Shown here piece after piece: positions 1 to 64,000 of a stretch of DNA of 64,000 nt. The position numbers and the translations under genes were made by a program. Origin of the DNA: Vitis vinifera (lineage: Eukaryota > Streptophyta > Magnoliopsida > Vitales > Vitaceae); the NCBI RefSeq assembly GCF_030704535.1, contig NC_081810.1, positions 7,760,501-7,824,500 of the forward strand, written 5' to 3'. The notes under the pieces were generated by a model that ran no database searches, was not told the DNA's origin, and saw only the letters and a program-made list of their open reading frames with translations. Positions within the stretch are counted from its first letter, which is position 1. Each line of letters begins with the position of its first letter.

Positions 1-880
1 TGGAATTCATGTTCATTAGCATCATTTTATTTTATTTTTTTGATGTTCAATTAGTGTCAAGTTGTTCTATTATATAGACAACAATTGATCAAAAATTGAG
101 GTTTTAGTTTCAATCATGTTACTAATATAAATGAGCTTTATCAACATTTACAAGTTTTAGCAATTCAATTCTGAGTTTATAGCTAGTATAGTTAGTTGTC
201 AAAAGATCAATGGTTAAAATAGTATGTATCTTTGAATAAATAAATGAAAAAAATTATGACAACCAACAAACAACATCTTGATTTTTTGACATTTACTTAC
301 GCTTTTGTTTGGATTATAAAATAATGAGGAAATGAAAAAAATTAAAATTATGTAGAGTGTGTCTAGATGCGATGGGAATGCAAATGGTTTGGTACTCATG
401 CCTATTTCTAAAGTGGGATCCTTAAGGCCCTTTCTAGGGTATTTACTTCTATTATCTAATTAACAACTTGTGACATTTTTAATTATCGCTTGATATGGGG
501 ATGGTCTAAAATTTTTTTATAGAAAAACATTAAAAGAACAATTAAAGAATAAGAGAAAAGACTTAGAAGTATTCCCCTTGATTTGTTTAAGTCATGATAA
601 TATATACAATTGCATCAAAAATAGATGTAAGAGTTTGTCAACCCTTAGTTGTTAGTCTAAGGCCCTCTGAGGAAAGAATGAATAATGTCATATTATGGAC
701 ATTGAGCATTAAGTTTGGGAAGATTGAGCAATTATAAGGAACTTGATCAAGAGGAAAACTTCTAGTTGCTAGAAACTTCTAGGAGTTATCTTGTATTAAA
801 CAAGATATATCATGCTCTTCAACACCTTCCCTGATATATAGCCTTTTTTTTAGGCTTACACACAGACTTAGTAAATTAGG
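1..880. other. Intergenic AT-rich DNA
   Basis: No coding region, RNA gene or clear element was recognised here. The sequence is AT-rich and low in coding character; the only reading frames are short chance ones. It lies upstream of the decayed bZIP-gene copies. Confidence 0.5.
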
Positions 881-884
881 GAAA

Positions 885-1020
885 TAAACTTATGGTGGTG
901 AGATTCGAACACATGACCTCCACCAAACAAGGCTCTGATACTATGTTGAAAAAGCAATTTTTCTAAAAACTTAAACTTGTAGGATTTAGGTTCACAATGT
1001 ATATCATGCTCTTCAATAAT
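885..1020 (-). mobile_element. Possible LTR-retroelement edge (fossil fragment)
   Basis: On the minus strand, around 931-945, there is a TATCAGAGC-containing motif that resembles the initiator-Met tRNA primer-binding site found just inside many plant LTR retroelements. A short phrase (tatcatgctcttcaa) occurs on both sides, at about 810 and 1005. No coding part or second LTR was identified, so this is at most a broken fragment. The call is weak and rests on the motif alone. Confidence 0.2.
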
Positions 1021-1044
1021 ATCAAGCTTACCTAGCACAAAACA

Positions 1045-1455
1045 TGTATCAACCTTGGGTGTAGCAACAATTTGTGAATCCCAACATGCACCAACCACCT
1101 AGATTGGAGCATATGGAAAATTTGGGAATATATGTTTTTTAGCTTGATCGAATAGTGTATTTAAAGGCAAGAAGCCATGTCAAATCCAATAAAAAAATCG
1201 CAAGAGGGAAGATCAATAGATGTCCTCTATGGAGGTGGGCAGAGGCAAACAAAGGCTTTTAATTCATTGCATCTTGAAGACCCTCATAGCTTCAATTGAA
1301 CCTTTTTAGTGTTTGGTTGGTTGTCTTTAAACCCATGGATATCCTTTTTATTTTTTTTCTTTGTAATGCTTATGCGTGTTTCATGTGTTGCTTTTCATTA
1401 TAGGGTTGTCTTGAATGCTTGTTATTTTTCTAAAACTTGGGTTGTTTGTAGGTAT
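1045..1455 (+). pseudogene. Decayed copy A of the bZIP 3' exon and 3' UTR
   Basis: This stretch aligns by eye with 4200-4610, the last coding part and 3' untranslated region of the intact bZIP gene, on the same strand. Shared landmarks are the tcaaccttggg...cccaacatgc...ccaacca block at 1047-1090 (gene 4200-4250), the atggagaatttgggaata-like block at 1115-1130, and the agcttcaattgaac block near 1290 (gene about 4431). No open frame is kept and no upstream exons are present, so only the 3' end was duplicated, or only it survives. It is more like copy B than like the intact gene in places, which suggests the two decayed copies share a history. Confidence 0.75.
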
Positions 1456-2385
1456 GAATTTTATGGAATTTGAATGTGTTCTCTCTTTATGCTATTACCA
1501 TGGAATTGAACTCTTCTTTGCAATTAAGCATGGAATGTATAGGTCTTGCCTACAGAAACTAGGAACCCTAATAATATTTGAGTGGTTTCATAAAACTTTT
1601 CATATCATGGGGCAAGGCATATCTAGCAAAATACTAACATGTTCCACCAATTACTTATCTTTTGTCTTACTGTGAGTATTAGTCTTGAGTTTGAATTCAA
1701 ATTTAATCTCACAATAATCCTTGGAACTTCTAGTCTCAAGGGTGGCAATGACTTCTCTCTTTTTCTCTTTTTCTCTTTTTCTTTTTCTCAATGAAAAGAA
1801 CTATGAAATGAGCATATTTTCATACTAGAAATTATTTGTTTATTTTAATTAATGAATTCTTTGAATTTCTTATTTGATAAGCTAGCATAATGGCAATGGT
1901 TTTCATTGTTTAATTTACAACAATAAAAGCATTTGTGCATCTCTTGTTCATATTGGAAAATTTATTTATAGGAAACACAGATGTTCCTCTTATAATTTCA
2001 TATTCATTATTTGGCATCACAACTTAGGAATGTTGATAATCATGAACACACATATTTTAACTACTAGGCATTAATCAAGAATTCTAAAAACTTGGAAAAT
2101 GAAATGCAACCTTATACCTAGCTAGATCAAATGCTAATAATCATAATTACACACATTTTGTTAGTAAGACTCCATTAGGTGGATTAGGCACCAAGAAGGA
2201 CATGGGGTTGTACCATGCTGATGATCATTGTCCAATGTCCATTCAAACTTCAAAATAAGATGCCTTAATCTTTGTTCATTCAACTTGACTGCTTTCAAAT
2301 TTCTCACATATGAGATGGGTCTAATGATTATTAAAGGAAGATGATTGAAGGTAATAAAAAACACTAAGCTTGGCTAGTACAAATC
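1456..2385. other. Flank of the decayed bZIP copies
   Basis: AT-rich DNA between copies A and B. Part of it (about 1460-2000) resembles the DNA downstream of copy B (about 2500-2740), for instance the aaaagcat...gtgca...ttgttcatattg stretch near 1925-1955 versus 2627-2665. The duplicated segment therefore extends past the gene's 3' UTR. A phrase at 2250-2305 (aataagatgccttaat) recurs at 2754-2800. No gene is seen. Confidence 0.5.
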
Positions 2386-2740
2386 ATATATCAACCTCGG
2401 GTGCAGCAACAGTTTGTATTAGCATTTTCTATTTGTTTTTCATTATGGTTTGTGTTGAATATGCTTGTCATTTTTCTGAAATTTGGGCTCTTTTTTATGA
2501 GTTTTAATTTTTTTAGAAATAGAAAGTGTGTTTTTTTATACCATTACTATATGGTCTTTAATTCCTCTTCCCAAGCATGGAATTTACAGTATGAATCTAT
2601 AATAAGTGATGCTTTTTGAAACGTAAAAGCATCAGTGCACCCTTGAACAGCTTTTATGCATATTGAAAAACTTATTTAAAGAGTTGATGAGAGAACACCC
2701 TTGCTCTTTTATCATTGCATATATATGTCCTTTATTTGGC
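2386..2740 (+). pseudogene. Decayed copy B of the bZIP 3' exon and 3' UTR
   Basis: Begins with the same atcaacct-ggg-gcagcaacagtttgt block as copy A (1047) and the intact gene (4200). A deletion then joins it to the 3' UTR part (tttttcattatggtttgtgttgaat at about 2436-2460, intact gene about 4521-4545). Downstream it stays alignable to copy A through about 2740. No start codon, no upstream exons and no long frame are present, so it is a non-functional relic. Confidence 0.7.
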
Positions 2741-3196
2741 TTCGAATTTGAAAATAAGATGCCTTAATCCTTATCTATCAACCTGAAAGCCTTCAAATTT
2801 CTCATTAAAAAGAGTTACTCCACTGAATTTTAATAACAAAGCTTTCCAAAATTAACCAATAATTTTCTCCATCTCCATGCTCTTCTCGTTAGAGATAATG
2901 TTAGCATTTAGACTAAAAAATCTGACTCCACCAAGTGCATTTAATTAGTCAAATATAATATTAATTGGTTCTTAAATTTATGGCATTATTTTCACATTGT
3001 GAGTGAAATTAATTATAGTGCAATAAAGTAGGTTTATATTTAGTAATTTCTCTTACTAATATATTTATTTTCTTACCCTATGTATACAAAGCTTTCCTTT
3101 TGAAAATGCCAAAACCATATCTTGTTAGGGTTAGTATACTCGGTCTATTTTTTTCCTCAGGTTTTCTTTATCTTTTGTTAAAACAGTAGTTGCTTT
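2741..3196. promoter_or_regulatory. Upstream region of the bZIP gene
   Basis: AT-rich DNA directly upstream of the bZIP coding start. A pyrimidine tract ending in ttttttcag just before the start codon (acceptor AG at 3211-3212) looks like a 3' splice site. The 5' untranslated region may therefore be split by an intron, with a first non-coding exon further upstream that could not be placed. No firm TATA box is claimed. Confidence 0.35.
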
Positions 3197-3220
3197 GTGG
3201 TTGTTTTTTCAGGCGAAGCA

Positions 3221-4381
3221 ATGGATGGAATTAACAAAAAGGATCACTTCGGACTTCTGCGACCGCCACCTCCACCGCCCCCAAGGTCGAGGGTGGCTCC
3301 ATCAACCCAAGTGTTGCCCCCTATTTCATCCCAACATGGAAGGCAACACCAGCTGACAGTCCATAGCGGGGGTGGCAACAGACCACTTCCAGAAGGATTG
3401 AGCCGCAGCATCATTCCCCATTATCAATCTCAACACCCTCAAAATCATCCAATCTCTGCCGGTGGTGGTACGGAAGTCTCTTCCAGAACTGAACCAGTGA
3501 CTGTGCCTGATGCCACCAGGGGTCCTCAACCAGACCCTAACTTGGACGACAGGAGACTCAGACGGTTTGTCCATTTCTGCTTTCACCTCTTTTCTTTTCA
3601 AGAACCTATCTATCATTTTGGTCTTGATTCTTCTAATGATGGAGAGCACTCTAAGCATTTTCATATTATGTTGGCTCACAGGCTTCTTTCAAACCGAATT
3701 TCCGCCCAGAGATCTAGACTGAGAAGGACCAACTACATTAATGAAATGGAAACCCAGGTGAAAGAATTTGAGGTAATCAACATTTATGGAGAATCTATAA
3801 GTATCAGCAATTTTTTCTTTCATTTTCTAATATCTATATGCATATGTACAGGCTCAAATAGCGCAACTCTCTCCAGAAGTGGTATTGATCCAGCGTAAGA
3901 AAAAGCTATTGCAAATGGATAATGAGCTCATGAAACAAAAGGAGACAAAGCTGCAAGAACATATAAATCTCAAAAATGGTACGTACCACCCAATCTTTCT
4001 CTTCTCGCTCTCTAACTCCCTCTCTCTCCCCCTCGCTGACACTAATGCTCACCTTTGGCAGCCGAAACCGATACTCACCAAACAGAATTATATCACCTCA
4101 GGCAACTCTTTGAACTGCAACAACAGCAAAAACAAGGATGGATGGCCGCTTGGGCATCTGGGCAGGAGGATTATATCGCAAATCAAGGCATGTATTATCA
4201 ACCTTGGGCAGAGCAGCAGTTTGCTCATCCCAACATGCGCCAACCATCTGGGTCTGAGAAGATGGAGAATTTGGGAATATCCATGACTAAGGTCGATCAG
4301 ATAGTGGCTTCTGAGGCATATCAACCTGGGCAGGAACGGATGGCAGATCCAGGAAAATATCAGCCTGGTGGGGTAGACTAG
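3221..4381 (+). CDS. bZIP transcription factor, bZIP34/bZIP61-like
   Basis: Predicted nuclear DNA-binding protein of 293 residues. Exons are 3221-3564, 3682-3772, 3852-3978 and 4062-4381; all introns are GT-AG and the phases close exactly. The N-terminal part is rich in Pro, Gly and Ser (eight consecutive Pro near residue 20). The basic region, residues about 108-128, straddles the first splice junction and reads SNRISAQRSRLRR, matching the N-x7-R bZIP signature. It is followed by a heptad zipper (ETQVKEFEAQIAQLSPEV, then LQMDNELMKQ). The DPN...RRLRR lead-in and the LSPEV step resemble plant group E bZIPs (AtbZIP34, AtbZIP61), which in Arabidopsis act in pollen and lipid metabolism; that role is not shown here. 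The C-terminus is Gln-rich (QQQQKQGW). ATG 3221 was chosen because it follows a splice-acceptor-like sequence and begins the conserved frame. Two decayed copies of its 3' end lie upstream. Confidence 0.88.
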
Positions 4382-4859
4382 AGGTGAACAAGTTAAGGCT
4401 TTAACTCACCGAATCTTCAAGGTCCCCAGTAGCTTCAATTGAACTTTCTTTAGTCCTTGGTCTGTTTTCTTTGAACTTAATCATCTCCTTCCATGTTTTG
4501 TTTATTTTCTTGTGTTTGTTTTTCATTAAGTTCTGTGTTGAATGTCTTTATCTTCTGTAAAATTGGCTGTTGTTGAATGCTTATCTTTGCTGTTATCCAT
4601 GGTGTATCTTTCAAGTTCCAACTCAAAAGAGAACTGCTAAAGTCTGAATCCTAGCTGGAACACAACTCTAAATAAACCTTGTTATTATTTCCTTGAATGT
4701 GATTGAGTTGTTTTTAAAAATCAGAATCATCCTCATAATCAACCATTAATTAAAATATATTTTTCATTTATTCAATTTATTTTGTTAATTTTGTGACCCT
4801 TAATACTTTAAAAACAAACTGCCATCAAATTCAAATGTACACTTATCTTTTATATTAAA

Positions 4860-5077
4860 GGTATGTTTGGTTGCAAATTTTTTATTCTATATTTATTGAA
4901 TAAACATTTTTAAAACAATTTATGAATCATTTTTTTAACCTATTTTTACCTTTTTGTTTTAAAATTTAATACCAAAAATAAAAAAAGGGAAAGGTATCAA
5001 AAAAAAAATTTAATTATATGTGTGTTTAAACAAATCTTAAAATAAGAAATTAAAACACACTCACTTGCAACCATGAT
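4860..5077. mobile_element. Possible small inverted-repeat element (MITE-like)
   Basis: The outer ends carry an inverted GGTTGCAA motif: atgtttggttgcaaat near 4863-4878 and its reverse complement near 5058-5074. The interior is A/T-only. No target duplication was made out, so the call is tentative. Confidence 0.3.
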
Positions 5078-5362
5078 TATTGAAAAATTGACAAAACTTG
5101 CAAATATGTTTCTTATTTTTTATCTTAAACAAGAAAATAATAAAATTAGAATTATGGAATCATGTTTGATATTTATAAAAATTAAAAATTTATTTAGGTT
5201 TTCTACTTTTAAAATAGTAAAACCAAAAGTGCATCAAAATGAGAATTTTGAAAACTTAATTAAACATAATTATTAGGTGTGTAATTAAGTATGAATTGTA
5301 CAGGATTTGAGCGGGAATTTTCCCTCCAAGCCAAATTATATCCAAGCTTAGCCCCAATTGAG

Positions 5363-5364
<2 letters not shown>

Positions 5365-5410
<46 letters not shown>
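5365..5410. repeat. (TA)n microsatellite
   Basis: About 46 bp of uninterrupted TA dinucleotides. The short ORFs encoding Ile-Tyr runs on both strands here are translations of this repeat, not genes. Confidence 0.95.
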
Positions 5411-5414
<4 letters not shown>

Positions 5415-7533
5415 GCAAAAAAAATATGATATGGGATAAGCTTTGGAAGATAAAGTTTAGGTTAATTATATTCATTTCCATTGAACATCCAACCAACATA
5501 ATATTATTAGGGCAAGTTTGAGAAAAGAAGAGTACACATCTACGTTAGTATGCAGATACTTCAGATTCTGGATAATTGCATAAGGAATTTTTCAAATTTG
5601 ACTAAGATCAGTAAAGGGGTTTTGAAGGAATGATTCTTAATCTTGTTCATCTGCTCTTGGTAACCTGCAAGGCTTTTTATAATTCTCTGTATGTGTAAAC
5701 CAGCCACCATTCAGGCACAAACACAAGACAAGGCCAAGCCACTGATTAATGGGTTAACATTGTGGCCCAGTCCTCTCTGAAGTCTTATTTAAGGCTTCTT
5801 GCTTCCACGTTCTGCTAGAAGCAAAATTAAACAGGAAAAAAAAATTGTATCACAAGTAATATATTTTCATAACTTTCATATTAACATTTTTCTAAAGTCA
5901 TGAGTTTGTTTAAAGAAAGATAGTCAAATATGAAGTATTATTTACTTTGAAAAGAAATTCTGGCTTTTCCAAAACGAACCTGGCTAATGGATTCTAGCTT
6001 TGTTGTTTAGGTCCAAATTAATATGCTAGAATTGTTAAACTGTTAGTGATTTTATAAAGTGAGCAAATATGCCCGAGTGCCATGCAGTTTTCACCCCTGG
6101 CAAAGCATTATGTGAGTTAATATGAAATTGCAGCACTTCCCAGAACAGATGCATGCCTGTTTATGTTTTTCAGATGACAATTTTACTTGGGCTATGCCAT
6201 GACTGTGCTTTAGTTCATTCCTACTCAAACTTGAAGTGGCTGTTGTAAAATTGCAAGTTTTTTTTCCCCCTAGAATAGTAGAAGTTGCCTTAGCTAGCCT
6301 TTCGGTACGTGGAAATTAAACAGGCTACTTGCTATATGTATTTAGTTCATGCAGTGGAATTGCCAGAGATATGCGCACTACTGAACTCCAGAATTTTTTT
6401 CCTTTTCCCTGTCCTTTTCTTTAAACTTAAAGTACTCGGACTCGAGAACATTTATTTTCTTTAAATTTAAAAACACTACGAAATCACTCTTAGGTTTTTT
6501 TTCTAATTGACATACCCCGCGAAATGTTCATTGCCAAATTACTGAAAATCTGATGCCTAGCAAAAAAGACACAAGATTCATGGTGTGTATATATATGGAT
6601 GAAATTAGATGAACTTCATTTTATATGAGGATGGGTTTAGAGCATCTTCAGGCCTTCAATCACCTGTTTCTTAAACCCAGAAAGCATACTCTTTCAGGGT
6701 TGTGACTCTCACAAAAGAAAAACCCCTTCTTAAAAATACAAAAATGTCAAAAAAAAAAAAAAAAAACCTTTGGAATATGTTGCTTAGAAAAGATTGAGAA
6801 AACACCCTGCACCCATAACATAAATTATGACTTTTGCAACCTTTGTATGGTTCTTAAGCTTTGCAGCGGGATTACTATTGTTTGCAAGCAAGAGTGGAGC
6901 ATACAATTTGGACTATCTTCATATAAAAATCACTCCGATATGTGAGCTTTATAAAAAATATATGTAATCTACAATCAATAGGGATGTGGTCGCATAGTTC
7001 TTAGCATAAGATTACTCCTAAAAATTAATCAAGTTAATAATAACTCTAAAAGCTCCAAATCCATTGGTCACTCCCTCGAGAAAAAAGAAAAGGACAAGAT
7101 GTGTTGTCTGATAGCTAGACTGATATAATAGATGATCAATGGCAGGTACAACCAGGGCACGAACTCACATAGGTCTCAGTATAAGATTGCTCTTAAGGAC
7201 TTAATTAGTTAGTCAGTCACTCTGTATAAAAGAAAAAAAATCAGATATATACTTCGCATTTTCAAGGGTAAATTCAAGCTACATGAGAGAAAGAAAACTA
7301 GGCTAGAAATGTAAGTGAACTGAAATTCTGGACCAAGAAAATGTTTTTGGAAGAACAAAATGAGTTGCATAAATGATATAGAAGTACGGTTTGACATAGC
7401 CTTACATGTCAACACACAACAATATCCTTGTGTCCAAGTACCAACAAGATCTCACTAGAATTCTCTAATTCATAGAGTCAGATCCAGAGTACTTGCCAAC
7501 CTTGGCTTCTTCATTTGTACTATATACCTTCTT

Positions 7534-9039
7534 TCAACCTGCAAACTTTGAGGGCATGTTTAGATCTATAGAATAGATTACTTTCTTTAAAGGAGAAGAC
7601 AAAGAAAGAGATAAATTGTTGTCCAGTACTTCTTCCTCATCCAAAGCCACTTTCCTAGCCTCTTTTCTTGATCTTGTATTCAGTGACAGATTCAGATCAA
7701 TATCACTATCTGGAGCTTTCCTTTTGAGCGAGTTTTGATCTTCCCTATTACTACTCCAGTTCCCATCTAGGGAAATTGAATTGTTAAAGCCTTTATCTTG
7801 CACTCCTCTTCTATGCAATTGTATTGTGCAAGTGGTTTCTGTAGGGATTGATCTGCAGGTTAGCGCACGGATGTGTTCTCGATCATGAAACATCTGAAAT
7901 TCTTCCCGGAATTCATGGGGTCTCTTGCTGTATTGCTCAGTGATCAAAGTGCAATCATTATTCATGTAGAAAACCTCATTCCTTCTGTTTAGACTGGTGC
8001 CGATTCCTTTAGAGATCCTTCCAGCTACTGAATCATGAAAGCCGGCTCCCATAGCAGGCATAGAAGGTCTGGATATCCAGTCCCCATGTCCACCCCACGA
8101 AATGTTGCTATATCTAGAGAGATGCCGTGATGTTAAGACGATAAAATTTATCAACACTTATATAAATCAAAACAAGCACACATAGTTTTATACCTGAAGT
8201 TGAAACCAACCCTTTGGTCAATACTTTCAAATGTGGGAAGTTGCCAAAGGTTGTGAACTGCACTCCCGTTGGGATGCAATTGTCCTCTAGAATTTATAAC
8301 TGTCAAACACACTCATGTTACATTATTAAAATCATCCTAGATGACCAAGGATTAACCTTAACTAATTGCTAAATCTCCTAGAACAACAATTTGAATGCGT
8401 ATACCTTGACCCTTATCATCGATCTTCTTGCTTCGATACATCTGTCACAACAAAGTCCATGGAAAAAATTTTGATCTTAATGATAATTGAAACAGTAAAT
8501 TAAACTGAAAATTCAATTTGCTTCTCATTTCATTTTATGTAATCTTATATTACCTGTAAATGGCTCTTGACATGAGCAATGCTGAGGCCCTTGATGTTCA
8601 TCAGTTGCTGAACTAGCTTAGGAGTTGCTCCTATATCAATTAAAAAAATTGAAATACGGAGATCAAGCCATGTTCTTACAAATAGGAAGCCCCAAAAGCT
8701 TTGGTGGATATATAGTAGAATTTAGTTGCAATGATCATGAAAGAGTGAACAAAATTCATGAAACTTACTTTCTTGACCGCCGAGTCTCTCTACGGCTCGA
8801 ACAAAACAAAGATGAAGATTAGGAGTCCATCGAAGCCTTGGCACCTTTGATCTCACATACTGCCTCACCCCATTGGAGGTTGTCTTCTTTTCACTCTCCT
8901 GATCAACTACGCTGTTGCCTGAGCTGACACTAGTTTTAGTCTTATTTCCATCATCTTCCTGTTCATCATCCTTCCCATCAAAAGGATCAATTGTCTTAGA
9001 ACCGTCATCTTTTCCACTTTCCTCCATGCTTCTTTCCAT
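7534..9039 (-). CDS. GARP / MYB-like (G2-like) transcription factor with EAR motifs
   Basis: Predicted nuclear transcription factor of 356 residues. Exons, in order of translation, are 9039-8769, 8630-8554, 8441-8405, 8299-8194 and 8113-7534; borders are GT-AG and the phases close. The N-terminal 55 residues are acidic and polar. The single MYB-like GARP domain, residues about 60-120, begins VRSKVPRLRWTPNLHLCFV, continues VERLGGQERATPKLV across the first junction, and ends AHVKSHLQMYRSKK, the SHLQ-type third helix of GARP proteins. The C-terminal half is unconserved but holds two Leu-spaced motifs, DLNLSL and NLSLSL, which match the EAR (LxLxL) repression motif; TOPLESS recruitment is therefore an inference. 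The family resembles At1g14600, At2g02060, At2g38300 and At2g40260, of which few are well studied. The ATG at 9039 is the first in frame after an upstream stop. Confidence 0.88.
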
Positions 9040-10239
9040 GGCTTTAAACTCGATCTAAAAAGGAAGTTGAGACACTTCAACGGCAAGGCATGACTAGAAC
9101 AAATTACAATTGGGCATTAGAGCTTTCTTGGTATGGACAGCTCCCTATTTATCATCTTCCTTCTGTCAATATTTCCAACACATGAGCAAATTTCTTCAAC
9201 TGGAAGATTGAATTTTTTTTTATTTAGAGATGGAAATATAGAAACCCTAACTCTTAAAGTCTTAGCATATGTAGATGCTGATGTTCTTAGTCATGTAGCC
9301 ATACATGCGATATCATAACATCATCATCATCATTCATTAATGCATGGTATGGGAATACATGTAAAGTAGAATGGGCTAGCTTTGCCAAATTGAAGAGGAA
9401 CAGCACATTGTATAATGAAACCCTAGTCAAATGTTAGACCCAAGTACTCTCCAGCGCGTGCATAGCATATTCCTCTCACGTATTCGCTTCGTATATACTC
9501 CCCTACAACTATGGGGCTAGAACATTATAGTGGACTTCATTGATCTTATTTCTTTCTTTCTTTCTTTATGTAATGTATGCAGAGTTTGAATTTGAAGTGG
9601 AGATAGATTTGAGTAAAAATGAGAGATATCGAGTCAAAGGACTTATGGTTTAGTGCATAAATGAGAAAAGATTGAAATGTTTCGAAAACCCAATTTTGGT
9701 TTTGTTCTTCTATAATATTATTTATTGTTGGATGGGTATTTAAGTCGGAGTGACCCTACCCGATCCAATCAAATAAGATAATGGGAGAACAATTTTTGAG
9801 AGATGGAACCGGAAAAAAAATGGCTTAAAACCCACCACAATAAAAAATAAAAAATAAAAAAATAGAGTGAGCTTGGAAAGAAAAGTTCTCTACAAAAGAA
9901 GGTGAAAAGGTTTTTCTATTGTAAAATGAAGTGATGCTCAATTTTAATGTGATTTCATTCAAGACTTAAGCCGAAAAATTTAACAATGAAACAACTATTT
10001 TTTAAATCTTGGACATTTCAAAAGGGTAATCCAAAGTTTTCCCACATTTATTATATAGTGAAATGATTTTCTCTTGTTTTTAAATATAAACATATTTAGT
10101 TAAATCACGTTAAAACCATATGTATTTTTATGTTAATTATTTTATCTTTATATTTTTGAACTCAAATGGTTTGGTCGGCGCAACAAGCCTCATGCTTATG
10201 CTTTTTATGATCATATTAGAGGGTTCTTCCGAATTTCAG

Positions 10240-10290
<51 letters not shown>

Positions 10291-11666
10291 AAGGGTGGAG
10301 CTTCTTAATTTATTTGTGCTCATAGTCCTTAATTTGAAGGGTTAAACCTACATGAAATTTGTTGAAAATTAATTCATTGGGCCCTCGCTTTTGTATTTAA
10401 TTTAGAATTGCCCGTTTGAATCATGCTATTCTTCAAAATAAAGTAATGGTTGTGAATGGACCACAACATGTGATTCATGTTACCCTTTATAATCAACATA
10501 TATAAAGAGTAGCATTCTTAATCATCAATCAGATACCATAAATATTCATGTCAATATGCTTGTTAAAGAAACTTATTAGACACGAATTTGTTAATGAAAC
10601 TTGTAAGACACAAATTTGATCATATGATAGCTAAGTTGGAATGAATTTAAAATTTATATATGTTTGCTTTCATTAACAAGTACAAAGCTACTTTCTATTC
10701 CCAAAAAGTTTGAGAGAAGAAAATGGATGGAAAAATATAAGGAAAAGAGAAAAAGTTATTAAAATTTACTCTTATTTGATTGTTTATGGAAAAAATGATC
10801 AAAAGAAAATTAAACTATTGAGTATACAAAACATTTATCATGTTTATTTAGATTATGATTGATTTCCAAAAAATATCAGAGAAAGAAAATAAAAAAAAAA
10901 AAGGTCAAAAAAATGAAAAATAAATAAATTTTAATTTAATAAATTATTTTTATTTAGTATTGAATTCATTTAACTTGTTTTGATTCTTTCATATAAAAAT
11001 AAAAATACATAAATTTTTAACTAATTTTAAATATATTTGATTTTTTTTAATATTTTTCATAAGACAAAATTAATTTTTCTTATCATATTTTTTTCTTTTC
11101 TTAATACTTTCTAATCACCAAATATAATCTAAAAAAATTATAAGAAAAATCTTTTAACATTTTCGTCTTTTCTTCTTCTTTTTTTTATTAGTTTTTTTTA
11201 TAACATCTAAATATAAAAAAATCATTTCCCTTCATAATTTTTTTTCTTTTTGACTCCTCAGAATCCGAACTCTTGGCAACAAAACCAAAAACCCATATTG
11301 AGTACACAACTTCGGTGAGTTTGCTTCACTTTCATGGCATGAATCGATTTCCTCCCACGCGTTTCAGAGGCAAGTGAGGGAAGGGAAGGCAAATAAAAAT
11401 GTAAATGTTGGGAAGCAAGGCCTTGGGAAGTCTGTGGTGATGATGCTTGCTGTCGGTGTTCACGGATTTGTCTTCACTTCTTACCATATGACCGCACCTA
11501 ATAACACCAAAAGTTGTATTTTTCATCCCCAAGATTCCTTATCTTTATATGGGGTTGGTATATAGTATATAGTATGGTTTGCTCCTCAAATCCATCACAA
11601 TATTGAATGCTCCTTTCCAATACCTAAAGCTTAATATATTCATTGTTCCCATAATTAATTAATTGT
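9040..11666. other. Intergenic DNA downstream of 9.0 kb
   Basis: The first few hundred bases are the promoter and 5' UTR side of the GARP gene. The rest is AT-rich with a TA microsatellite at 10243-10288 and an extremely A/T-biased stretch at 10680-11260. A less AT-rich patch runs 11270-11560. No gene is supported. Confidence 0.45.
10243..10288. repeat. (AT)n microsatellite
   Basis: About 46 bp of uninterrupted AT dinucleotides, very similar in length to the one at 5365-5410. Confidence 0.95.
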
Positions 11667-11831
11667 ATGATGGATCGTCAGGATGATGCTTCAGGGCTAC
11701 TAGTTCATCCATCAAGGAGGAACAGCACAATCTCTGAGGAGCCTCTTCTGATAAAACCCTTAATATATTATGTCGTTGGCTGTAGTCAATCTGGGCTGCT
11801 AAGAATCAAGTGTGGAAAAGGTGAGCATTGA
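11667..11831 (+). CDS. Small ORF of unknown function, possibly a first exon
   Basis: A 54-residue ORF beginning MMDRQDDASGLLVHPSRR, in a locally less AT-biased patch. Near its end the sequence ggaaaaG|gtgagc (about 11815-11826) is a good splice-donor match, so the ORF could be the first exon of a gene whose other exons I could not find. No family is recognised. It could equally be a chance frame or part of a non-coding transcript. Confidence 0.18.
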   Translation: MMDRQDDASGLLVHPSRRNSTISEEPLLIKPLIYYVVGCSQSGLLRIKCGKGEH

Positions 11832-12078
11832 ATTCATCAGGAAAGCGATGTGTTCTTGTTGGACTCTTCAAATTGTTTCTATATATGAATCATGCATCAT
11901 GATATGACTACTTGATTATATATTCATTTGTATGTTCGAAAGTTCATTACAAGACAATGGTGATAATATTCATTAGTGTACCCATGAGTCTAAAATAGTA
12001 CACTTCAGAAAATTTTCATAATTAAATATACATCATATGCCTAACTATATGCTTTGTTAATGATTTTTTTAGACAAAT

Positions 12079-12421
12079 TAAGGTGTGTTGATAACTGTTT
12101 TTGAAAACTATTTTGGAAAACATTTTAAAAATAAAAAAAAATGGAAAATTATTCTTTATTATATAAAACAAATGTTTATATTTTTAAATATATTTTAAAT
12201 GTAATTTTTTATTTTTAATTATTTTTTAAAACAATCCTCAAAAAAAGTGAAATAATTAAAAACAATTGAAAGATATTCTCTAAAAAAATCATTTTTTTTT
12301 TTGTTTTTAAGAATAAAAATATTTTTTTATTTTTAACTATCAAATATATTTTCTTATTTTTTTTATTCTAAAAAACTGAATAATATTTTGAAAATATACA
12401 TTTACCAAATAGGCCCTTAAG
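12079..12421. mobile_element. MITE-like element, hAT type
   Basis: The left end reads ttaaggtgtgttgataac and the right end, reverse-complemented, ttaagggcctatttggtaaa; these are related inverted ends. The interior is A/T-rich with GttTTtgaaaA-type subterminal runs on both sides. A similar element lies at 13306-13662. Such ends (agggyctgtttggtaa) are common in plant non-autonomous hAT elements. The target duplication was not resolved. Confidence 0.5.
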
Positions 12422-13305
12422 ATTATTCTTTTTTGGGATTGTCTAGCTATTCCATCATAAATTCTCATTTACTCAAAGGCTCCATGGTGTTGCCATTCAA
12501 ATAAATCGGAATTGGTGCAAAAATTATTGTTCAATTGATCATTTGAACACAAAAAAAACCAGCCCTTTTCCCATGGAAATGTGGCAAGGATGGAGCTTAA
12601 AGAATCAGACTAATATGTTCATACAAATGGGAGAAAAATATAACATAATGTGGATTTGTTGTCAGGAGCATCCATTTTCTTATATGAGAATGGCATTACA
12701 CTCTTGACCAATGTAGAAATTGAGGTTGGAGACAAAGTCATAGTGTAACTGGACCCTTGTCTATGAAAATGTCTGATTAGAAGTGACAGGCACAGCCAGA
12801 TGTATAGGAATCTAGGCATCTGATGATATCACGCCACTTCAGCCTCACGCTTCTTCATCAAGGATGATATTCTCCCTCTACTATAAGCTGTGGACCCCCA
12901 GATTAAGTATGACGTCCATTTATCATTGACAATGGCCAGCATGTATTTTCCCATTCACATTGGGACCGCAGACCGTAGACCGCAGACTTCTTAATCAAAT
13001 GCCTCGCAGCCTCCTCAAGTTGATAGCCCATCACTCAATTTCTATACGTTAGATCTCTATCCTCAGCTCCTCCCTTTGTTTAAATACAATAAACTTTTTT
13101 TTTATTCTTTTATTTTTTTACTTATATTGTCCTTGGCCCCCGGATGTCTGCTCAAAATTATAATAATAATAATAATAAAATAATTACATTGCCTTTAATA
13201 TTGTTTTTTAATAAATTTTACACAAAATTAATTATATTATGCCACTAAATAAGCATATACTTAGATGTATTTCTTATTTTTTATTTTTAAAGTAAGAAAA
13301 TATTA
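12422..13305. other. Intergenic DNA between two MITE-like elements
   Basis: Mostly AT-rich, with a more GC-balanced patch at about 12830-13070. That patch contains three near-identical short phrases (gcagaccgtagaccgcagac, 12967-12986). A short (ATA)n run lies at 13160-13180. No gene is recognised. Confidence 0.45.
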
Positions 13306-13662
13306 GGGGATTTGTTTGGCAATTGTTTTCTAATTTTTGTAGAACAAAAATTTATTTAAAAAACTTGAAATATTTTATATATTTTTAAATATGTTTTAAA
13401 AATAATTTTTATATCTAGTATTTTATTTTTAATTATTTTATATATATATATATATAATTATTTCTCAAAATAACCCTTAGAAAACAAATGAAAATAGCAT
13501 AAAATAACTAAAAGATGTTCTTTAAAAATGCTATATTTTTTGTTCTTAAGAACTTAAAACATAAAACATTTTTTAGTTGTTAAATGTGTTTTTTTTTGTA
13601 TTTTTTTTTTCTTGAGAACAGAAAACTATTGTAAAAAATAATTCTCAAACAGACCCTTAGTA
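13306..13662. mobile_element. MITE-like element, hAT type (second member)
   Basis: The left end ttaggggatttgtttggcaattg and the right end, reverse-complemented ttactaagggtctgtttgagaatt, are related inverted ends of the same type as the element at 12079-12421. The inside includes a (TA)n tract at 13438-13457. It is A/T-rich throughout with no coding capacity. Confidence 0.5.
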
Positions 13663-14902
13663 ACTTTATATAAAATATAAAAAAAAAAAAAATTAAAATG
13701 TTAACGGTTTAAAAAAATGGGATATCAAACAAAAATTTAAATTATCGTGAATTTAAAAAAAATTAAAGTAAATTTTAAGATATATGAAATAAATTTATTC
13801 CTTTAAAGAGTCGAAATAAAAATTTTTTTTTTTTTTTTTTTGGTTCCTTAATATAAACTTTTGACTCCAATACAGCTACGAATAAATCTCATACTTATTT
13901 ATAAGTTGTATAAAGTTTCATATGAATTATTGAAGAATGAATGTGGCTTATAAATAAGAAAGGAGAGTTGTAGGGAGGCGGGGGTGGGGGAGGTGGGTGT
14001 TTTGTGAGTATTAAAAGGGAGGGCCTTGTCCTGCATGTGAGAATTATTAAAACACTGATGGTTTGTTTGGTATGCAGAGTGAGACTTGAAATGCTCAAAG
14101 GTCAACTCCCAACAATCCATCCCCATTTTTTTATTTATTACATTCCACCGAAACCATATTATTTTATTGCATGAGAAAATACGTAGCCCTATTAATGCGG
14201 ATCAAACCATTATTCCAGAATTAGCATATTTGTCCTTTTTCCACCACCATCCTCCCTCTCTCTTCCATGCGTGCTGCTTCACCCATCATCTCATCGTGCC
14301 ATCATATCACCATGCCCCCATGCCGTGAGGCATCTCGGCAGAGGCCCAGCCCAAATTTTTGATATGGTTTAGATTAGTTTTTAGCACAGGAAACTCTCTT
14401 TTGTGATAATAATTCCAATATATCAAGTCCACACAGTCCTTAATATAATAAATTAAATTTTTTCCTAATGTTAGGCCCAATAATGGAAAAATGAAAAAAA
14501 AAATTATAGTTTTTGGATCTAACGATCAATATTGATGTTCAAACATCGAGCGATTCTGATGATATAATTTTCCTCAAACCAATGGGTTATATGAGGCTAA
14601 GCTTCTATTAGTGGTCCAGTAATCGCTTTGATTTTATTAGGGCCAAGAAAACAATTAATTGGGCCAGGGCTTGTTTTGTTTGGGCAGAGGATTCAACCTC
14701 ATTGATACTGGGCTCGGCCTTGTGTGAAAGGAAAATGGGGTCAGTATCACTGGATTTGGGCCCTGTGGCTAGATTCGCTGAGTAGACTCCATTGGAACAC
14801 GTCTCCTCTTTTATTCTTTCGTTTGTCTTGGCGATGCTACTGAATGAATGGATGTGCCAGACAGCATTCCCTTTTCTCTTGGACTTCATTTTTCATGACA
14901 AT
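13663..14902. promoter_or_regulatory. Distal upstream region of the PPR gene
   Basis: AT-rich up to about 13900, then more balanced. Several GGGCC / TGGGCC motifs occur at 14638-14770 (for example tgggccagggc near 14660 and tgggccctg near 14757). These match the site II (TCP-binding) motif common upstream of plant genes for organelle proteins, which would suit the chloroplast-type PPR gene downstream. A 93-codon minus-strand frame at 14608-14889 has no recognisable family and is not called. Confidence 0.35.
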
Positions 14903-15082
14903 TGTGTTTGGTTGCCGGGAAAAATGAAACAGAAGCTTAAATTTTGAATTTCTATTTGGAAATCCAGAAGAAAAAGGAAAAAAAAGCTTTTACTCAACTG
15001 AGTCTGGTATGAATGGGCGGTTCATCTTTTGAAAATCAAAATTTTCTTTTCTTTTCTTTGTTTCTTGGCAACCAAACGCAGT
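14903..15082. mobile_element. Small MITE in the PPR gene promoter
   Basis: The ends are matching inverted repeats: tgtgtttggttgcc at 14903-14916 and ggcaaccaaacgca at 15067-15080. The subterminal DNA also pairs in part (gggaaaaatgaaac on the left, gtttcttggc on the right). The element is about 180 bp and non-coding. It ends about 70 bp upstream of the PPR start codon. Confidence 0.5.
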
Positions 15083-15129
15083 GTGATTCTGGTAGCTTTG
15101 TTCATGTGACCCGAAAGTCTTGAATTGAA

Positions 15130-15150
15130 GTGAAGTGAAGTGAAGTGAAG
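15130..15150 (+). repeat. (TGAAG)n in the 5' leader of the PPR gene
   Basis: About four tandem copies of a 5-bp unit (tgaag) directly before the PPR start codon. It is a short purine-rich microsatellite. Confidence 0.9.
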
Positions 15151-15152
15151 AC

Positions 15153-18100
15153 ATGGCCTCTGCGCATGGATTTGCTTCTTCTCTGATGAGTCCGACCGAA
15201 TTGGGCTTTACACTTTCTTCATCCTTCTCAATTCAACGGCCCCGGTTAATCGTTCCCAAGTTTTCTCGGAGTTTTTTAGGGGAATATTGTTCAAGGGCAA
15301 CTACAATCTGCAACCACCAAAACCCTAGGTTTGTAGTCCCGAAACGAGATAAAATTCGAGAATTTAGGTTGTTCAAATCGGTTGAATTGGATCAGTTTCT
15401 GACGAGTGACGATGAAGATGAAATGAGCGAGGGCTTTTTCGAAGCCATAGAGGAATTAGAGCGAATGACGAGGGAGCCCTCGGATGTTCTCGAGGAAATG
15501 AATGATCGGCTTTCTGCTCGTGAATTACAGCTGGTGCTGGTGTATTTTTCGCAAGAAGGAAGGGACTCGTGGTGTGCACTGGAGGTGTTTGAGTGGCTTA
15601 GGAAGGAGAACCGAGTTGATAAGGAGACTATGGAGCTTATGGTTTCGATAATGTGCAGTTGGGTTAAGAAGCTGATTGAAGGGGAACATGATGTTGGGGA
15701 TGTGGTCGACCTTCTTGTGGACATGGATTGTGTTGGACTCAAGCCTGGTTTTAGTATGATTGAGAAAGTGATATCTCTGTATTGGGAGATGGAGGAGAAG
15801 GAGAAGGCAGTTTTGTTTGTGAAAGAGGTTTTGAGACGGGAAATTGCTTATTCTGAGGATGATGGGGATGGCCATAAAGGAGGCCCAACTGGGTATCTTG
15901 CTTGGAAGATGATGGTAAACTTTTTTTGAATTATAATTCTTGGTTTTATGGCTAGATGAATTGTTTTTTATTCTGAATTTGAATGCCATTAATGTTTTTT
16001 CTCATATTATAGATTGTAGAAGAACAATACATTGAAGCCATCTCATACCGGGCATTAGGACTAGATGATGTGGCCCTTAATCTTATGTCAAGGAGACATT
16101 GTTGTCTTCCTCATTCTGTGTTTCTGTGATTCTATTGGTGGGGTTGAATTCCTTTGTTTTAGTGATTGGATTGGAATTTCATGTGGTATTTGATCTAGTT
16201 GAAATTCTTATTATCATGTTATTGAGTTTGCATGATAACTTGATTCTCATTAAAATAACATTAGAACTCTTAACTGGATGATTATGGAATGGTTTTGAAA
16301 CACCATGTTGTCAGGTTCACTTATGCAATTTCAACTAATGGGTTTTCAGAGCCCATAAATACCAGTTCCTATTTATGGAAAATAAAAATTGTTGCATCCT
16401 TAAATGTTTCTTTTGTATTTCATAGGTATTGAATTGGTGGACCTACAAATATGCTTCTGAGTGGAAAGGGTTTGGATCAGATTGGGGTTTCTGGGTCCTG
16501 TTCGTTGAGAAATTATCGGGAACTGATACAATCCATTAACCTGATTGAATTTAGGAAATTAGATTTTAATTCGTATATTGTTGAATAGTAGATCTATAAC
16601 CTGATATAGTCTGGTGGAACTAAAAATATTTTTTAAGTGCCATATAGAATATTAGTTGTTATATGATATCCGATGTAGCATATATTGTGTATACAGTGTT
16701 TGTAATATCTATGCATTTTATTATTGTATAAACAGACTAGGCCCCAGGCAGATTAGATCTCCTTATATTCAAATTCAATCCTCTAGTTGTTGGATCAAAC
16801 AGATTTAGATCATTGATGGGTTTTTGTAATGGGATCACTTACCTAATCTACTTGTTGAGATTGGATCACGATGATAGGCCTACATACAACGGGTGGGATG
16901 TCAGATGGACATGTTTTATGAATATCAACACATGAAATTTTGTTGGGCAAATCATATTCTTACATTTAAGTTGTATACTTTTGGGCTCTTTTTAGGTGCT
17001 TTGAATACAATTGCTTCTACCTATCAAAAAAAAATTATTGCATTTAGGTGAAGTAAGACCTAAACTCGCTTTTTTGCATTTAATCAAAGTGAGATCATGG
17101 GTTAAACTTTGGTAAACAACCAAATGAGGATCAACTTAGTGAGTCATATCATGCTCAGTCCAGACACAAGGCTGAAGAAGTAAGCAAGGGGGCTCTTTCA
17201 TATATCACAAGTCTCTTAAATGTACTTGGACTCCACTCATGACAGGTCGAACTAACTGTGTTTATCAACTACTTAATATTGATTGATTGGTAGGCATTCT
17301 TTGGCATATTTTATAGTGAATTTAATTACAGTACCTTTTTACAGGCTTGGTTATATTTTGGCTTGCATGTCTTATAAGTACTTACCTTTTGCTTGTTATG
17401 GTTATGATCCATTTAAAATCCACTTTATCAGGCAGAGGGGAACTACAGGGGTGCAGTCAAATTGGTGATTCATCTTAGAGAATCTGGGTTGAAGCCAGAG
17501 GTCTATAGCTACCTCATTGCAATGACAGCTGTAGTTAAAGAGCTGAATGAATTTGCAAAAGCTTTACGCAAGTTAAAAGGTTTCACAAAGTCTGGTTTGA
17601 TAGCTGAACTTGATGCAGAAAATGTTGAACTTATTGAGAAGTACCAATCTGACCTTCTAGCTGATGGGGTGCGCTTGTCCAGTTGGGTGATTCAAGAGGG
17701 AAGGTCTCCCCTTCATGGGGTGGTTTATGAGAGACTCCTTGCTATGTACATTTGTGCTGGTCGTGGACTTGAGGCAGAAAGACAATTGTGGGAAATGAAG
17801 CTTGTGGGTAAAGAAGCCGATAGGGAGCTTTATGACATTGTCCTGGCCATCTGTGCTTCCAAAAAAGAGGCCAGTGCTATTTCACGATTGCTTACTGGAA
17901 TGGAGGTCACAAGTTCTATACGTAGGAAGAAAACCTTATCATGGTTGTTGAGAGGTTACATTAAAGGAAGCCATTTTGATGATGCTTCAGAAACAATTAT
18001 TAAAATGCTTGACTTGGGCCTGTGTCCAGAGTATCTAGACAGGGCAGCTGTGCTGCAGGGACTGAGAAATAGGATCCAACAAACAGGAAATGTAGAAACT

Positions 18101-18205
18101 TATCTCAAGCTTTGCAAGCACCTTTCCGATGCCAATTTGATTGGACCTTGTCTTGTATATCTGTATATAAAGAAGTATAAGCTTTGGATCTTAAAAACGA
18201 TTTGA
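15153..18205 (+). CDS. Chloroplast-type pentatricopeptide repeat protein, At2g30100-like
   Basis: Predicted 511-residue protein from two exons, 15153-15914 and 17432-18205; the junction is in phase (AAG ATG ATG / GCA GAG). The N-terminus (about residues 1-60) is rich in Ser, Arg and Pro with few acidic residues, consistent with a chloroplast transit peptide. An acidic patch follows (SDDEDEMSEG). The rest is helical PPR-type sequence, for example WCALEVFEWLRKENRVDKETM, RESGLKPEVYSYLI (second exon) and RGYIKGSHFDDASETI. The length and order fit the Arabidopsis protein At2g30100, which I recall at about 510 residues. PPR proteins bind organelle RNA; the target here is unknown. A possible short extra exon near 16015 was considered and not needed. 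Confidence is high for gene and family, moderate for the last few codons. Confidence 0.85.
16960..17035 (+). mobile_element. LINE 3'-end relic in the PPR intron
   Basis: The sequence gttgtatacttttgggc ... aatacaattgcttctacc, followed by an A run, resembles the 3' tail of plant L1-type LINEs. Related tails are seen at 27600-27790 and 44460-44595. Only the tail is recognisable; no coding part is present. Confidence 0.35.
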
Positions 18206-19110
18206 ATAATTCAGAAGAAAAGCTACGAGATTCTGTGTTCCAAAATCTGTTTTGGAAGCATGCACTCATGGTTCAGATTTTGTACCACAAAAGTTTATTG
18301 TACTGGAACCTTTTTTACGTGCGAATCCTGTATAGTTTTGGATGCTATAAGAGAGTAAATGATGCTGATGAACCAGTCTAGGAGATTGAGTGCCTGTGGG
18401 AATTAGAAATACATTTTGGTTAATCTTCCTCTCAGACTCGAATATGTGTAAATAAGGTGATCCTGTAAACACAGTCAAGATTCGAGAACCTTCGACATGA
18501 TGTAACTTGAAAGACTGCATATACGTACTACAGGTGTGTTCTTATGGCATTCTTGTTCCTTTCTTGCTTGAGTGTCATACTTATACAAAGAACAAAATTA
18601 GAAGATAATTTATGTATGTTGGACCTCTATTATATATTTTATGTTCATCTGTTATGATCATTCGTAATTCTGATGGCGCATGCTTCTCTTTCTGTTTATA
18701 TCAGCTTTAACTTATAGGAGAAAAGTCACTCTTTCGAGTACCTTGATATATTGTCTCGCCTACAAACATCTGACATGAGAAATGGAGGATTCTTGAACAA
18801 GGAACCTAGTATAAAACCTTGCATAAACCCTAGCATTAAAAGATAAGAACAGCTATGGCATGCCCAAAAAAGTCTAGATTTATGTGGCTGCTGACTACAA
18901 GTAAGAATGATCTTAAGGCTTTCACTACACAAAATATTACCAGTTAGCCTAACAAAAAGGCCAGAATCTATGTACACAGGATTATAATAGGGTCCAGCTG
19001 CATTACCGATTCAGTACATACTGGAAAATGGGACCAATCAAATCGTGACATATATACATTTTAGGGTCCATTTCTTTACACCTAAGTCTGGTCTCTTTGC
19101 TTTGTACTTT
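18206..19110. other. 3' UTR of the PPR gene and intergenic DNA
   Basis: The first few hundred bases are probably the 3' UTR of the PPR gene, with ATG-poor, moderately AT-rich sequence. No further gene is recognised before the nested elements begin. Confidence 0.45.
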
Positions 19111-20305
19111 GGAGGGCACTTGGTAAATTTTACTACTTAATGATTAATGATTTAAAGTAATTTTAAGTTAAACTATGCTTAAGTTATTAAGTAATATTAA
19201 TTCATTAAATTGATTTATTAAAATTATTTTTAATTTTAAATTATAATATTAAGTTACTTTGTCAAACATATTTCATATTGGGTTTATTACACCTTACCCC
19301 CAACTTATAGCGTGTTTTACATATTGTCCCTTCAAGTTCAAAATTAAGCAATGTATCATCTATCTTTTATAATTGCATGCAATATGCATTTTTTGAAAGA
19401 CTGAGTTATTTTTTTGGATGGAAAGGCATAGGTTCTTCATGTGATTGAGGGCAAAATGGTCAATTTTTTTTTTCTGAAACCCTAACCGGTCCTTCTTCCT
19501 TCTTCTTCTTCTGCTTCTCTCTTCACTCTCTCTCTCCTACCTCTTTCCATTGTGGTCGATGCTAGATAAGCACTTAGGCATCTTTTTTTCTTTTGTCAAA
19601 AGATACCTATCAACGAAAAGTTTTAGTTTTGTTAAGATTTTTCTCAAAAAATTTGTAGAATTGCTAGAATGTCTTGATTCTTGATTTGGGTTTTTTTCAA
19701 AAAGCTTGATTTTTTGGATCTTTGGTTGTGAATCGGAGGTATTTCAATTCCTTATAGCCATAAACCTGATTTTGTTGAATTGTGGGAGCTCTCGATTAGA
19801 ATAAAATAAAATTTGGGTTTAAAATATGGGTTTTTTGTTGTTTTCATCACATCCTTCCTCAAAGCCCATCTCTGAATACTTACCATAATTGAGGTTTCAA
19901 GATTGAAATTTCAAGAGATGTAGTCCTCCCAATTGGCTTTTTCATCAAAGAGAGGATTGAGGATTGGAGAGGAGAGAGAAACAATGAAGAGAGAAGAAGA
20001 TGAACAAAGGAAGAGGAGGGTTAGTTAGGGTTTTTTAAAAAAAATTGACCATTTTGCCCTTAGTAACGTGAAGAGCACATGCATTTTCATTTAAAAAAAA
20101 TAATATTGTCTCTCAAAAATGTACATTATATACAATTATAAAGAATGTAGGGTATATTTTTCAATTTTGAACTTGAGGAGGTAATGTGCAAAACATGTTA
20201 TAAGTTAGAGGAATAAAGTGTAATAAACTCTTTAATATTCTTAATCACTTAAATTAAGTCATCAAATCCTATTAAATCATTAGATTGATTTATCAAACAC
20301 CCTCC
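19111..20305. mobile_element. Small hAT-like element interrupted by a Mutator-like element
   Basis: Outer ends ggagggcacttggtaaat (19111) and, reverse-complemented, ggagggtgtttgataaat (from 20305) form related inverted repeats. The flanking halves also pair: ctacttaatgattaatgattta on the left and, on the right strand, atcaatctaatgatttaata. The element is cut at 19279/20231 by the Mutator-like element described separately. Without the insert it would be about 240 bp. It is non-coding, and its own target duplication was not resolved. Confidence 0.5.
19280..20230. mobile_element. Mutator-like element with long inverted ends (non-autonomous)
   Basis: About 951 bp with long inverted repeats of roughly 200 bp. 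The left end starts gggtttattacaccttaccc, and the right end reverse-complemented starts gagtttattacactttattc. Further matches inward include cttcaagttcaaaatt and gaccattttgccct. The inner parts pair as well: the CT-rich stretch at 19490-19545 faces the GA-rich stretch at 19950-20015. It is flanked by a 9-bp near-duplication, tttcatatt (19271-19279) and tttaatatt (20231-20239), the length expected for Mutator elements. No transposase frame is present. Confidence 0.75.
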
Positions 20306-21466
20306 TAATCTCTTTCTTTTATATTTTGGTTTCATTTATTTGTACCTTGGTTTCATATATTTATATCTTCGTTCAAGCATCTAGATTTCAAACATACACT
20401 TTCAATTACCCATATTACATTTTCAACAAGTACCTTCAGAATCTTAGAATTTTCCTTATACAACTATACCAGCGGCACATTGGAAATCAAAACTACACAA
20501 CATCCCAAGCTAACTAATCCCCCTACTTTGCTGAGCAAACTCACAATCCTTGCTTGAAACATAAAATAGTGATGATTTTGCCCATGGCTATTCTGGTAGA
20601 TGCCTGCACAATTTATTTCCTGTCACATAGGTAACCTAATTGGTTAGAAGGTTTTTTCAGAATCAACTCCCTTCACATGTAATGTGTGATGCCCTATGAT
20701 GTCAACTGTAACACTTCATAACAGCGACTGGGCGACAATCCAAGTAGGTTGTTTTAGTTATCAGCGTTTACGGGGCCACCAAGTCTGTAAAGACGTGCAC
20801 TGCATTAATGTCTTGCCTTCAAAACCACATAAATTTACAAGCTTTTTAATGTGATTTATCTGCTGTACCATGGAATTGGTCATAAAAGTAGTGCGGAAGG
20901 TAGGGCAGACGCTGCCAATGTCTATTTGGGTTTTATTTGGGTCTGGTAACTACAGCTTTCATGCTCCTTGTCTGTCTCCAGTGTGTCCTCTCCAAGGATT
21001 TGACATTATTTTTTTTGCAGTTAAGGCCTTGAGATTGTCATTTAAAAGTAAAACCCGGTGAAGATATTAGAGAGAGAAGCTGGCTGGCCACTTAGTTTCA
21101 TGAGAGCACACCTTGGATTTTGCTCCTAGAGGTCCGTGTGTTCATGAATTTAAGTAGTACTTTCTTGGCTGTTTATACCATGCTTTAATTACATCAAAAT
21201 AAAAAAATAAAAAATAAATAAAAAGAAGGAAAGAAAGAGGGATGAATTAGGCATTCTTTTTCTGGACCCATGGGCACCAAAAGGCTGCATCTCCATTTTT
21301 CCTGGCCCGCCCTCATGCCCCCAAATCTTGCAAGGTTGGCAAAATAGGCCATGTGTATGGCTAAACCATTCCATTTCTTACTCCTACCACTTTGCCATTT
21401 TGCAATATTGGCCTTTTAAAGGTTAAAACCAACGTTTAAAAATTTACACAAATTTACCATTTTCTT

Positions 21467-21637
21467 AGGGTGTGTTTGCAATATAGCATGGGAAAAGAGG
21501 AATCAAATTCTTTGTAATAATGGGTTTTATCTTTTAAGACAATGAGATGAGTATTTTAAGTATATTAATATTAACAAATAAAAAACTGAATGATTTTTTA
21601 CTTCCCATTTTCTATTACTATGTACCAAACACCCCCT
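21467..21637. mobile_element. MITE-like element
   Basis: The left end agggtgtgtttgcaatatag and the right end, reverse-complemented aagggggtgtttggtaca, are related inverted ends. Subterminal phrases match too (gcatgggaaaagagg versus agaaaatgggaag). It is about 170 bp and non-coding. Confidence 0.45.
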
Positions 21638-22017
21638 TCAAAAGCTTCGAAAATTAGTTACTTTTCCTTGGAGTATCTAACCATCTACTTCCCTCCCTAG
21701 TGAGTCTGAAACGCTTGTCTTTTAACACACCCAGAGATGATGATTCGACCCTACAAGGAACCAAACACTGATTGGTGTCTCTTCCCATGTGCACCATCTC
21801 CTCTCGATGCGCATGTCCTACTCTGACTCGCCAGCAACAGACTGCTCCACAGCGCCTCACATGGAGTCCCCAAGCCACGTGACACCTCCCCCCAATCCTC
21901 TTCCCTCCCTCCAAGCCCCTCCCCTATATATTCTCTTGTCTTCTTTTCAGGATTTGCTTCCACGGTTCCACCTCACCCACCACTGAAAAATGCCCTCAAA
22001 TCTTTCGGATATGTTTG

Positions 22018-22021
<4 letters not shown>

Positions 22022-22048
<27 letters not shown>

Positions 22049-22049
22049 C
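22022..22049. repeat. (CT)n microsatellite
   Basis: About 28 bp of CT dinucleotides in a pyrimidine-rich stretch. Confidence 0.9.
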
Positions 22050-23690
22050 CAGAATAATTAGTTTATTAGTAACCCAATAATGCCTAGAGCCCTTGTCCTG
22101 GAGGACATGGTACCTTAATTTATTTATTTTTAATAAACATTATGGGAAGGTGTGCCCTAGATCTAATGGTCACCAAACCATAAATAATTGGGGCCATGAG
22201 CCTCTCTCCCTCAATGAGTTTAGTGAATAATTGGCGTAATGTATTGTTTGGTGCATGCATACTCACGTGTTGGGCACTTGTCCTACGAATAAAAACGATT
22301 AGGATGTTTGGCTTCTACGATTAGCTTGAATCCCCATTTTTTTTATTTTGGGGCGGTGCGCCAATTAGGTCTTGATTTTGACATTTCAACTATGAATCAA
22401 TCGCAAAATTTTGTTAGGAAATATCGACAAACCACAATGAGTATATCGTGTGCAATGTGTTTACTCAAAAATTTTAGTGTTATCTTTTCATGCTCTATCC
22501 GTAAATATATGTTTGAAAATTCCTCAACTGGAATTAACACCGGAAGGTGAAAGGTTGCTCTCCAATCATATTTCCTCCCCGCTTTCATAAGTTCTTTATC
22601 TGATCTTCCATGGTGTATGAGGTTTGTGGATACAGATCAGAAGCAACATCAATAGTATTTTTCATAAATGATTGAAGACAACAAGACTACTGTTCTACCA
22701 ATCATATACCATAAACGGTTGGCAATGTAATTCTCCAGATTTTGGTGTCAACTCATCATGAATTATTGGTCAGGGTTTGCTTTACACTGTAGAAAAGGCC
22801 TCATGGATTGCAGAATACGCTTTTGAATTATGAGACCCATGAGCTAACTAATTCCATAGTTTGTAAGCTACTCAACCATTTTCCTTTTTCTTAACAAACC
22901 CTCATTTGGCTTTGACCTATGCTTATTACCTAATTAATAAGCCTAATTCATCCCATATTTGTATCTATTGAGAAATTTGATGACATCCTGACAAATTGTT
23001 CTCATATATAACGACGAGGATATTCAAGAGTAGTATCAAGAATTTCTTCTAATGATTGATGTGAGATATCACGAAAATCCAGATACAATATTTTTGTTAT
23101 GTTGTATAGAATTATGGAATTATAGGAATATTCAAAAACTTTCGAGAACACTTTTTAAATAAACACAAATTTACTATTTAAATCATTGCACGGTTTTAAA
23201 TTTTTATGTATAAATTATATTTATATTAAAAATAAATAATAAAGGATAATATGTGTGCAAGACCATGACATTAACCACAATTTCAAGTATTGTATGGTTC
23301 AAAATTTTTAAATATTAGTTTTATAGTAAAGTTTATATTAAAATAAAGTTAATTACACATAGCATTTGGACTATACATTTAGTTATTAAAACCTGAAAAA
23401 AAAATGATGGACATTAAGATATGTTTAAATTATTACTTGGCTTAATTTGATGATAAAAATAAAATGATATTTAAATTAAAACTATATTTTAATTTTATAA
23501 TTTTGATTAAAAAGATAATATTTAATATACATTTTATTTGTGTTGTGTTTGTAGTTGAAGAAATATATAAGATACGTTAGAAATACTTAGAATCATAAAT
23601 TAGAAGAAAAAAAAAAAGTAGGGAAGAAAAATACAAAAATGGTATACATGTAAGTGGAAAGATAGAGAGGAGAGAAGTGGAATACAGCCC

Positions 23691-23978
23691 AGTCCCAATC
23701 AGATGCAAAAGTGCCGGTCAACTGTCAACATGGCCGGCTTAATGAAAAGCGCCTACATATAATTTTGGTTTTAATTTTCCCGAGAAACAAACACCAACGT
23801 TTGAGTCCATAGTCTCCAACATCACCTCCTTCTCGCTTGCCTCCCTCTGGCTCACGGTGGTGTTTGCGGGCCGGAGGTGTTCAATCACTCATACCCACAT
23901 CGGTTTCCATCATTGGTTTTTGAATGAAAAACTAGAGATTTCTGAATCAAATCTTGGAATATAATCACATCCGATCCA
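23691..23978 (+). promoter_or_regulatory. Proximal promoter and 5' leader of the ETO1-like gene
   Basis: A less AT-rich 290-bp stretch immediately before the start codon, with pyrimidine-rich leader-like sequence (about 23815-23860). No in-frame ATG lies close upstream of 23979. The transcription start was not located. Confidence 0.4.
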
Positions 23979-26900
23979 ATGCGTAGCTTCAAGCTTATAG
24001 AGCGATACAAGAGCACCCAAGTTCATGCCCTAACTCCTCCAGACGCCAATCCCAGTAGCACCACCAGCTGCGCTGTAACAGGTAAGGTCAACCACCACTC
24101 CAAGTGGCTGAAACTGAGTCAGGCCATCTCAGCGTCAGTAGCTGAGCCTCTTCTCCCTTATGGGCTCCCTACGACGGAGCTCATTGAGCCACCCATAGAC
24201 CTCCACCTCAAATCCGTCAATCATGTAGAAACCCTAGCGAGCTTGTATCGTCGGTTTCAGACATGCTCACAATTCGATAAATCGTTGATATGCCTTGAGC
24301 AGTACTCGCTCTTGCGCAGCCTCGGTGATCCGAAGCTGCTCCGCCGGTGCCTTTGGACGGCGCGGCAAAACGTTGCTGATATACAGTCAAAGGTCGTGCT
24401 CTCGGCGTGGTTACGCTACGAGAGGAGGGAGGATGAGCTTTCGGGGTCAACATCCATGGAATGTGGTGGGCACATTCTTGAATGTCCCAAGGCAGCAATG
24501 GTACCTGGGTGTGATCCCAAGTCATTCTATGATCATTGCCGATGTCGTCTAGGCACAGTAGATGGAACCGATAAGCGAATCATCGTTGGGGATGATGAGT
24601 GTTCGACTTCAAATGAGAATAGTGATGTTTCCTTTTGTATTGATGATGAAGAGATCAACTGTGTGAGAAATAAGATTGCAGTCCTCTCTGGCCCTTTTGA
24701 GACCATGCTTTATGGTAGCTTTATTGAGTCGAAAAGGGTTAAGATTGATTTTTCAGAAAACGGGATATCGGTGGAGGGAATGAGAGCTGTGGAAGTATTT
24801 AGTAGAACCAGAAGATTAGATTCATTTCATCCTGAGATTGTTTTGGAGATGCTATCCTTTGCAAATAGGTTCTGTTGTGAGGAGATGAAGAGTGCTTGTG
24901 ATGCTTATTTAGCTTCATTGGTTTGTAATATTGGGGATGCATTGATTCTTATTGATTATGGTTTGGAGGAGACTGCGAGTCTTCTTGTAGCTGCTTGCTT
25001 GCAAGTGCTGTTAAGAGAGCTTCCAAGTTCTTTGTATAATCTGAAGGTTGTGAAAATTTTTTGTAGTATTGAGGCAAAGGAGAGGCTGGCCATGGTAGGT
25101 CATGCTTCTTTTTTGTTGTATTATTTTCTTAGTCAAGTGGCTATGGAAGAGAATATGGTATCAAAAACAACTGTAATGTTGCTGGAAAGAATGAGAGAGT
25201 GTGCTACAGAAAAGTGGCAGAAGGCACTTGCATTTCATCAATTGGGCTGTGTGAGGCTTGAGAGGAAGGAGTATGAGGATGCTGAATGTTGCTTTGAAGC
25301 TGCAACTGAGGTGGGTCATGTTTATTCTGTGGCTGGTGTTGCAAGAGCTAAGTACAAGCAAGGGCACCAGTATTCATCGTATGAGCTGATGAATTCTCTC
25401 ATCTCTGATTATAAATCAGTTGGGTGGATGTACCAGGAGCGATCTCTGTACTGCAGTGGGAGGATGAAGATTTTTGATTTGAATACTGCAACTGAACTGG
25501 ATCCCACACTTTCGTTTCCCTATAAATACAGAGCTGTTGCATTGATGGAGGAGAAACAGATTAGAGCATCCATCACTGAGATTGACAAAATCATTGGATT
25601 TAAGGTGTCTCCTGACTGCCTTGAACTGCGGGCTTGGTTCTTTATAGCACTCGAGGACTATCAAAGTGCACTGAGAGATATTCGGGCGTTGTTAGCATTG
25701 GAACCGAATTACAGCATGTTTCATGGGAAGGTGAGTGCAGATCACTTGGTTGAGCTCCTCAGTCGTCGTGTTCAACAGTGGAGTCAGGCTGATTGCTGGA
25801 TGCAACTCTATAATAGATGGTCTTGCATTGATGATATTGGATCTCTGGCTGTCATACATCAGATGCTTGTCAATGATCCTCATAAGAGCCTTCTACGGTT
25901 TCGGCAATCTCTTCTTCTTTTGCGGTAAGTTTTATGATTAAACTTGAGATGATTCTCCTAAAAAAATGTTTGTTAACTGTTTGCCTAGAACTTGATTCCC
26001 AAAAGTTTTTCCAGTAATTCATGTGGAACCTCAAACTTGCAGTTCCTTAGATAATGGTTTGATAAATTTTAATAATTTGTCCTATCTCTGTGATCTCTGA
26101 CACATTAGAAGTTGTATCTTGTCCAAGTAAGAAGTTATGAATTCTACAATGTGATTATTTTCAAAATTGAACTCATTTCAACGTATTGAAGATAGCCTAA
26201 TATCCAAGAATATTACAGGTTAAATTGTCAAAAGGCTGCAATGCGCAGTTTGCGGTTGGCGAGAAATCATTCTAGCTCTGAGCATGAAAGGCTTGTGTAT
26301 GAAGGATGGATATCATATGATACTGGCCATCGTGAAGAAGCACTCTCTAAGGCAGAGGAGTCCATCGCTCTTCAGAGGTCATTTGAAGCCTTTTTCCTCA
26401 AAGCATATGTGTTGGCAGATACAAGTCTGAATCCAGAATCATCAGCTTATGTCATCCAACTTCTGGAGGAAGCTCTTAAATGTCCTTCAGATGGTCTTCG
26501 GAAAGGACAAGTATTATACATAGTGAAACCCTTGTGTATTGCTGTCCTATGTCTGAGGATCTGTTTGTTTGATGTTATATTGCAATATTTTGCAGGCATT
26601 AAATAACCTAGGAAGTATTTATGTGGATTGTGGTAAACTGGATCTTGCCGCAGACTGCTACATGAATGCCCTTGACATCAAGCATACAAGAGCACATCAA
26701 GGGTTGGCACGGGTATGTCATCTTAAAAATCAAAGGAAAGCTGCTTATAATGAGATGACAAAGCTGATAGATAAGGCAAGAAACAATGCATCAGCATATG
26801 AAAAGCGGTCTGAATACTGTGATCGCGAGATGGCTATGAATGATCTAAGTATGGCGACAAGATTGGATCCACTGAGAACTTACCCATACAGATACAGGGC

Positions 26901-29009
26901 AGCAGGTAATTTTTTGTGCCCCTTTGTTTATGTCTTTTCTTTGCAATTTGATTCATTGTGAGGTCATGCCCAATGAAACTGCCCTTGTTCCATGTGTTGC
27001 TTGTTGAATTTGTTATGGTTATGTTAACCTCTGTTGTAAAAACTATAAGTTAAATTGTAAGCATAAAGTTCTTTGGAGCTGAAAATCTTATGATATGTAG
27101 GCAATCAATAATATCTTGGTTATTGAGGCAAAGGTTTTTTTCCCTACTTCCAGTACTGTCCATGAAACCAGAGATACTAGTTTGGGGGATTGGAGGGACT
27201 CAATCATGGTTTTAGTGATCCACATCTAGGCAATTGATAATATCCAGATTTTCTTATGATTCTATTACACAGTCACTTTGATCAGTTGACAGTGTAGAGG
27301 TGTAACTATTGTCAGTTTCTCTAAATTCTCTTGGGTTGCTGGTCCTGGCAGTCATCAGTGGTATTTAATTAACATTATGGTGTATATTTGCCACATTTCT
27401 CTTCTTCTCATCTTCCCGTCTCAAGAGGGAGAGAAATTGCAAGTGTTCGATTAAATTACAAAAGCTTTCCTCTGGTGGTTAGGGGCAGGGGGAGGAGCAG
27501 CAAGGATCCAGCTCTTGTTGCAGGAAGAATCAAAGGTGCCTTATAAGCCTAGAAATGAGTTGTCCCTTAGTGTTGTGAGCAGTAGGGGCAAGAGAGTCAA
27601 CTGGGGACAGTATAGTTTTCTGGGTAGTTACGGTGGTGATTTTTTTTGGAGGGTTGTCCCTTGCTGTTCCCTTTGTTTTCTTGCTGGTCTTAGTGGCGCT
27701 TTTTGTATACTCTGTGTGTGCGTTGTTGCACCCATTCCTAGAACTTTTAATATATTCTCTTATTTTACCAATCAAAAAGAAAGAAAAAAAATGAAACTCC
27801 TTTAATTCTAGGAAGACCTGTTTATGTACTTCTTCCTTCAGCCTGAATTTTTTTAGAGTCTTTGGACCTTAGATCATGTTCTAGTCATCTTGGGTGAACT
27901 AGGTGGATGGCTGCTAGCCCCCTGCTGGCATGGCTTTGAGAGGCACTTTGAGTTTATGGAACAACTTGATTAAACAAAAGAAAATAAATTGGAAATCTGT
28001 CTTTTATCTTGTAGATGATTTCAAGTACTGGCAAAGGAAATGAATGAGTAGTTCATTACTTGATGCTGTAACTGCAGCCACCAACCTACTGTTCTTTTCC
28101 TCAAGAAAGACAATATTCCATTTCATTTTGTTTGTATTGGGCTGTATTAGATGAACATGGATGCAAGTGTCAAATGTTGGTATCTACCGAAGTGTTAGAT
28201 TTGTTTGATCACCGCATCCTAGGATACAGATACATGGTTAAACCTAGTGTCCATTTTTCTCTCCTCATCCTATGCCTTTGCCCAATTAGAGTGTGTATTA
28301 AGATAACACGTTCATATCGAGCCCAAGGCTATTTTGAACAACATAGGAATTTATTGTTCAACATCCCTACTGGGGACATATGACTGGTAGGTATATTAGA
28401 GAAATATCCACCGCCCGAAACTTTGTCATATCATGTTCGGCATGGGTATTTCATTTGAAGTATTTATATAACATTGGTTGTGAGTTGGAAATTTTTACTT
28501 CGTTCAGAAAAAAAAAAAAAAAAAAAGACCATGGCACTGTCAGAAACCTGACTAAACTGAAAAAATGCAAGAGAATAAGAAAGCTATGGCTTTTTCATTG
28601 TCTTGCACTGAAAAAATGAGCTTTCTGTGGTAGTTCCATAAGGAACATTTTCTTGTACAAGTTCTACAAAGACTTGCCTCAGCTTTTCATTTTATGTTTT
28701 GTTGTCGCTCTGATCTACTGGTTATCTAGGAAATGAGAAACCTGTACTAATAATCTGAACCTCTTCTTACCAGTGTTGATGGATGACCAAAAAGAAACTG
28801 AAGCTGTAGAAGAGCTCACAAAGGCCATAGCTTTTAAGCCTGACCTGCAAATGCTCCATCTTCGAGCAGCATTCTACGAGTCGATGGGCAACTTCGTTTC
28901 TGCAATCCAAGATTGTGAGGCAGCTCTCTGCTTGGATCTCAACCACACAGACACACTCGATCTGTACAATCGAGCACAGGATCAAGCTACCCATCAGCAG
29001 CAGAAGTGA
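23979..29009 (+). CDS. EOL2: ETO1-like protein (BTB-TPR adaptor of a CUL3 ubiquitin ligase)
   Basis: Predicted 927-residue protein from four exons: 23979-25924, 26219-26510, 26596-26905 and 28774-29009. The phases close exactly. The start MRSFKLIERYKSTQVHAL is typical of ETO1-like proteins; the length and N-terminus fit EOL2 (about 925 residues from memory) better than ETO1 or EOL1. A BTB/POZ region lies at about residues 222-315 (ending FANRFCCEEMKSACDAYLAS). After about residue 400 come tetratricopeptide repeats (KALAFHQLGCVRLERKEYED, ALNNLGSIYVDCGKLDLAAD), with a last TPR unit in exon 4. In Arabidopsis ETO1 and EOL proteins link type-2 ACC synthases to CUL3 for degradation and so limit ethylene synthesis; by homology the same is expected here in the cytosol. 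The third intron (about 1.9 kb) contains a LINE tail. The exact paralogue is the least certain point. Confidence 0.9.
27600..27795 (+). mobile_element. LINE 3'-end relic in the third intron of the ETO1-like gene
   Basis: The sequence ggcgctttttgtatactc ... gttgcacccattcc ... cttttaatatattctctt, followed by an A-rich tail (27775-27792), resembles the 3' untranslated end of plant L1-type LINEs. No reverse transcriptase frame is present. A 96-codon plus-strand frame crossing it is not a gene. Confidence 0.45.
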
Positions 29010-30192
29010 AGCATCATATTTTATTGCTGCCCATAAAATCAAAGTCTGACAACAACTTTGATGTCAATTTCCAGGAGAAAACTACTAGACCAATTTTCCA
29101 CCTGGCTCAATTTTTCCAGAAAGAGTCTGGACGAGAAACAGACATGGCCATGAGAAGAGAACACATCAAGCAGAGCATAGAATGTATACAGGTGTGGTGG
29201 CATCATGGGGTTGATGATGATGGAACAGCATGTACTGGGTAGAAGGCCGCTGTTAAAAGGAGTACCAAAATTTGCCTCTTGTGAATGGGTTGCTGTTTAA
29301 AAGGTTCATCACTGTAATTTCTACATCATTGTTTCTTGAGAATGGTATAGGTTTCTCAAATTTTGCCTCTTTAGAAACACCATTTCTCTTGCACATGAGA
29401 TATGTCATTAAGAGATCCAACTATGTCCCAGTTGTGACAACCCATTCACGTTCGTTTGATTTATTGGAAAGGTAGCTATATCCCCACGGTAAATTTGTAC
29501 ATCCATTCATCCTGGAATATTTAAAATTTTCTTATTTCATGTAGCAAAGATCATGGGTGTGCTCTGTAATTCCTTTTCATTTTTACTTAAAAAGACTTTT
29601 GTTTTGAGTGTTGTGCAGTGGGACACAGGAATATGGGATTTTGCCCCTTATGAACTTATGACTCTTTTGATAGATGGCTGCTAAGGTAGTCCTTCAATCA
29701 TGATGACCATATAGAAGATGGGGTGCTATATTAACCTCCTACCGTTTCCTTACCATAGAAAAGGGAGATTCCAAAGCATGGAAGCAAATTCTCTCATACT
29801 TGCAATTGCAAATGAATTCTCCATAGGGGACCTTCAAAACAGGTAATCCTTTAAGAGATGAGTCGAATGTGTCAGTTGAATTCTCGGACTAGTGAATACA
29901 ACATCATAATTTGGAGAAACTCAGTATTTATTGATTTCATAAGTATGTTTTTAGGTATCAGAATTTCACAACCCACTAGTAAAGAGAAAAATCAAGCAAG
30001 AAAATCCAACAGGTCTCCCTTTCTCTGTTTATATACAAACATCATTCATCTACCTTAAATAGAAGCCTGCTTTTGAGATGAGACATGGAACACAGAATGG
30101 GGGGTGAGAAGGAGATGGATTTTTTTTCTCCCTTTTAGAGGAAGAAAAACAAGAAACTTTTTAACTTAATATTTAGCGGTCAAGTTAACCTC
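29010..30192. other. Intergenic DNA between convergent genes
   Basis: The two genes face each other. The first 300-500 bases are probably the ETO1-like 3' UTR and the last 150 or so that of the receptor-like kinase. No gene or element is recognised between them. Confidence 0.5.
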
Positions 30193-33100
30193 TTAACTTG
30201 CTTCCGAAGACATGATCTCAAGTTCTGCCCACCAAAGAGGAGATAGTTTCGGTGTTGCTCCATCAGGCCCCATTGTGGTTATCTCCTTCAATCTAGCTGT
30301 TACCTCTCTCATTGTTGGCCTCTGGCTTGGATCAGGATGGACACAATCTTTTACTACTTGAAGCAGTTTCTTGAGCTCCTCCTCTTGGAAAGATTTTAGA
30401 GTTGGATCCACCATTTCTCTTGAGGGTTGGTCCATTTTCAAATAGTCTGATGCCCAATCTGAGGAAGGACCATTGTCCACAGAGTATGGGAGCCTGCCTG
30501 TTATCATCTCAAACAATATTACCCCCAAGCTGTAAACGTTACTCTCTGGATCTGCTGATGGGGTTTCCAAGAGCTCCATGGCAACTGATCCCATCTTTGC
30601 TGCAGTTACCTCATTCCAGAAACTGAAGTCTGATATTTTTGCTGCATAATCTTCGGTCAGATATATAGAGGAAGATTGTAGCTTTTGGTGGGCTATGGGT
30701 GGATTCAGCTGGTGCATATATTCAAGGCAGTATGCCAAGCCCATAGCTATCCGCAGCCGCATTCCCCAGTCTAAGTGCTCTGCTTCCTTTACTGCAACAT
30801 GTTCCCAATCCAAAATCAACCAACCATACAAACACTACATTTATCTTCGGTCATTATATGTTTAATGGTTAATGCATGATTTGGCACATGTCTTCTACAG
30901 TCAATGCGGTTGTTTGCACCATGACAGGGTACACTATGAACTTAGATAATTGCTCTAAAATGCAGGTGTAGTCAGCAGTAATGAGTTCCAACCACCTTGA
31001 CACAGAACATTATGGTGGCTGACCCTACAGGATATGACTCACTTTTTGCAGCTGACAATTGAAGGTTAAACACAGTTTTTAATGATTATGATTTGGAAAG
31101 GAATCAGAGTGAACCAAACTTTGGTAGTGAAGATGGATTAATTGAACCTTATATATTGACACTTGATTAAATCCCAAATCAAGTTAATGAATTTTCCAAG
31201 GGAATGAAACTCTTTTGGCTGTGATGATCACCCAGTCAGTTTATTTGAGTTGCATGAAGTGGAAACTGTTAAAAGATGAGTCCTCTGCATACTTATCTCA
31301 TTTTCCATAAATGTGGGGAAAATAGAAAATGCTTCTTCTCAGGCATATTCACATATGTTGGTTTGTGCAATAGATCATGATATACTAAATGAAGTACATA
31401 TTTCCTTGAAAAATATGCTGCATGGCTGTATATATTGAGGAAAGCTAGATACTCACTGTGCAGATGCTCAAAGAGCGTTCCGTTAGGAGCATATTCAAAA
31501 ACCATCATTCTCGTAAAAGGCTTATCCTCTTCACAAAACCCAATAAGGTTCACAAAATTCTTGTGGTTCACTTTTGATAACGTGTCTATCTGAAATAGTA
31601 ACCAAAAGTAACAGTAAGATTCACAAATGGATGGATGATACATAAGGTTTGGTGAAATTTGGGTTTAAAGTACCTTCTTTCTGAACTGGGCTTCTAAATT
31701 CTTTGACCAGTCTCCAAGAGATGCCACTGCACTAGATGTCACTGCTATTTCAACTCCATTTGAAAGAGTTCCTTTGTACACTGTGCCATCTGATAGAGAA
31801 CCAATTATATTGCTGAAATCTTCACAAGCTGTTTCGAGTTCTGCTCGATTGAGCTTTGGTACACCTGAAATGCACTCTCAAATGTGAACATATAGACACA
31901 TACATTGAAACAGCAGGAATGCTTACACCAGAGTGGATGGATTAAAAGATGACATTTGCATTCTACACTTGCCCAAATGCAGGCATTGAGAGTCTCTATC
32001 CATGGTTCTTATTAGGAAATACAACCATAAGAGGATAATCATAAACTGTTTACTCTACAGTTGAGATAGAGGGGGCAAAGAAATCCCTAGATTCCATTTG
32101 GATGTCAGAAAGTACTAGAAAAAGAAAGAAAAAGATAAAATAGGAAAGAATCTTGAGTTATGCTGTTTGATTGTGGTGGAATAAGTTAAATAAAATATAA
32201 TGAAAATTATTTGAAAACTCTTACATTTTCAAATTATTGAATCTCTATTTATGAAGTAAATAAAAATTGGAGAAAAGTATATCGAGCTCAAGTTTGTACT
32301 GTTATTTTATTTCCGTTTCCTTCCTTTTCCTTATCCTTCCTCGCATGCTTTCTAGGAGATCCAAAGAAAACCTTCAAACTGTAATAGTTCCAAGATTATC
32401 CTTTGAGGTTGATGGCCATTGGGCACCAACTTACCAGACCCCCACACTCCACTGTACATTCAGCTATGCTGTTGGGCTGTTAACAAATTGTCCTATTGTG
32501 TACATGGAGTCCTAAATTTTCTCAGAATGCAAACATGTGATAAATCCTTTTTTCTCATGGGAAGAAGACTAACCTGTTACAAATGCTTTCTGCAGCTGCC
32601 CGCTTAGACCTGTGGCCCAAGGCTTGACGGTAACCACCTTATGGCTTCTACAGAAGATAATGCCCATGGCTGAAATAAATATGACTAAAGAACTCCCCAA
32701 AACTCCAGACAAAATTAGAACTGTATAATGCTTCCCATAAGAACTTTTATTGAGCATTGGACTAGGAGCTGGAGCAGGGGAAGGCACTGGAGCTGAATTG
32801 GATGGGGGTGCAGAAACAATCATTGGTGGATTTGATGGAACTGGTGAAGCTGGACTTGGTGGTAGTTTGGGTGAGAGTGGACCCGGCCAAAATTTTGTAA
32901 AGGGAGATGCTGCAGGGGAAGATAACGAAAACTCTGCTGGAGATGGTGATGGAGGAGCCGAGGGTGAGTCTGAGGGTAAAAATGGTGATAGTGATGATGA
33001 AAAAGAAGGTGAGGGTGATAGTGACAAAGAAGCTGAGGATGATGGTGACAAAGAAGCTGAGGGCGATGGTGACAAAGAAGGTGAAGACAATGGTAATGAC

Positions 33101-35728
33101 TCAAATCCACTTTTCGCATTTTTTTCCCTTTCTTTGGGTGGACCCACAGCATCCACCACCTGCAGCACCCTCCTATAAGATACATCTCGAGGTTGAGCAG
33201 TGTCCCTAACAGAGAGAAAAGCAGTTGTCATAAGGCAGATCCAGGAAATAATATACAAACATGTTTTCTTGAAAACCACTGTAAACAAGTCAAATCAAGA
33301 TCACAAGAACTACATTTGAATTTCTTGTTTGTACCATGGTACAGCTGCAGGTGCAGTTAAAGACCATTCTAAAAGCCTCAATAAACATAATGCATGAAAC
33401 AAGTTTGACACGTATTATTTAATAATCCATGAATGTCACTAGTAACCCCATACAAACAACAACGTATTAATTCTTCTCTTATTCTGAAGTTCTAATGTAC
33501 TAAGGCAACTGTTCCAAACTTGACATTAAAGAAGGAAAAATCACAGCTCTGAATACACACACACACACATACACACGTGTGTGTGTGACAAACACCTTAA
33601 ATCCAAACCATCCACAAGGTTACATTGCCTGGTATGTGAAAATTCTTGTCCAATTATTGAAGTTCAGTATTCCACTAGCCAAACAGACTTTTACCCTCTT
33701 AGCTCAAGAGAACAAAATGAAGGAAATGCTTCTAAAATGATCAAAAGATGCTTCCTTTCTAAAGTACTCTAAGCATTTTCAATTCCTTCACCTCAAATTT
33801 TCTGAAAACCGAAGGAGATGTATAGTTTACAGAAAATATCCTACATTAATGTTAATAGGAAAAATAAATTCAAATTGATGGTCTGCACTTACCCAGAAAT
33901 AGATCTACTTTTGCAAGTTGGTCCTGAAGCAGCACTAGATAGCTGGTTTTCATCAACCTGATATTCAGAAAGCATCTTAAGCTCGTAGATTTCAGGAGAT
34001 ATGCTGCCAAGGAACTCGTTATTGTCCAATAAACTGCAATAATGATCAGAAGATGGAGTAAGTAAAGAACAAGAAAACCAGGTGATTATATTAAAAGGTT
34101 GAAAGAGCAACTCACAGGATTGTCAGGGACTGATTATTGCCAAAATCAGATGGGAATGATCCACTAAAATTATTGTAACCCAGGTCCAACACCTCCAGCT
34201 CCTTCAACTCTCCAATATCTTTAGGAATGTTTCCGGAGAAAGAATTATTCCGTAGAATACTACATAGGAGACATGCAAACCAAACCAGCATATAAACAAA
34301 ATAATTAAAAAATAATGCTTGTAAAATTGATTGAACATAGTAATATATGCTTACATAGATTTTATAAAGGCCAACTTCCCAACTTCAGGTGCCATTGTTC
34401 CTACGAGACAAAGATCTCTCAAATTCCTACAAGTAAAAAATATATGTAGAACTTTAGGGTAAAATGAAAATGAAAAATAAAATTAAGAAAGGCACCCTTG
34501 ATCTGTGATAAACCATAAAACAACATAAAAAGTTCGAAGACCTACTCCATCAACACCGACTTTAAAAAGGATGAAAAGAAAACTCAAAGGCATCCAAATG
34601 AGGACAATACCTTTGATATGCAACAAACCAAAAAACAGCATTAGAAAATGAAAAGATTCCTCCATTCATGTCTAGATTATTTCTAACCATTTACAACATG
34701 ATCTTTATGCGTGCAGCATTGAATATTTTTCATTTTATTACTTCCAAAAGGACTTCACATCATCTGAGTTTGGACAGTTTCCTTCCTCCCGGTAGTGTTA
34801 ATTTTTCAGGTACAACATGAAACTCAAGCAAACCTGAAACATTCACAGATCTGCCCCTAGTCGCTACCCTAAAAACGATATTAATTTGAATCTTAAAATT
34901 CTTTGACCCAAAGACAATATTATGGCCATGTAAAGCATTGAACAATGTCCCTTTTACTTACATATGCTTTATCAATAAGTTCCTGAGGGAAGTATATGTA
35001 GTTTGGGAGCATTGCAACTTCTCATACTCTACCCATAAAGGGATTGACAAAGTGATTCTAACAGCATATAAAATATGATGTTTTCTGAATCCCATTGGAA
35101 TTCAGAGTTGCACGATTCTGAATGTTTTTATGGCAACAATTAAGAAATGGGAGAGAAAAAAAAAATTACATCAGAAATCATAGCATTGATTCGTCCAGGT
35201 CCATGCCTCTGACCTTTGATCGATAAAAAACAACTTGAAAATGCCTAAAAATTTGATTAATTTCTTAAGCATTTTCCTTTTTTGTGTCGACTTTCCCGAG
35301 AGTCAAACAAAGGTGAAATGTCAAGAAACTTTGCCAAGCAAAATCGCAGTATCAATAACGAATAACAATTTCACCAAAGAACTACTCACAAGATAACAAC
35401 TTTTCCGTCCGAGCACTCGACTCCGAACCAGGAACAGTGATCAACCTCGCCACCACTGTCGTTCCAATCCGACAAAGCACCAAATGGATCTTTTACCACA
35501 CTCTCCCGAAATTTCAACAGTGCCAAACCTGCAATTCACACAATAAACACGCTTTATAGCTGAATGCAGTTCTTCAAAACTCCAAAACTTTACAGGCATG
35601 TAGAATTCAGCAGTACCTTCGCTGTTGAGACACCAACAGAGTCTCAGATGCTGGTGAAGCAATGATATCACCACCATTGTCATCGCTGCCCGCAGCTTGA
35701 ACCGATTGAATCTCCACTTTCCATCCAT
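30193..35728 (-). CDS. LRR receptor-like pseudokinase, MRH1 / At3g56050 type
   Basis: Predicted 720-residue membrane protein from nine exons: 35728-35617, 35528-35390, 34426-34355, 34259-34116, 34033-33893, 33205-32574, 31864-31674, 31589-31457 and 30791-30193. The phases close exactly. It has a signal peptide (residues 1 to about 33), an LRR N-cap ending DHCSWFGVECSDGK, and about five LRRs to residue 190. A Ser/Pro-rich stretch (about 237-352) follows, then one membrane span (about 363-388) and a kinase-like domain (about 414-700). Three catalytic landmarks are altered: the expected VAIK lysine site reads EIAVTSS, HRD is HQK, and DFG is DFS. It therefore looks catalytically inactive, as proposed for relatives such as At3g56050. 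MRH1 (At4g18640) acts in root-hair growth; a signalling-scaffold role here is inference. Confidence 0.88.
32094..32366. mobile_element. MITE-like element in an intron of the receptor-like kinase
   Basis: The left end ccatttggatgtcagaaagt faces, at the right end reverse-complemented, ctttggatctcctagaaagc. Both are followed by purine-rich subterminal DNA (aaaaagaaagaaaaag, left; aaggaaaaggaagg, right). It is non-coding, and end positions are approximate. Confidence 0.35.
33000..33090 (-). repeat. 24-bp coding minisatellite (Ser/Pro array)
   Basis: About three and a half copies of a 24-bp unit, seen on the plus strand as ggtgayrgtgacaaagaagc phrases. It lies inside exon 6 of the receptor-like kinase and encodes an eight-residue unit rich in Ser, Pro, Leu and Ala just outside the membrane span. 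Copy number may vary between alleles. Confidence 0.75.
33553..33587. repeat. (CA)n-(TG)n inverted microsatellite
   Basis: A CA run (33553-33576) passes directly into a TG run (33577-33587), giving a self-complementary alternating purine-pyrimidine tract in the fifth intron of the receptor-like kinase. Confidence 0.85.
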
Positions 35729-36170
35729 TTCAAACTCAAATTTCCGATTCCAAAACCTCTATGTACTCGAGTCAAACTCCGTTCAATCGCAAACCAAATT
35801 CAAGCTGACCAGAGAACGTTTTGTCTCTGCAGCCGAGTCCAGATGAGTAGAGAAGAAAGCGCCTGTATCGGCGCTTTTTGAATTTTCGTAAAGAAATGCC
35901 GAGAGAGGCAGAAATATCGGGGATAAACTGATTCAGTTTCGCTCCGGTTCTGAAAATGATGACGTTGGTTTCCTTGTCTCGTTGCCGGAGGCGAATCCCA
36001 TATAAAGGCACCGTCGCTAAAGCCACTCGCTGCTCACGTGCTGAATACTTTCCCTTTCCATTTCTCGTATAATTTAGTACTTTTCTATCCATTCCTCTTC
36101 TAATTACCCTTTTTGGCAACGTATGTGTAATTGTCCCAGCAAGTGCTCCCGTGAAGAAAAGGAAAAAAGG
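35729..36170 (-). promoter_or_regulatory. Promoter and 5' leader of the receptor-like kinase
   Basis: Less AT-rich DNA immediately upstream of the minus-strand start codon. A 115-codon minus-strand frame covers 35772-36119 but resembles no family and overlaps the expected leader, so it is not called. No firm TATA box is claimed. Confidence 0.35.
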
Positions 36171-39100
36171 CTACAAAAATTACATGCCGATATATGATGT
36201 AAGATTTTTTTCCTTTTTCTTAATTTCTAAAAATACATAAAATAATATAATATAATTTAAAATATAAAAAATGAATTTCCATTTACATATATTTTTACTT
36301 TATAAATATTTGGTTAGATAATTGAATAAAATTACCCCTATTCTCAATTTTTTAACCAAGCATTTAAAGTCGCAGTTGCCCATGTCAAATGCAGCTACCC
36401 ATCCTTTGAACAAACGTACTAAATTTGGATGGTGAAAATTCAAATCCGGGTTGTTCAATCGCCAACCGAACAGGAACCCCAACAGTAAGCGTCCTTACAC
36501 AGAGACTCTTTTATTTGCCACATGCCGCATTCCAATAAAGAATACTAGTATATGACTTTAAAACCTTGTGTTCACTGCGGTCTCATTGGCCCTGCTGATT
36601 TTCTTCAAAATTCTAAAACTTTGGTATCACCCACCCCCATTGACCATTTATTCATGGCATGGTAACTTAGTCTAATAAACATTTGATATGCCCTCGATAA
36701 TCTAAGCCCATTATCTTATCAAATTTGAACAGGTCCAAGTGATAACTAAGCGGTCGGCAGGTAGACACTACTACTACGACATGAACAATATGAATAATTT
36801 AGAGCCACTTGGATGTGTGCCATGGACCCAGCTCTGAATATGGGACAAGTACATGGAGTAGAAGTAAACACTAAGTGATAGCTTCTCAATTATAATAATG
36901 GTTCATGTAAACAATAATGGGCGATCTGTGTGGCTTGTGAGCCAAGTATGGAGGTTGCCTTTGGATGTAATTTTGGAAGCAGGGCGGAGAAGGAAGAGAA
37001 AACGAAATGTAATCTTCTGAGAGGCTGACTGGCGTAGGGACATGTATGGGATGGGAGTAATTGTTCTTAAAGATTTCTTGTTGTACAAGTATTAGAGGTA
37101 AACGCATTTGGAGATGAAAAGATGGAATGTATTCAAGCGAGAGTGCAACCCAACCAAACTAAAGTTGTCACATGGTTACTACAAGTCCCTTTCTTTCTAC
37201 CTTATAACAATAGTTTTATTATAATATTCTCATTTTTCATTTCTAAGTTTATCTCATATTTATATCTTGGATCTACTCAGGGTAATATTGATAGGTAATT
37301 TTTTTTATATCTATTGAAAATGCATCATCATTTAAGTAATGTCATGTATGCAAATAGAATCTCATTGCTCCATTTGAGTGTCATTATTTTGTATATTGGT
37401 TCAATTATTTTATATTTTGATTGCATATTTTTCTTATATTCTTTCATTCATTTGTATCATGATCCCTAAAGCAGACAAACAAGCATTCCGAGTTTTGGCA
37501 ATCACAAACTTCACTTCTTGTTAAAAGTAAAAATTATTTAAAGATTTCCGTAACTTTGACAAATAATTGAAACACACTAGAGGATTATATAAATAGAAAA
37601 TCAATGAGATAGAGAAAAACATAATGACCAGGGAAACAATCTCATATGATTGTACCATCATTTCAACACATATTTTGAATTGTTCAAATTAAAAGTTCGA
37701 TGATACAAATTTAATATCATGAATTTCTTTTTTATATCTTAGTTCCTTTTTGTATCTTTGTTCAATAGTAAAAATTTAATCATAGACTTATATTTAAAGT
37801 TGGGAATAGAATTTTCATATATGATATTGATACCACATTTTGGTATTTAACAAGAGAGAAAAAAAGGGTGTTGATGATGCCTAGATCTCTTTGGACGTAC
37901 TCATTGTGAAAATCCAAAAGTTAATGTGTCTAACTTGAGCAATCCTGCAATTATTGAACAATAACAATGTGTTGTTTCTTTCTTGCACCTACTGTTGGTG
38001 ACGCTACAAAGGACCAATAAATTGACCATCCACCCTACAAAAAATTGGAAATGAGCCTTTGTTTGGATGTCTTTAGATGGCAATGGGGGCAAAAAAAATC
38101 TTAAATCATTGTGTTGTGTCTTGTAATATTGGCATTATATTACATATGGCTGAAGCTTGGGGGTGGAACCAGCAATGATGAACAGGGCTGGACCACATTT
38201 TACTTGCTCCTGAAATTTTCCTGGTGTTGTTTTTGAATGGAATCAGACAAGCGAACTGCAGTGGGGCTCCTTTTGGTCATTTTTAAAAGGACTCTCTAAC
38301 CTCCTTCCTACTGTCCACAGCTATAGAAACTGCTGATGGGTGACCTATTCAATCTGTGAAATGGGATGGGAGACTAAAAAAAGTCATGGTCACCCTCTGC
38401 TTGCTTCTTTGGAAAAGGTCTGAGCCTGGAGTTTCCGGGAAGCTACCCTTTAACTGTTGTAGTCAATTGGCCTTTTAAATCTTGGTTGCCACATGGATTT
38501 GGACGGTCGTGCAGTTTGGTGTTAGGGTAGATATTGAATTTGTCTACTTGGAAAAACAGAGCCTGCAACAGGATAGTCACAAAATTAAGATTTTCCTAAG
38601 GATATCACCTAGAAAATTCTAAATCACGGGTGTTTATTTATTTATTTATTTTATCATCTTAATAAATGTGAATTTGACCAAAATTTGAATGAAGTTGAAT
38701 GCCATTAAATATTTAGACTATTTTTTATTAGTGTAGAAATGGTATTAAATGTCAAATTATTTGCTTTTATTAGTGTTTTAAGTATGTTAATGATTTTTAC
38801 ATGTTAAAATTATTTACAAAATTAGTTATAATACTTTTTTTTTATTTTAATTTAAAACTAATGATTTGAAAAAAAAAATTAATTCAATACTTTACCAAAT
38901 TTCCAAAATATTAAAATTTATTACTCCTATCATGATTAAATATTTAATACATTAAGAATTTGGTAATCAAATAATAATTAGAATTTCTAATTGTGATTGG
39001 CTGTTAAGAAAATGTAAAAACACTTAAATTAAAACTTATTTTCATATTTGTATATTTGCAAATTTATAGATTTATGATTAAGATATGTAATCTATTATTA

Positions 39101-39710
39101 AAATTAATTTTTTTAATTTGAGAAAGCATCCTAATTTTTTATTTTTTTAAAATTAATTGAAATTAGTGGATATTTAGTCTAACTAAAAAATTATTGGGAT
39201 CGATGATAGTTTGTATATTTTGGTTTTGTTATTAGATAAGAGATTGGGTTTTTAAATTTTGTAGTAGATTTATTTTATTCCTAATTTTGTTTTTTTAGTA
39301 TTATTTATTTTTATTTTTAAGTAATTTTTTATGTTTTTGGTTTCATTTTTAGTAACAATTCATAGAAAAAAGTTAAATATAAATTTTTTTGAGAAATGAG
39401 AAATAAATGGGTAAAAATAAAATTTATTTTAGTTATATTTAGTTTTTTGATAACTTTTGTTAGTATATAATAAATTCATTTCTTAATTAAATTACATACA
39501 CTTAAGATAATTTAATTTATTATTAAAAAAGGTGGATAGGGAAAAAAAGGGGGAAAAATATTTATATGGTATAAAGGATAGTCCAATTGATCAGACCGAA
39601 TAATGAGAAATGTGATCCCTATTTTGGGTCTCCATGGTATAATTTTATTATTTAAAATATTAAAAATCATATGGTTAGACACTTTTTTTTTTTTTTTTTC
39701 AAATATATAT
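36171..39710. other. Gene-free DNA, partly very AT-rich
   Basis: No gene recognised. The 38130-38560 patch is noticeably less AT-rich than its surroundings and lacks an ORF. The stretch 38620-39540 is extremely AT-rich, with (TTTA)n at 38632-38651. Short frames are chance ones. Confidence 0.45.
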
Positions 39711-40005
39711 ATATTTAAATGTTGGAGGGAGTGGAGCCAACGAACAACGAAGAGTTGGCGGGAACGTAAGTTTTAATGAAGCGAAATGAGAGTAGGTTTG
39801 AAAGAGAACTAAAAAGAGCCCAAACATGAGGAAAAAAACATGAAGAATAACAAACCCTAGAAATCGATCATATCAATAACATTACTCAAAGGCATTTGGA
39901 TCTGGTTCTGGAGAGTTCAAAACAAATCTTTTCCGAGGAGAAGAGATCGGGAAGAAAGACTGCAAACGATCCCCAAAGATCTAAGAGCGAAACCGGGTTT
40001 TTTGA

Positions 40006-40122
40006 ATGGCGATGAAATCGGTTCCGATAGAGGAAATGAAGTATCTGATGTTTTTGATGTGGTATGATTTGGTTGCTGGGCTCGTACTGATCAGGTATGA
40101 AATTGATCTATACTTCATTTGA
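40006..40122 (+). CDS. Short ORF of unknown function, possibly a first exon
   Basis: A 38-residue frame starting MAMKSVPIEEMKYLMFLM in a locally less AT-rich patch (39720-40220) that looks like a leader plus first exon. The phrase gatcag|gtatga (about 40090-40101) could be a splice donor. No downstream exon was found and no family is recognised. It might be a gene remnant or a non-coding transcript. Confidence 0.18.
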   Translation: MAMKSVPIEEMKYLMFLMWYDLVAGLVLIRYEIDLYFI

Positions 40123-40219
40123 TTCCCGAGAGAAGATAGAATAAGGAAAGGAGATAATAGTTTTGATTTCTCCGGTGATCGTGCCTCTAGTGATATTACA
40201 ATTATTTCATATAATTTTT

Positions 40220-41475
40220 TCATTTTCTTTCTGAAATTCTAAACAGTTTAAAATTCTGAATCCAAAATTTTTGTTTTCCTTTTCTTTCTTTGTTTCACGA
40301 GCTACCGAAAGTTAATGGATAATTTATTTTATTCTTCCAATTGAGATCATTTTATTCTGGTTGAATTGTGTTTGAAATGATTTTTAGTAGTCAAATTGTG
40401 TGGTTAAGATGTTCATTTATCGATCCAACCAGCTCAAAAATCACGCTATGATGATTTTGATCGAAAATTTGTGTAGCCAAGTATTTGTGATGCTAATTGT
40501 TGAATCAGATAGTTGAATTGCTGTTAAAGGTTACTAATAATGTAAACTAAGTTTTTGTGGTGTTGATTGATTGATTGACATAGGGGCTAAAATTTGTTCA
40601 AGGGTTGACTATGTATGTAAACCATGTTCTTGTGAGAAGTAATTAATAAATAAAAGAATCAGATGGTAGTCTAGCTTATAAGGAATGGATTTATATGACA
40701 CTTGATGTGATTATTTATCAAATCACCAGACTTAGAGTAGTTGGTTGGATTATATGGGTTTTGTAAAACCATGTTTTTGTCTTTAATCATATGGGTGTTG
40801 TTATAGAGTTATATGGACGATAAAATTATGTATTGATCATGTTATGAATTTAGGTATAAATCATATGATTTATAGTTGGTTAAAGCAATGACATATGTTA
40901 GGTTATTGAGTTAATTGGGAAGAATGATGTAAAAAAAATATAGTCCCTCATATGAAAATCAGGAATAAACTTAAATTACTTAATTTAAAAAATAATTTTA
41001 ATTGAAAATTTATAAAAAGACAAAAGGAAACTATGTTCGAAACATAATTGAAAAATGAAAATTAATGTAAGAGCATTCAACTTAAGGATTGATCAAGGGT
41101 TGAACATTGAATTGACCCAGAATTATCCGTTTCTAAAGTTTCTTGAGTTTCCTATATATATATATATATATAGATTTCTAAATTTTATCTAAGTTTATTA
41201 GGATTTATTCTGCATATATATACCTCATATTATACGATTTTCACCTTTATGTGTCTAAACTTTACATCATTAGTATCCATGTTTAACATACGTTAAAAGA
41301 TTTCATCATTGTTCTTGAGTTCGTCAAAATAGAATCATATCCTCTCAACTTGTTAAGGAATCACTAAGGAGTATGGAAGTGTTACGTCATAAACATGAGA
41401 GTAGGTGTAGACATTAATAGTGCAAGTCTTGGGGACTAGCAACCATCAAACAAGTATGGAAGTTATTATTCATCA
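40220..41475. other. Intergenic AT-rich DNA
   Basis: No gene or clear element is recognised. A short TA tract lies at 41154-41172. Confidence 0.45.
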
Positions 41476-41484
41476 ATTTTCTTT

Positions 41485-42522
41485 ACGTAAATTACAAATC
41501 CACCCATATATTTTCATCATATTTCAATTTAGTCCCTCATATATTTTTTTCCAAAGAATGCAACCATTTAACCATCCTTGAATGTCAAATAAACTGTCAT
41601 TAGCAATTTTTGTGAAAATGGATCCAAAAGCCCATGTGACAAGCATGTGGGCATAACGATGTGATTTAGACATGATTAAACTCTTCAAATTTAATGGGTT
41701 TTGTTTCACAACAGAATATATATATATTAAAACACAGTAAACAGAAAATCAGGATGAAGGAGATGGAGAAGTTCCAAAGGATTTGGAGAAGAAAAGGGAA
41801 TGTGTGGAAATCAGGTTGGATGCAGTGTAAGTGCATGTGAATGAAGATAGAGATTGCAGAACGGGTTGAGGCCCGGCATGGACTTGGGCTCAAATAAGGT
41901 GGTTCAAGATGAAGGATTCAAGTGTCTGATTCCATCCACAGAAGCACAACAAAGTGAAGAGCGCCTACACATTGTTTGTAAACACACTTGAGAATTCCAG
42001 AAACAATGTAGGAGATCCTCGTTTGGGTAGATACCAACTTCACTATACACTGCATTGAAATGTTCAAGCTGTTTTGGTTGTAGCTTGTAGGTGCAATGCC
42101 AGGGAACAAATTCTGGATCTTAAACTCAATCCATGAAGACGGGGAAATATTTAGTCTCCAAAATTCAATCCTCCATAGTTAAGAACATCACCTAATAAAC
42201 CCTAAACCGTCAGGCTTTAGTCCCTAAGCACATGATCATCTCCTCTTTAGTGTTTTTAATCTTTTTTTCTTCTTTTTATCAAACATAACTTATTAAATAT
42301 GAAGAGTTTAATCATGCCTAAATCACGTATGCTTCCATGTGCTTGTCATGTGGGCTTCTCCATTCATTCTAATGAAAATTGCTAACAAAGGGTCTATCTG
42401 ACAATTGGGAATATTCAAGGGTGACATTGTTTCAAAAAAAGAAAAAGAAAAAGAAAAAAAAAGGTTTAGGAATTAAATTGAAACATGGAAGAAAGCATAA
42501 GTGTGGATTGTATAATTTATCC
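41485..42522. mobile_element. Mutator-like element with long inverted ends, possible captured DNA inside
   Basis: About 1038 bp. The left 225 bp (41485-41710) pairs with the reverse complement of the right 250 bp (42272-42522). Shared phrases are gatttagacatgattaaact versus gatttaggcatgattaaact, attagcaattttt versus gttagcaatttt, and taaattacaaatcc versus taaattatacaatcc. A 9-bp near-duplication flanks it: attttcttt (41476-41484) and attctcttt (42523-42531). The middle 560 bp does not pair and is less AT-rich, with a 63-codon minus-strand frame at 41918-42109; this may be DNA picked up from elsewhere, as in Pack-MULEs, but its source was not recognised. No transposase is present. Confidence 0.65.
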
Positions 42523-44459
42523 ATTCTCTTTTAGTTCTACAATATTAAGGTCAGATAAGCTTTTCACATCAAAATCCCTACATCTAGTTTATGATCATAA
42601 GTTGGCATGCCTTCCCGCAGGTCATTTTTAAACTTACCTACCCAGAAATTGCTGAATAGCTACCATGGATTGCAGTGCAACCCAAATAGCTTCCATGGAC
42701 TTCGGCACAAAATCATGTTGATATGCATCATATATGCATTATTCATGCAAATTATGATACGGCCATATAGGATGTTACAAGTCTAGAAATTGGAGAATTA
42801 ATGCAAAGGGTAATGGGGACAACCCATCGGGAAGAGAGTTTCTTCTAATCACTAAATGCAGGTTCACTTTTAAACCTATCCTAGATTAGCCTCACTATCC
42901 CACTATCCTTCATAACTCCATCTCAAGAACTCAAGTTGCTCTCAAGCTTTGATGATGGAACATGGGTGCGGTGCTGCTCTGCCACTAGATCAGAGGCATT
43001 TCACCAATACAGAAGACGTCAGAAGTCCACCATCGCAGCTGTATCTTTTCTGTGACAAGATTATAGCCAGACATTTTACTTTCCCTTCACATGTGTGGTT
43101 ACTACTTCAGGTATGTTTTTGCTTCCTGTAGAATTTGATCCTGCATTCTGTATTCTTAAGAATTTTCACTTTTTCCCTGATTAACCCTCGACAATGTAAG
43201 AGTTAGGAGATGGCATCTAACACTAGATTGAGGCTAACCTATTATCATCCAGTTCTCAAATTTTTCATCACAAGTCATTATCATATCAAAAACTAAACGA
43301 TTAAGATCTACCATCTAATAGGTTCTAACATTTTATCAATCACAAACGATTACTTTAAAAAACCCTTGTTTGTTTATTTGATTTTCATTGATTTCTACTC
43401 AATCCTTCCAATGGTTGAAAAATATTAATAAAAGCAGTTGCGTTAATCTTATTATCAAAGATAATATAATCAAGTTAATTTTTTTGTACATGTGAAGAAT
43501 TAAGTGAAATTTGTCAAACAGTGAATTTCTCTGAGAAAATTAGACTTGAGGTGAGTTCCAGTCGCTAATTTTTATGAGATTTTTTTTTTTTTTTTTTATA
43601 ATTAGAATATGTCAATCCAAGGTGGGGTTTTAGATAAGGAATGAATTGACAAGGGAAAGAGAGTTGAATTAGTTACTGTTTACTTATAAAAGTTGTTAAA
43701 TAGGGGTCAATAACGAATATCAAGTTTATTTGGACTACAGCCCTAGGAATGAATTGATGAAGGGAATTGAAGTGATTAGTAAAATGAATTGACAAGAAAA
43801 AGGAAATTGGAGAGGCTGGTGTGAAGTTATCAATTGACCTAAAATTTGAACTCATGACCTTCTTTCAAATAAGACTAACATGATGTTAAGTTACTAATTA
43901 ACTTAAAAGCTTAAGTTATGAAGTAGTCGGTCAACAATGTAAATCAAGCTATTGCCCCAACAACTACTAGTGACTTTGGGGAGTTGGAGCTCTCAACTCT
44001 CATGAGTGCTTGAAAAAGCTCAAAATGAGTTCAAATGCTCTTGTAATTCAAAGCATAAAAAATCCGTACCTCCTAAGAACAAGAGGCTCCAAAACTAGTA
44101 ATTAGGTCTTAATAGATCCAAAGTGTGTTGAAGATGACATGAATAGCTTTGATATTATGTGTTCATTTTCCCTCTTCTCTATCCACCAAATCAAGGTGTT
44201 CATCAAGTACTGAATGATGAGAGATTGGAGCTCATTATCAACGTGCACCAAATTTATGTAGGATCACTTTACTCCTAGCTTTATAGTTGGACATGCATAC
44301 AGTAAAAGGGATGTATGCCACGTGAATGCTTTCAAGGAAGTGCAAAGATATTCCAAGTGGTAGCTGAGTAAAATAAATTCAAGGGCTGTCTACCTATGGA
44401 AAAAGTCACACGTCTTTAAGTCACCAATCAAAAGGCCACAGTGACACCATCCTAAGAGA

Positions 44460-44597
44460 TGTAGCCTTTTGATAAGGGGACTCCTTAGTGGTTTGGGGCC
44501 TTGTGGGTGTGCCTGTCAGCATCCTTTATGTGCCCCTGTATATGTGGTTGTGTTTTTACTAATAAATTTTTCTTTACCTTAAAAAGAAAAAAAAAAT
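44460..44597 (+). mobile_element. LINE 3'-end relic
   Basis: The sequence ggggccttgtgggtgtgcc ... gtgcccctgtatatgtgg ... followed by an A-rich tail (44578-44597) resembles the 3' ends of plant L1-type LINEs. Only the tail is recognisable. Confidence 0.35.
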
Positions 44598-45539
44598 CCC
44601 TTAGAGGATTATACTGAAACTTCCCTAGGAGATCTCATCAGCACAATTCTAAGGAGCGTTCTGTTGATACCATCTCTGGGGTTCATATCAACATCGTCCA
44701 TAGGGGTTGATTGCTATACATTGAGAGAGTAGAGAGGTCCTTCTTGTGGATAGAGAAATCAGCAACCTTTTCTTCATAAATATCATCTTAACCTAAGGTA
44801 GGTAAGTAAAACTTCCTTAGAATCCTCCGCGAGCAGAAGTTCATAATAATGGACATGAAGACATTCACAACAACCTACGGGGTAGGAAGTCTGTATTAAA
44901 CAATAATTTTGTTTTAAAATTGTAGGTGAATAAAACATACTTATCTAAAGCGCACATGTAAAAAGTTCAATCCATTAGAGCACATGGCACAGGTGGATAC
45001 GCCACTAAATTAGGATCTTCAATTGGTATGGGGAGTCTCTCAATAACCCATCTCTTATTTGACCTAATTTTGAATTTGTTGTTCGAATTTGTTGCTGTGA
45101 ATGAAGAAAATGGAAATTTTCTTCACGTCTTATTGACCGATTTTAGATTTGGAAGTAAATTTACAAGGCAAACAACTATGGATTAAGCAATATTATGAAG
45201 TAATGTAGGACGAGCCGAGGTACTATTGAACTTATTGCAAAAATAACTCCACCTAATATGCACTATCCATGGTAGAATTTGGCATGTCTAACTTATCCAG
45301 CTACTCAAGGTCCCTTCTTCAATCATTTGAGTGACCAAAATTATTGGAGGGCGCAGTTATCTCCTTTTTCACTTTTTGCAAGGGAATGGAGAAACAGAAT
45401 TATTATTGTAGTTTAACTTGCGAGTTTGTCTTTATTTGATCACCGTGTTTTGTCATCCCACGAACTCAATGTCAAAATAATAACAAAAATAAAACACAAT
45501 CAAACATAGAAAAGAAAAGGACAAAAAAAGTGAAAAACA

Positions 45540-45810
45540 ACAACAAAAAATAAGCAAATAAAGGAATTATGTGGTTCAAAGCTGGCCCTTACATCCAAAT
45601 TAAAATTGCAAAACCTCTCGATGCTTCAACTTTGGAAACCAGACATTTTCAGGAGTAAAAAGCTTAGATCACAGAGTTATGTGGTTGGGAGGTATGCCTA
45701 CATCCAAATTAAGCTTACAAAATGAATATGGAAAAAGTTTCTTAAAATCCAAACATACAATTGACTACAAGACAACTACTCCAATAGCTCTGATAACAGA
45801 TTAGGACTGT
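45540..45810 (-). mobile_element. Possible LTR-retroelement fragment (fossil)
   Basis: On the minus strand a TTATCAGAGC motif (about 45788-45797) resembles a primer-binding site. The phrases gttatgtggtt and cctacatccaaattaa recur about 110 bp apart. No coding part and no paired LTR were recognised; broken and old at best. Confidence 0.2.
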
Positions 45811-46362
45811 CTTTCCTGAGTATGAATGGGAAACTAATCATTATTCAATGGGTTGAATAACAACGATTTTAAAGTTGCCGGGGTTTGTGAGATCAAAATT
45901 ACCTTATCGTAAAACACTCGTAATCTCATTTTGGTTTTCCTGTGACATACGTTTCCATCTGTCTACCTTCCAATATGTTCATATTACAGTGAAGTTACTG
46001 CAAAATAACATCAAAAACCTTAAAACCCTACTCAAAACCTGCGGGGAACATGTAAGCAAGACCAAGAGAATGATACACACCAATTTGATTACTTTTGAAG
46101 ATCCATGATTAGACAGAAACACAATGTTATGATCCTTCTACCTCGTGTTAGCTACTTTACAAAGATCATATCCCTTTAAGGCTAGCAATCAGATAGCTGC
46201 TGATTGCTTCACCCGTAAAGAAACTACCGAACTAATTGAACCCCCCAAAAAGAAAAATATAAAATTAGAAAGGCAGAGTTTTTTCTCCCTCCCTTCTCTT
46301 TTTGCAATTTTCTTTTCTTTTTCCGCTTCTTTCCCTTTCCCTCTCTTTTCTGATTGAACGGA

Positions 46363-47103
46363 TCAAAGTGCCACAGCGGAACAAGAAGGGCACCTGATTA
46401 GACCGTTTTCGTTGCAATCCGTACAGCTCCTGAACCCAATGGTGTCACCCTTCTCGGAGTAACACTTGTGGCTACCGTTGCATTCGTGGCATAGAATGAA
46501 CCCGTAACCGCCGCACATCTCGCAGACTCCGGACTCCGCCGCCGGCAGGCCTTCGACGAATTTCTTCAGCTCGCCGATCTCGTGAAGCTGCCGAATTTCC
46601 TCTGCGCCACCAATGTACCTCCCGCCGATGAAAACCCTAGGTAGGGTCAACTTGGTCTGTCCCAAAATCCCTTGTAGCTCCTCTAGGAATCCAGAGTCCA
46701 TCGCCAGATCTCGTTCGTCCATGGAGACACGAAAGCCTCGGAGTATTGACCGAACGACTCTGCAGTCCTCGAAGGTGGAGCGGACCACGCGGAGGCTGGT
46801 GAAGTAGACAACAATGCGACTCTCGGCGCCGGGAATGGAGATCAATGGCTCAGAGGGAGTGAGAGGTTCTTCGGGCACAGATGCTGCATTGGTTTCTACT
46901 TGTTGGGCCGGGTGGGGTGCCCACGACCGTAGGACTGCTGTGGCGACACGGACTCGGTGGAAGATGGAAGATTTCTTGGGAGTTTGTGTCTCAGTTTCGT
47001 CTTTGCAGAGATGTTGGATATCTTTAAATGAGGAGCAGGAGAAATTTGTAGTTGGGGATGGGGTGTGAATCCGAACGGTTGATTTTCCCCACGGCTGCCA
47101 CAT
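46363..47103 (-). CDS. Glutaredoxin-like protein with four-CxxC tail
   Basis: Single-exon, 246-residue protein. The glutaredoxin-fold region covers about residues 96-187: RIVVYFTSLRVVRSTFEDC, then LTLPRVFIGGRYIGGAEEI, the cis-Pro and glutathione-site part of the fold. The usual CxxC/CxxS active site is not present (TSLR in its place), so classical redox activity is doubtful. The tail (about 194-241) has four CxxC pairs in a DnaJ-like zinc-finger arrangement (CEMCGGYG, CHECNG, CTDCNENG, CPSC), likely binding two zinc ions. Plant relatives are the At5g39865 / At3g28850 / At1g64500 group, mostly uncharacterised. A bipartite N-terminus is Ser/Thr-rich. The start follows an in-frame upstream stop. 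No intron is needed. Confidence 0.88.
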   Translation of the reverse strand: MWQPWGKSTVRIHTPSPTTNFSCSSFKDIQHLCKDETETQTPKKSSIFHRVRVATAVLRSWAPHPAQQVETNAASVPEEPLTPSEPLISIPGAESRIVVYFTSLRVVRSTFEDCRVVRSILRGFRVSMDERDLAMDSGFLEELQGILGQTKLTLPRVFIGGRYIGGAEEIRQLHEIGELKKFVEGLPAAESGVCEMCGGYGFILCHECNGSHKCYSEKGDTIGFRSCTDCNENGLIRCPSCSAVAL

Positions 47104-47400
47104 GAGGACTAAGGATCAATATTCAGAATTCAAACAAGAGAAAAATCAAAGCTTTGGAGAAACAGAGGGATAGAGAAAGAAAGAGACGAAATGTAGATAG
47201 GGTTTTCTGGTATGATATGCTTAAAGAGAACGTTTTGGCGGAATGAAGGAGTAGCTGCAAAAGCGGGTGTTGCAGGTTAGCTTTTCTCTTTAGCACTGAA
47301 CGAGAGAGAGAGAGAGAGAAAGAAAGAGAGAAAGAATCAGGAGGTAACAAAAATTTTGGGAAGCAGGATGGGGTTAGGAGGTTGTTAAGTTAGTTGGGAG
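47104..47400 (-). promoter_or_regulatory. 5' leader of the glutaredoxin-like gene with GA microsatellite
   Basis: Purine-rich on the plus strand (CT-rich in the sense of the gene), including a GA repeat at 47303-47334. CT-rich leaders are common in plants. The transcription start was not placed. Confidence 0.4.
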
Positions 47401-49985
47401 GGTAGTTTTGTTTGCTTTAATGGGGGTTTTTAAGAGACAACGGATGAGAGGTCCTGGTTAATACCTGATATCATTAGCCTAATTGCAGATATTTTTCTCC
47501 TAGACCCGGTCAATCCAAGTCTCCTCATCATATACTTCCATGGCCTCCAAAAGTGGTGTCTGCCTGAGTGTTTAGTTTTTTAAGAATATGCTATTAATAT
47601 AGCACCTCATCCAAATTACTCGGAGAAAAATATGATTCATCTGGAATTTAATGAAAAACTATTAGTTACTGAAAAAGACAGATCAAGAAGAGGGATAATG
47701 TCCTGAACAGCAGTATTCATTGTCTAGATATGTGTTAAATGCTAGCAAATTGACCATCCCTCGTGCTCTTATCAGCTCCTATGACTGATTATATTGGAGT
47801 GAGTTCGAGTACCTTGCTAGTCTTCATCATTCTATATTAAATTAGAAATGTTCAAGTTCACTAAAAAATTAAGGGTGAATACGCAGTGAACAAGTAAAAG
47901 GTAAAAGTGAACATGCCTTGTATCATTGTCATTTTCAAATATTAACACAGCAATGCTATTGCTACCTAATAATTATAGCGTTTGTCACCAAGTGTTTATA
48001 ATACCGTAGAAAAGCTGAATTATGCCAATCCAAAAACAACCAAAAAAAAAAAAGGGACAACCGGGTACTCCGGGGACCATTGTATGCAACTACTGTAACG
48101 GAGACAAGGCGTGTATGGCGGTACCGAGTGAATTGTTTCTAAAAGCTAAAGGTGAAAGCCACCAAGCTAGTAGTGGGTGGTGGTTCTGAAAAGCTTCACA
48201 TGCTGGCAGAGGTGAGAAAGTGGAGAGCTAAACTCACATGCCCATTCTGGAAGAATCGAAGACCTAGAGATGCCCTTTAAAGCTCACTCATGCATGTCAA
48301 AATTGTCATTTGTTTTGACTTTCGGAACAATGCCGGGCCATCCTCATTAAGGTGCTCATCTCCTTCCTACCCTCACCTACCCCTTTGTTTTCCTTCCAAA
48401 TCAATTGTGGTGGTTTCTTTTACTAGCCAGCAAGATTTATCACCACCTGGATCCTAATATCCAAATAGGCAGGTTTGACTCCATCTAACAAGAGCTGGTA
48501 TGGGGTTTACTCGTGAGTATCAATTGCAATTAGAATTCCCAGGAGTTTTAAGACACCAAACTTCTTAATGAGCCCAAGAGAGGTGTCATGTTGTGTGGGG
48601 CATAGCACCATCAAATTGCTGATCAATAATATTCGCAGTCGTCATTGTCTCGTATAAGCTTATGTGAGGTTCCTAGGACAGGTGCACCAGACACGAGTGG
48701 ATAGTGATGAGCCCTTCTGAAGATCCATGCTCGACAGCACATGATAATGATGGCGATGTTACGAAACAAGCACATATAAGTGTCTCCAAATGTTGCTAAA
48801 GTGAAACCATACCTAGACCCTACCATCAATCTTTGGATCATTTGCACATGCCAACTATATGCACAACCCTTCATATTGACGCCCAGGACAGGCTCACCTT
48901 AATACGGTTGATGAAATCAAGATGGGCTAGGGCTGGTAGGCCATCCAATAATTTCTTTTTTCAGACCCATGAGATGTTCTTCGTATTTTGTCACAAGCAA
49001 GTGTTAGAACCTGCAATAACAATGATCTCAGAGTCCCTCTAGGTCCACCTTCTAGGTTGGCAAGGAGGAAAACGAGAGGGGCCTGTAATAAAGATGATTG
49101 GAGTCTTTTCTGGTGCATTTCTAATTCAATAAGGAGAGAAAAAATAATAGGATTTGGTAAAGTTTTCCTTTTTGGTCTAGATTGGCTTATCTTATCAATG
49201 ACTTCACCTCTATGTACACGCACATATATCTATATGACTTAAACCATGTTTAGTTATAGCTCAAAGTGGAATCTGATGCATTAAGCAACATGGTTAAGTT
49301 CGTGTTACTCAAGAGCAAACCATTAAGACCTGTTCCCCATTTTCTGATTTGTTGGTTATGCTTTCTTAGCTTGAATAAGATGCAAAGGTGGATGGTTCGT
49401 ACTTGGCCAAGCTGGTCTTCAGGATGATAGATAGTTTTCTTCCGGTTGGCAAATTGACAAGCCCATTTCCACCAAGACAATATATTTATTTACCATTGAG
49501 AGTTTTCAATGAGAGTCATATGAATGAGCACCAGCATAGTCGTGCTATTATTATTAATGAGTACTTTTACGCTAACAAGTTGAGAATGTGGAGGTTTAGG
49601 AAATTTAACGAACTTATAACTATAATACTTCTCATATCAGACTTGTACAAGCTTAACATCTTAAGAAAACCGTTTGACCTAGAATAGCTCATCAAAGATA
49701 GATGACTTAGCTTTTCAAGACTATTCTTTTTGAAAAAGGATCAACATAAGAAGCAATTGCTTGGACAACCGTCATTGTTTGGCCCTATTTTCAAAGAAAA
49801 AGCCTCCACTCTTCCACTCTTCAAACCCTTCACTTAGAAGAAGTGGAGGCTTAAGGGGACACCGGAGGTGTGAAAATTTTAACAACCCCCACCTTGGGTA
49901 TTCTAGATTACACTTTTCTCATTAAGGCCAGTAAAATCAATCATCAAACTTAATAACTTAACTAAAAAAAAACACAAAACATAAT
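47401..49985. other. Gene-free DNA
   Basis: No gene recognised. Overlapping short frames on both strands at 48620-49690 have no familiar motifs. AT content is moderate and no clear element ends were found. Confidence 0.45.
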
Positions 49986-49997
49986 CACTAAGTAAAA

Positions 49998-50745
49998 AGC
50001 ATGGTTTTAAAAATTGGACCGGATCGACCGCTGTCTTATCACAATTCCAATCCAATATGATGAATTGGGCCAAAAAGTGATTGAATTGAAATCAGACCAG
50101 TTGAACTGGATGGTTCCCTCTAAACAGTCTAGTTCAACCAATTTTTTTTTTTTCTCAGCATCAAAATGGCACCATTTTGATGAGTGTAAAAGCTCATTTT
50201 TCTTCTCCCCCATGTGGTTGCCTTAGTTGCTACCTCCCACTATCACCGGCAATGAGCTGCTGTCGTCGGCCACTAGTCAATTGGACGTCGCCCCCCTACC
50301 ACAAAACCCCTCACCCCCGGGGCAAAAACACCTCCCCTTCCACCCACCTCTAAGCAATCCTTCCTTCTTCCCTACCTTTCAATGCCCCTTTTTGGCCTTT
50401 TTGGCCGTCTCTCTCCTCCCTTCCTTTCCAATTTTTTTTACCTCATCTCATTATTATTTATTATCTTTTATATTTTTTTTACTTTATGATTTTTAAAACT
50501 TATGATTTTAATTTAAATTAATGAAAACATTACAATTTTATATAAATTTCTAATTTTAAAATAAATTTTTGATTTAAAAATTAATTTTTAATTTTTAAAT
50601 AATATATAAATTATTATTTTAATTTTAATAATATATAAATTATTATTTTAATTTTAATAATTTATAAATTATATATTTATTATGTTACCGGTTCAAATAG
50701 TGAACTATGAATCAATAACTTTTTCAATTCAGTGATAATTTTATT
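49998..50745. mobile_element. Probable dispersed element with GGACCGG-type ends
   Basis: The left part (ttttaaaaattggaccggat, then gatcgaccg, with ccagttgaactgg and agttcaaccaat phrases) faces at the right side ttaccggttcaaatagtgaa. This accgg / ttgaacc pattern is that of a widespread plant non-autonomous repeat, probably Mutator-related. The inside holds a GC-rich patch (50190-50420) then very A/T-rich DNA. Borders are approximate. Confidence 0.4.
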
Positions 50746-51659
50746 CTAAAAACATTAGTACAAAACTATTGCAAACACAAGAATAGTAAAAATTTATGGT
50801 TCCAAGGCCTGTAAAGTTGTCAATTCTATGAAAGGAAAAAAAGACTTGAAATGGTAAAAAATCTTACAAGAAACTCATGAAAAAAAATTCCATAAATAAT
50901 TTTTTCCGAGGATAAAAAAGGACAAGTCATTCTCCTTTAAAGTCCCTTTGTGCTAAAACTATATCTCCAGTAGCTTTCGGCATATTCACTATATGTCTAG
51001 TACATTTCAAGGCATATTCTTGAATAAAGAACTATATTTAGAGAATGATTCTTCTTTTTATCTTTTCTCACATCCTATCCTACTCTCCCCGAACTATTTA
51101 AAGAAAAATTTAAGATCTTCAAAATGCATAATTTGGATATTGCAAATAATGACCAAAAGGATACCTAAAAACTCAACCAAATTCTTTAAATTCAATATCA
51201 AGAACCAACACCACATGCTTATACTCGATATCTCTTTGGGATCTCTCGTCTTTCAAATGAACTATGTGCATCCAATTTCTTAGTTGACCACTGTCCACCG
51301 CAAAGGAATTATCATTAGTAATTAGAGATATGATGGAACCAAACTCAACTCTTATAGCGTCAATGCTCGACAATAAGGCATCACACAAATCTATCTTTCT
51401 TTCTACCATAAAGAAAGGGATATCATCGTTACTCATAGATCATAATGATTCATAAACTCAACAGAGTGAACCCAGGGGCCAGGGTAAATCCTGTAAAGAG
51501 GCAAAACATGATGCATCGGTTTTGAACATACTAAATATGACTTGCATCCGCTATCCCAAATACCCAATATCATTGTCAAGTTGCTACATTTAAAGTGAGG
51601 AAGCGACTTTCGAAATTAACAAACAAATATAAAATACTGGCACTTGACTAAAAATTTTG
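50746..51659. other. Intergenic DNA left of the foldback element
   Basis: AT-rich; the 87- and 96-codon frames on opposite strands at 50993-51436 have no recognised family. No gene is supported. Confidence 0.45.
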
Positions 51660-52490
51660 GTTGACACGCAGAACAAGAATTGCGGACTTTTCTCAATAGT
51701 ACAATAATTTTAAAAAGTTATGCTTAAATTATTGTAGTAGAAGAAGTTATTACAAATATATAGTAGTTTTTGCCACATAGAAAAGAGGAGAGAGGGTGAG
51801 AGAGAGGAGAGAGGAGAGAGGGTGAACGGATAAATTTTTTTAAAAAAGGGAACTCGTCTCTTCAAGAGACGAGTTCCATGAAAAAAAATATATATTTTTT
51901 TTAAAGAAAATTCCCCATTTACTCAAGGGAACTCGTCTCTTGAAGAGACGAGTTCCATGAAAAAATATATATATATTTTTAAAAAAATTCTCAAATTTAA
52001 AAAAAAAATAAGACAATTCTTCAAGGAAACTCGTCTCTTCAAGAGACGAGTTCCCATTAAAATATATATATATATTTTTAAAAAATTCACAAATTAAAAA
52101 AAAAAAAAAACAATTTGGAAATAAAGGGAACTCGTCTCTTCAAAAGACAAGTTCCCATGGGAAAAAAAATATATATTTTTTAAAATATATATTTTTATTT
52201 AAAAAAAATCCCAAATTAAATCAATAAATAAATAAAATTTCCTAAAGGGAACTCGTCTCTTCAAGAGATGAGTTCCCATGGGAAATTTTTTTTTTTTTTT
52301 AAATATATTTTTTATTTTAAAAAAATCCCAAATTTTAAAAAAAAAAAAAAAAGGCGAGTTCCATGTAAAAAAAATATATTTTTTTAAAAAATATATATAT
52401 TTAAAAAAAAAAATTTCCTAAAGGGAACTCGTCTCTTCAAGAGACGAGTTCCCATGGGAAAAAAATATATTTTTTTTAAATATATTTTTT

Positions 52491-52530
<40 letters not shown>

Positions 52531-53013
52531 AATTCCAAAGGGAACTCGTCTCTTAATATTTTTTTTTTTTAAATATATATATTAAAAAAAAAAAAAAACA
52601 ATTCCTCAAAATTCCTAAAGGAACTCGTCTCTTCAAGAGACGAATTCCCATGTAAAAAAAAAAAAAATTTTAAAAATATATATATTTAAAAAAAAAAAAT
52701 TTCCTAAAGGGAACTCAAGAGACGAGTTCCCATGGCAAAAAAAAATATTTTTTTTAAAAATATATTTTTTATTTAAAAAAAATCCCAAATAAAAAAAAAT
52801 AATAAAAAAAAAAAAACAATTCCAAAGGTAACTCGTCTCTTCAAGAGACGAGTTCCCATGTAAAAAAAAAAAAAAAATTTAAATATATATATTTAAAAAA
52901 AAAAAAAACAATTCCTCGAAATTCCTAAAGGGAACTCGTCTCTTCAAGAGACGAGTTCCCATGGGAAAAAAAATATTTTTTTTTTAAATATATTTTTTAT
53001 TTTAAAAAAAATC

Positions 53014-53044
<31 letters not shown>

Positions 53045-54075
53045 CAATTCCAAAGGGAACTCGTCTCTTGAGAGACGAGTTCCCATGTAAAAAAAAAATT
53101 TTTTTTTTTAAATATATATTAAAAAAAATAAAAATAAAACAATTCCTCAAAATTCCTAAAGGAACTCGTCTCTTGAAGTGACGAGTTCCCATGTAAAAAA
53201 AAATATTTTTTTTTTAAAAATATATATATTTAAAAAAAAAAAAAAATTCCTAAAGGGAACTCGTCTCTTCAAGAGATGAGTTCCCATGAGGAATTGTTTT
53301 TTTTTTTTTTTTTTTTTTAAATATATATATTTTTTTAAAAAAATTATTTTTTTTACATGGGAACTCGTCTCTTGAAAAGACGAGTTCCCTTTAGGAATTT
53401 TGAGGAATTGTTTTTTTTTTTTTTTTTAATTTGAGATTTTTTTAAATAAAAAATATATTTTAAAAAAATATATTTTTTTTTCCCATGGAACTCGTCTCTT
53501 GAAGAGACGAGTTCCCTTTAGGAATTTTTTTTTTTTTAAATATATATATTTTAAAAAAATATATTTTTTTTTTCCCATGGAACTCGTCTCTTGAAGAGAC
53601 GAGTTCCCTTTAGGAAATTTTTTTTTTTTTTTTAATTTGGGAGTTTTTTTAAATAAAAAATATATTTAAAAAAAAAATTCCCAAAGAGACGAGTTCCCTT
53701 AAGGAAATTTTTTTTTTTTTAATTTAATTTAGGATTTTCCCTGGGAACTCGTCTTTCCCTTGTCTTTTTTCATGGAACTCGTCTCTTGAAGAGACGAGTT
53801 CCCTTGAGTAAATAGGAATTTTTTAAAAAAAATATATATTTTTTTTTCATGGAACTCGTTTCTTCAAGAGACGAGTTCCCTTTTTTAAAAAAATTTATCT
53901 GTTCACCCTCTCTCCTCTCTCCTCTCTCTCACCCTCTCTCCTCTCTCCTATGTGGCAAAAACTATCATATATTTGTAATAACTTCTTCTACTACAATAAT
54001 TTAAGCATAATTTTTTTAAATTACTGTACTATTGAGACAAGAATTACAGTAGAAAGGACCCGCTGAGGTGTCAAC
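51660..54075. mobile_element. Foldback-type element packed with 31-bp palindromes
   Basis: About 2416 bp. The ends are inverted repeats of roughly 190 bp (51660-51847 and 53883-54075). They start gttgacac and share ctcaatagtac, gcttaaattattgtagtag, aagttattacaaatatat, tttttgccacata and a GA-rich run ending ggtgaac. Inside lie about 22 copies (some partial) of a palindrome with 15-base arms GGGAACTCGTCTCTT around one central base, separated by 40-90 bp of almost pure A/T. From the left end to about 53.28 kb each unit is followed by ccATGg; from about 53.35 kb the unit reads the other way (catggg before, tttagg after). The element is thus one large imperfect inverted repeat, left arm about twice the right. 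Flanks aaaattttg and aaaattcaa may be a worn 9-bp target duplication, hinting at Mutator type. No coding capacity. Confidence 0.8.
51848..53882. repeat. Array of about 22 palindromic units
   Basis: Units begin near 51848, 51927, 52026, 52126, 52246, 52421, 52619, 52827, 52931, 53056, 53160, 53255, 53360, 53487, 53579, 53772 and 53850. Partial units are near 52352, 52540, 52710, 53683 and 53740. Most differ from the consensus by zero to three bases. The central base is c in most left units and g in most right units, as expected if the right half is the reverse of the left. Spacers are A/T homopolymer-like and vary in length. Confidence 0.85.
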
Positions 54076-54335
54076 AAAATTCAAGAAACTAAACCTTTTT
54101 ATCATTTGATTGTCTCTATTAATTACGGTCTGTCTTTATTATTTTTCAATTCGCAAAGACACAACGAAATGTTATGAATTTTTTATAAAATAGAGGGACG
54201 GCTACTTATGTTGATGCATGTTTGAAGCGAAGGGAGCAAGCCAGAAGGGCAGGTTCCTCGTTTGATTTTTGGTTTAAAAGCAAGGCAGAATCCTAACGGC
54301 AAAACATCTCTTGGGATTTCTTATTGGAAACCCAA
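54076..54335 (+). promoter_or_regulatory. Short promoter of the ubiquitin-like/LRR gene
   Basis: Only about 260 bp separate the foldback element from the start codon, so part of the promoter may be provided by, or altered by, the element. No firm TATA box is called. Confidence 0.4.
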
Positions 54336-56433
54336 ATGGAAAACAGTGGTACTAGCGGTGGCGTTAACGATGCCAAGACAGCCACCACCATAACACTGAA
54401 CATCAAGTTCAGTGGAAGATCCATACCTGTTTCTGTCTCTCCGAACTCTACCGTCAAAGACCTCAAGTCTCTTCTCCAGCCTCTCACCAATGTCCTTACT
54501 CGGGGACAAAAACTCATTTTCAAAGGTCTTTTCCCTCTTTACAAATCACGAAACCCTAGATATTTTCTCAAGAAACAAACACGAGGAAGAAATTGGTTCT
54601 TGATGGTTTCTGTTTGCGCAGGGAGGGTTCTGGCAGATGGCATGACGTTGCGTGAGTCGGAGATCACGGATGGGGCTAAAGTTATGCTGATGGCTTCTCA
54701 GGGCTTGCATCAAGGGGTATCTTCATTGTTTTTTTTTTTTCTTTTTTCTTTTTTATTTCTTTTTCTGTTTCTTGGCATTACGAAATTTGAATAGAATTGA
54801 ATTGGGTGTTTGGTTCCGTAAAATGCAAAGGGAAAGGGGTAAAATGATTGATTCAAGATTCAATTGGAAGATACGGTTTTTGATTTCGATATTAGGGTTA
54901 ATTTTATAGTTTGTTTGAACAGGGCGGTCCAATCTTGAAGGAAGCTCCAACCCGTCCCATTTTGAGGGAAGCAGCGCATGCCAATCCAAAGGGGAATAAG
55001 AGGTCTGAAGTTTTTATTGATAAGGGTCATTTGGATCGGTGGAAGCTTACTGGAGTTATTGCATTGTCTGAATGCCAGTTGAAGGTATAGATAATTGATC
55101 ATAATTATGTCTTTTCTTGCAAATTCTGGCTTTGGTAAATGCATTGCTCGTTTGATCTCTCATATGCTTCATGTTTTCTTGATCTGTTATATATGTTTTA
55201 TGGGTGTGTCAGCTACAAATGACTAGCTGAAGCATTAATGTCTGTACTTTAGATTATAATGCACAAAAATATTTCTAAGAAACAATTTAATTAGATTGGG
55301 TATGTGTAACACTGGTTCTTGTTCATACCTGATCAACTGAGGATGGACTCCTCCTTTGGTTGTGGCAGTGAGAGCCTCTATCCAGATGCCGGAGATTGGG
55401 CCTTCGTCGTCCCTGCACAAAGATGTCCAGACGGGTTGTCTGGACACACTTTCCGAAGCCTAAGTCAGACCCTGAGGTGGGTAGGAACCCTTAGAGAGAG
55501 AGGAAGAATCCTCGGTATTGCGTACCTGTACACTGTTTCATTGGGGTTTTTATTATGCTCAAAAGGAGGAGAGCATAGTAGTGATGAGGTGGCCCTTAAC
55601 TTAATGCCGCAATGATTACTATGCAATAAGTGTCAGGGCAATCATCGTAGTTGTAAGGTGGTTGGTAGCTGTGTCAGGCGGCGCGTCAAGACACAACTTG
55701 CCATCATTTCAATCCTGTTGAGGGTATGGAAATGGAAGTGTCAGTCCACTGATGTAGACGTAAGGGTAAAAAGAGTCCCATCAATCACTCCAGTGTCTGG
55801 TAATTATCGTCTTGCACATCAGAGGGGATTTGGGGACGTCAGGAAAACGTGTCCTGCTCAGTGGCCCCAAATGGTCTGGATAGAATGCTTCTGGGTGCCT
55901 CGAAGGTTGTCCGGTCAGTGATGGAAGGAGTGACACATGGTCCGACTAGGGTTCTACCACGTGGACAGTCTCGTGGAGGCACACGTGGGCAGACACATGG
56001 AAGAAGGTCCCCACAGTTCTGATTATTGATTGGTTATGCAGATTCGACAAGAGCATGCTGTGATTTGAAAATTTTATGAATCATTAATTAGCCTTTAACT
56101 AATATATGTGCCTTCCTCTGTTCTCTTTGCAAAATTTGAGTTTCTTTTCTTGTTGTTTATCATTCTTCCTTCTTGGTGTTGAAATAGTGATAAGAGGCAT
56201 GCCATTAAAATCTTCAAGAAATAAAGTGTGCTGTGTGCTGTTGCTTTCTCCTTAGAAATTTTTTTTTTCTCTTTTTTTTTTTTGCTATTAATGGTGTGGG
56301 TTGGCCCAGGGATCCAGGTGAATGTTCTAGGAATATTTTTCTCTTTTATTTTTATTCATTTGTACTTCTTTTGTTGGTGTCCCAAGCTTTAGTCTCAATG
56401 GGCAGGAGTTGTTTCCACTTTGATGTGTTATAT

Positions 56434-56491
<58 letters not shown>

Positions 56492-59400
56492 ATGAAAAAG
56501 ACAAAGAAATATATGTAATTACCAACAGAAATTGGGTGTTTGTAAAGGGTTATATATCAATATTTTACTATTTTATTCCATTTTCCAATTTTCGTTTTGA
56601 TTTTTGTGGGTGGGAAACTATCACTATTATTCTTGTTGATTCGGACTTGAAAGGTTATACCTGATGAAGTGTGGGTTTGTGGACCTTCTGCAAGAGTACT
56701 TGATCTAAACAACAACTTTATTCAAGATGTACCAGTCAAAATTGGCTGTTTGAGTTCTATGCAGGTTAGCTATACTGTTTTATTTCTATTTGTGCTCTGC
56801 TATTTGTGCTCCACTTTTAGCGTCCTACTCACCCCAGTATGGATGTCTTGTAATTGCCATTCATTGATTAGGTGGAGCATGGGGAAGGAGAGGATAATTG
56901 TGGAGCTTGAATAGTACCACTCTTTTCTATTCTTTTATAAACTAAAATTGGACTGCTGCTTTTTTCTTTTTTGGGTAGAAATTGCTCCTTAGTGCAAATG
57001 ATATATTGGATGAATCCATTAGCTGGGAAGGAGTAGTATCTCTGAAGTCTCTAACAGTTTTATCTCTGAGCCAAAACTAGTAAGTGTTTCTGTCCTTCAT
57101 GACCCTGACTTGGTTTTGTTCATTTTTTTCTCTGAAGTGCATATCAGAAATCATGTTGCCTTCTGTGATGAACTTGTTATGTGACCAGAATTATTAACAC
57201 ACAAATAAATAAATAATAGAAAAACCTTGAGCATGCTGGTTTTGTAATCCTTTATGACCTTCCAGTTTGTAGGTTTGATCAATGATGCAGTGTTTTCAAC
57301 GGTGCTTGAGGCACTACCCACCAAGGTGTGCATTGGTGCTAATTGTCATAGAAAATATGGGAAATTGAACTTCACCTTTAGGCTTGCATTTCCCATTAAT
57401 GAAAAACTGTTACGAGGCATAAAAGGTTCACACTATACCTTAAATGAGGCACATGATGGATATATCTCAAAGCATAATTTTATTTTCTCACATACGATTA
57501 TCTTTGTATCATGTATCGTATGGCATTTACCATCTGTTTACAGAAGCTGTGCTTGTGAAGCCCCAAGGTCCCACCCTCCCCTGAACACCTCACCTCAGAC
57601 ACTGTTTTGATCTTTGTATTAAGTATTACGTGCCTAAGGCTTTAGGCATATAAGTTTATACTGATTGTCAACTCAGCTGGCTTGGGTCAGGTCTGAGGTT
57701 AACCTAAGCCTAATCATTCTCATCTCAGGTTGTAGATTTTCAACCTAAGAGATTGGCTTTAGTCAGGTTCAAGCAAATTAAGGGAGTTGCATAGGCTATA
57801 TAAGAAATATATCTTTACTAAATTTGTTTTTTAAAGATTTTTTAGATGTATACATTTAATTTTTATTTATTAGTACCTCAATTTCCATCCATATTAATTA
57901 ATGGAACAACATAAAGACTTGTAAATTTAAAATGAAAATAATTATGATATTATATATATACAAAAAATTGATATATTTTGAATTAAGGTTTTCTATCACG
58001 CTTGTAATTGTGGGAAGGTTCATTTTACATTCTGTGCTTTGATTAATCTAGTTTTATTTTTATTTTCAACTTTTTTGTTTACATATTTGAATATAATAAA
58101 AATGAAGTTACTATACACCAGTGGTGGAGCCAGAAATTCAATCTAGTGTGTGTGTGGAAAGAGAGAGGGAGAAAGAGAGAGAGAGAGAGAGAGAGGAGGG
58201 GGGGTGGGGAAGGAGGTTGTTGTGGTTTTCAATATAAAACATCGCTGAAAAGTTTAATTTGGTGGCAAACCTCTTCTTTTATAAAAGAGGTCAACAGTTT
58301 GACCACAGCTCTTTCTAAGTTCTTTTTTTTTTTTTTTTAATTTAATTTTTCAAGGGGGCATGTGCCTCCCTGAGCTCTATATGATTCCACCCCTACACCT
58401 ACCCTTTGTTAAAATGTCACATGTTATAGGTGATATTTCAAATTTTAAAAATTTGTATTGTTTTTAACAAAAAATTCAACAAGTTGCATTTGGAAACATA
58501 GCCATCTAACATAAAACAATGTGTAATGATAACAAATGTATACATTGACTCAAATTTGGATTGTCAACACCAGAGGCCAAGCCCAACCCAACCATAGATC
58601 AGGGTGGGATTTCTCAATGAAGGTTGTATCTTTTGGGTTGGGTTCAATCCATCCAAGTTGTAGCACTATTGCTATCCAATTAGTTTGTGAAATCTGCATA
58701 ATTGATTATCTTGCATTACACAATTTATGCAGTTTAACAATGTTGCCTTCTGCACTGGGTGCTCTGACTTCTCTAAGGCAACTTCACATTGCAAGCAACA
58801 AGCTGACAAGTCTCCCAATCCAGATAGGACTTATGACTCAGCTTGAAGTTTTGAAAGCTAACAATAATAGGTAACTTTGAAATGTAGAATGCTATTAGTA
58901 AGTCAATCACCCTGCTTTGTTTCTCCTATATTTTTCACTATTATTTTTTGGTATGAATGTTTAACTGAGTGTAGCAGTTTCTTTTCATTTGACTGTAGCA
59001 GTTCATGTCCAGAAATGTAGACTCCTTTGATATTAATATTCTATTTTTCATTTTTATGGAATGCTAATAACCTTTTATCCATGTTTTGTGATTGATATAA
59101 TTAATTAATTTTTTGGCGCTGGAGCAGGATAAGCACCATTCCTACACAAATAGGCGATTGTAATTCTCTAATTGAGGTAGATTTCTGATTAATGCTTAAA
59201 AATTTTAATATCTAATTCGTGTTTGTTACAAACCTTATGATCCTCTTTAGGTGTCCACTGTCCAGATTAAAGAGATGATTTCTTTTCTCTATTATGTAGT
59301 TTCATTATCATGCTTGACTTAGTTTTGACATTGTGTAGGTTGAATTTTCATCGAATCTTCTGTCAGAGTTGCCTGAGACATTTAGCAATTTACAAAATCT

Positions 59401-61306
59401 AAAGGTCCCCTTCTATCCTCTGATGAAATGATTTCTTCTTTCTCTTTTGTTTTTATTTCCCGTGTTAACCTCTAGTATTTTAAATGAGAAGCTGCCCTAT
59501 GAGTACGTGAATCTTTGCTAATATCTTAGTCAATTAAAATAGAGAATACTTTACTTGTGTATTTATTTGTTTTCCTAACTTTATTTTTGGTGAGAGCAAG
59601 TTTGAGGCCCTTGCTAGTATTTTAAATGAGAAGCCTGCCCTACCACTACGGGAACCTTTGCTAATATCAAAAATAGAGAGTAGCTTCTTTTTAACTTTTA
59701 AGGATTTTTTTTTATTCCATTTTTTTATCTTTTTAGATTTCCTACCCTATTCAATAGGAACGAAGCCAACTCCAATTAGTATTATCTTCTTATTAGGAGC
59801 ATCATAAATATTTCACAACTAATTTAGAGACTTGATTATTCAATAGTTTTATATGGTTTCATTTAGTAAATGTGAGTGTTTTGCCATAACTTTCTCCTCA
59901 TTCTTATAATTCTCGTTACTATCTCCTTGTTCTTATAAATTGATCAAAAATTAATAAAAAATCTCCTTGTTCTTTTTTTGATAGACAGAGACAAAATTAA
60001 ATTAAAACACGCCAAAACAGGGGGCGCTCCCTATGTACACAGGCAATATACAAAGAAAGCCAAACCCTAGGCAACAGAGGAGGGAAAAAACCTAGAAAGG
60101 ACAAAGTTAACCAACACTCCAATCACCCAACAAGTTCAGAAAAAAGAGATAGTCCAAGTCCATAAACTGTTGAGACCACTCAAGAAGAGACCGTAGAAAG
60201 AGGTTCCTCAAGCTCGTATCTGACATCTCTTCCTCTTTGAACATTCTTCGATTTCGCTCTCCCCAAATACACCAAAACAGACAAATAGGCGTTATTCTCC
60301 AAACTATACTCCTTTTCTTTCCTACGCCCTTAAATTTTTCATTCAAGAAGCAGATTTCTCACTGAGTCCGGGAGCATCCACATCACCCCAAAAGAAGAAA
60401 GCAACGAAATCCAAAGCTCCCTTGTCTTACCACAATGAATTAGAATGTGGTCCGCCGATTCCTCATTCTCTTTACAAAGATTGCATCTATTAACCATAGA
60501 CCAACCCCTCCTCATTAACATATCAACAGTAAAAATTTTACCCCAAACTGCTTCCCAAGCAAAAAAACGGGTTCTCAAAGGGGCATACGAACCCCAAACC
60601 TCCTTTGCTGGAAAAATCTCCTTGTTCTTATAAGTTGTAATCTCATAATTTTATGACTATTGAAGCTTACCATTTATGTGGCACCTGGTATTCATTTTCA
60701 GTGAGTATCGCCATCTTTTCTGTATCTCAAGCTTACACTCTGTCTTTTCCTCGGGATTTTAGTGGTCTTTGGCCTATACCCTAGCGCACAGGTCATTTTT
60801 AGCTATATTTGTTGAAACTCGGTCCATGATATGACATTTGCTCTAATGTCAAATGATACATACCATCTCTATGCATTTCATATTGATTGTAAAGCCTTAA
60901 TTGCATATATCATTAATGGTTATGTGACTTGTGATGCATCTATGTTCAACGTTTTTCTCTTGGTGCAATTATTTATTCAGGCTCTGCATCTAAGTAACAA
61001 TGGGCTCAAATCCCTTCCCCGTAATTTATTCAAGATGTGCCTCCAACTCTCAACCCTCGATCTCCATGGCACCGAAATCACTATGGATCTCCTCCGTCAA
61101 GTATGTTCTTTCCTTTCTGTCATTCATTACATTAACTTCGGTTCCTTTTCTGCCCACTTCATTCTAAGACATGTAAATGAACATTTATCTGCCAGTTTGA
61201 AGGGTGGGAAAATTTTGATGAACGTCGTCGGGACAAACATCAGAAGCAACTGGATTTCAGAGTTGTGGACTCTACCGCATTTGATGAAGGAGCTGATAAA
61301 AACTGA
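54336..61306 (+). CDS. Ubiquitin-like and LRR domain protein, At2g30105-like
   Basis: Predicted 380-residue protein from ten exons: 54336-54525, 54622-54716, 54923-55084, 56654-56764, 56979-57079, 58733-58870, 59128-59176, 59339-59404, 60981-61100 and 61196-61306. The phases close exactly. A ubiquitin-like fold covers about residues 19-91 (ITLNIKFSGRSIPV ... GQKLIFKGRVLADGMTL ... GAKVMLMAS); it has no C-terminal Gly-Gly for conjugation, so it is an integral domain. Short LRRs of the intracellular (PIRL/Shoc2) type follow from about residue 150 to 335 (RVLDLNNNFIQDVPVKIG, RQLHIASNKLTSLPIQIG, LHLSNNGLKSLPRNLF). The tail reads FEGWENFDERRRDKHQKQL. This matches the Arabidopsis protein At2g30105. 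Function is unknown; a proteasome or ubiquitin-receptor link is only suggested by the fold. Introns hold a LINE, an LTR-like stretch and a possible MITE. Confidence 0.88.
55302..56040. mobile_element. LTR-like insert in the third intron (fossil)
   Basis: This stretch is clearly more GC-rich than the rest of the intron and has no coding frame of note. It starts near tgtgtaacactgg and ends near ggttatgca, so TG...CA ends are possible; together with its length of about 740 bp it looks like a lone LTR. No internal retroelement part was recognised. The family is unknown and the assignment is tentative. Confidence 0.3.
56428..56492. repeat. (TA)n/(TG)n compound microsatellite
   Basis: TA and CATA units run directly into about 14 TG units in the third intron of the ubiquitin-like/LRR gene. 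Confidence 0.9.
58117..58397. mobile_element. Possible MITE in the fifth intron
   Basis: The left end agtggtggagccagaaattc and the right end, reverse-complemented taggggtggaatcatata, are related. The short phrase tacacc lies on both sides and may be a target duplication. The inside contains a GA microsatellite (58158-58197). Non-coding. Confidence 0.3.
58158..58197. repeat. (GA)n microsatellite
   Basis: About 40 bp of mostly GA dinucleotides. The short Arg-Glu-rich frame here is a translation of the repeat. Confidence 0.85.
59472..59690. repeat. Diverged tandem duplication in the eighth intron
   Basis: A block of about 75 bp starting ctagtattttaaatgagaag occurs at 59472 and again at 59614, 142 bp apart. 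Matching continues through gccct, acgtgaa/acgggaa, ctttgctaatatc and atagaga. Confidence 0.75.
59974..60611 (-). mobile_element. 5'-truncated L1-type LINE in the eighth intron
   Basis: About 638 bp inserted antisense to the host gene. It is flanked by a perfect 18-bp target duplication, aaaaatctccttgttctt, at 59956-59973 and 60612-60629. Its 3' end (left here) is a T run on the plus strand. The minus-strand frame at 60339-60578 encodes FFAWEAVWGKIFTVDMLMRR, then CNLCKENEESADHILIHC, which is the zinc-binding (zf-RVT) domain after LINE reverse transcriptases. A second frame at 60107-60346 (RITPICLFWCIWGERNRRMF) continues the LINE C-terminus in another phase, so the copy carries at least one frameshift. 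Dead on arrival from truncation, and probably fairly recent, as its target duplication is perfect. Confidence 0.88.
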
Positions 61307-62242
61307 CAGCATAGTTGGCTGCTCATATAAATCGGCTCCGCAAATAGATTCAGACGTGTTACAGGTGCAAAAGATTGTAGCTCTCTTTTATGCGTGATTT
61401 TTCTGTGACATTTTTTCAACTTATTAGTGAAATCATAAACATGGACTATTGTTTGCTTTCGGATGAGAAAAATCTTTTGGGCTTAACTTAATACTGGAAT
61501 GAATCTGAGCCGCCTGGAGAACCCGAGGGATGGATCTGAAAGTGAATTCTGACTATTTCATCAACGAAAATTTGGAGCCTGATCCTGAGCCTGAAGAGCC
61601 CAAGAGAAATAGATGGAGCCCATAGCCTAGAAAGCACAAATACGCGATGCAAGTAGATTTTTACATCTTAGGTTTGGGCCCAATGGACCATGGCCTATAG
61701 AGGCCAATTTTGGGCCTGGGGCAAATGGCGTAATGGGCCTGCATCAGAAGCTTTACTTTTGTGATGCGCTTATTGGGCCGATGGACATCAGAAGGCTGAT
61801 GGGCAAAGGGCTTGATGAAATCATGTTGGGCCTGGACCTAATACATTTGCGGTACTATGGGTCTTGCGAGGCAACAACAATCCTCTTTCATACAAACCAA
61901 AACCAAAGCTATAAAACCGAACTAAAAGCATAAAGCTGTCCTAAAAGGAAAATTGCAAGCATGAAAAGTCTTTTAAGTTGGCTACTACAAAAAATGAAAT
62001 AGAAAGGAAAACCAAATAAGCAAATGCGATCCAAAGACAAACAAGCAATATGGATATACCATCAAGACAATCAATTTTATATTAAAGGTGGTGTTTCAAT
62101 AGTAATATCCATTTTCTGTTCTCATCATGAATTGAGCAGCAGAATAAAAAGGCCACATATGCTAAAGAGAGTTGGTCCACGAATCACAAGAGAGACCAAC
62201 AAACCCGACCACAGGAACTGGATTGGCTTGCAGACAATCAAC
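61307..62242. promoter_or_regulatory. DNA between convergent genes, with a TGGGCC cluster
   Basis: Lies between the 3' ends of the ubiquitin-like/LRR gene and the E1 gene, so it holds both 3' UTRs. Between 61676 and 61840 it has five TGGGCC motifs (tttgggcccaat, tttgggcctgg, aatgggcctgc, attgggccgat, gttgggcctgg), the site II motif usually found in promoters. A 31-codon acidic frame starts at 61532 (MDLKVNSDYFINENLEPDPE) and is not called as a gene. Confidence 0.4.
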
Positions 62243-64000
62243 CTACCCGAAGTAAATTGATACCTGAGGAATGTCAATATCATTATCCTCATCATCCTCA
62301 CATGCCACCACAACATCCAAGTGAGACCGGTATGCAGGTAGTTCCACCTTGGCCACTTCCCGGGCCAGATCCACTACCTTCTTGTCCATTCGCTCCCTGT
62401 GTCGAGGGAACATACTGTTGTAGAGCAGGCAACTTCCACATGAGATACTATATGCATTCAGCCCCTTGTCCTTGAGCCATTGGAGAAGTTCCCTTAGAGT
62501 CGGATTGTCTTTGAGGATCCACCTGTCCCAAACAGTCCAGCTCATATCCCGGTGCTTGATGACTTTGGGCGGGACTGGCTCAGCCATGGAGAAAAGTGGG
62601 AGGGCTAGGTTGGCAAATGTGTTGCGATAGTCTTCCAGTTTGTGCCCTCCATCCAAAACCTTGTACAGTTCAAGGCAGACAAGACCCGTGGCCATTGCTG
62701 TGGAGGTTGCAATCGCAGGGATAATCCTCCCAGCAATGAACTTGGCTTTCAGTTTGTCAACTTCAGGAATGCTGTAGTTCCTCGCCCTCATGTTTGCAAG
62801 ACCGGCTATCAGGTCCATATGGTAATTTGTATCATCATCCTGCACATTACATTTATGGGACCATATTAAGGAGAGTTAAAACAAAACATAGGGCGTTTTC
62901 CACACCATCTACCAGATGTGCCAAGTTTAACACAGTTTATTCAAACACCTGTGAGTGTTTCGAAATTTCTAAAAATGCAAAAAGGAGACGAACCTTCTCA
63001 AACTGAATTGGGTTCATCCTGAACCCTGGTGGCAGACTCTTCCAGCTCTGCTCTATCTTAGCAAGTAGTTCATTGATGACTGCTGCATCATCTACAGATG
63101 CAGTAGAAAGGCTAGTAGCCTTCTCATCGGTCACAATCTTCACATCAGTCTTTGGCTGAAATTCTGGCACTATCACCTTATCAACAGCTTCAGCCAACTT
63201 CTTAGGATGCTTGGCCCAGTCAGGAATTGGGATGCCAAATGTCTCAGCCCGTAGAATGGATGCCGCCATGACAAAATAGAGGTGACCAGCATCAGCAGCT
63301 GAGAACTGTAATGGATGAGGGAATCGCTTGGGAGCTGACCAGAATGGAGCCCCAGTGCTGGTTGCAGCATCCTCAGGAAAAGTAAAAATCAACTGCTTAA
63401 CACGGTTAACAAAATAATCTTCAAACCTGTTAAATAGAAGGCAGTGAGAAATCAGCACAGAGAACATAGTGTGTAGGGAAATGACAAATATGATCAATTA
63501 CACGGGAAATACCTGAGACGGGCCCAGGTGATACAGTCCTGGAATGTCTCACATCTCTCTCTCTCAAGGCATTCGAGAACACGTTCCAGGTTATCCCTAG
63601 CTTGAGCATCACCAGCATTCCTCATTGCAGATGCATATTCAGTTGGATTAGACAAAAATGCATTCACTTCTGCTGGCGTTTTCTCAAGCAAACCCTCAAA
63701 CTCGGATCGAGCCCATGTCAAGCAGTGGTCAATATTGTGTGGGAAAGAGTGCACCGTGCACATGGGAGCTTGTTTCTCAGGTGGGTCTCTTGAGGCACCA
63801 TAATTTTCTGTCAGGTGAGGAATTACCATCTGCGTGTTGCATTTGGCACCCAGAGTTCCCGACTCAAGCAGCGGTTTCTGGAAATACAAGCACCTCTGAT
63901 CAACATACAACCTCGCATTGACATTGTCTAGTGCATTGATAACGACACTCAAATTCTCCCAAAAGGCATCATTAAACACATTCTCTGTCTCAGGGCCCAC
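62243..64000 (-). CDS. UBA1: Ubiquitin-activating enzyme E1, C-terminal part (partial)
   Basis: Three 3' exons are in the window: 64000-63513 (continues past the edge), 63426-62994 and 62839-62243; the phases agree. The protein begins here inside the active adenylation domain ([16 protein letters not shown] ... [12 protein letters not shown]). The catalytic cysteine lies in [20 protein letters not shown], its codon at 63761-63759. The second catalytic Cys half-domain follows, with the adenylation-domain end ([20 protein letters not shown]). The ubiquitin-fold domain that docks the E2 closes the chain ([21 protein letters not shown]), ending [12 protein letters not shown]1 activates ubiquitin with ATP and passes it to E2 enzymes in the cytosol and nucleus. 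Arabidopsis has UBA1 and UBA2; UBA1 (At2g30110) is next to At2g30105, which matches the neighbour seen here. About 577 codons or fewer are visible of roughly 1080 expected. Confidence 0.93.

Follow-up and report, generated by a model that had tools for sequence, protein, structure and literature searches.

It has long been asked why foldback transposons have long ends with internal repeats, and a locus in grapevine (Vitis vinifera) raises the question again. The window, a 64,000-nt stretch of DNA on C6 (7,760,501-7,824,500), contains inverted ends enclosing an array of short palindromes. The original prediction described about 22 near-identical 31-bp palindromes with possibly Mutator-like ends. 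What kind of element this is, how it may move, and what its hairpins are for are considered in turn. Sequence comparison makes it very probable that the locus belongs, as a non-autonomous member, to a family of Mutator-like (MULE) foldback transposons. This reading is based on terminal repeats, a target-site duplication, and palindrome arrays held in common with 13.6-14.3-kb relatives that carry genes for a MURA transposase and a plant mobile domain (PMD) protein. The function of the arrays is a more tentative matter.

Structure of the Window Element

The element is 2,354 bp long with a G+C content of 23.4% and contains no genes (Table 1). Its borders had been placed at 51660 and 54075; the outermost 24 bp and 38 bp of that span are single-copy flank, and the true element runs from 51684 to 54037. 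A 10-bp target-site duplication with one mismatch surrounds it. The inverted arms (51687-51888 and 53840-54041) are 202 nt long and 95% complementary, and their span takes in the first palindrome. The described layout of inverted ends around hairpin units is confirmed. The pair GTTGACAC/GTGTCAAC was considered as transposon ends and rejected; both fall beyond the target-site duplication, and the genome offers no match to the joined empty site other than its two own flanks (2 of 2 candidates).

Table 1. Coordinates of the element and its parts in the window
Feature	Position	Strand	Remarks
Whole element, gene-less foldback, very probably Mutator-like	51684..54037	.	Ends set by comparison with L001 and L035-L054
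Left target-site duplication copy, CAAGAATTGC	51674..51683	+	Read in the sequence
Right target-site duplication copy, CAAGAATTAC	54038..54047	+	Equal to the left copy at 9/10 positions; flank matches overlap here
Left terminal inverted repeat, before the first palindrome	51684..51847	+	G/A-rich part at about 51780-51825
Right terminal inverted repeat, past the last palindrome	53881..54037	-	Lacks the final 7 bp of the family terminus
Left array, units pointing right (end in CCCATG)	51848..53285	+	
Right array, units pointing left (begin with CATGG)	53359..53880	-	
Exact copies of the 31-bp palindrome	52423..52453 and 52930-52960	.	Read in the sequence

The array belongs to one repeat family, with 18 units on the plan GGGAACTCGTCTCTT-N-AAGAGACGAGTTCCC between 51848 and 53880, set 77-196 bp apart from start to start. 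Together with four partial units counted by eye (near 52351, 52540, 53684, and 53743), this agrees with the predicted number of about 22. The description as near-identical is true of most units and not of all, as only 12 31-mers of the element pair at 14/15 positions or more with at least 12 G/C. The inner spacers are 83% A/T, half units being left in that count. Array direction switches once, between 53285 and 53359, so the window element folds back both as a whole and unit by unit.

An open frame with a ubiquitin domain (window 54336-54794, plus strand; PF00240, 7.8e-15) starts some 300 bp beyond the element's right end, which places the insertion close upstream of a likely gene.

A Family of Related Insertions

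Genome-wide searches covered 495.6 Mb in 21 contigs. The palindrome has 2,063 matches at up to three mismatches and its reversed pattern has 0, which excludes chance. Searching with the unit and with the ends, as proposed at the outset, recovered many further copies with the same plan; 11 of 57 exact palindromes lack a listed terminus nearby, among the matches listed. Neither palindrome nor element plan was found in print, as far as open-licence papers go. A plasmid collection gave no match, which is not informative for a plant. The Brassica small RNA bra-miRn20-5p (PMC3936892) has 13 nt, GAACTCGTCTCTT, in common with the palindrome arm, either by chance or through a related repeat in another plant family.

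The family termini, GGACTTTTCTCAATAG...CTATTGAGAAAAGTCC, were set from 21 loci: L001, found via the palindrome, and 20 chosen from the best matches to the ends. Two ends were found in 18 of these and not in L047, L049, or L052, of which L047 was later completed from sequence further left. An exact 10-bp duplication flanks 12 of the 18 complete copies, one has 10 bp with a single mismatch, three have 9 bp, and two have neither length; the share of 16/18 is not that of the whole family, because the copies were picked for good ends. The 23-base terminus occurs at 146 + 129 places in the genome at up to three mismatches (control, 1 + 1). From the first 100 terminus places listed, 34 elements were paired by eye; 31 are short (889-6,074 bp) and three are long (13,640-14,285 bp), among the matches listed. 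Several short copies, such as L035 and L041, switch unit direction two or three times, which points to inversions inside the arrays and means that arrays rearrange.

A variant terminus at 26 places gives further pairs, one of which, on C13, spans 22 kb and encloses a transposase and a PMD gene. Another variant-terminus pair, of 14.3 kb (G000:C10:8375229-8389571), encloses neither gene among the matches listed.

Long Relatives and Their Genes

The three long elements, C9:1138168-1152452 (the element of L047), C7:141028-155117, and C3:196011-209650, have window-family ends and palindrome arrays, and the two copies of the duplication agree at 9, 10, and 9 of 10 positions, respectively. At L047, transposase frames are set among window-family arrays. 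The order in the long elements is end, array, PMD gene (plus strand), array, MURA gene (minus strand), array, end. Orientation marks, summed over the three, are 78 rightward and 4 leftward in the left arrays, 8 and 46 in the middle arrays, and 3 and 25 in the right arrays. The transposase has the Pfam domains PF10551 (2.7e-18), PF03108 (4.2e-11), and SWIM (5.8e-9), and the second gene matches the PMD domain (PF10536) on two exon-like frames (3.6e-55 and 1.7e-23).

A partner transposase of MURA type is thus present in three 13.6-14.3-kb elements with matching ends, and the early guess of Mutator-like ends on a foldback layout is upheld by ends, duplications, and transposase alike. Target-site duplications of Mutator-like elements are about 9-11 bp. 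The family combines duplications of about this length with terminal inverted repeats and a MURA-type transposase in same-ended members, and its long inverted repeats are built from repeated modules, as in foldback elements. The window copy may have arisen from a long element through loss of both genes and joining of the outer arrays, and it would be mobilised in trans by the transposase of its relatives.

The family looks to have moved recently, judging from its transposase sequences (best 53 of 1,195 candidates in the genome search). An open frame of 860 codons occurs twice, in the C7 element and at C9:1847649, at a rounded identity of 100%; the scores are 2080 and 2070, so the two are not identical letter for letter. 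The transposases at C13:7421098, C9:1146425, and C3:204132 show 98-99% identity and are each interrupted by one stop, and the PMD stretch has the same score in three copies. The C9:1847649 copy adjoins a palindrome array (L062), and on its left a variant terminus follows at a distance of 4.6 kb; the opposite end was not found.

A PMD match facing the transposase lies within 6 kb in nine of the 11 copies that align over 800 residues or more at 89% identity or higher, among the matches listed; the exceptions, at C13:4292132 and C13:20588535, have no PMD nearby among those matches. In distant copies, PMD is just downstream of MURA on the same strand, among the matches listed (C3:10483088, C10:1574196, C18:31050998, C11:8465206, and C14:18452375, at 68-84% identity). 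Because this same-strand arrangement recurs in many distant copies, the pairing of MURA with PMD predates the palindrome family. The convergent plan could have come from the same-strand one if PMD was inverted along with the inner part of the array next to it. Palindrome arms are absent from 4,001 and 1,301 bases upstream of two related transposases, so arrays are not needed by every MULE of the lineage. The best 150 of 791 candidate MULE matches all lie on C1-C19, a distribution that suggests 19 nuclear chromosomes. The exons of a grape dihydroflavonol reductase, a protein equal to PDB 2c29 from Vitis vinifera over 337 of 337 residues, match a single place on C18 in six pieces at 91-97% identity, values depressed by overhang where exons end; the host is accordingly grape-like.

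A MULE family with an 829-aa protein and several equal-scoring copies was also considered as a partner. It was rejected for the one copy examined, L055 (G000:C7:16882600-16891000), whose 8.4 kb have no match to the window-family end at E below 0.01. L055 holds a different MULE, with the 829-aa frame open, beside palindromic DNA (2379-2948 and 6898-7638). One part is a 741-bp stretch with a 90% match to its own reverse complement, and the other is an array whose self-complementary repeats measure about 74 bp each. This is a second grape MULE near palindromic DNA.

Mutation Pattern of the Palindromes

The 321 palindromes in 23 loci were reduced to 297 by dropping 24 with 5-8 mismatches. Arm positions are changed on one arm only in 140 cases and on both arms in two, compared with about 2.5 expected under independence (a hand sum from the per-position table). 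The suggestion that repair keeps the arms matched is therefore not supported. Recent amplification of the unit, proposed beside it, fits.

Of the 144 changes at the 14 inner positions of the arms, 110 are C-to-T or G-to-A. At A/T sites, 7 of 4,158 palindrome cells are off consensus compared with 53 of 3,379 cells in the ends, or 33 without one subfamily column; the end cells come from 44 terminal repeats of 22 elements. G/C sites are alike (137/4,158 in palindromes, 42/1,358 in ends). In 41 copy-pair alignments, A/T differences number 18 in 4,661 palindrome cells, 114 in 6,931 end cells, and 1,803 in 38,337 spacer cells. Non-deamination substitutions thus look rarer in palindromes than in ends, and deamination-type changes look alike. 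The pattern fits either constraint or rapid unit turnover with dense methylation. Selection on the unit is possible; it is not claimed, because the copy pairs are not independent, the copy sets overlap but differ, and the units were found by similarity.

Comparison With Known Elements

The kind of element is already known, namely a Mutator-like foldback transposon with gene-less derivatives. Judged against named families by their descriptions, what sets this variant apart is the near-perfect 31-bp palindrome as array unit, the array between convergent transposase and PMD genes, and the mostly 10-bp duplications.

FARE of Arabidopsis makes 9-bp target-site duplications, compared with 10 bp in 13/18 and 9 bp in 3/18 of the grape copies. 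As reportedly set out by Windsor and Waddell in 2000, it has a short, all-repeat form, FARE1, beside FARE2, a long form that carries several genes and can reach about 17 kb. In description, this division matches the short and long grape elements. We know of no report of a perfect 31-bp palindrome as a FARE array unit. Published accounts of FARE describe features that the grape family also has, namely a foldback layout, a long palindromic repeat at each end, and a transposase of MULE type (PMC3169594; PMC4486113).

The named Mutator-like families of grape, Mutavine-1 to -18, include transposase copies and many deleted copies (PMC2528002). Mutavine-2 has ends of 180 bp, near the 164 or 195 bp of the palindrome family's ends. 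However, its published length is 11 kb rather than 13.6-14.3 kb, and Mutavine duplications are given as always 9 nt, unlike the mostly 10-bp duplications of the palindrome family. The terms 'palindrom', 'foldback', and 'hairpin' have 0 occurrences in the main text of that description (Benjak et al., 2008; PMC2528002).

VANDAL elements offer a functional parallel. VANC21 binds short motifs in the noncoding tandem repeats of VANDAL21 and removes methylation, and these arrays of a short motif in noncoding MULE parts grow and shrink, according to two papers (PMC5735166; PMC10398659). The VANC21 motif has 9 bases, and the word palindrome is not used in the first paper (PMC5735166), whereas the grape unit is a 31-bp palindrome. 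VANDAL termini are degenerate, while the grape ends are long and well preserved, differing within an element at 0-7 of about 100 bases, and the second gene of the long grape elements is PMD where VANDAL has VANC.

Foldback-like ends with internal repeats also occur in Galileo of Drosophila, whose THAP transposase domain is described as binding many sites inside the repeated ends (PMC3688188); Galileo, however, is of the P superfamily. Tm1 of root-knot nematodes combines such ends with a MULE-domain transposase, but its repeated motif, as described, is about 14 bp. The SIRC cassettes of Arabidopsis, some of which lie within MuDR elements, consist of short direct repeats separated by spacers that vary, and their reported palindrome arms are 3-9 bp compared with 15 bp in grape (PMC10342631). 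PMD itself was first described with a rice MULE, and its capture by MULEs is suggested to serve anti-silencing (PMC5418596). The same account reports PMD-transposase fusions in grasses and Amborella (PMC5418596), whereas in grape PMD is a separate frame, convergent with MURA, with an array between.

What the Arrays May Do

The palindromes would be central to noncoding arrays, which would lengthen and shorten through duplication of the unit plus its spacer. By analogy with the systems above, the arrays are tentatively read as candidate repeated binding sites for an element-encoded protein, the transposase or the PMD protein, and a palindrome suits binding as a dimer. Bound to the array, such a protein might build a transposition complex or keep copies from silencing. 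A landing platform for an element protein is favoured, with passive amplification as a close rival. Under the latter, which is itself quite plausible though short of even odds, the transposon is the same and the arrays are functionless, a hairpin-prone unit in A/T-rich surroundings multiplying by slippage, template switching, or unequal exchange. The wide variation in unit number and in length among the paired short elements, the lack of correction between arms, the many truncated and half units, and the related copies that seem array-free in the stretches read all agree with this. The low share of off-consensus A/T sites in palindromes, with G/C sites alike, runs against it; that argument is weak, because the copy sets coincide only in part and similarity served to find the units.

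It is improbable that the palindromes of this same transposon act as RNA, yielding small RNAs from hairpins or ends for the transcripts of the convergent genes. Every unit is a 15-bp hairpin, the convergent genes have an array separating their 3' ends, and the bias of arm changes is what methylation would give; yet Rfam has no match at the gathering score, and the literature match, one 13-nt stretch in the Brassica small RNA, is one that chance can give. That the assembler collapsed or invented the array is scarcely credible. Sequencing has difficulty with long homopolymer runs and with hairpins, and single bases in runs may be wrong, but the plan is seen again in separate insertions, of which 16 of 18 have a 9-10-bp duplication of their own.

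Implications

Returning to the favoured landing platform, a narrower form of it, rather unlikely as it stands, would have the arrays serve the family's own PMD protein or a PMD-transposase pair, as an independently evolved counterpart of VANC anti-silencing. The PMD gene of the long elements carries a domain whose relatives MAIL1 and MAIN are described as acting in silencing in Arabidopsis (PMC5418596). If the narrower form holds, a captured, silencing-related host domain would be paired with a palindromic address tag on every member, gene-less copies included. Gene-less copies, long relatives with open frames, and seemingly array-free transposases share one genome, so binding, silencing, and movement can be compared among them. 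With transposase-carrying relatives in the grape genome, what hairpin arrays are for becomes testable.
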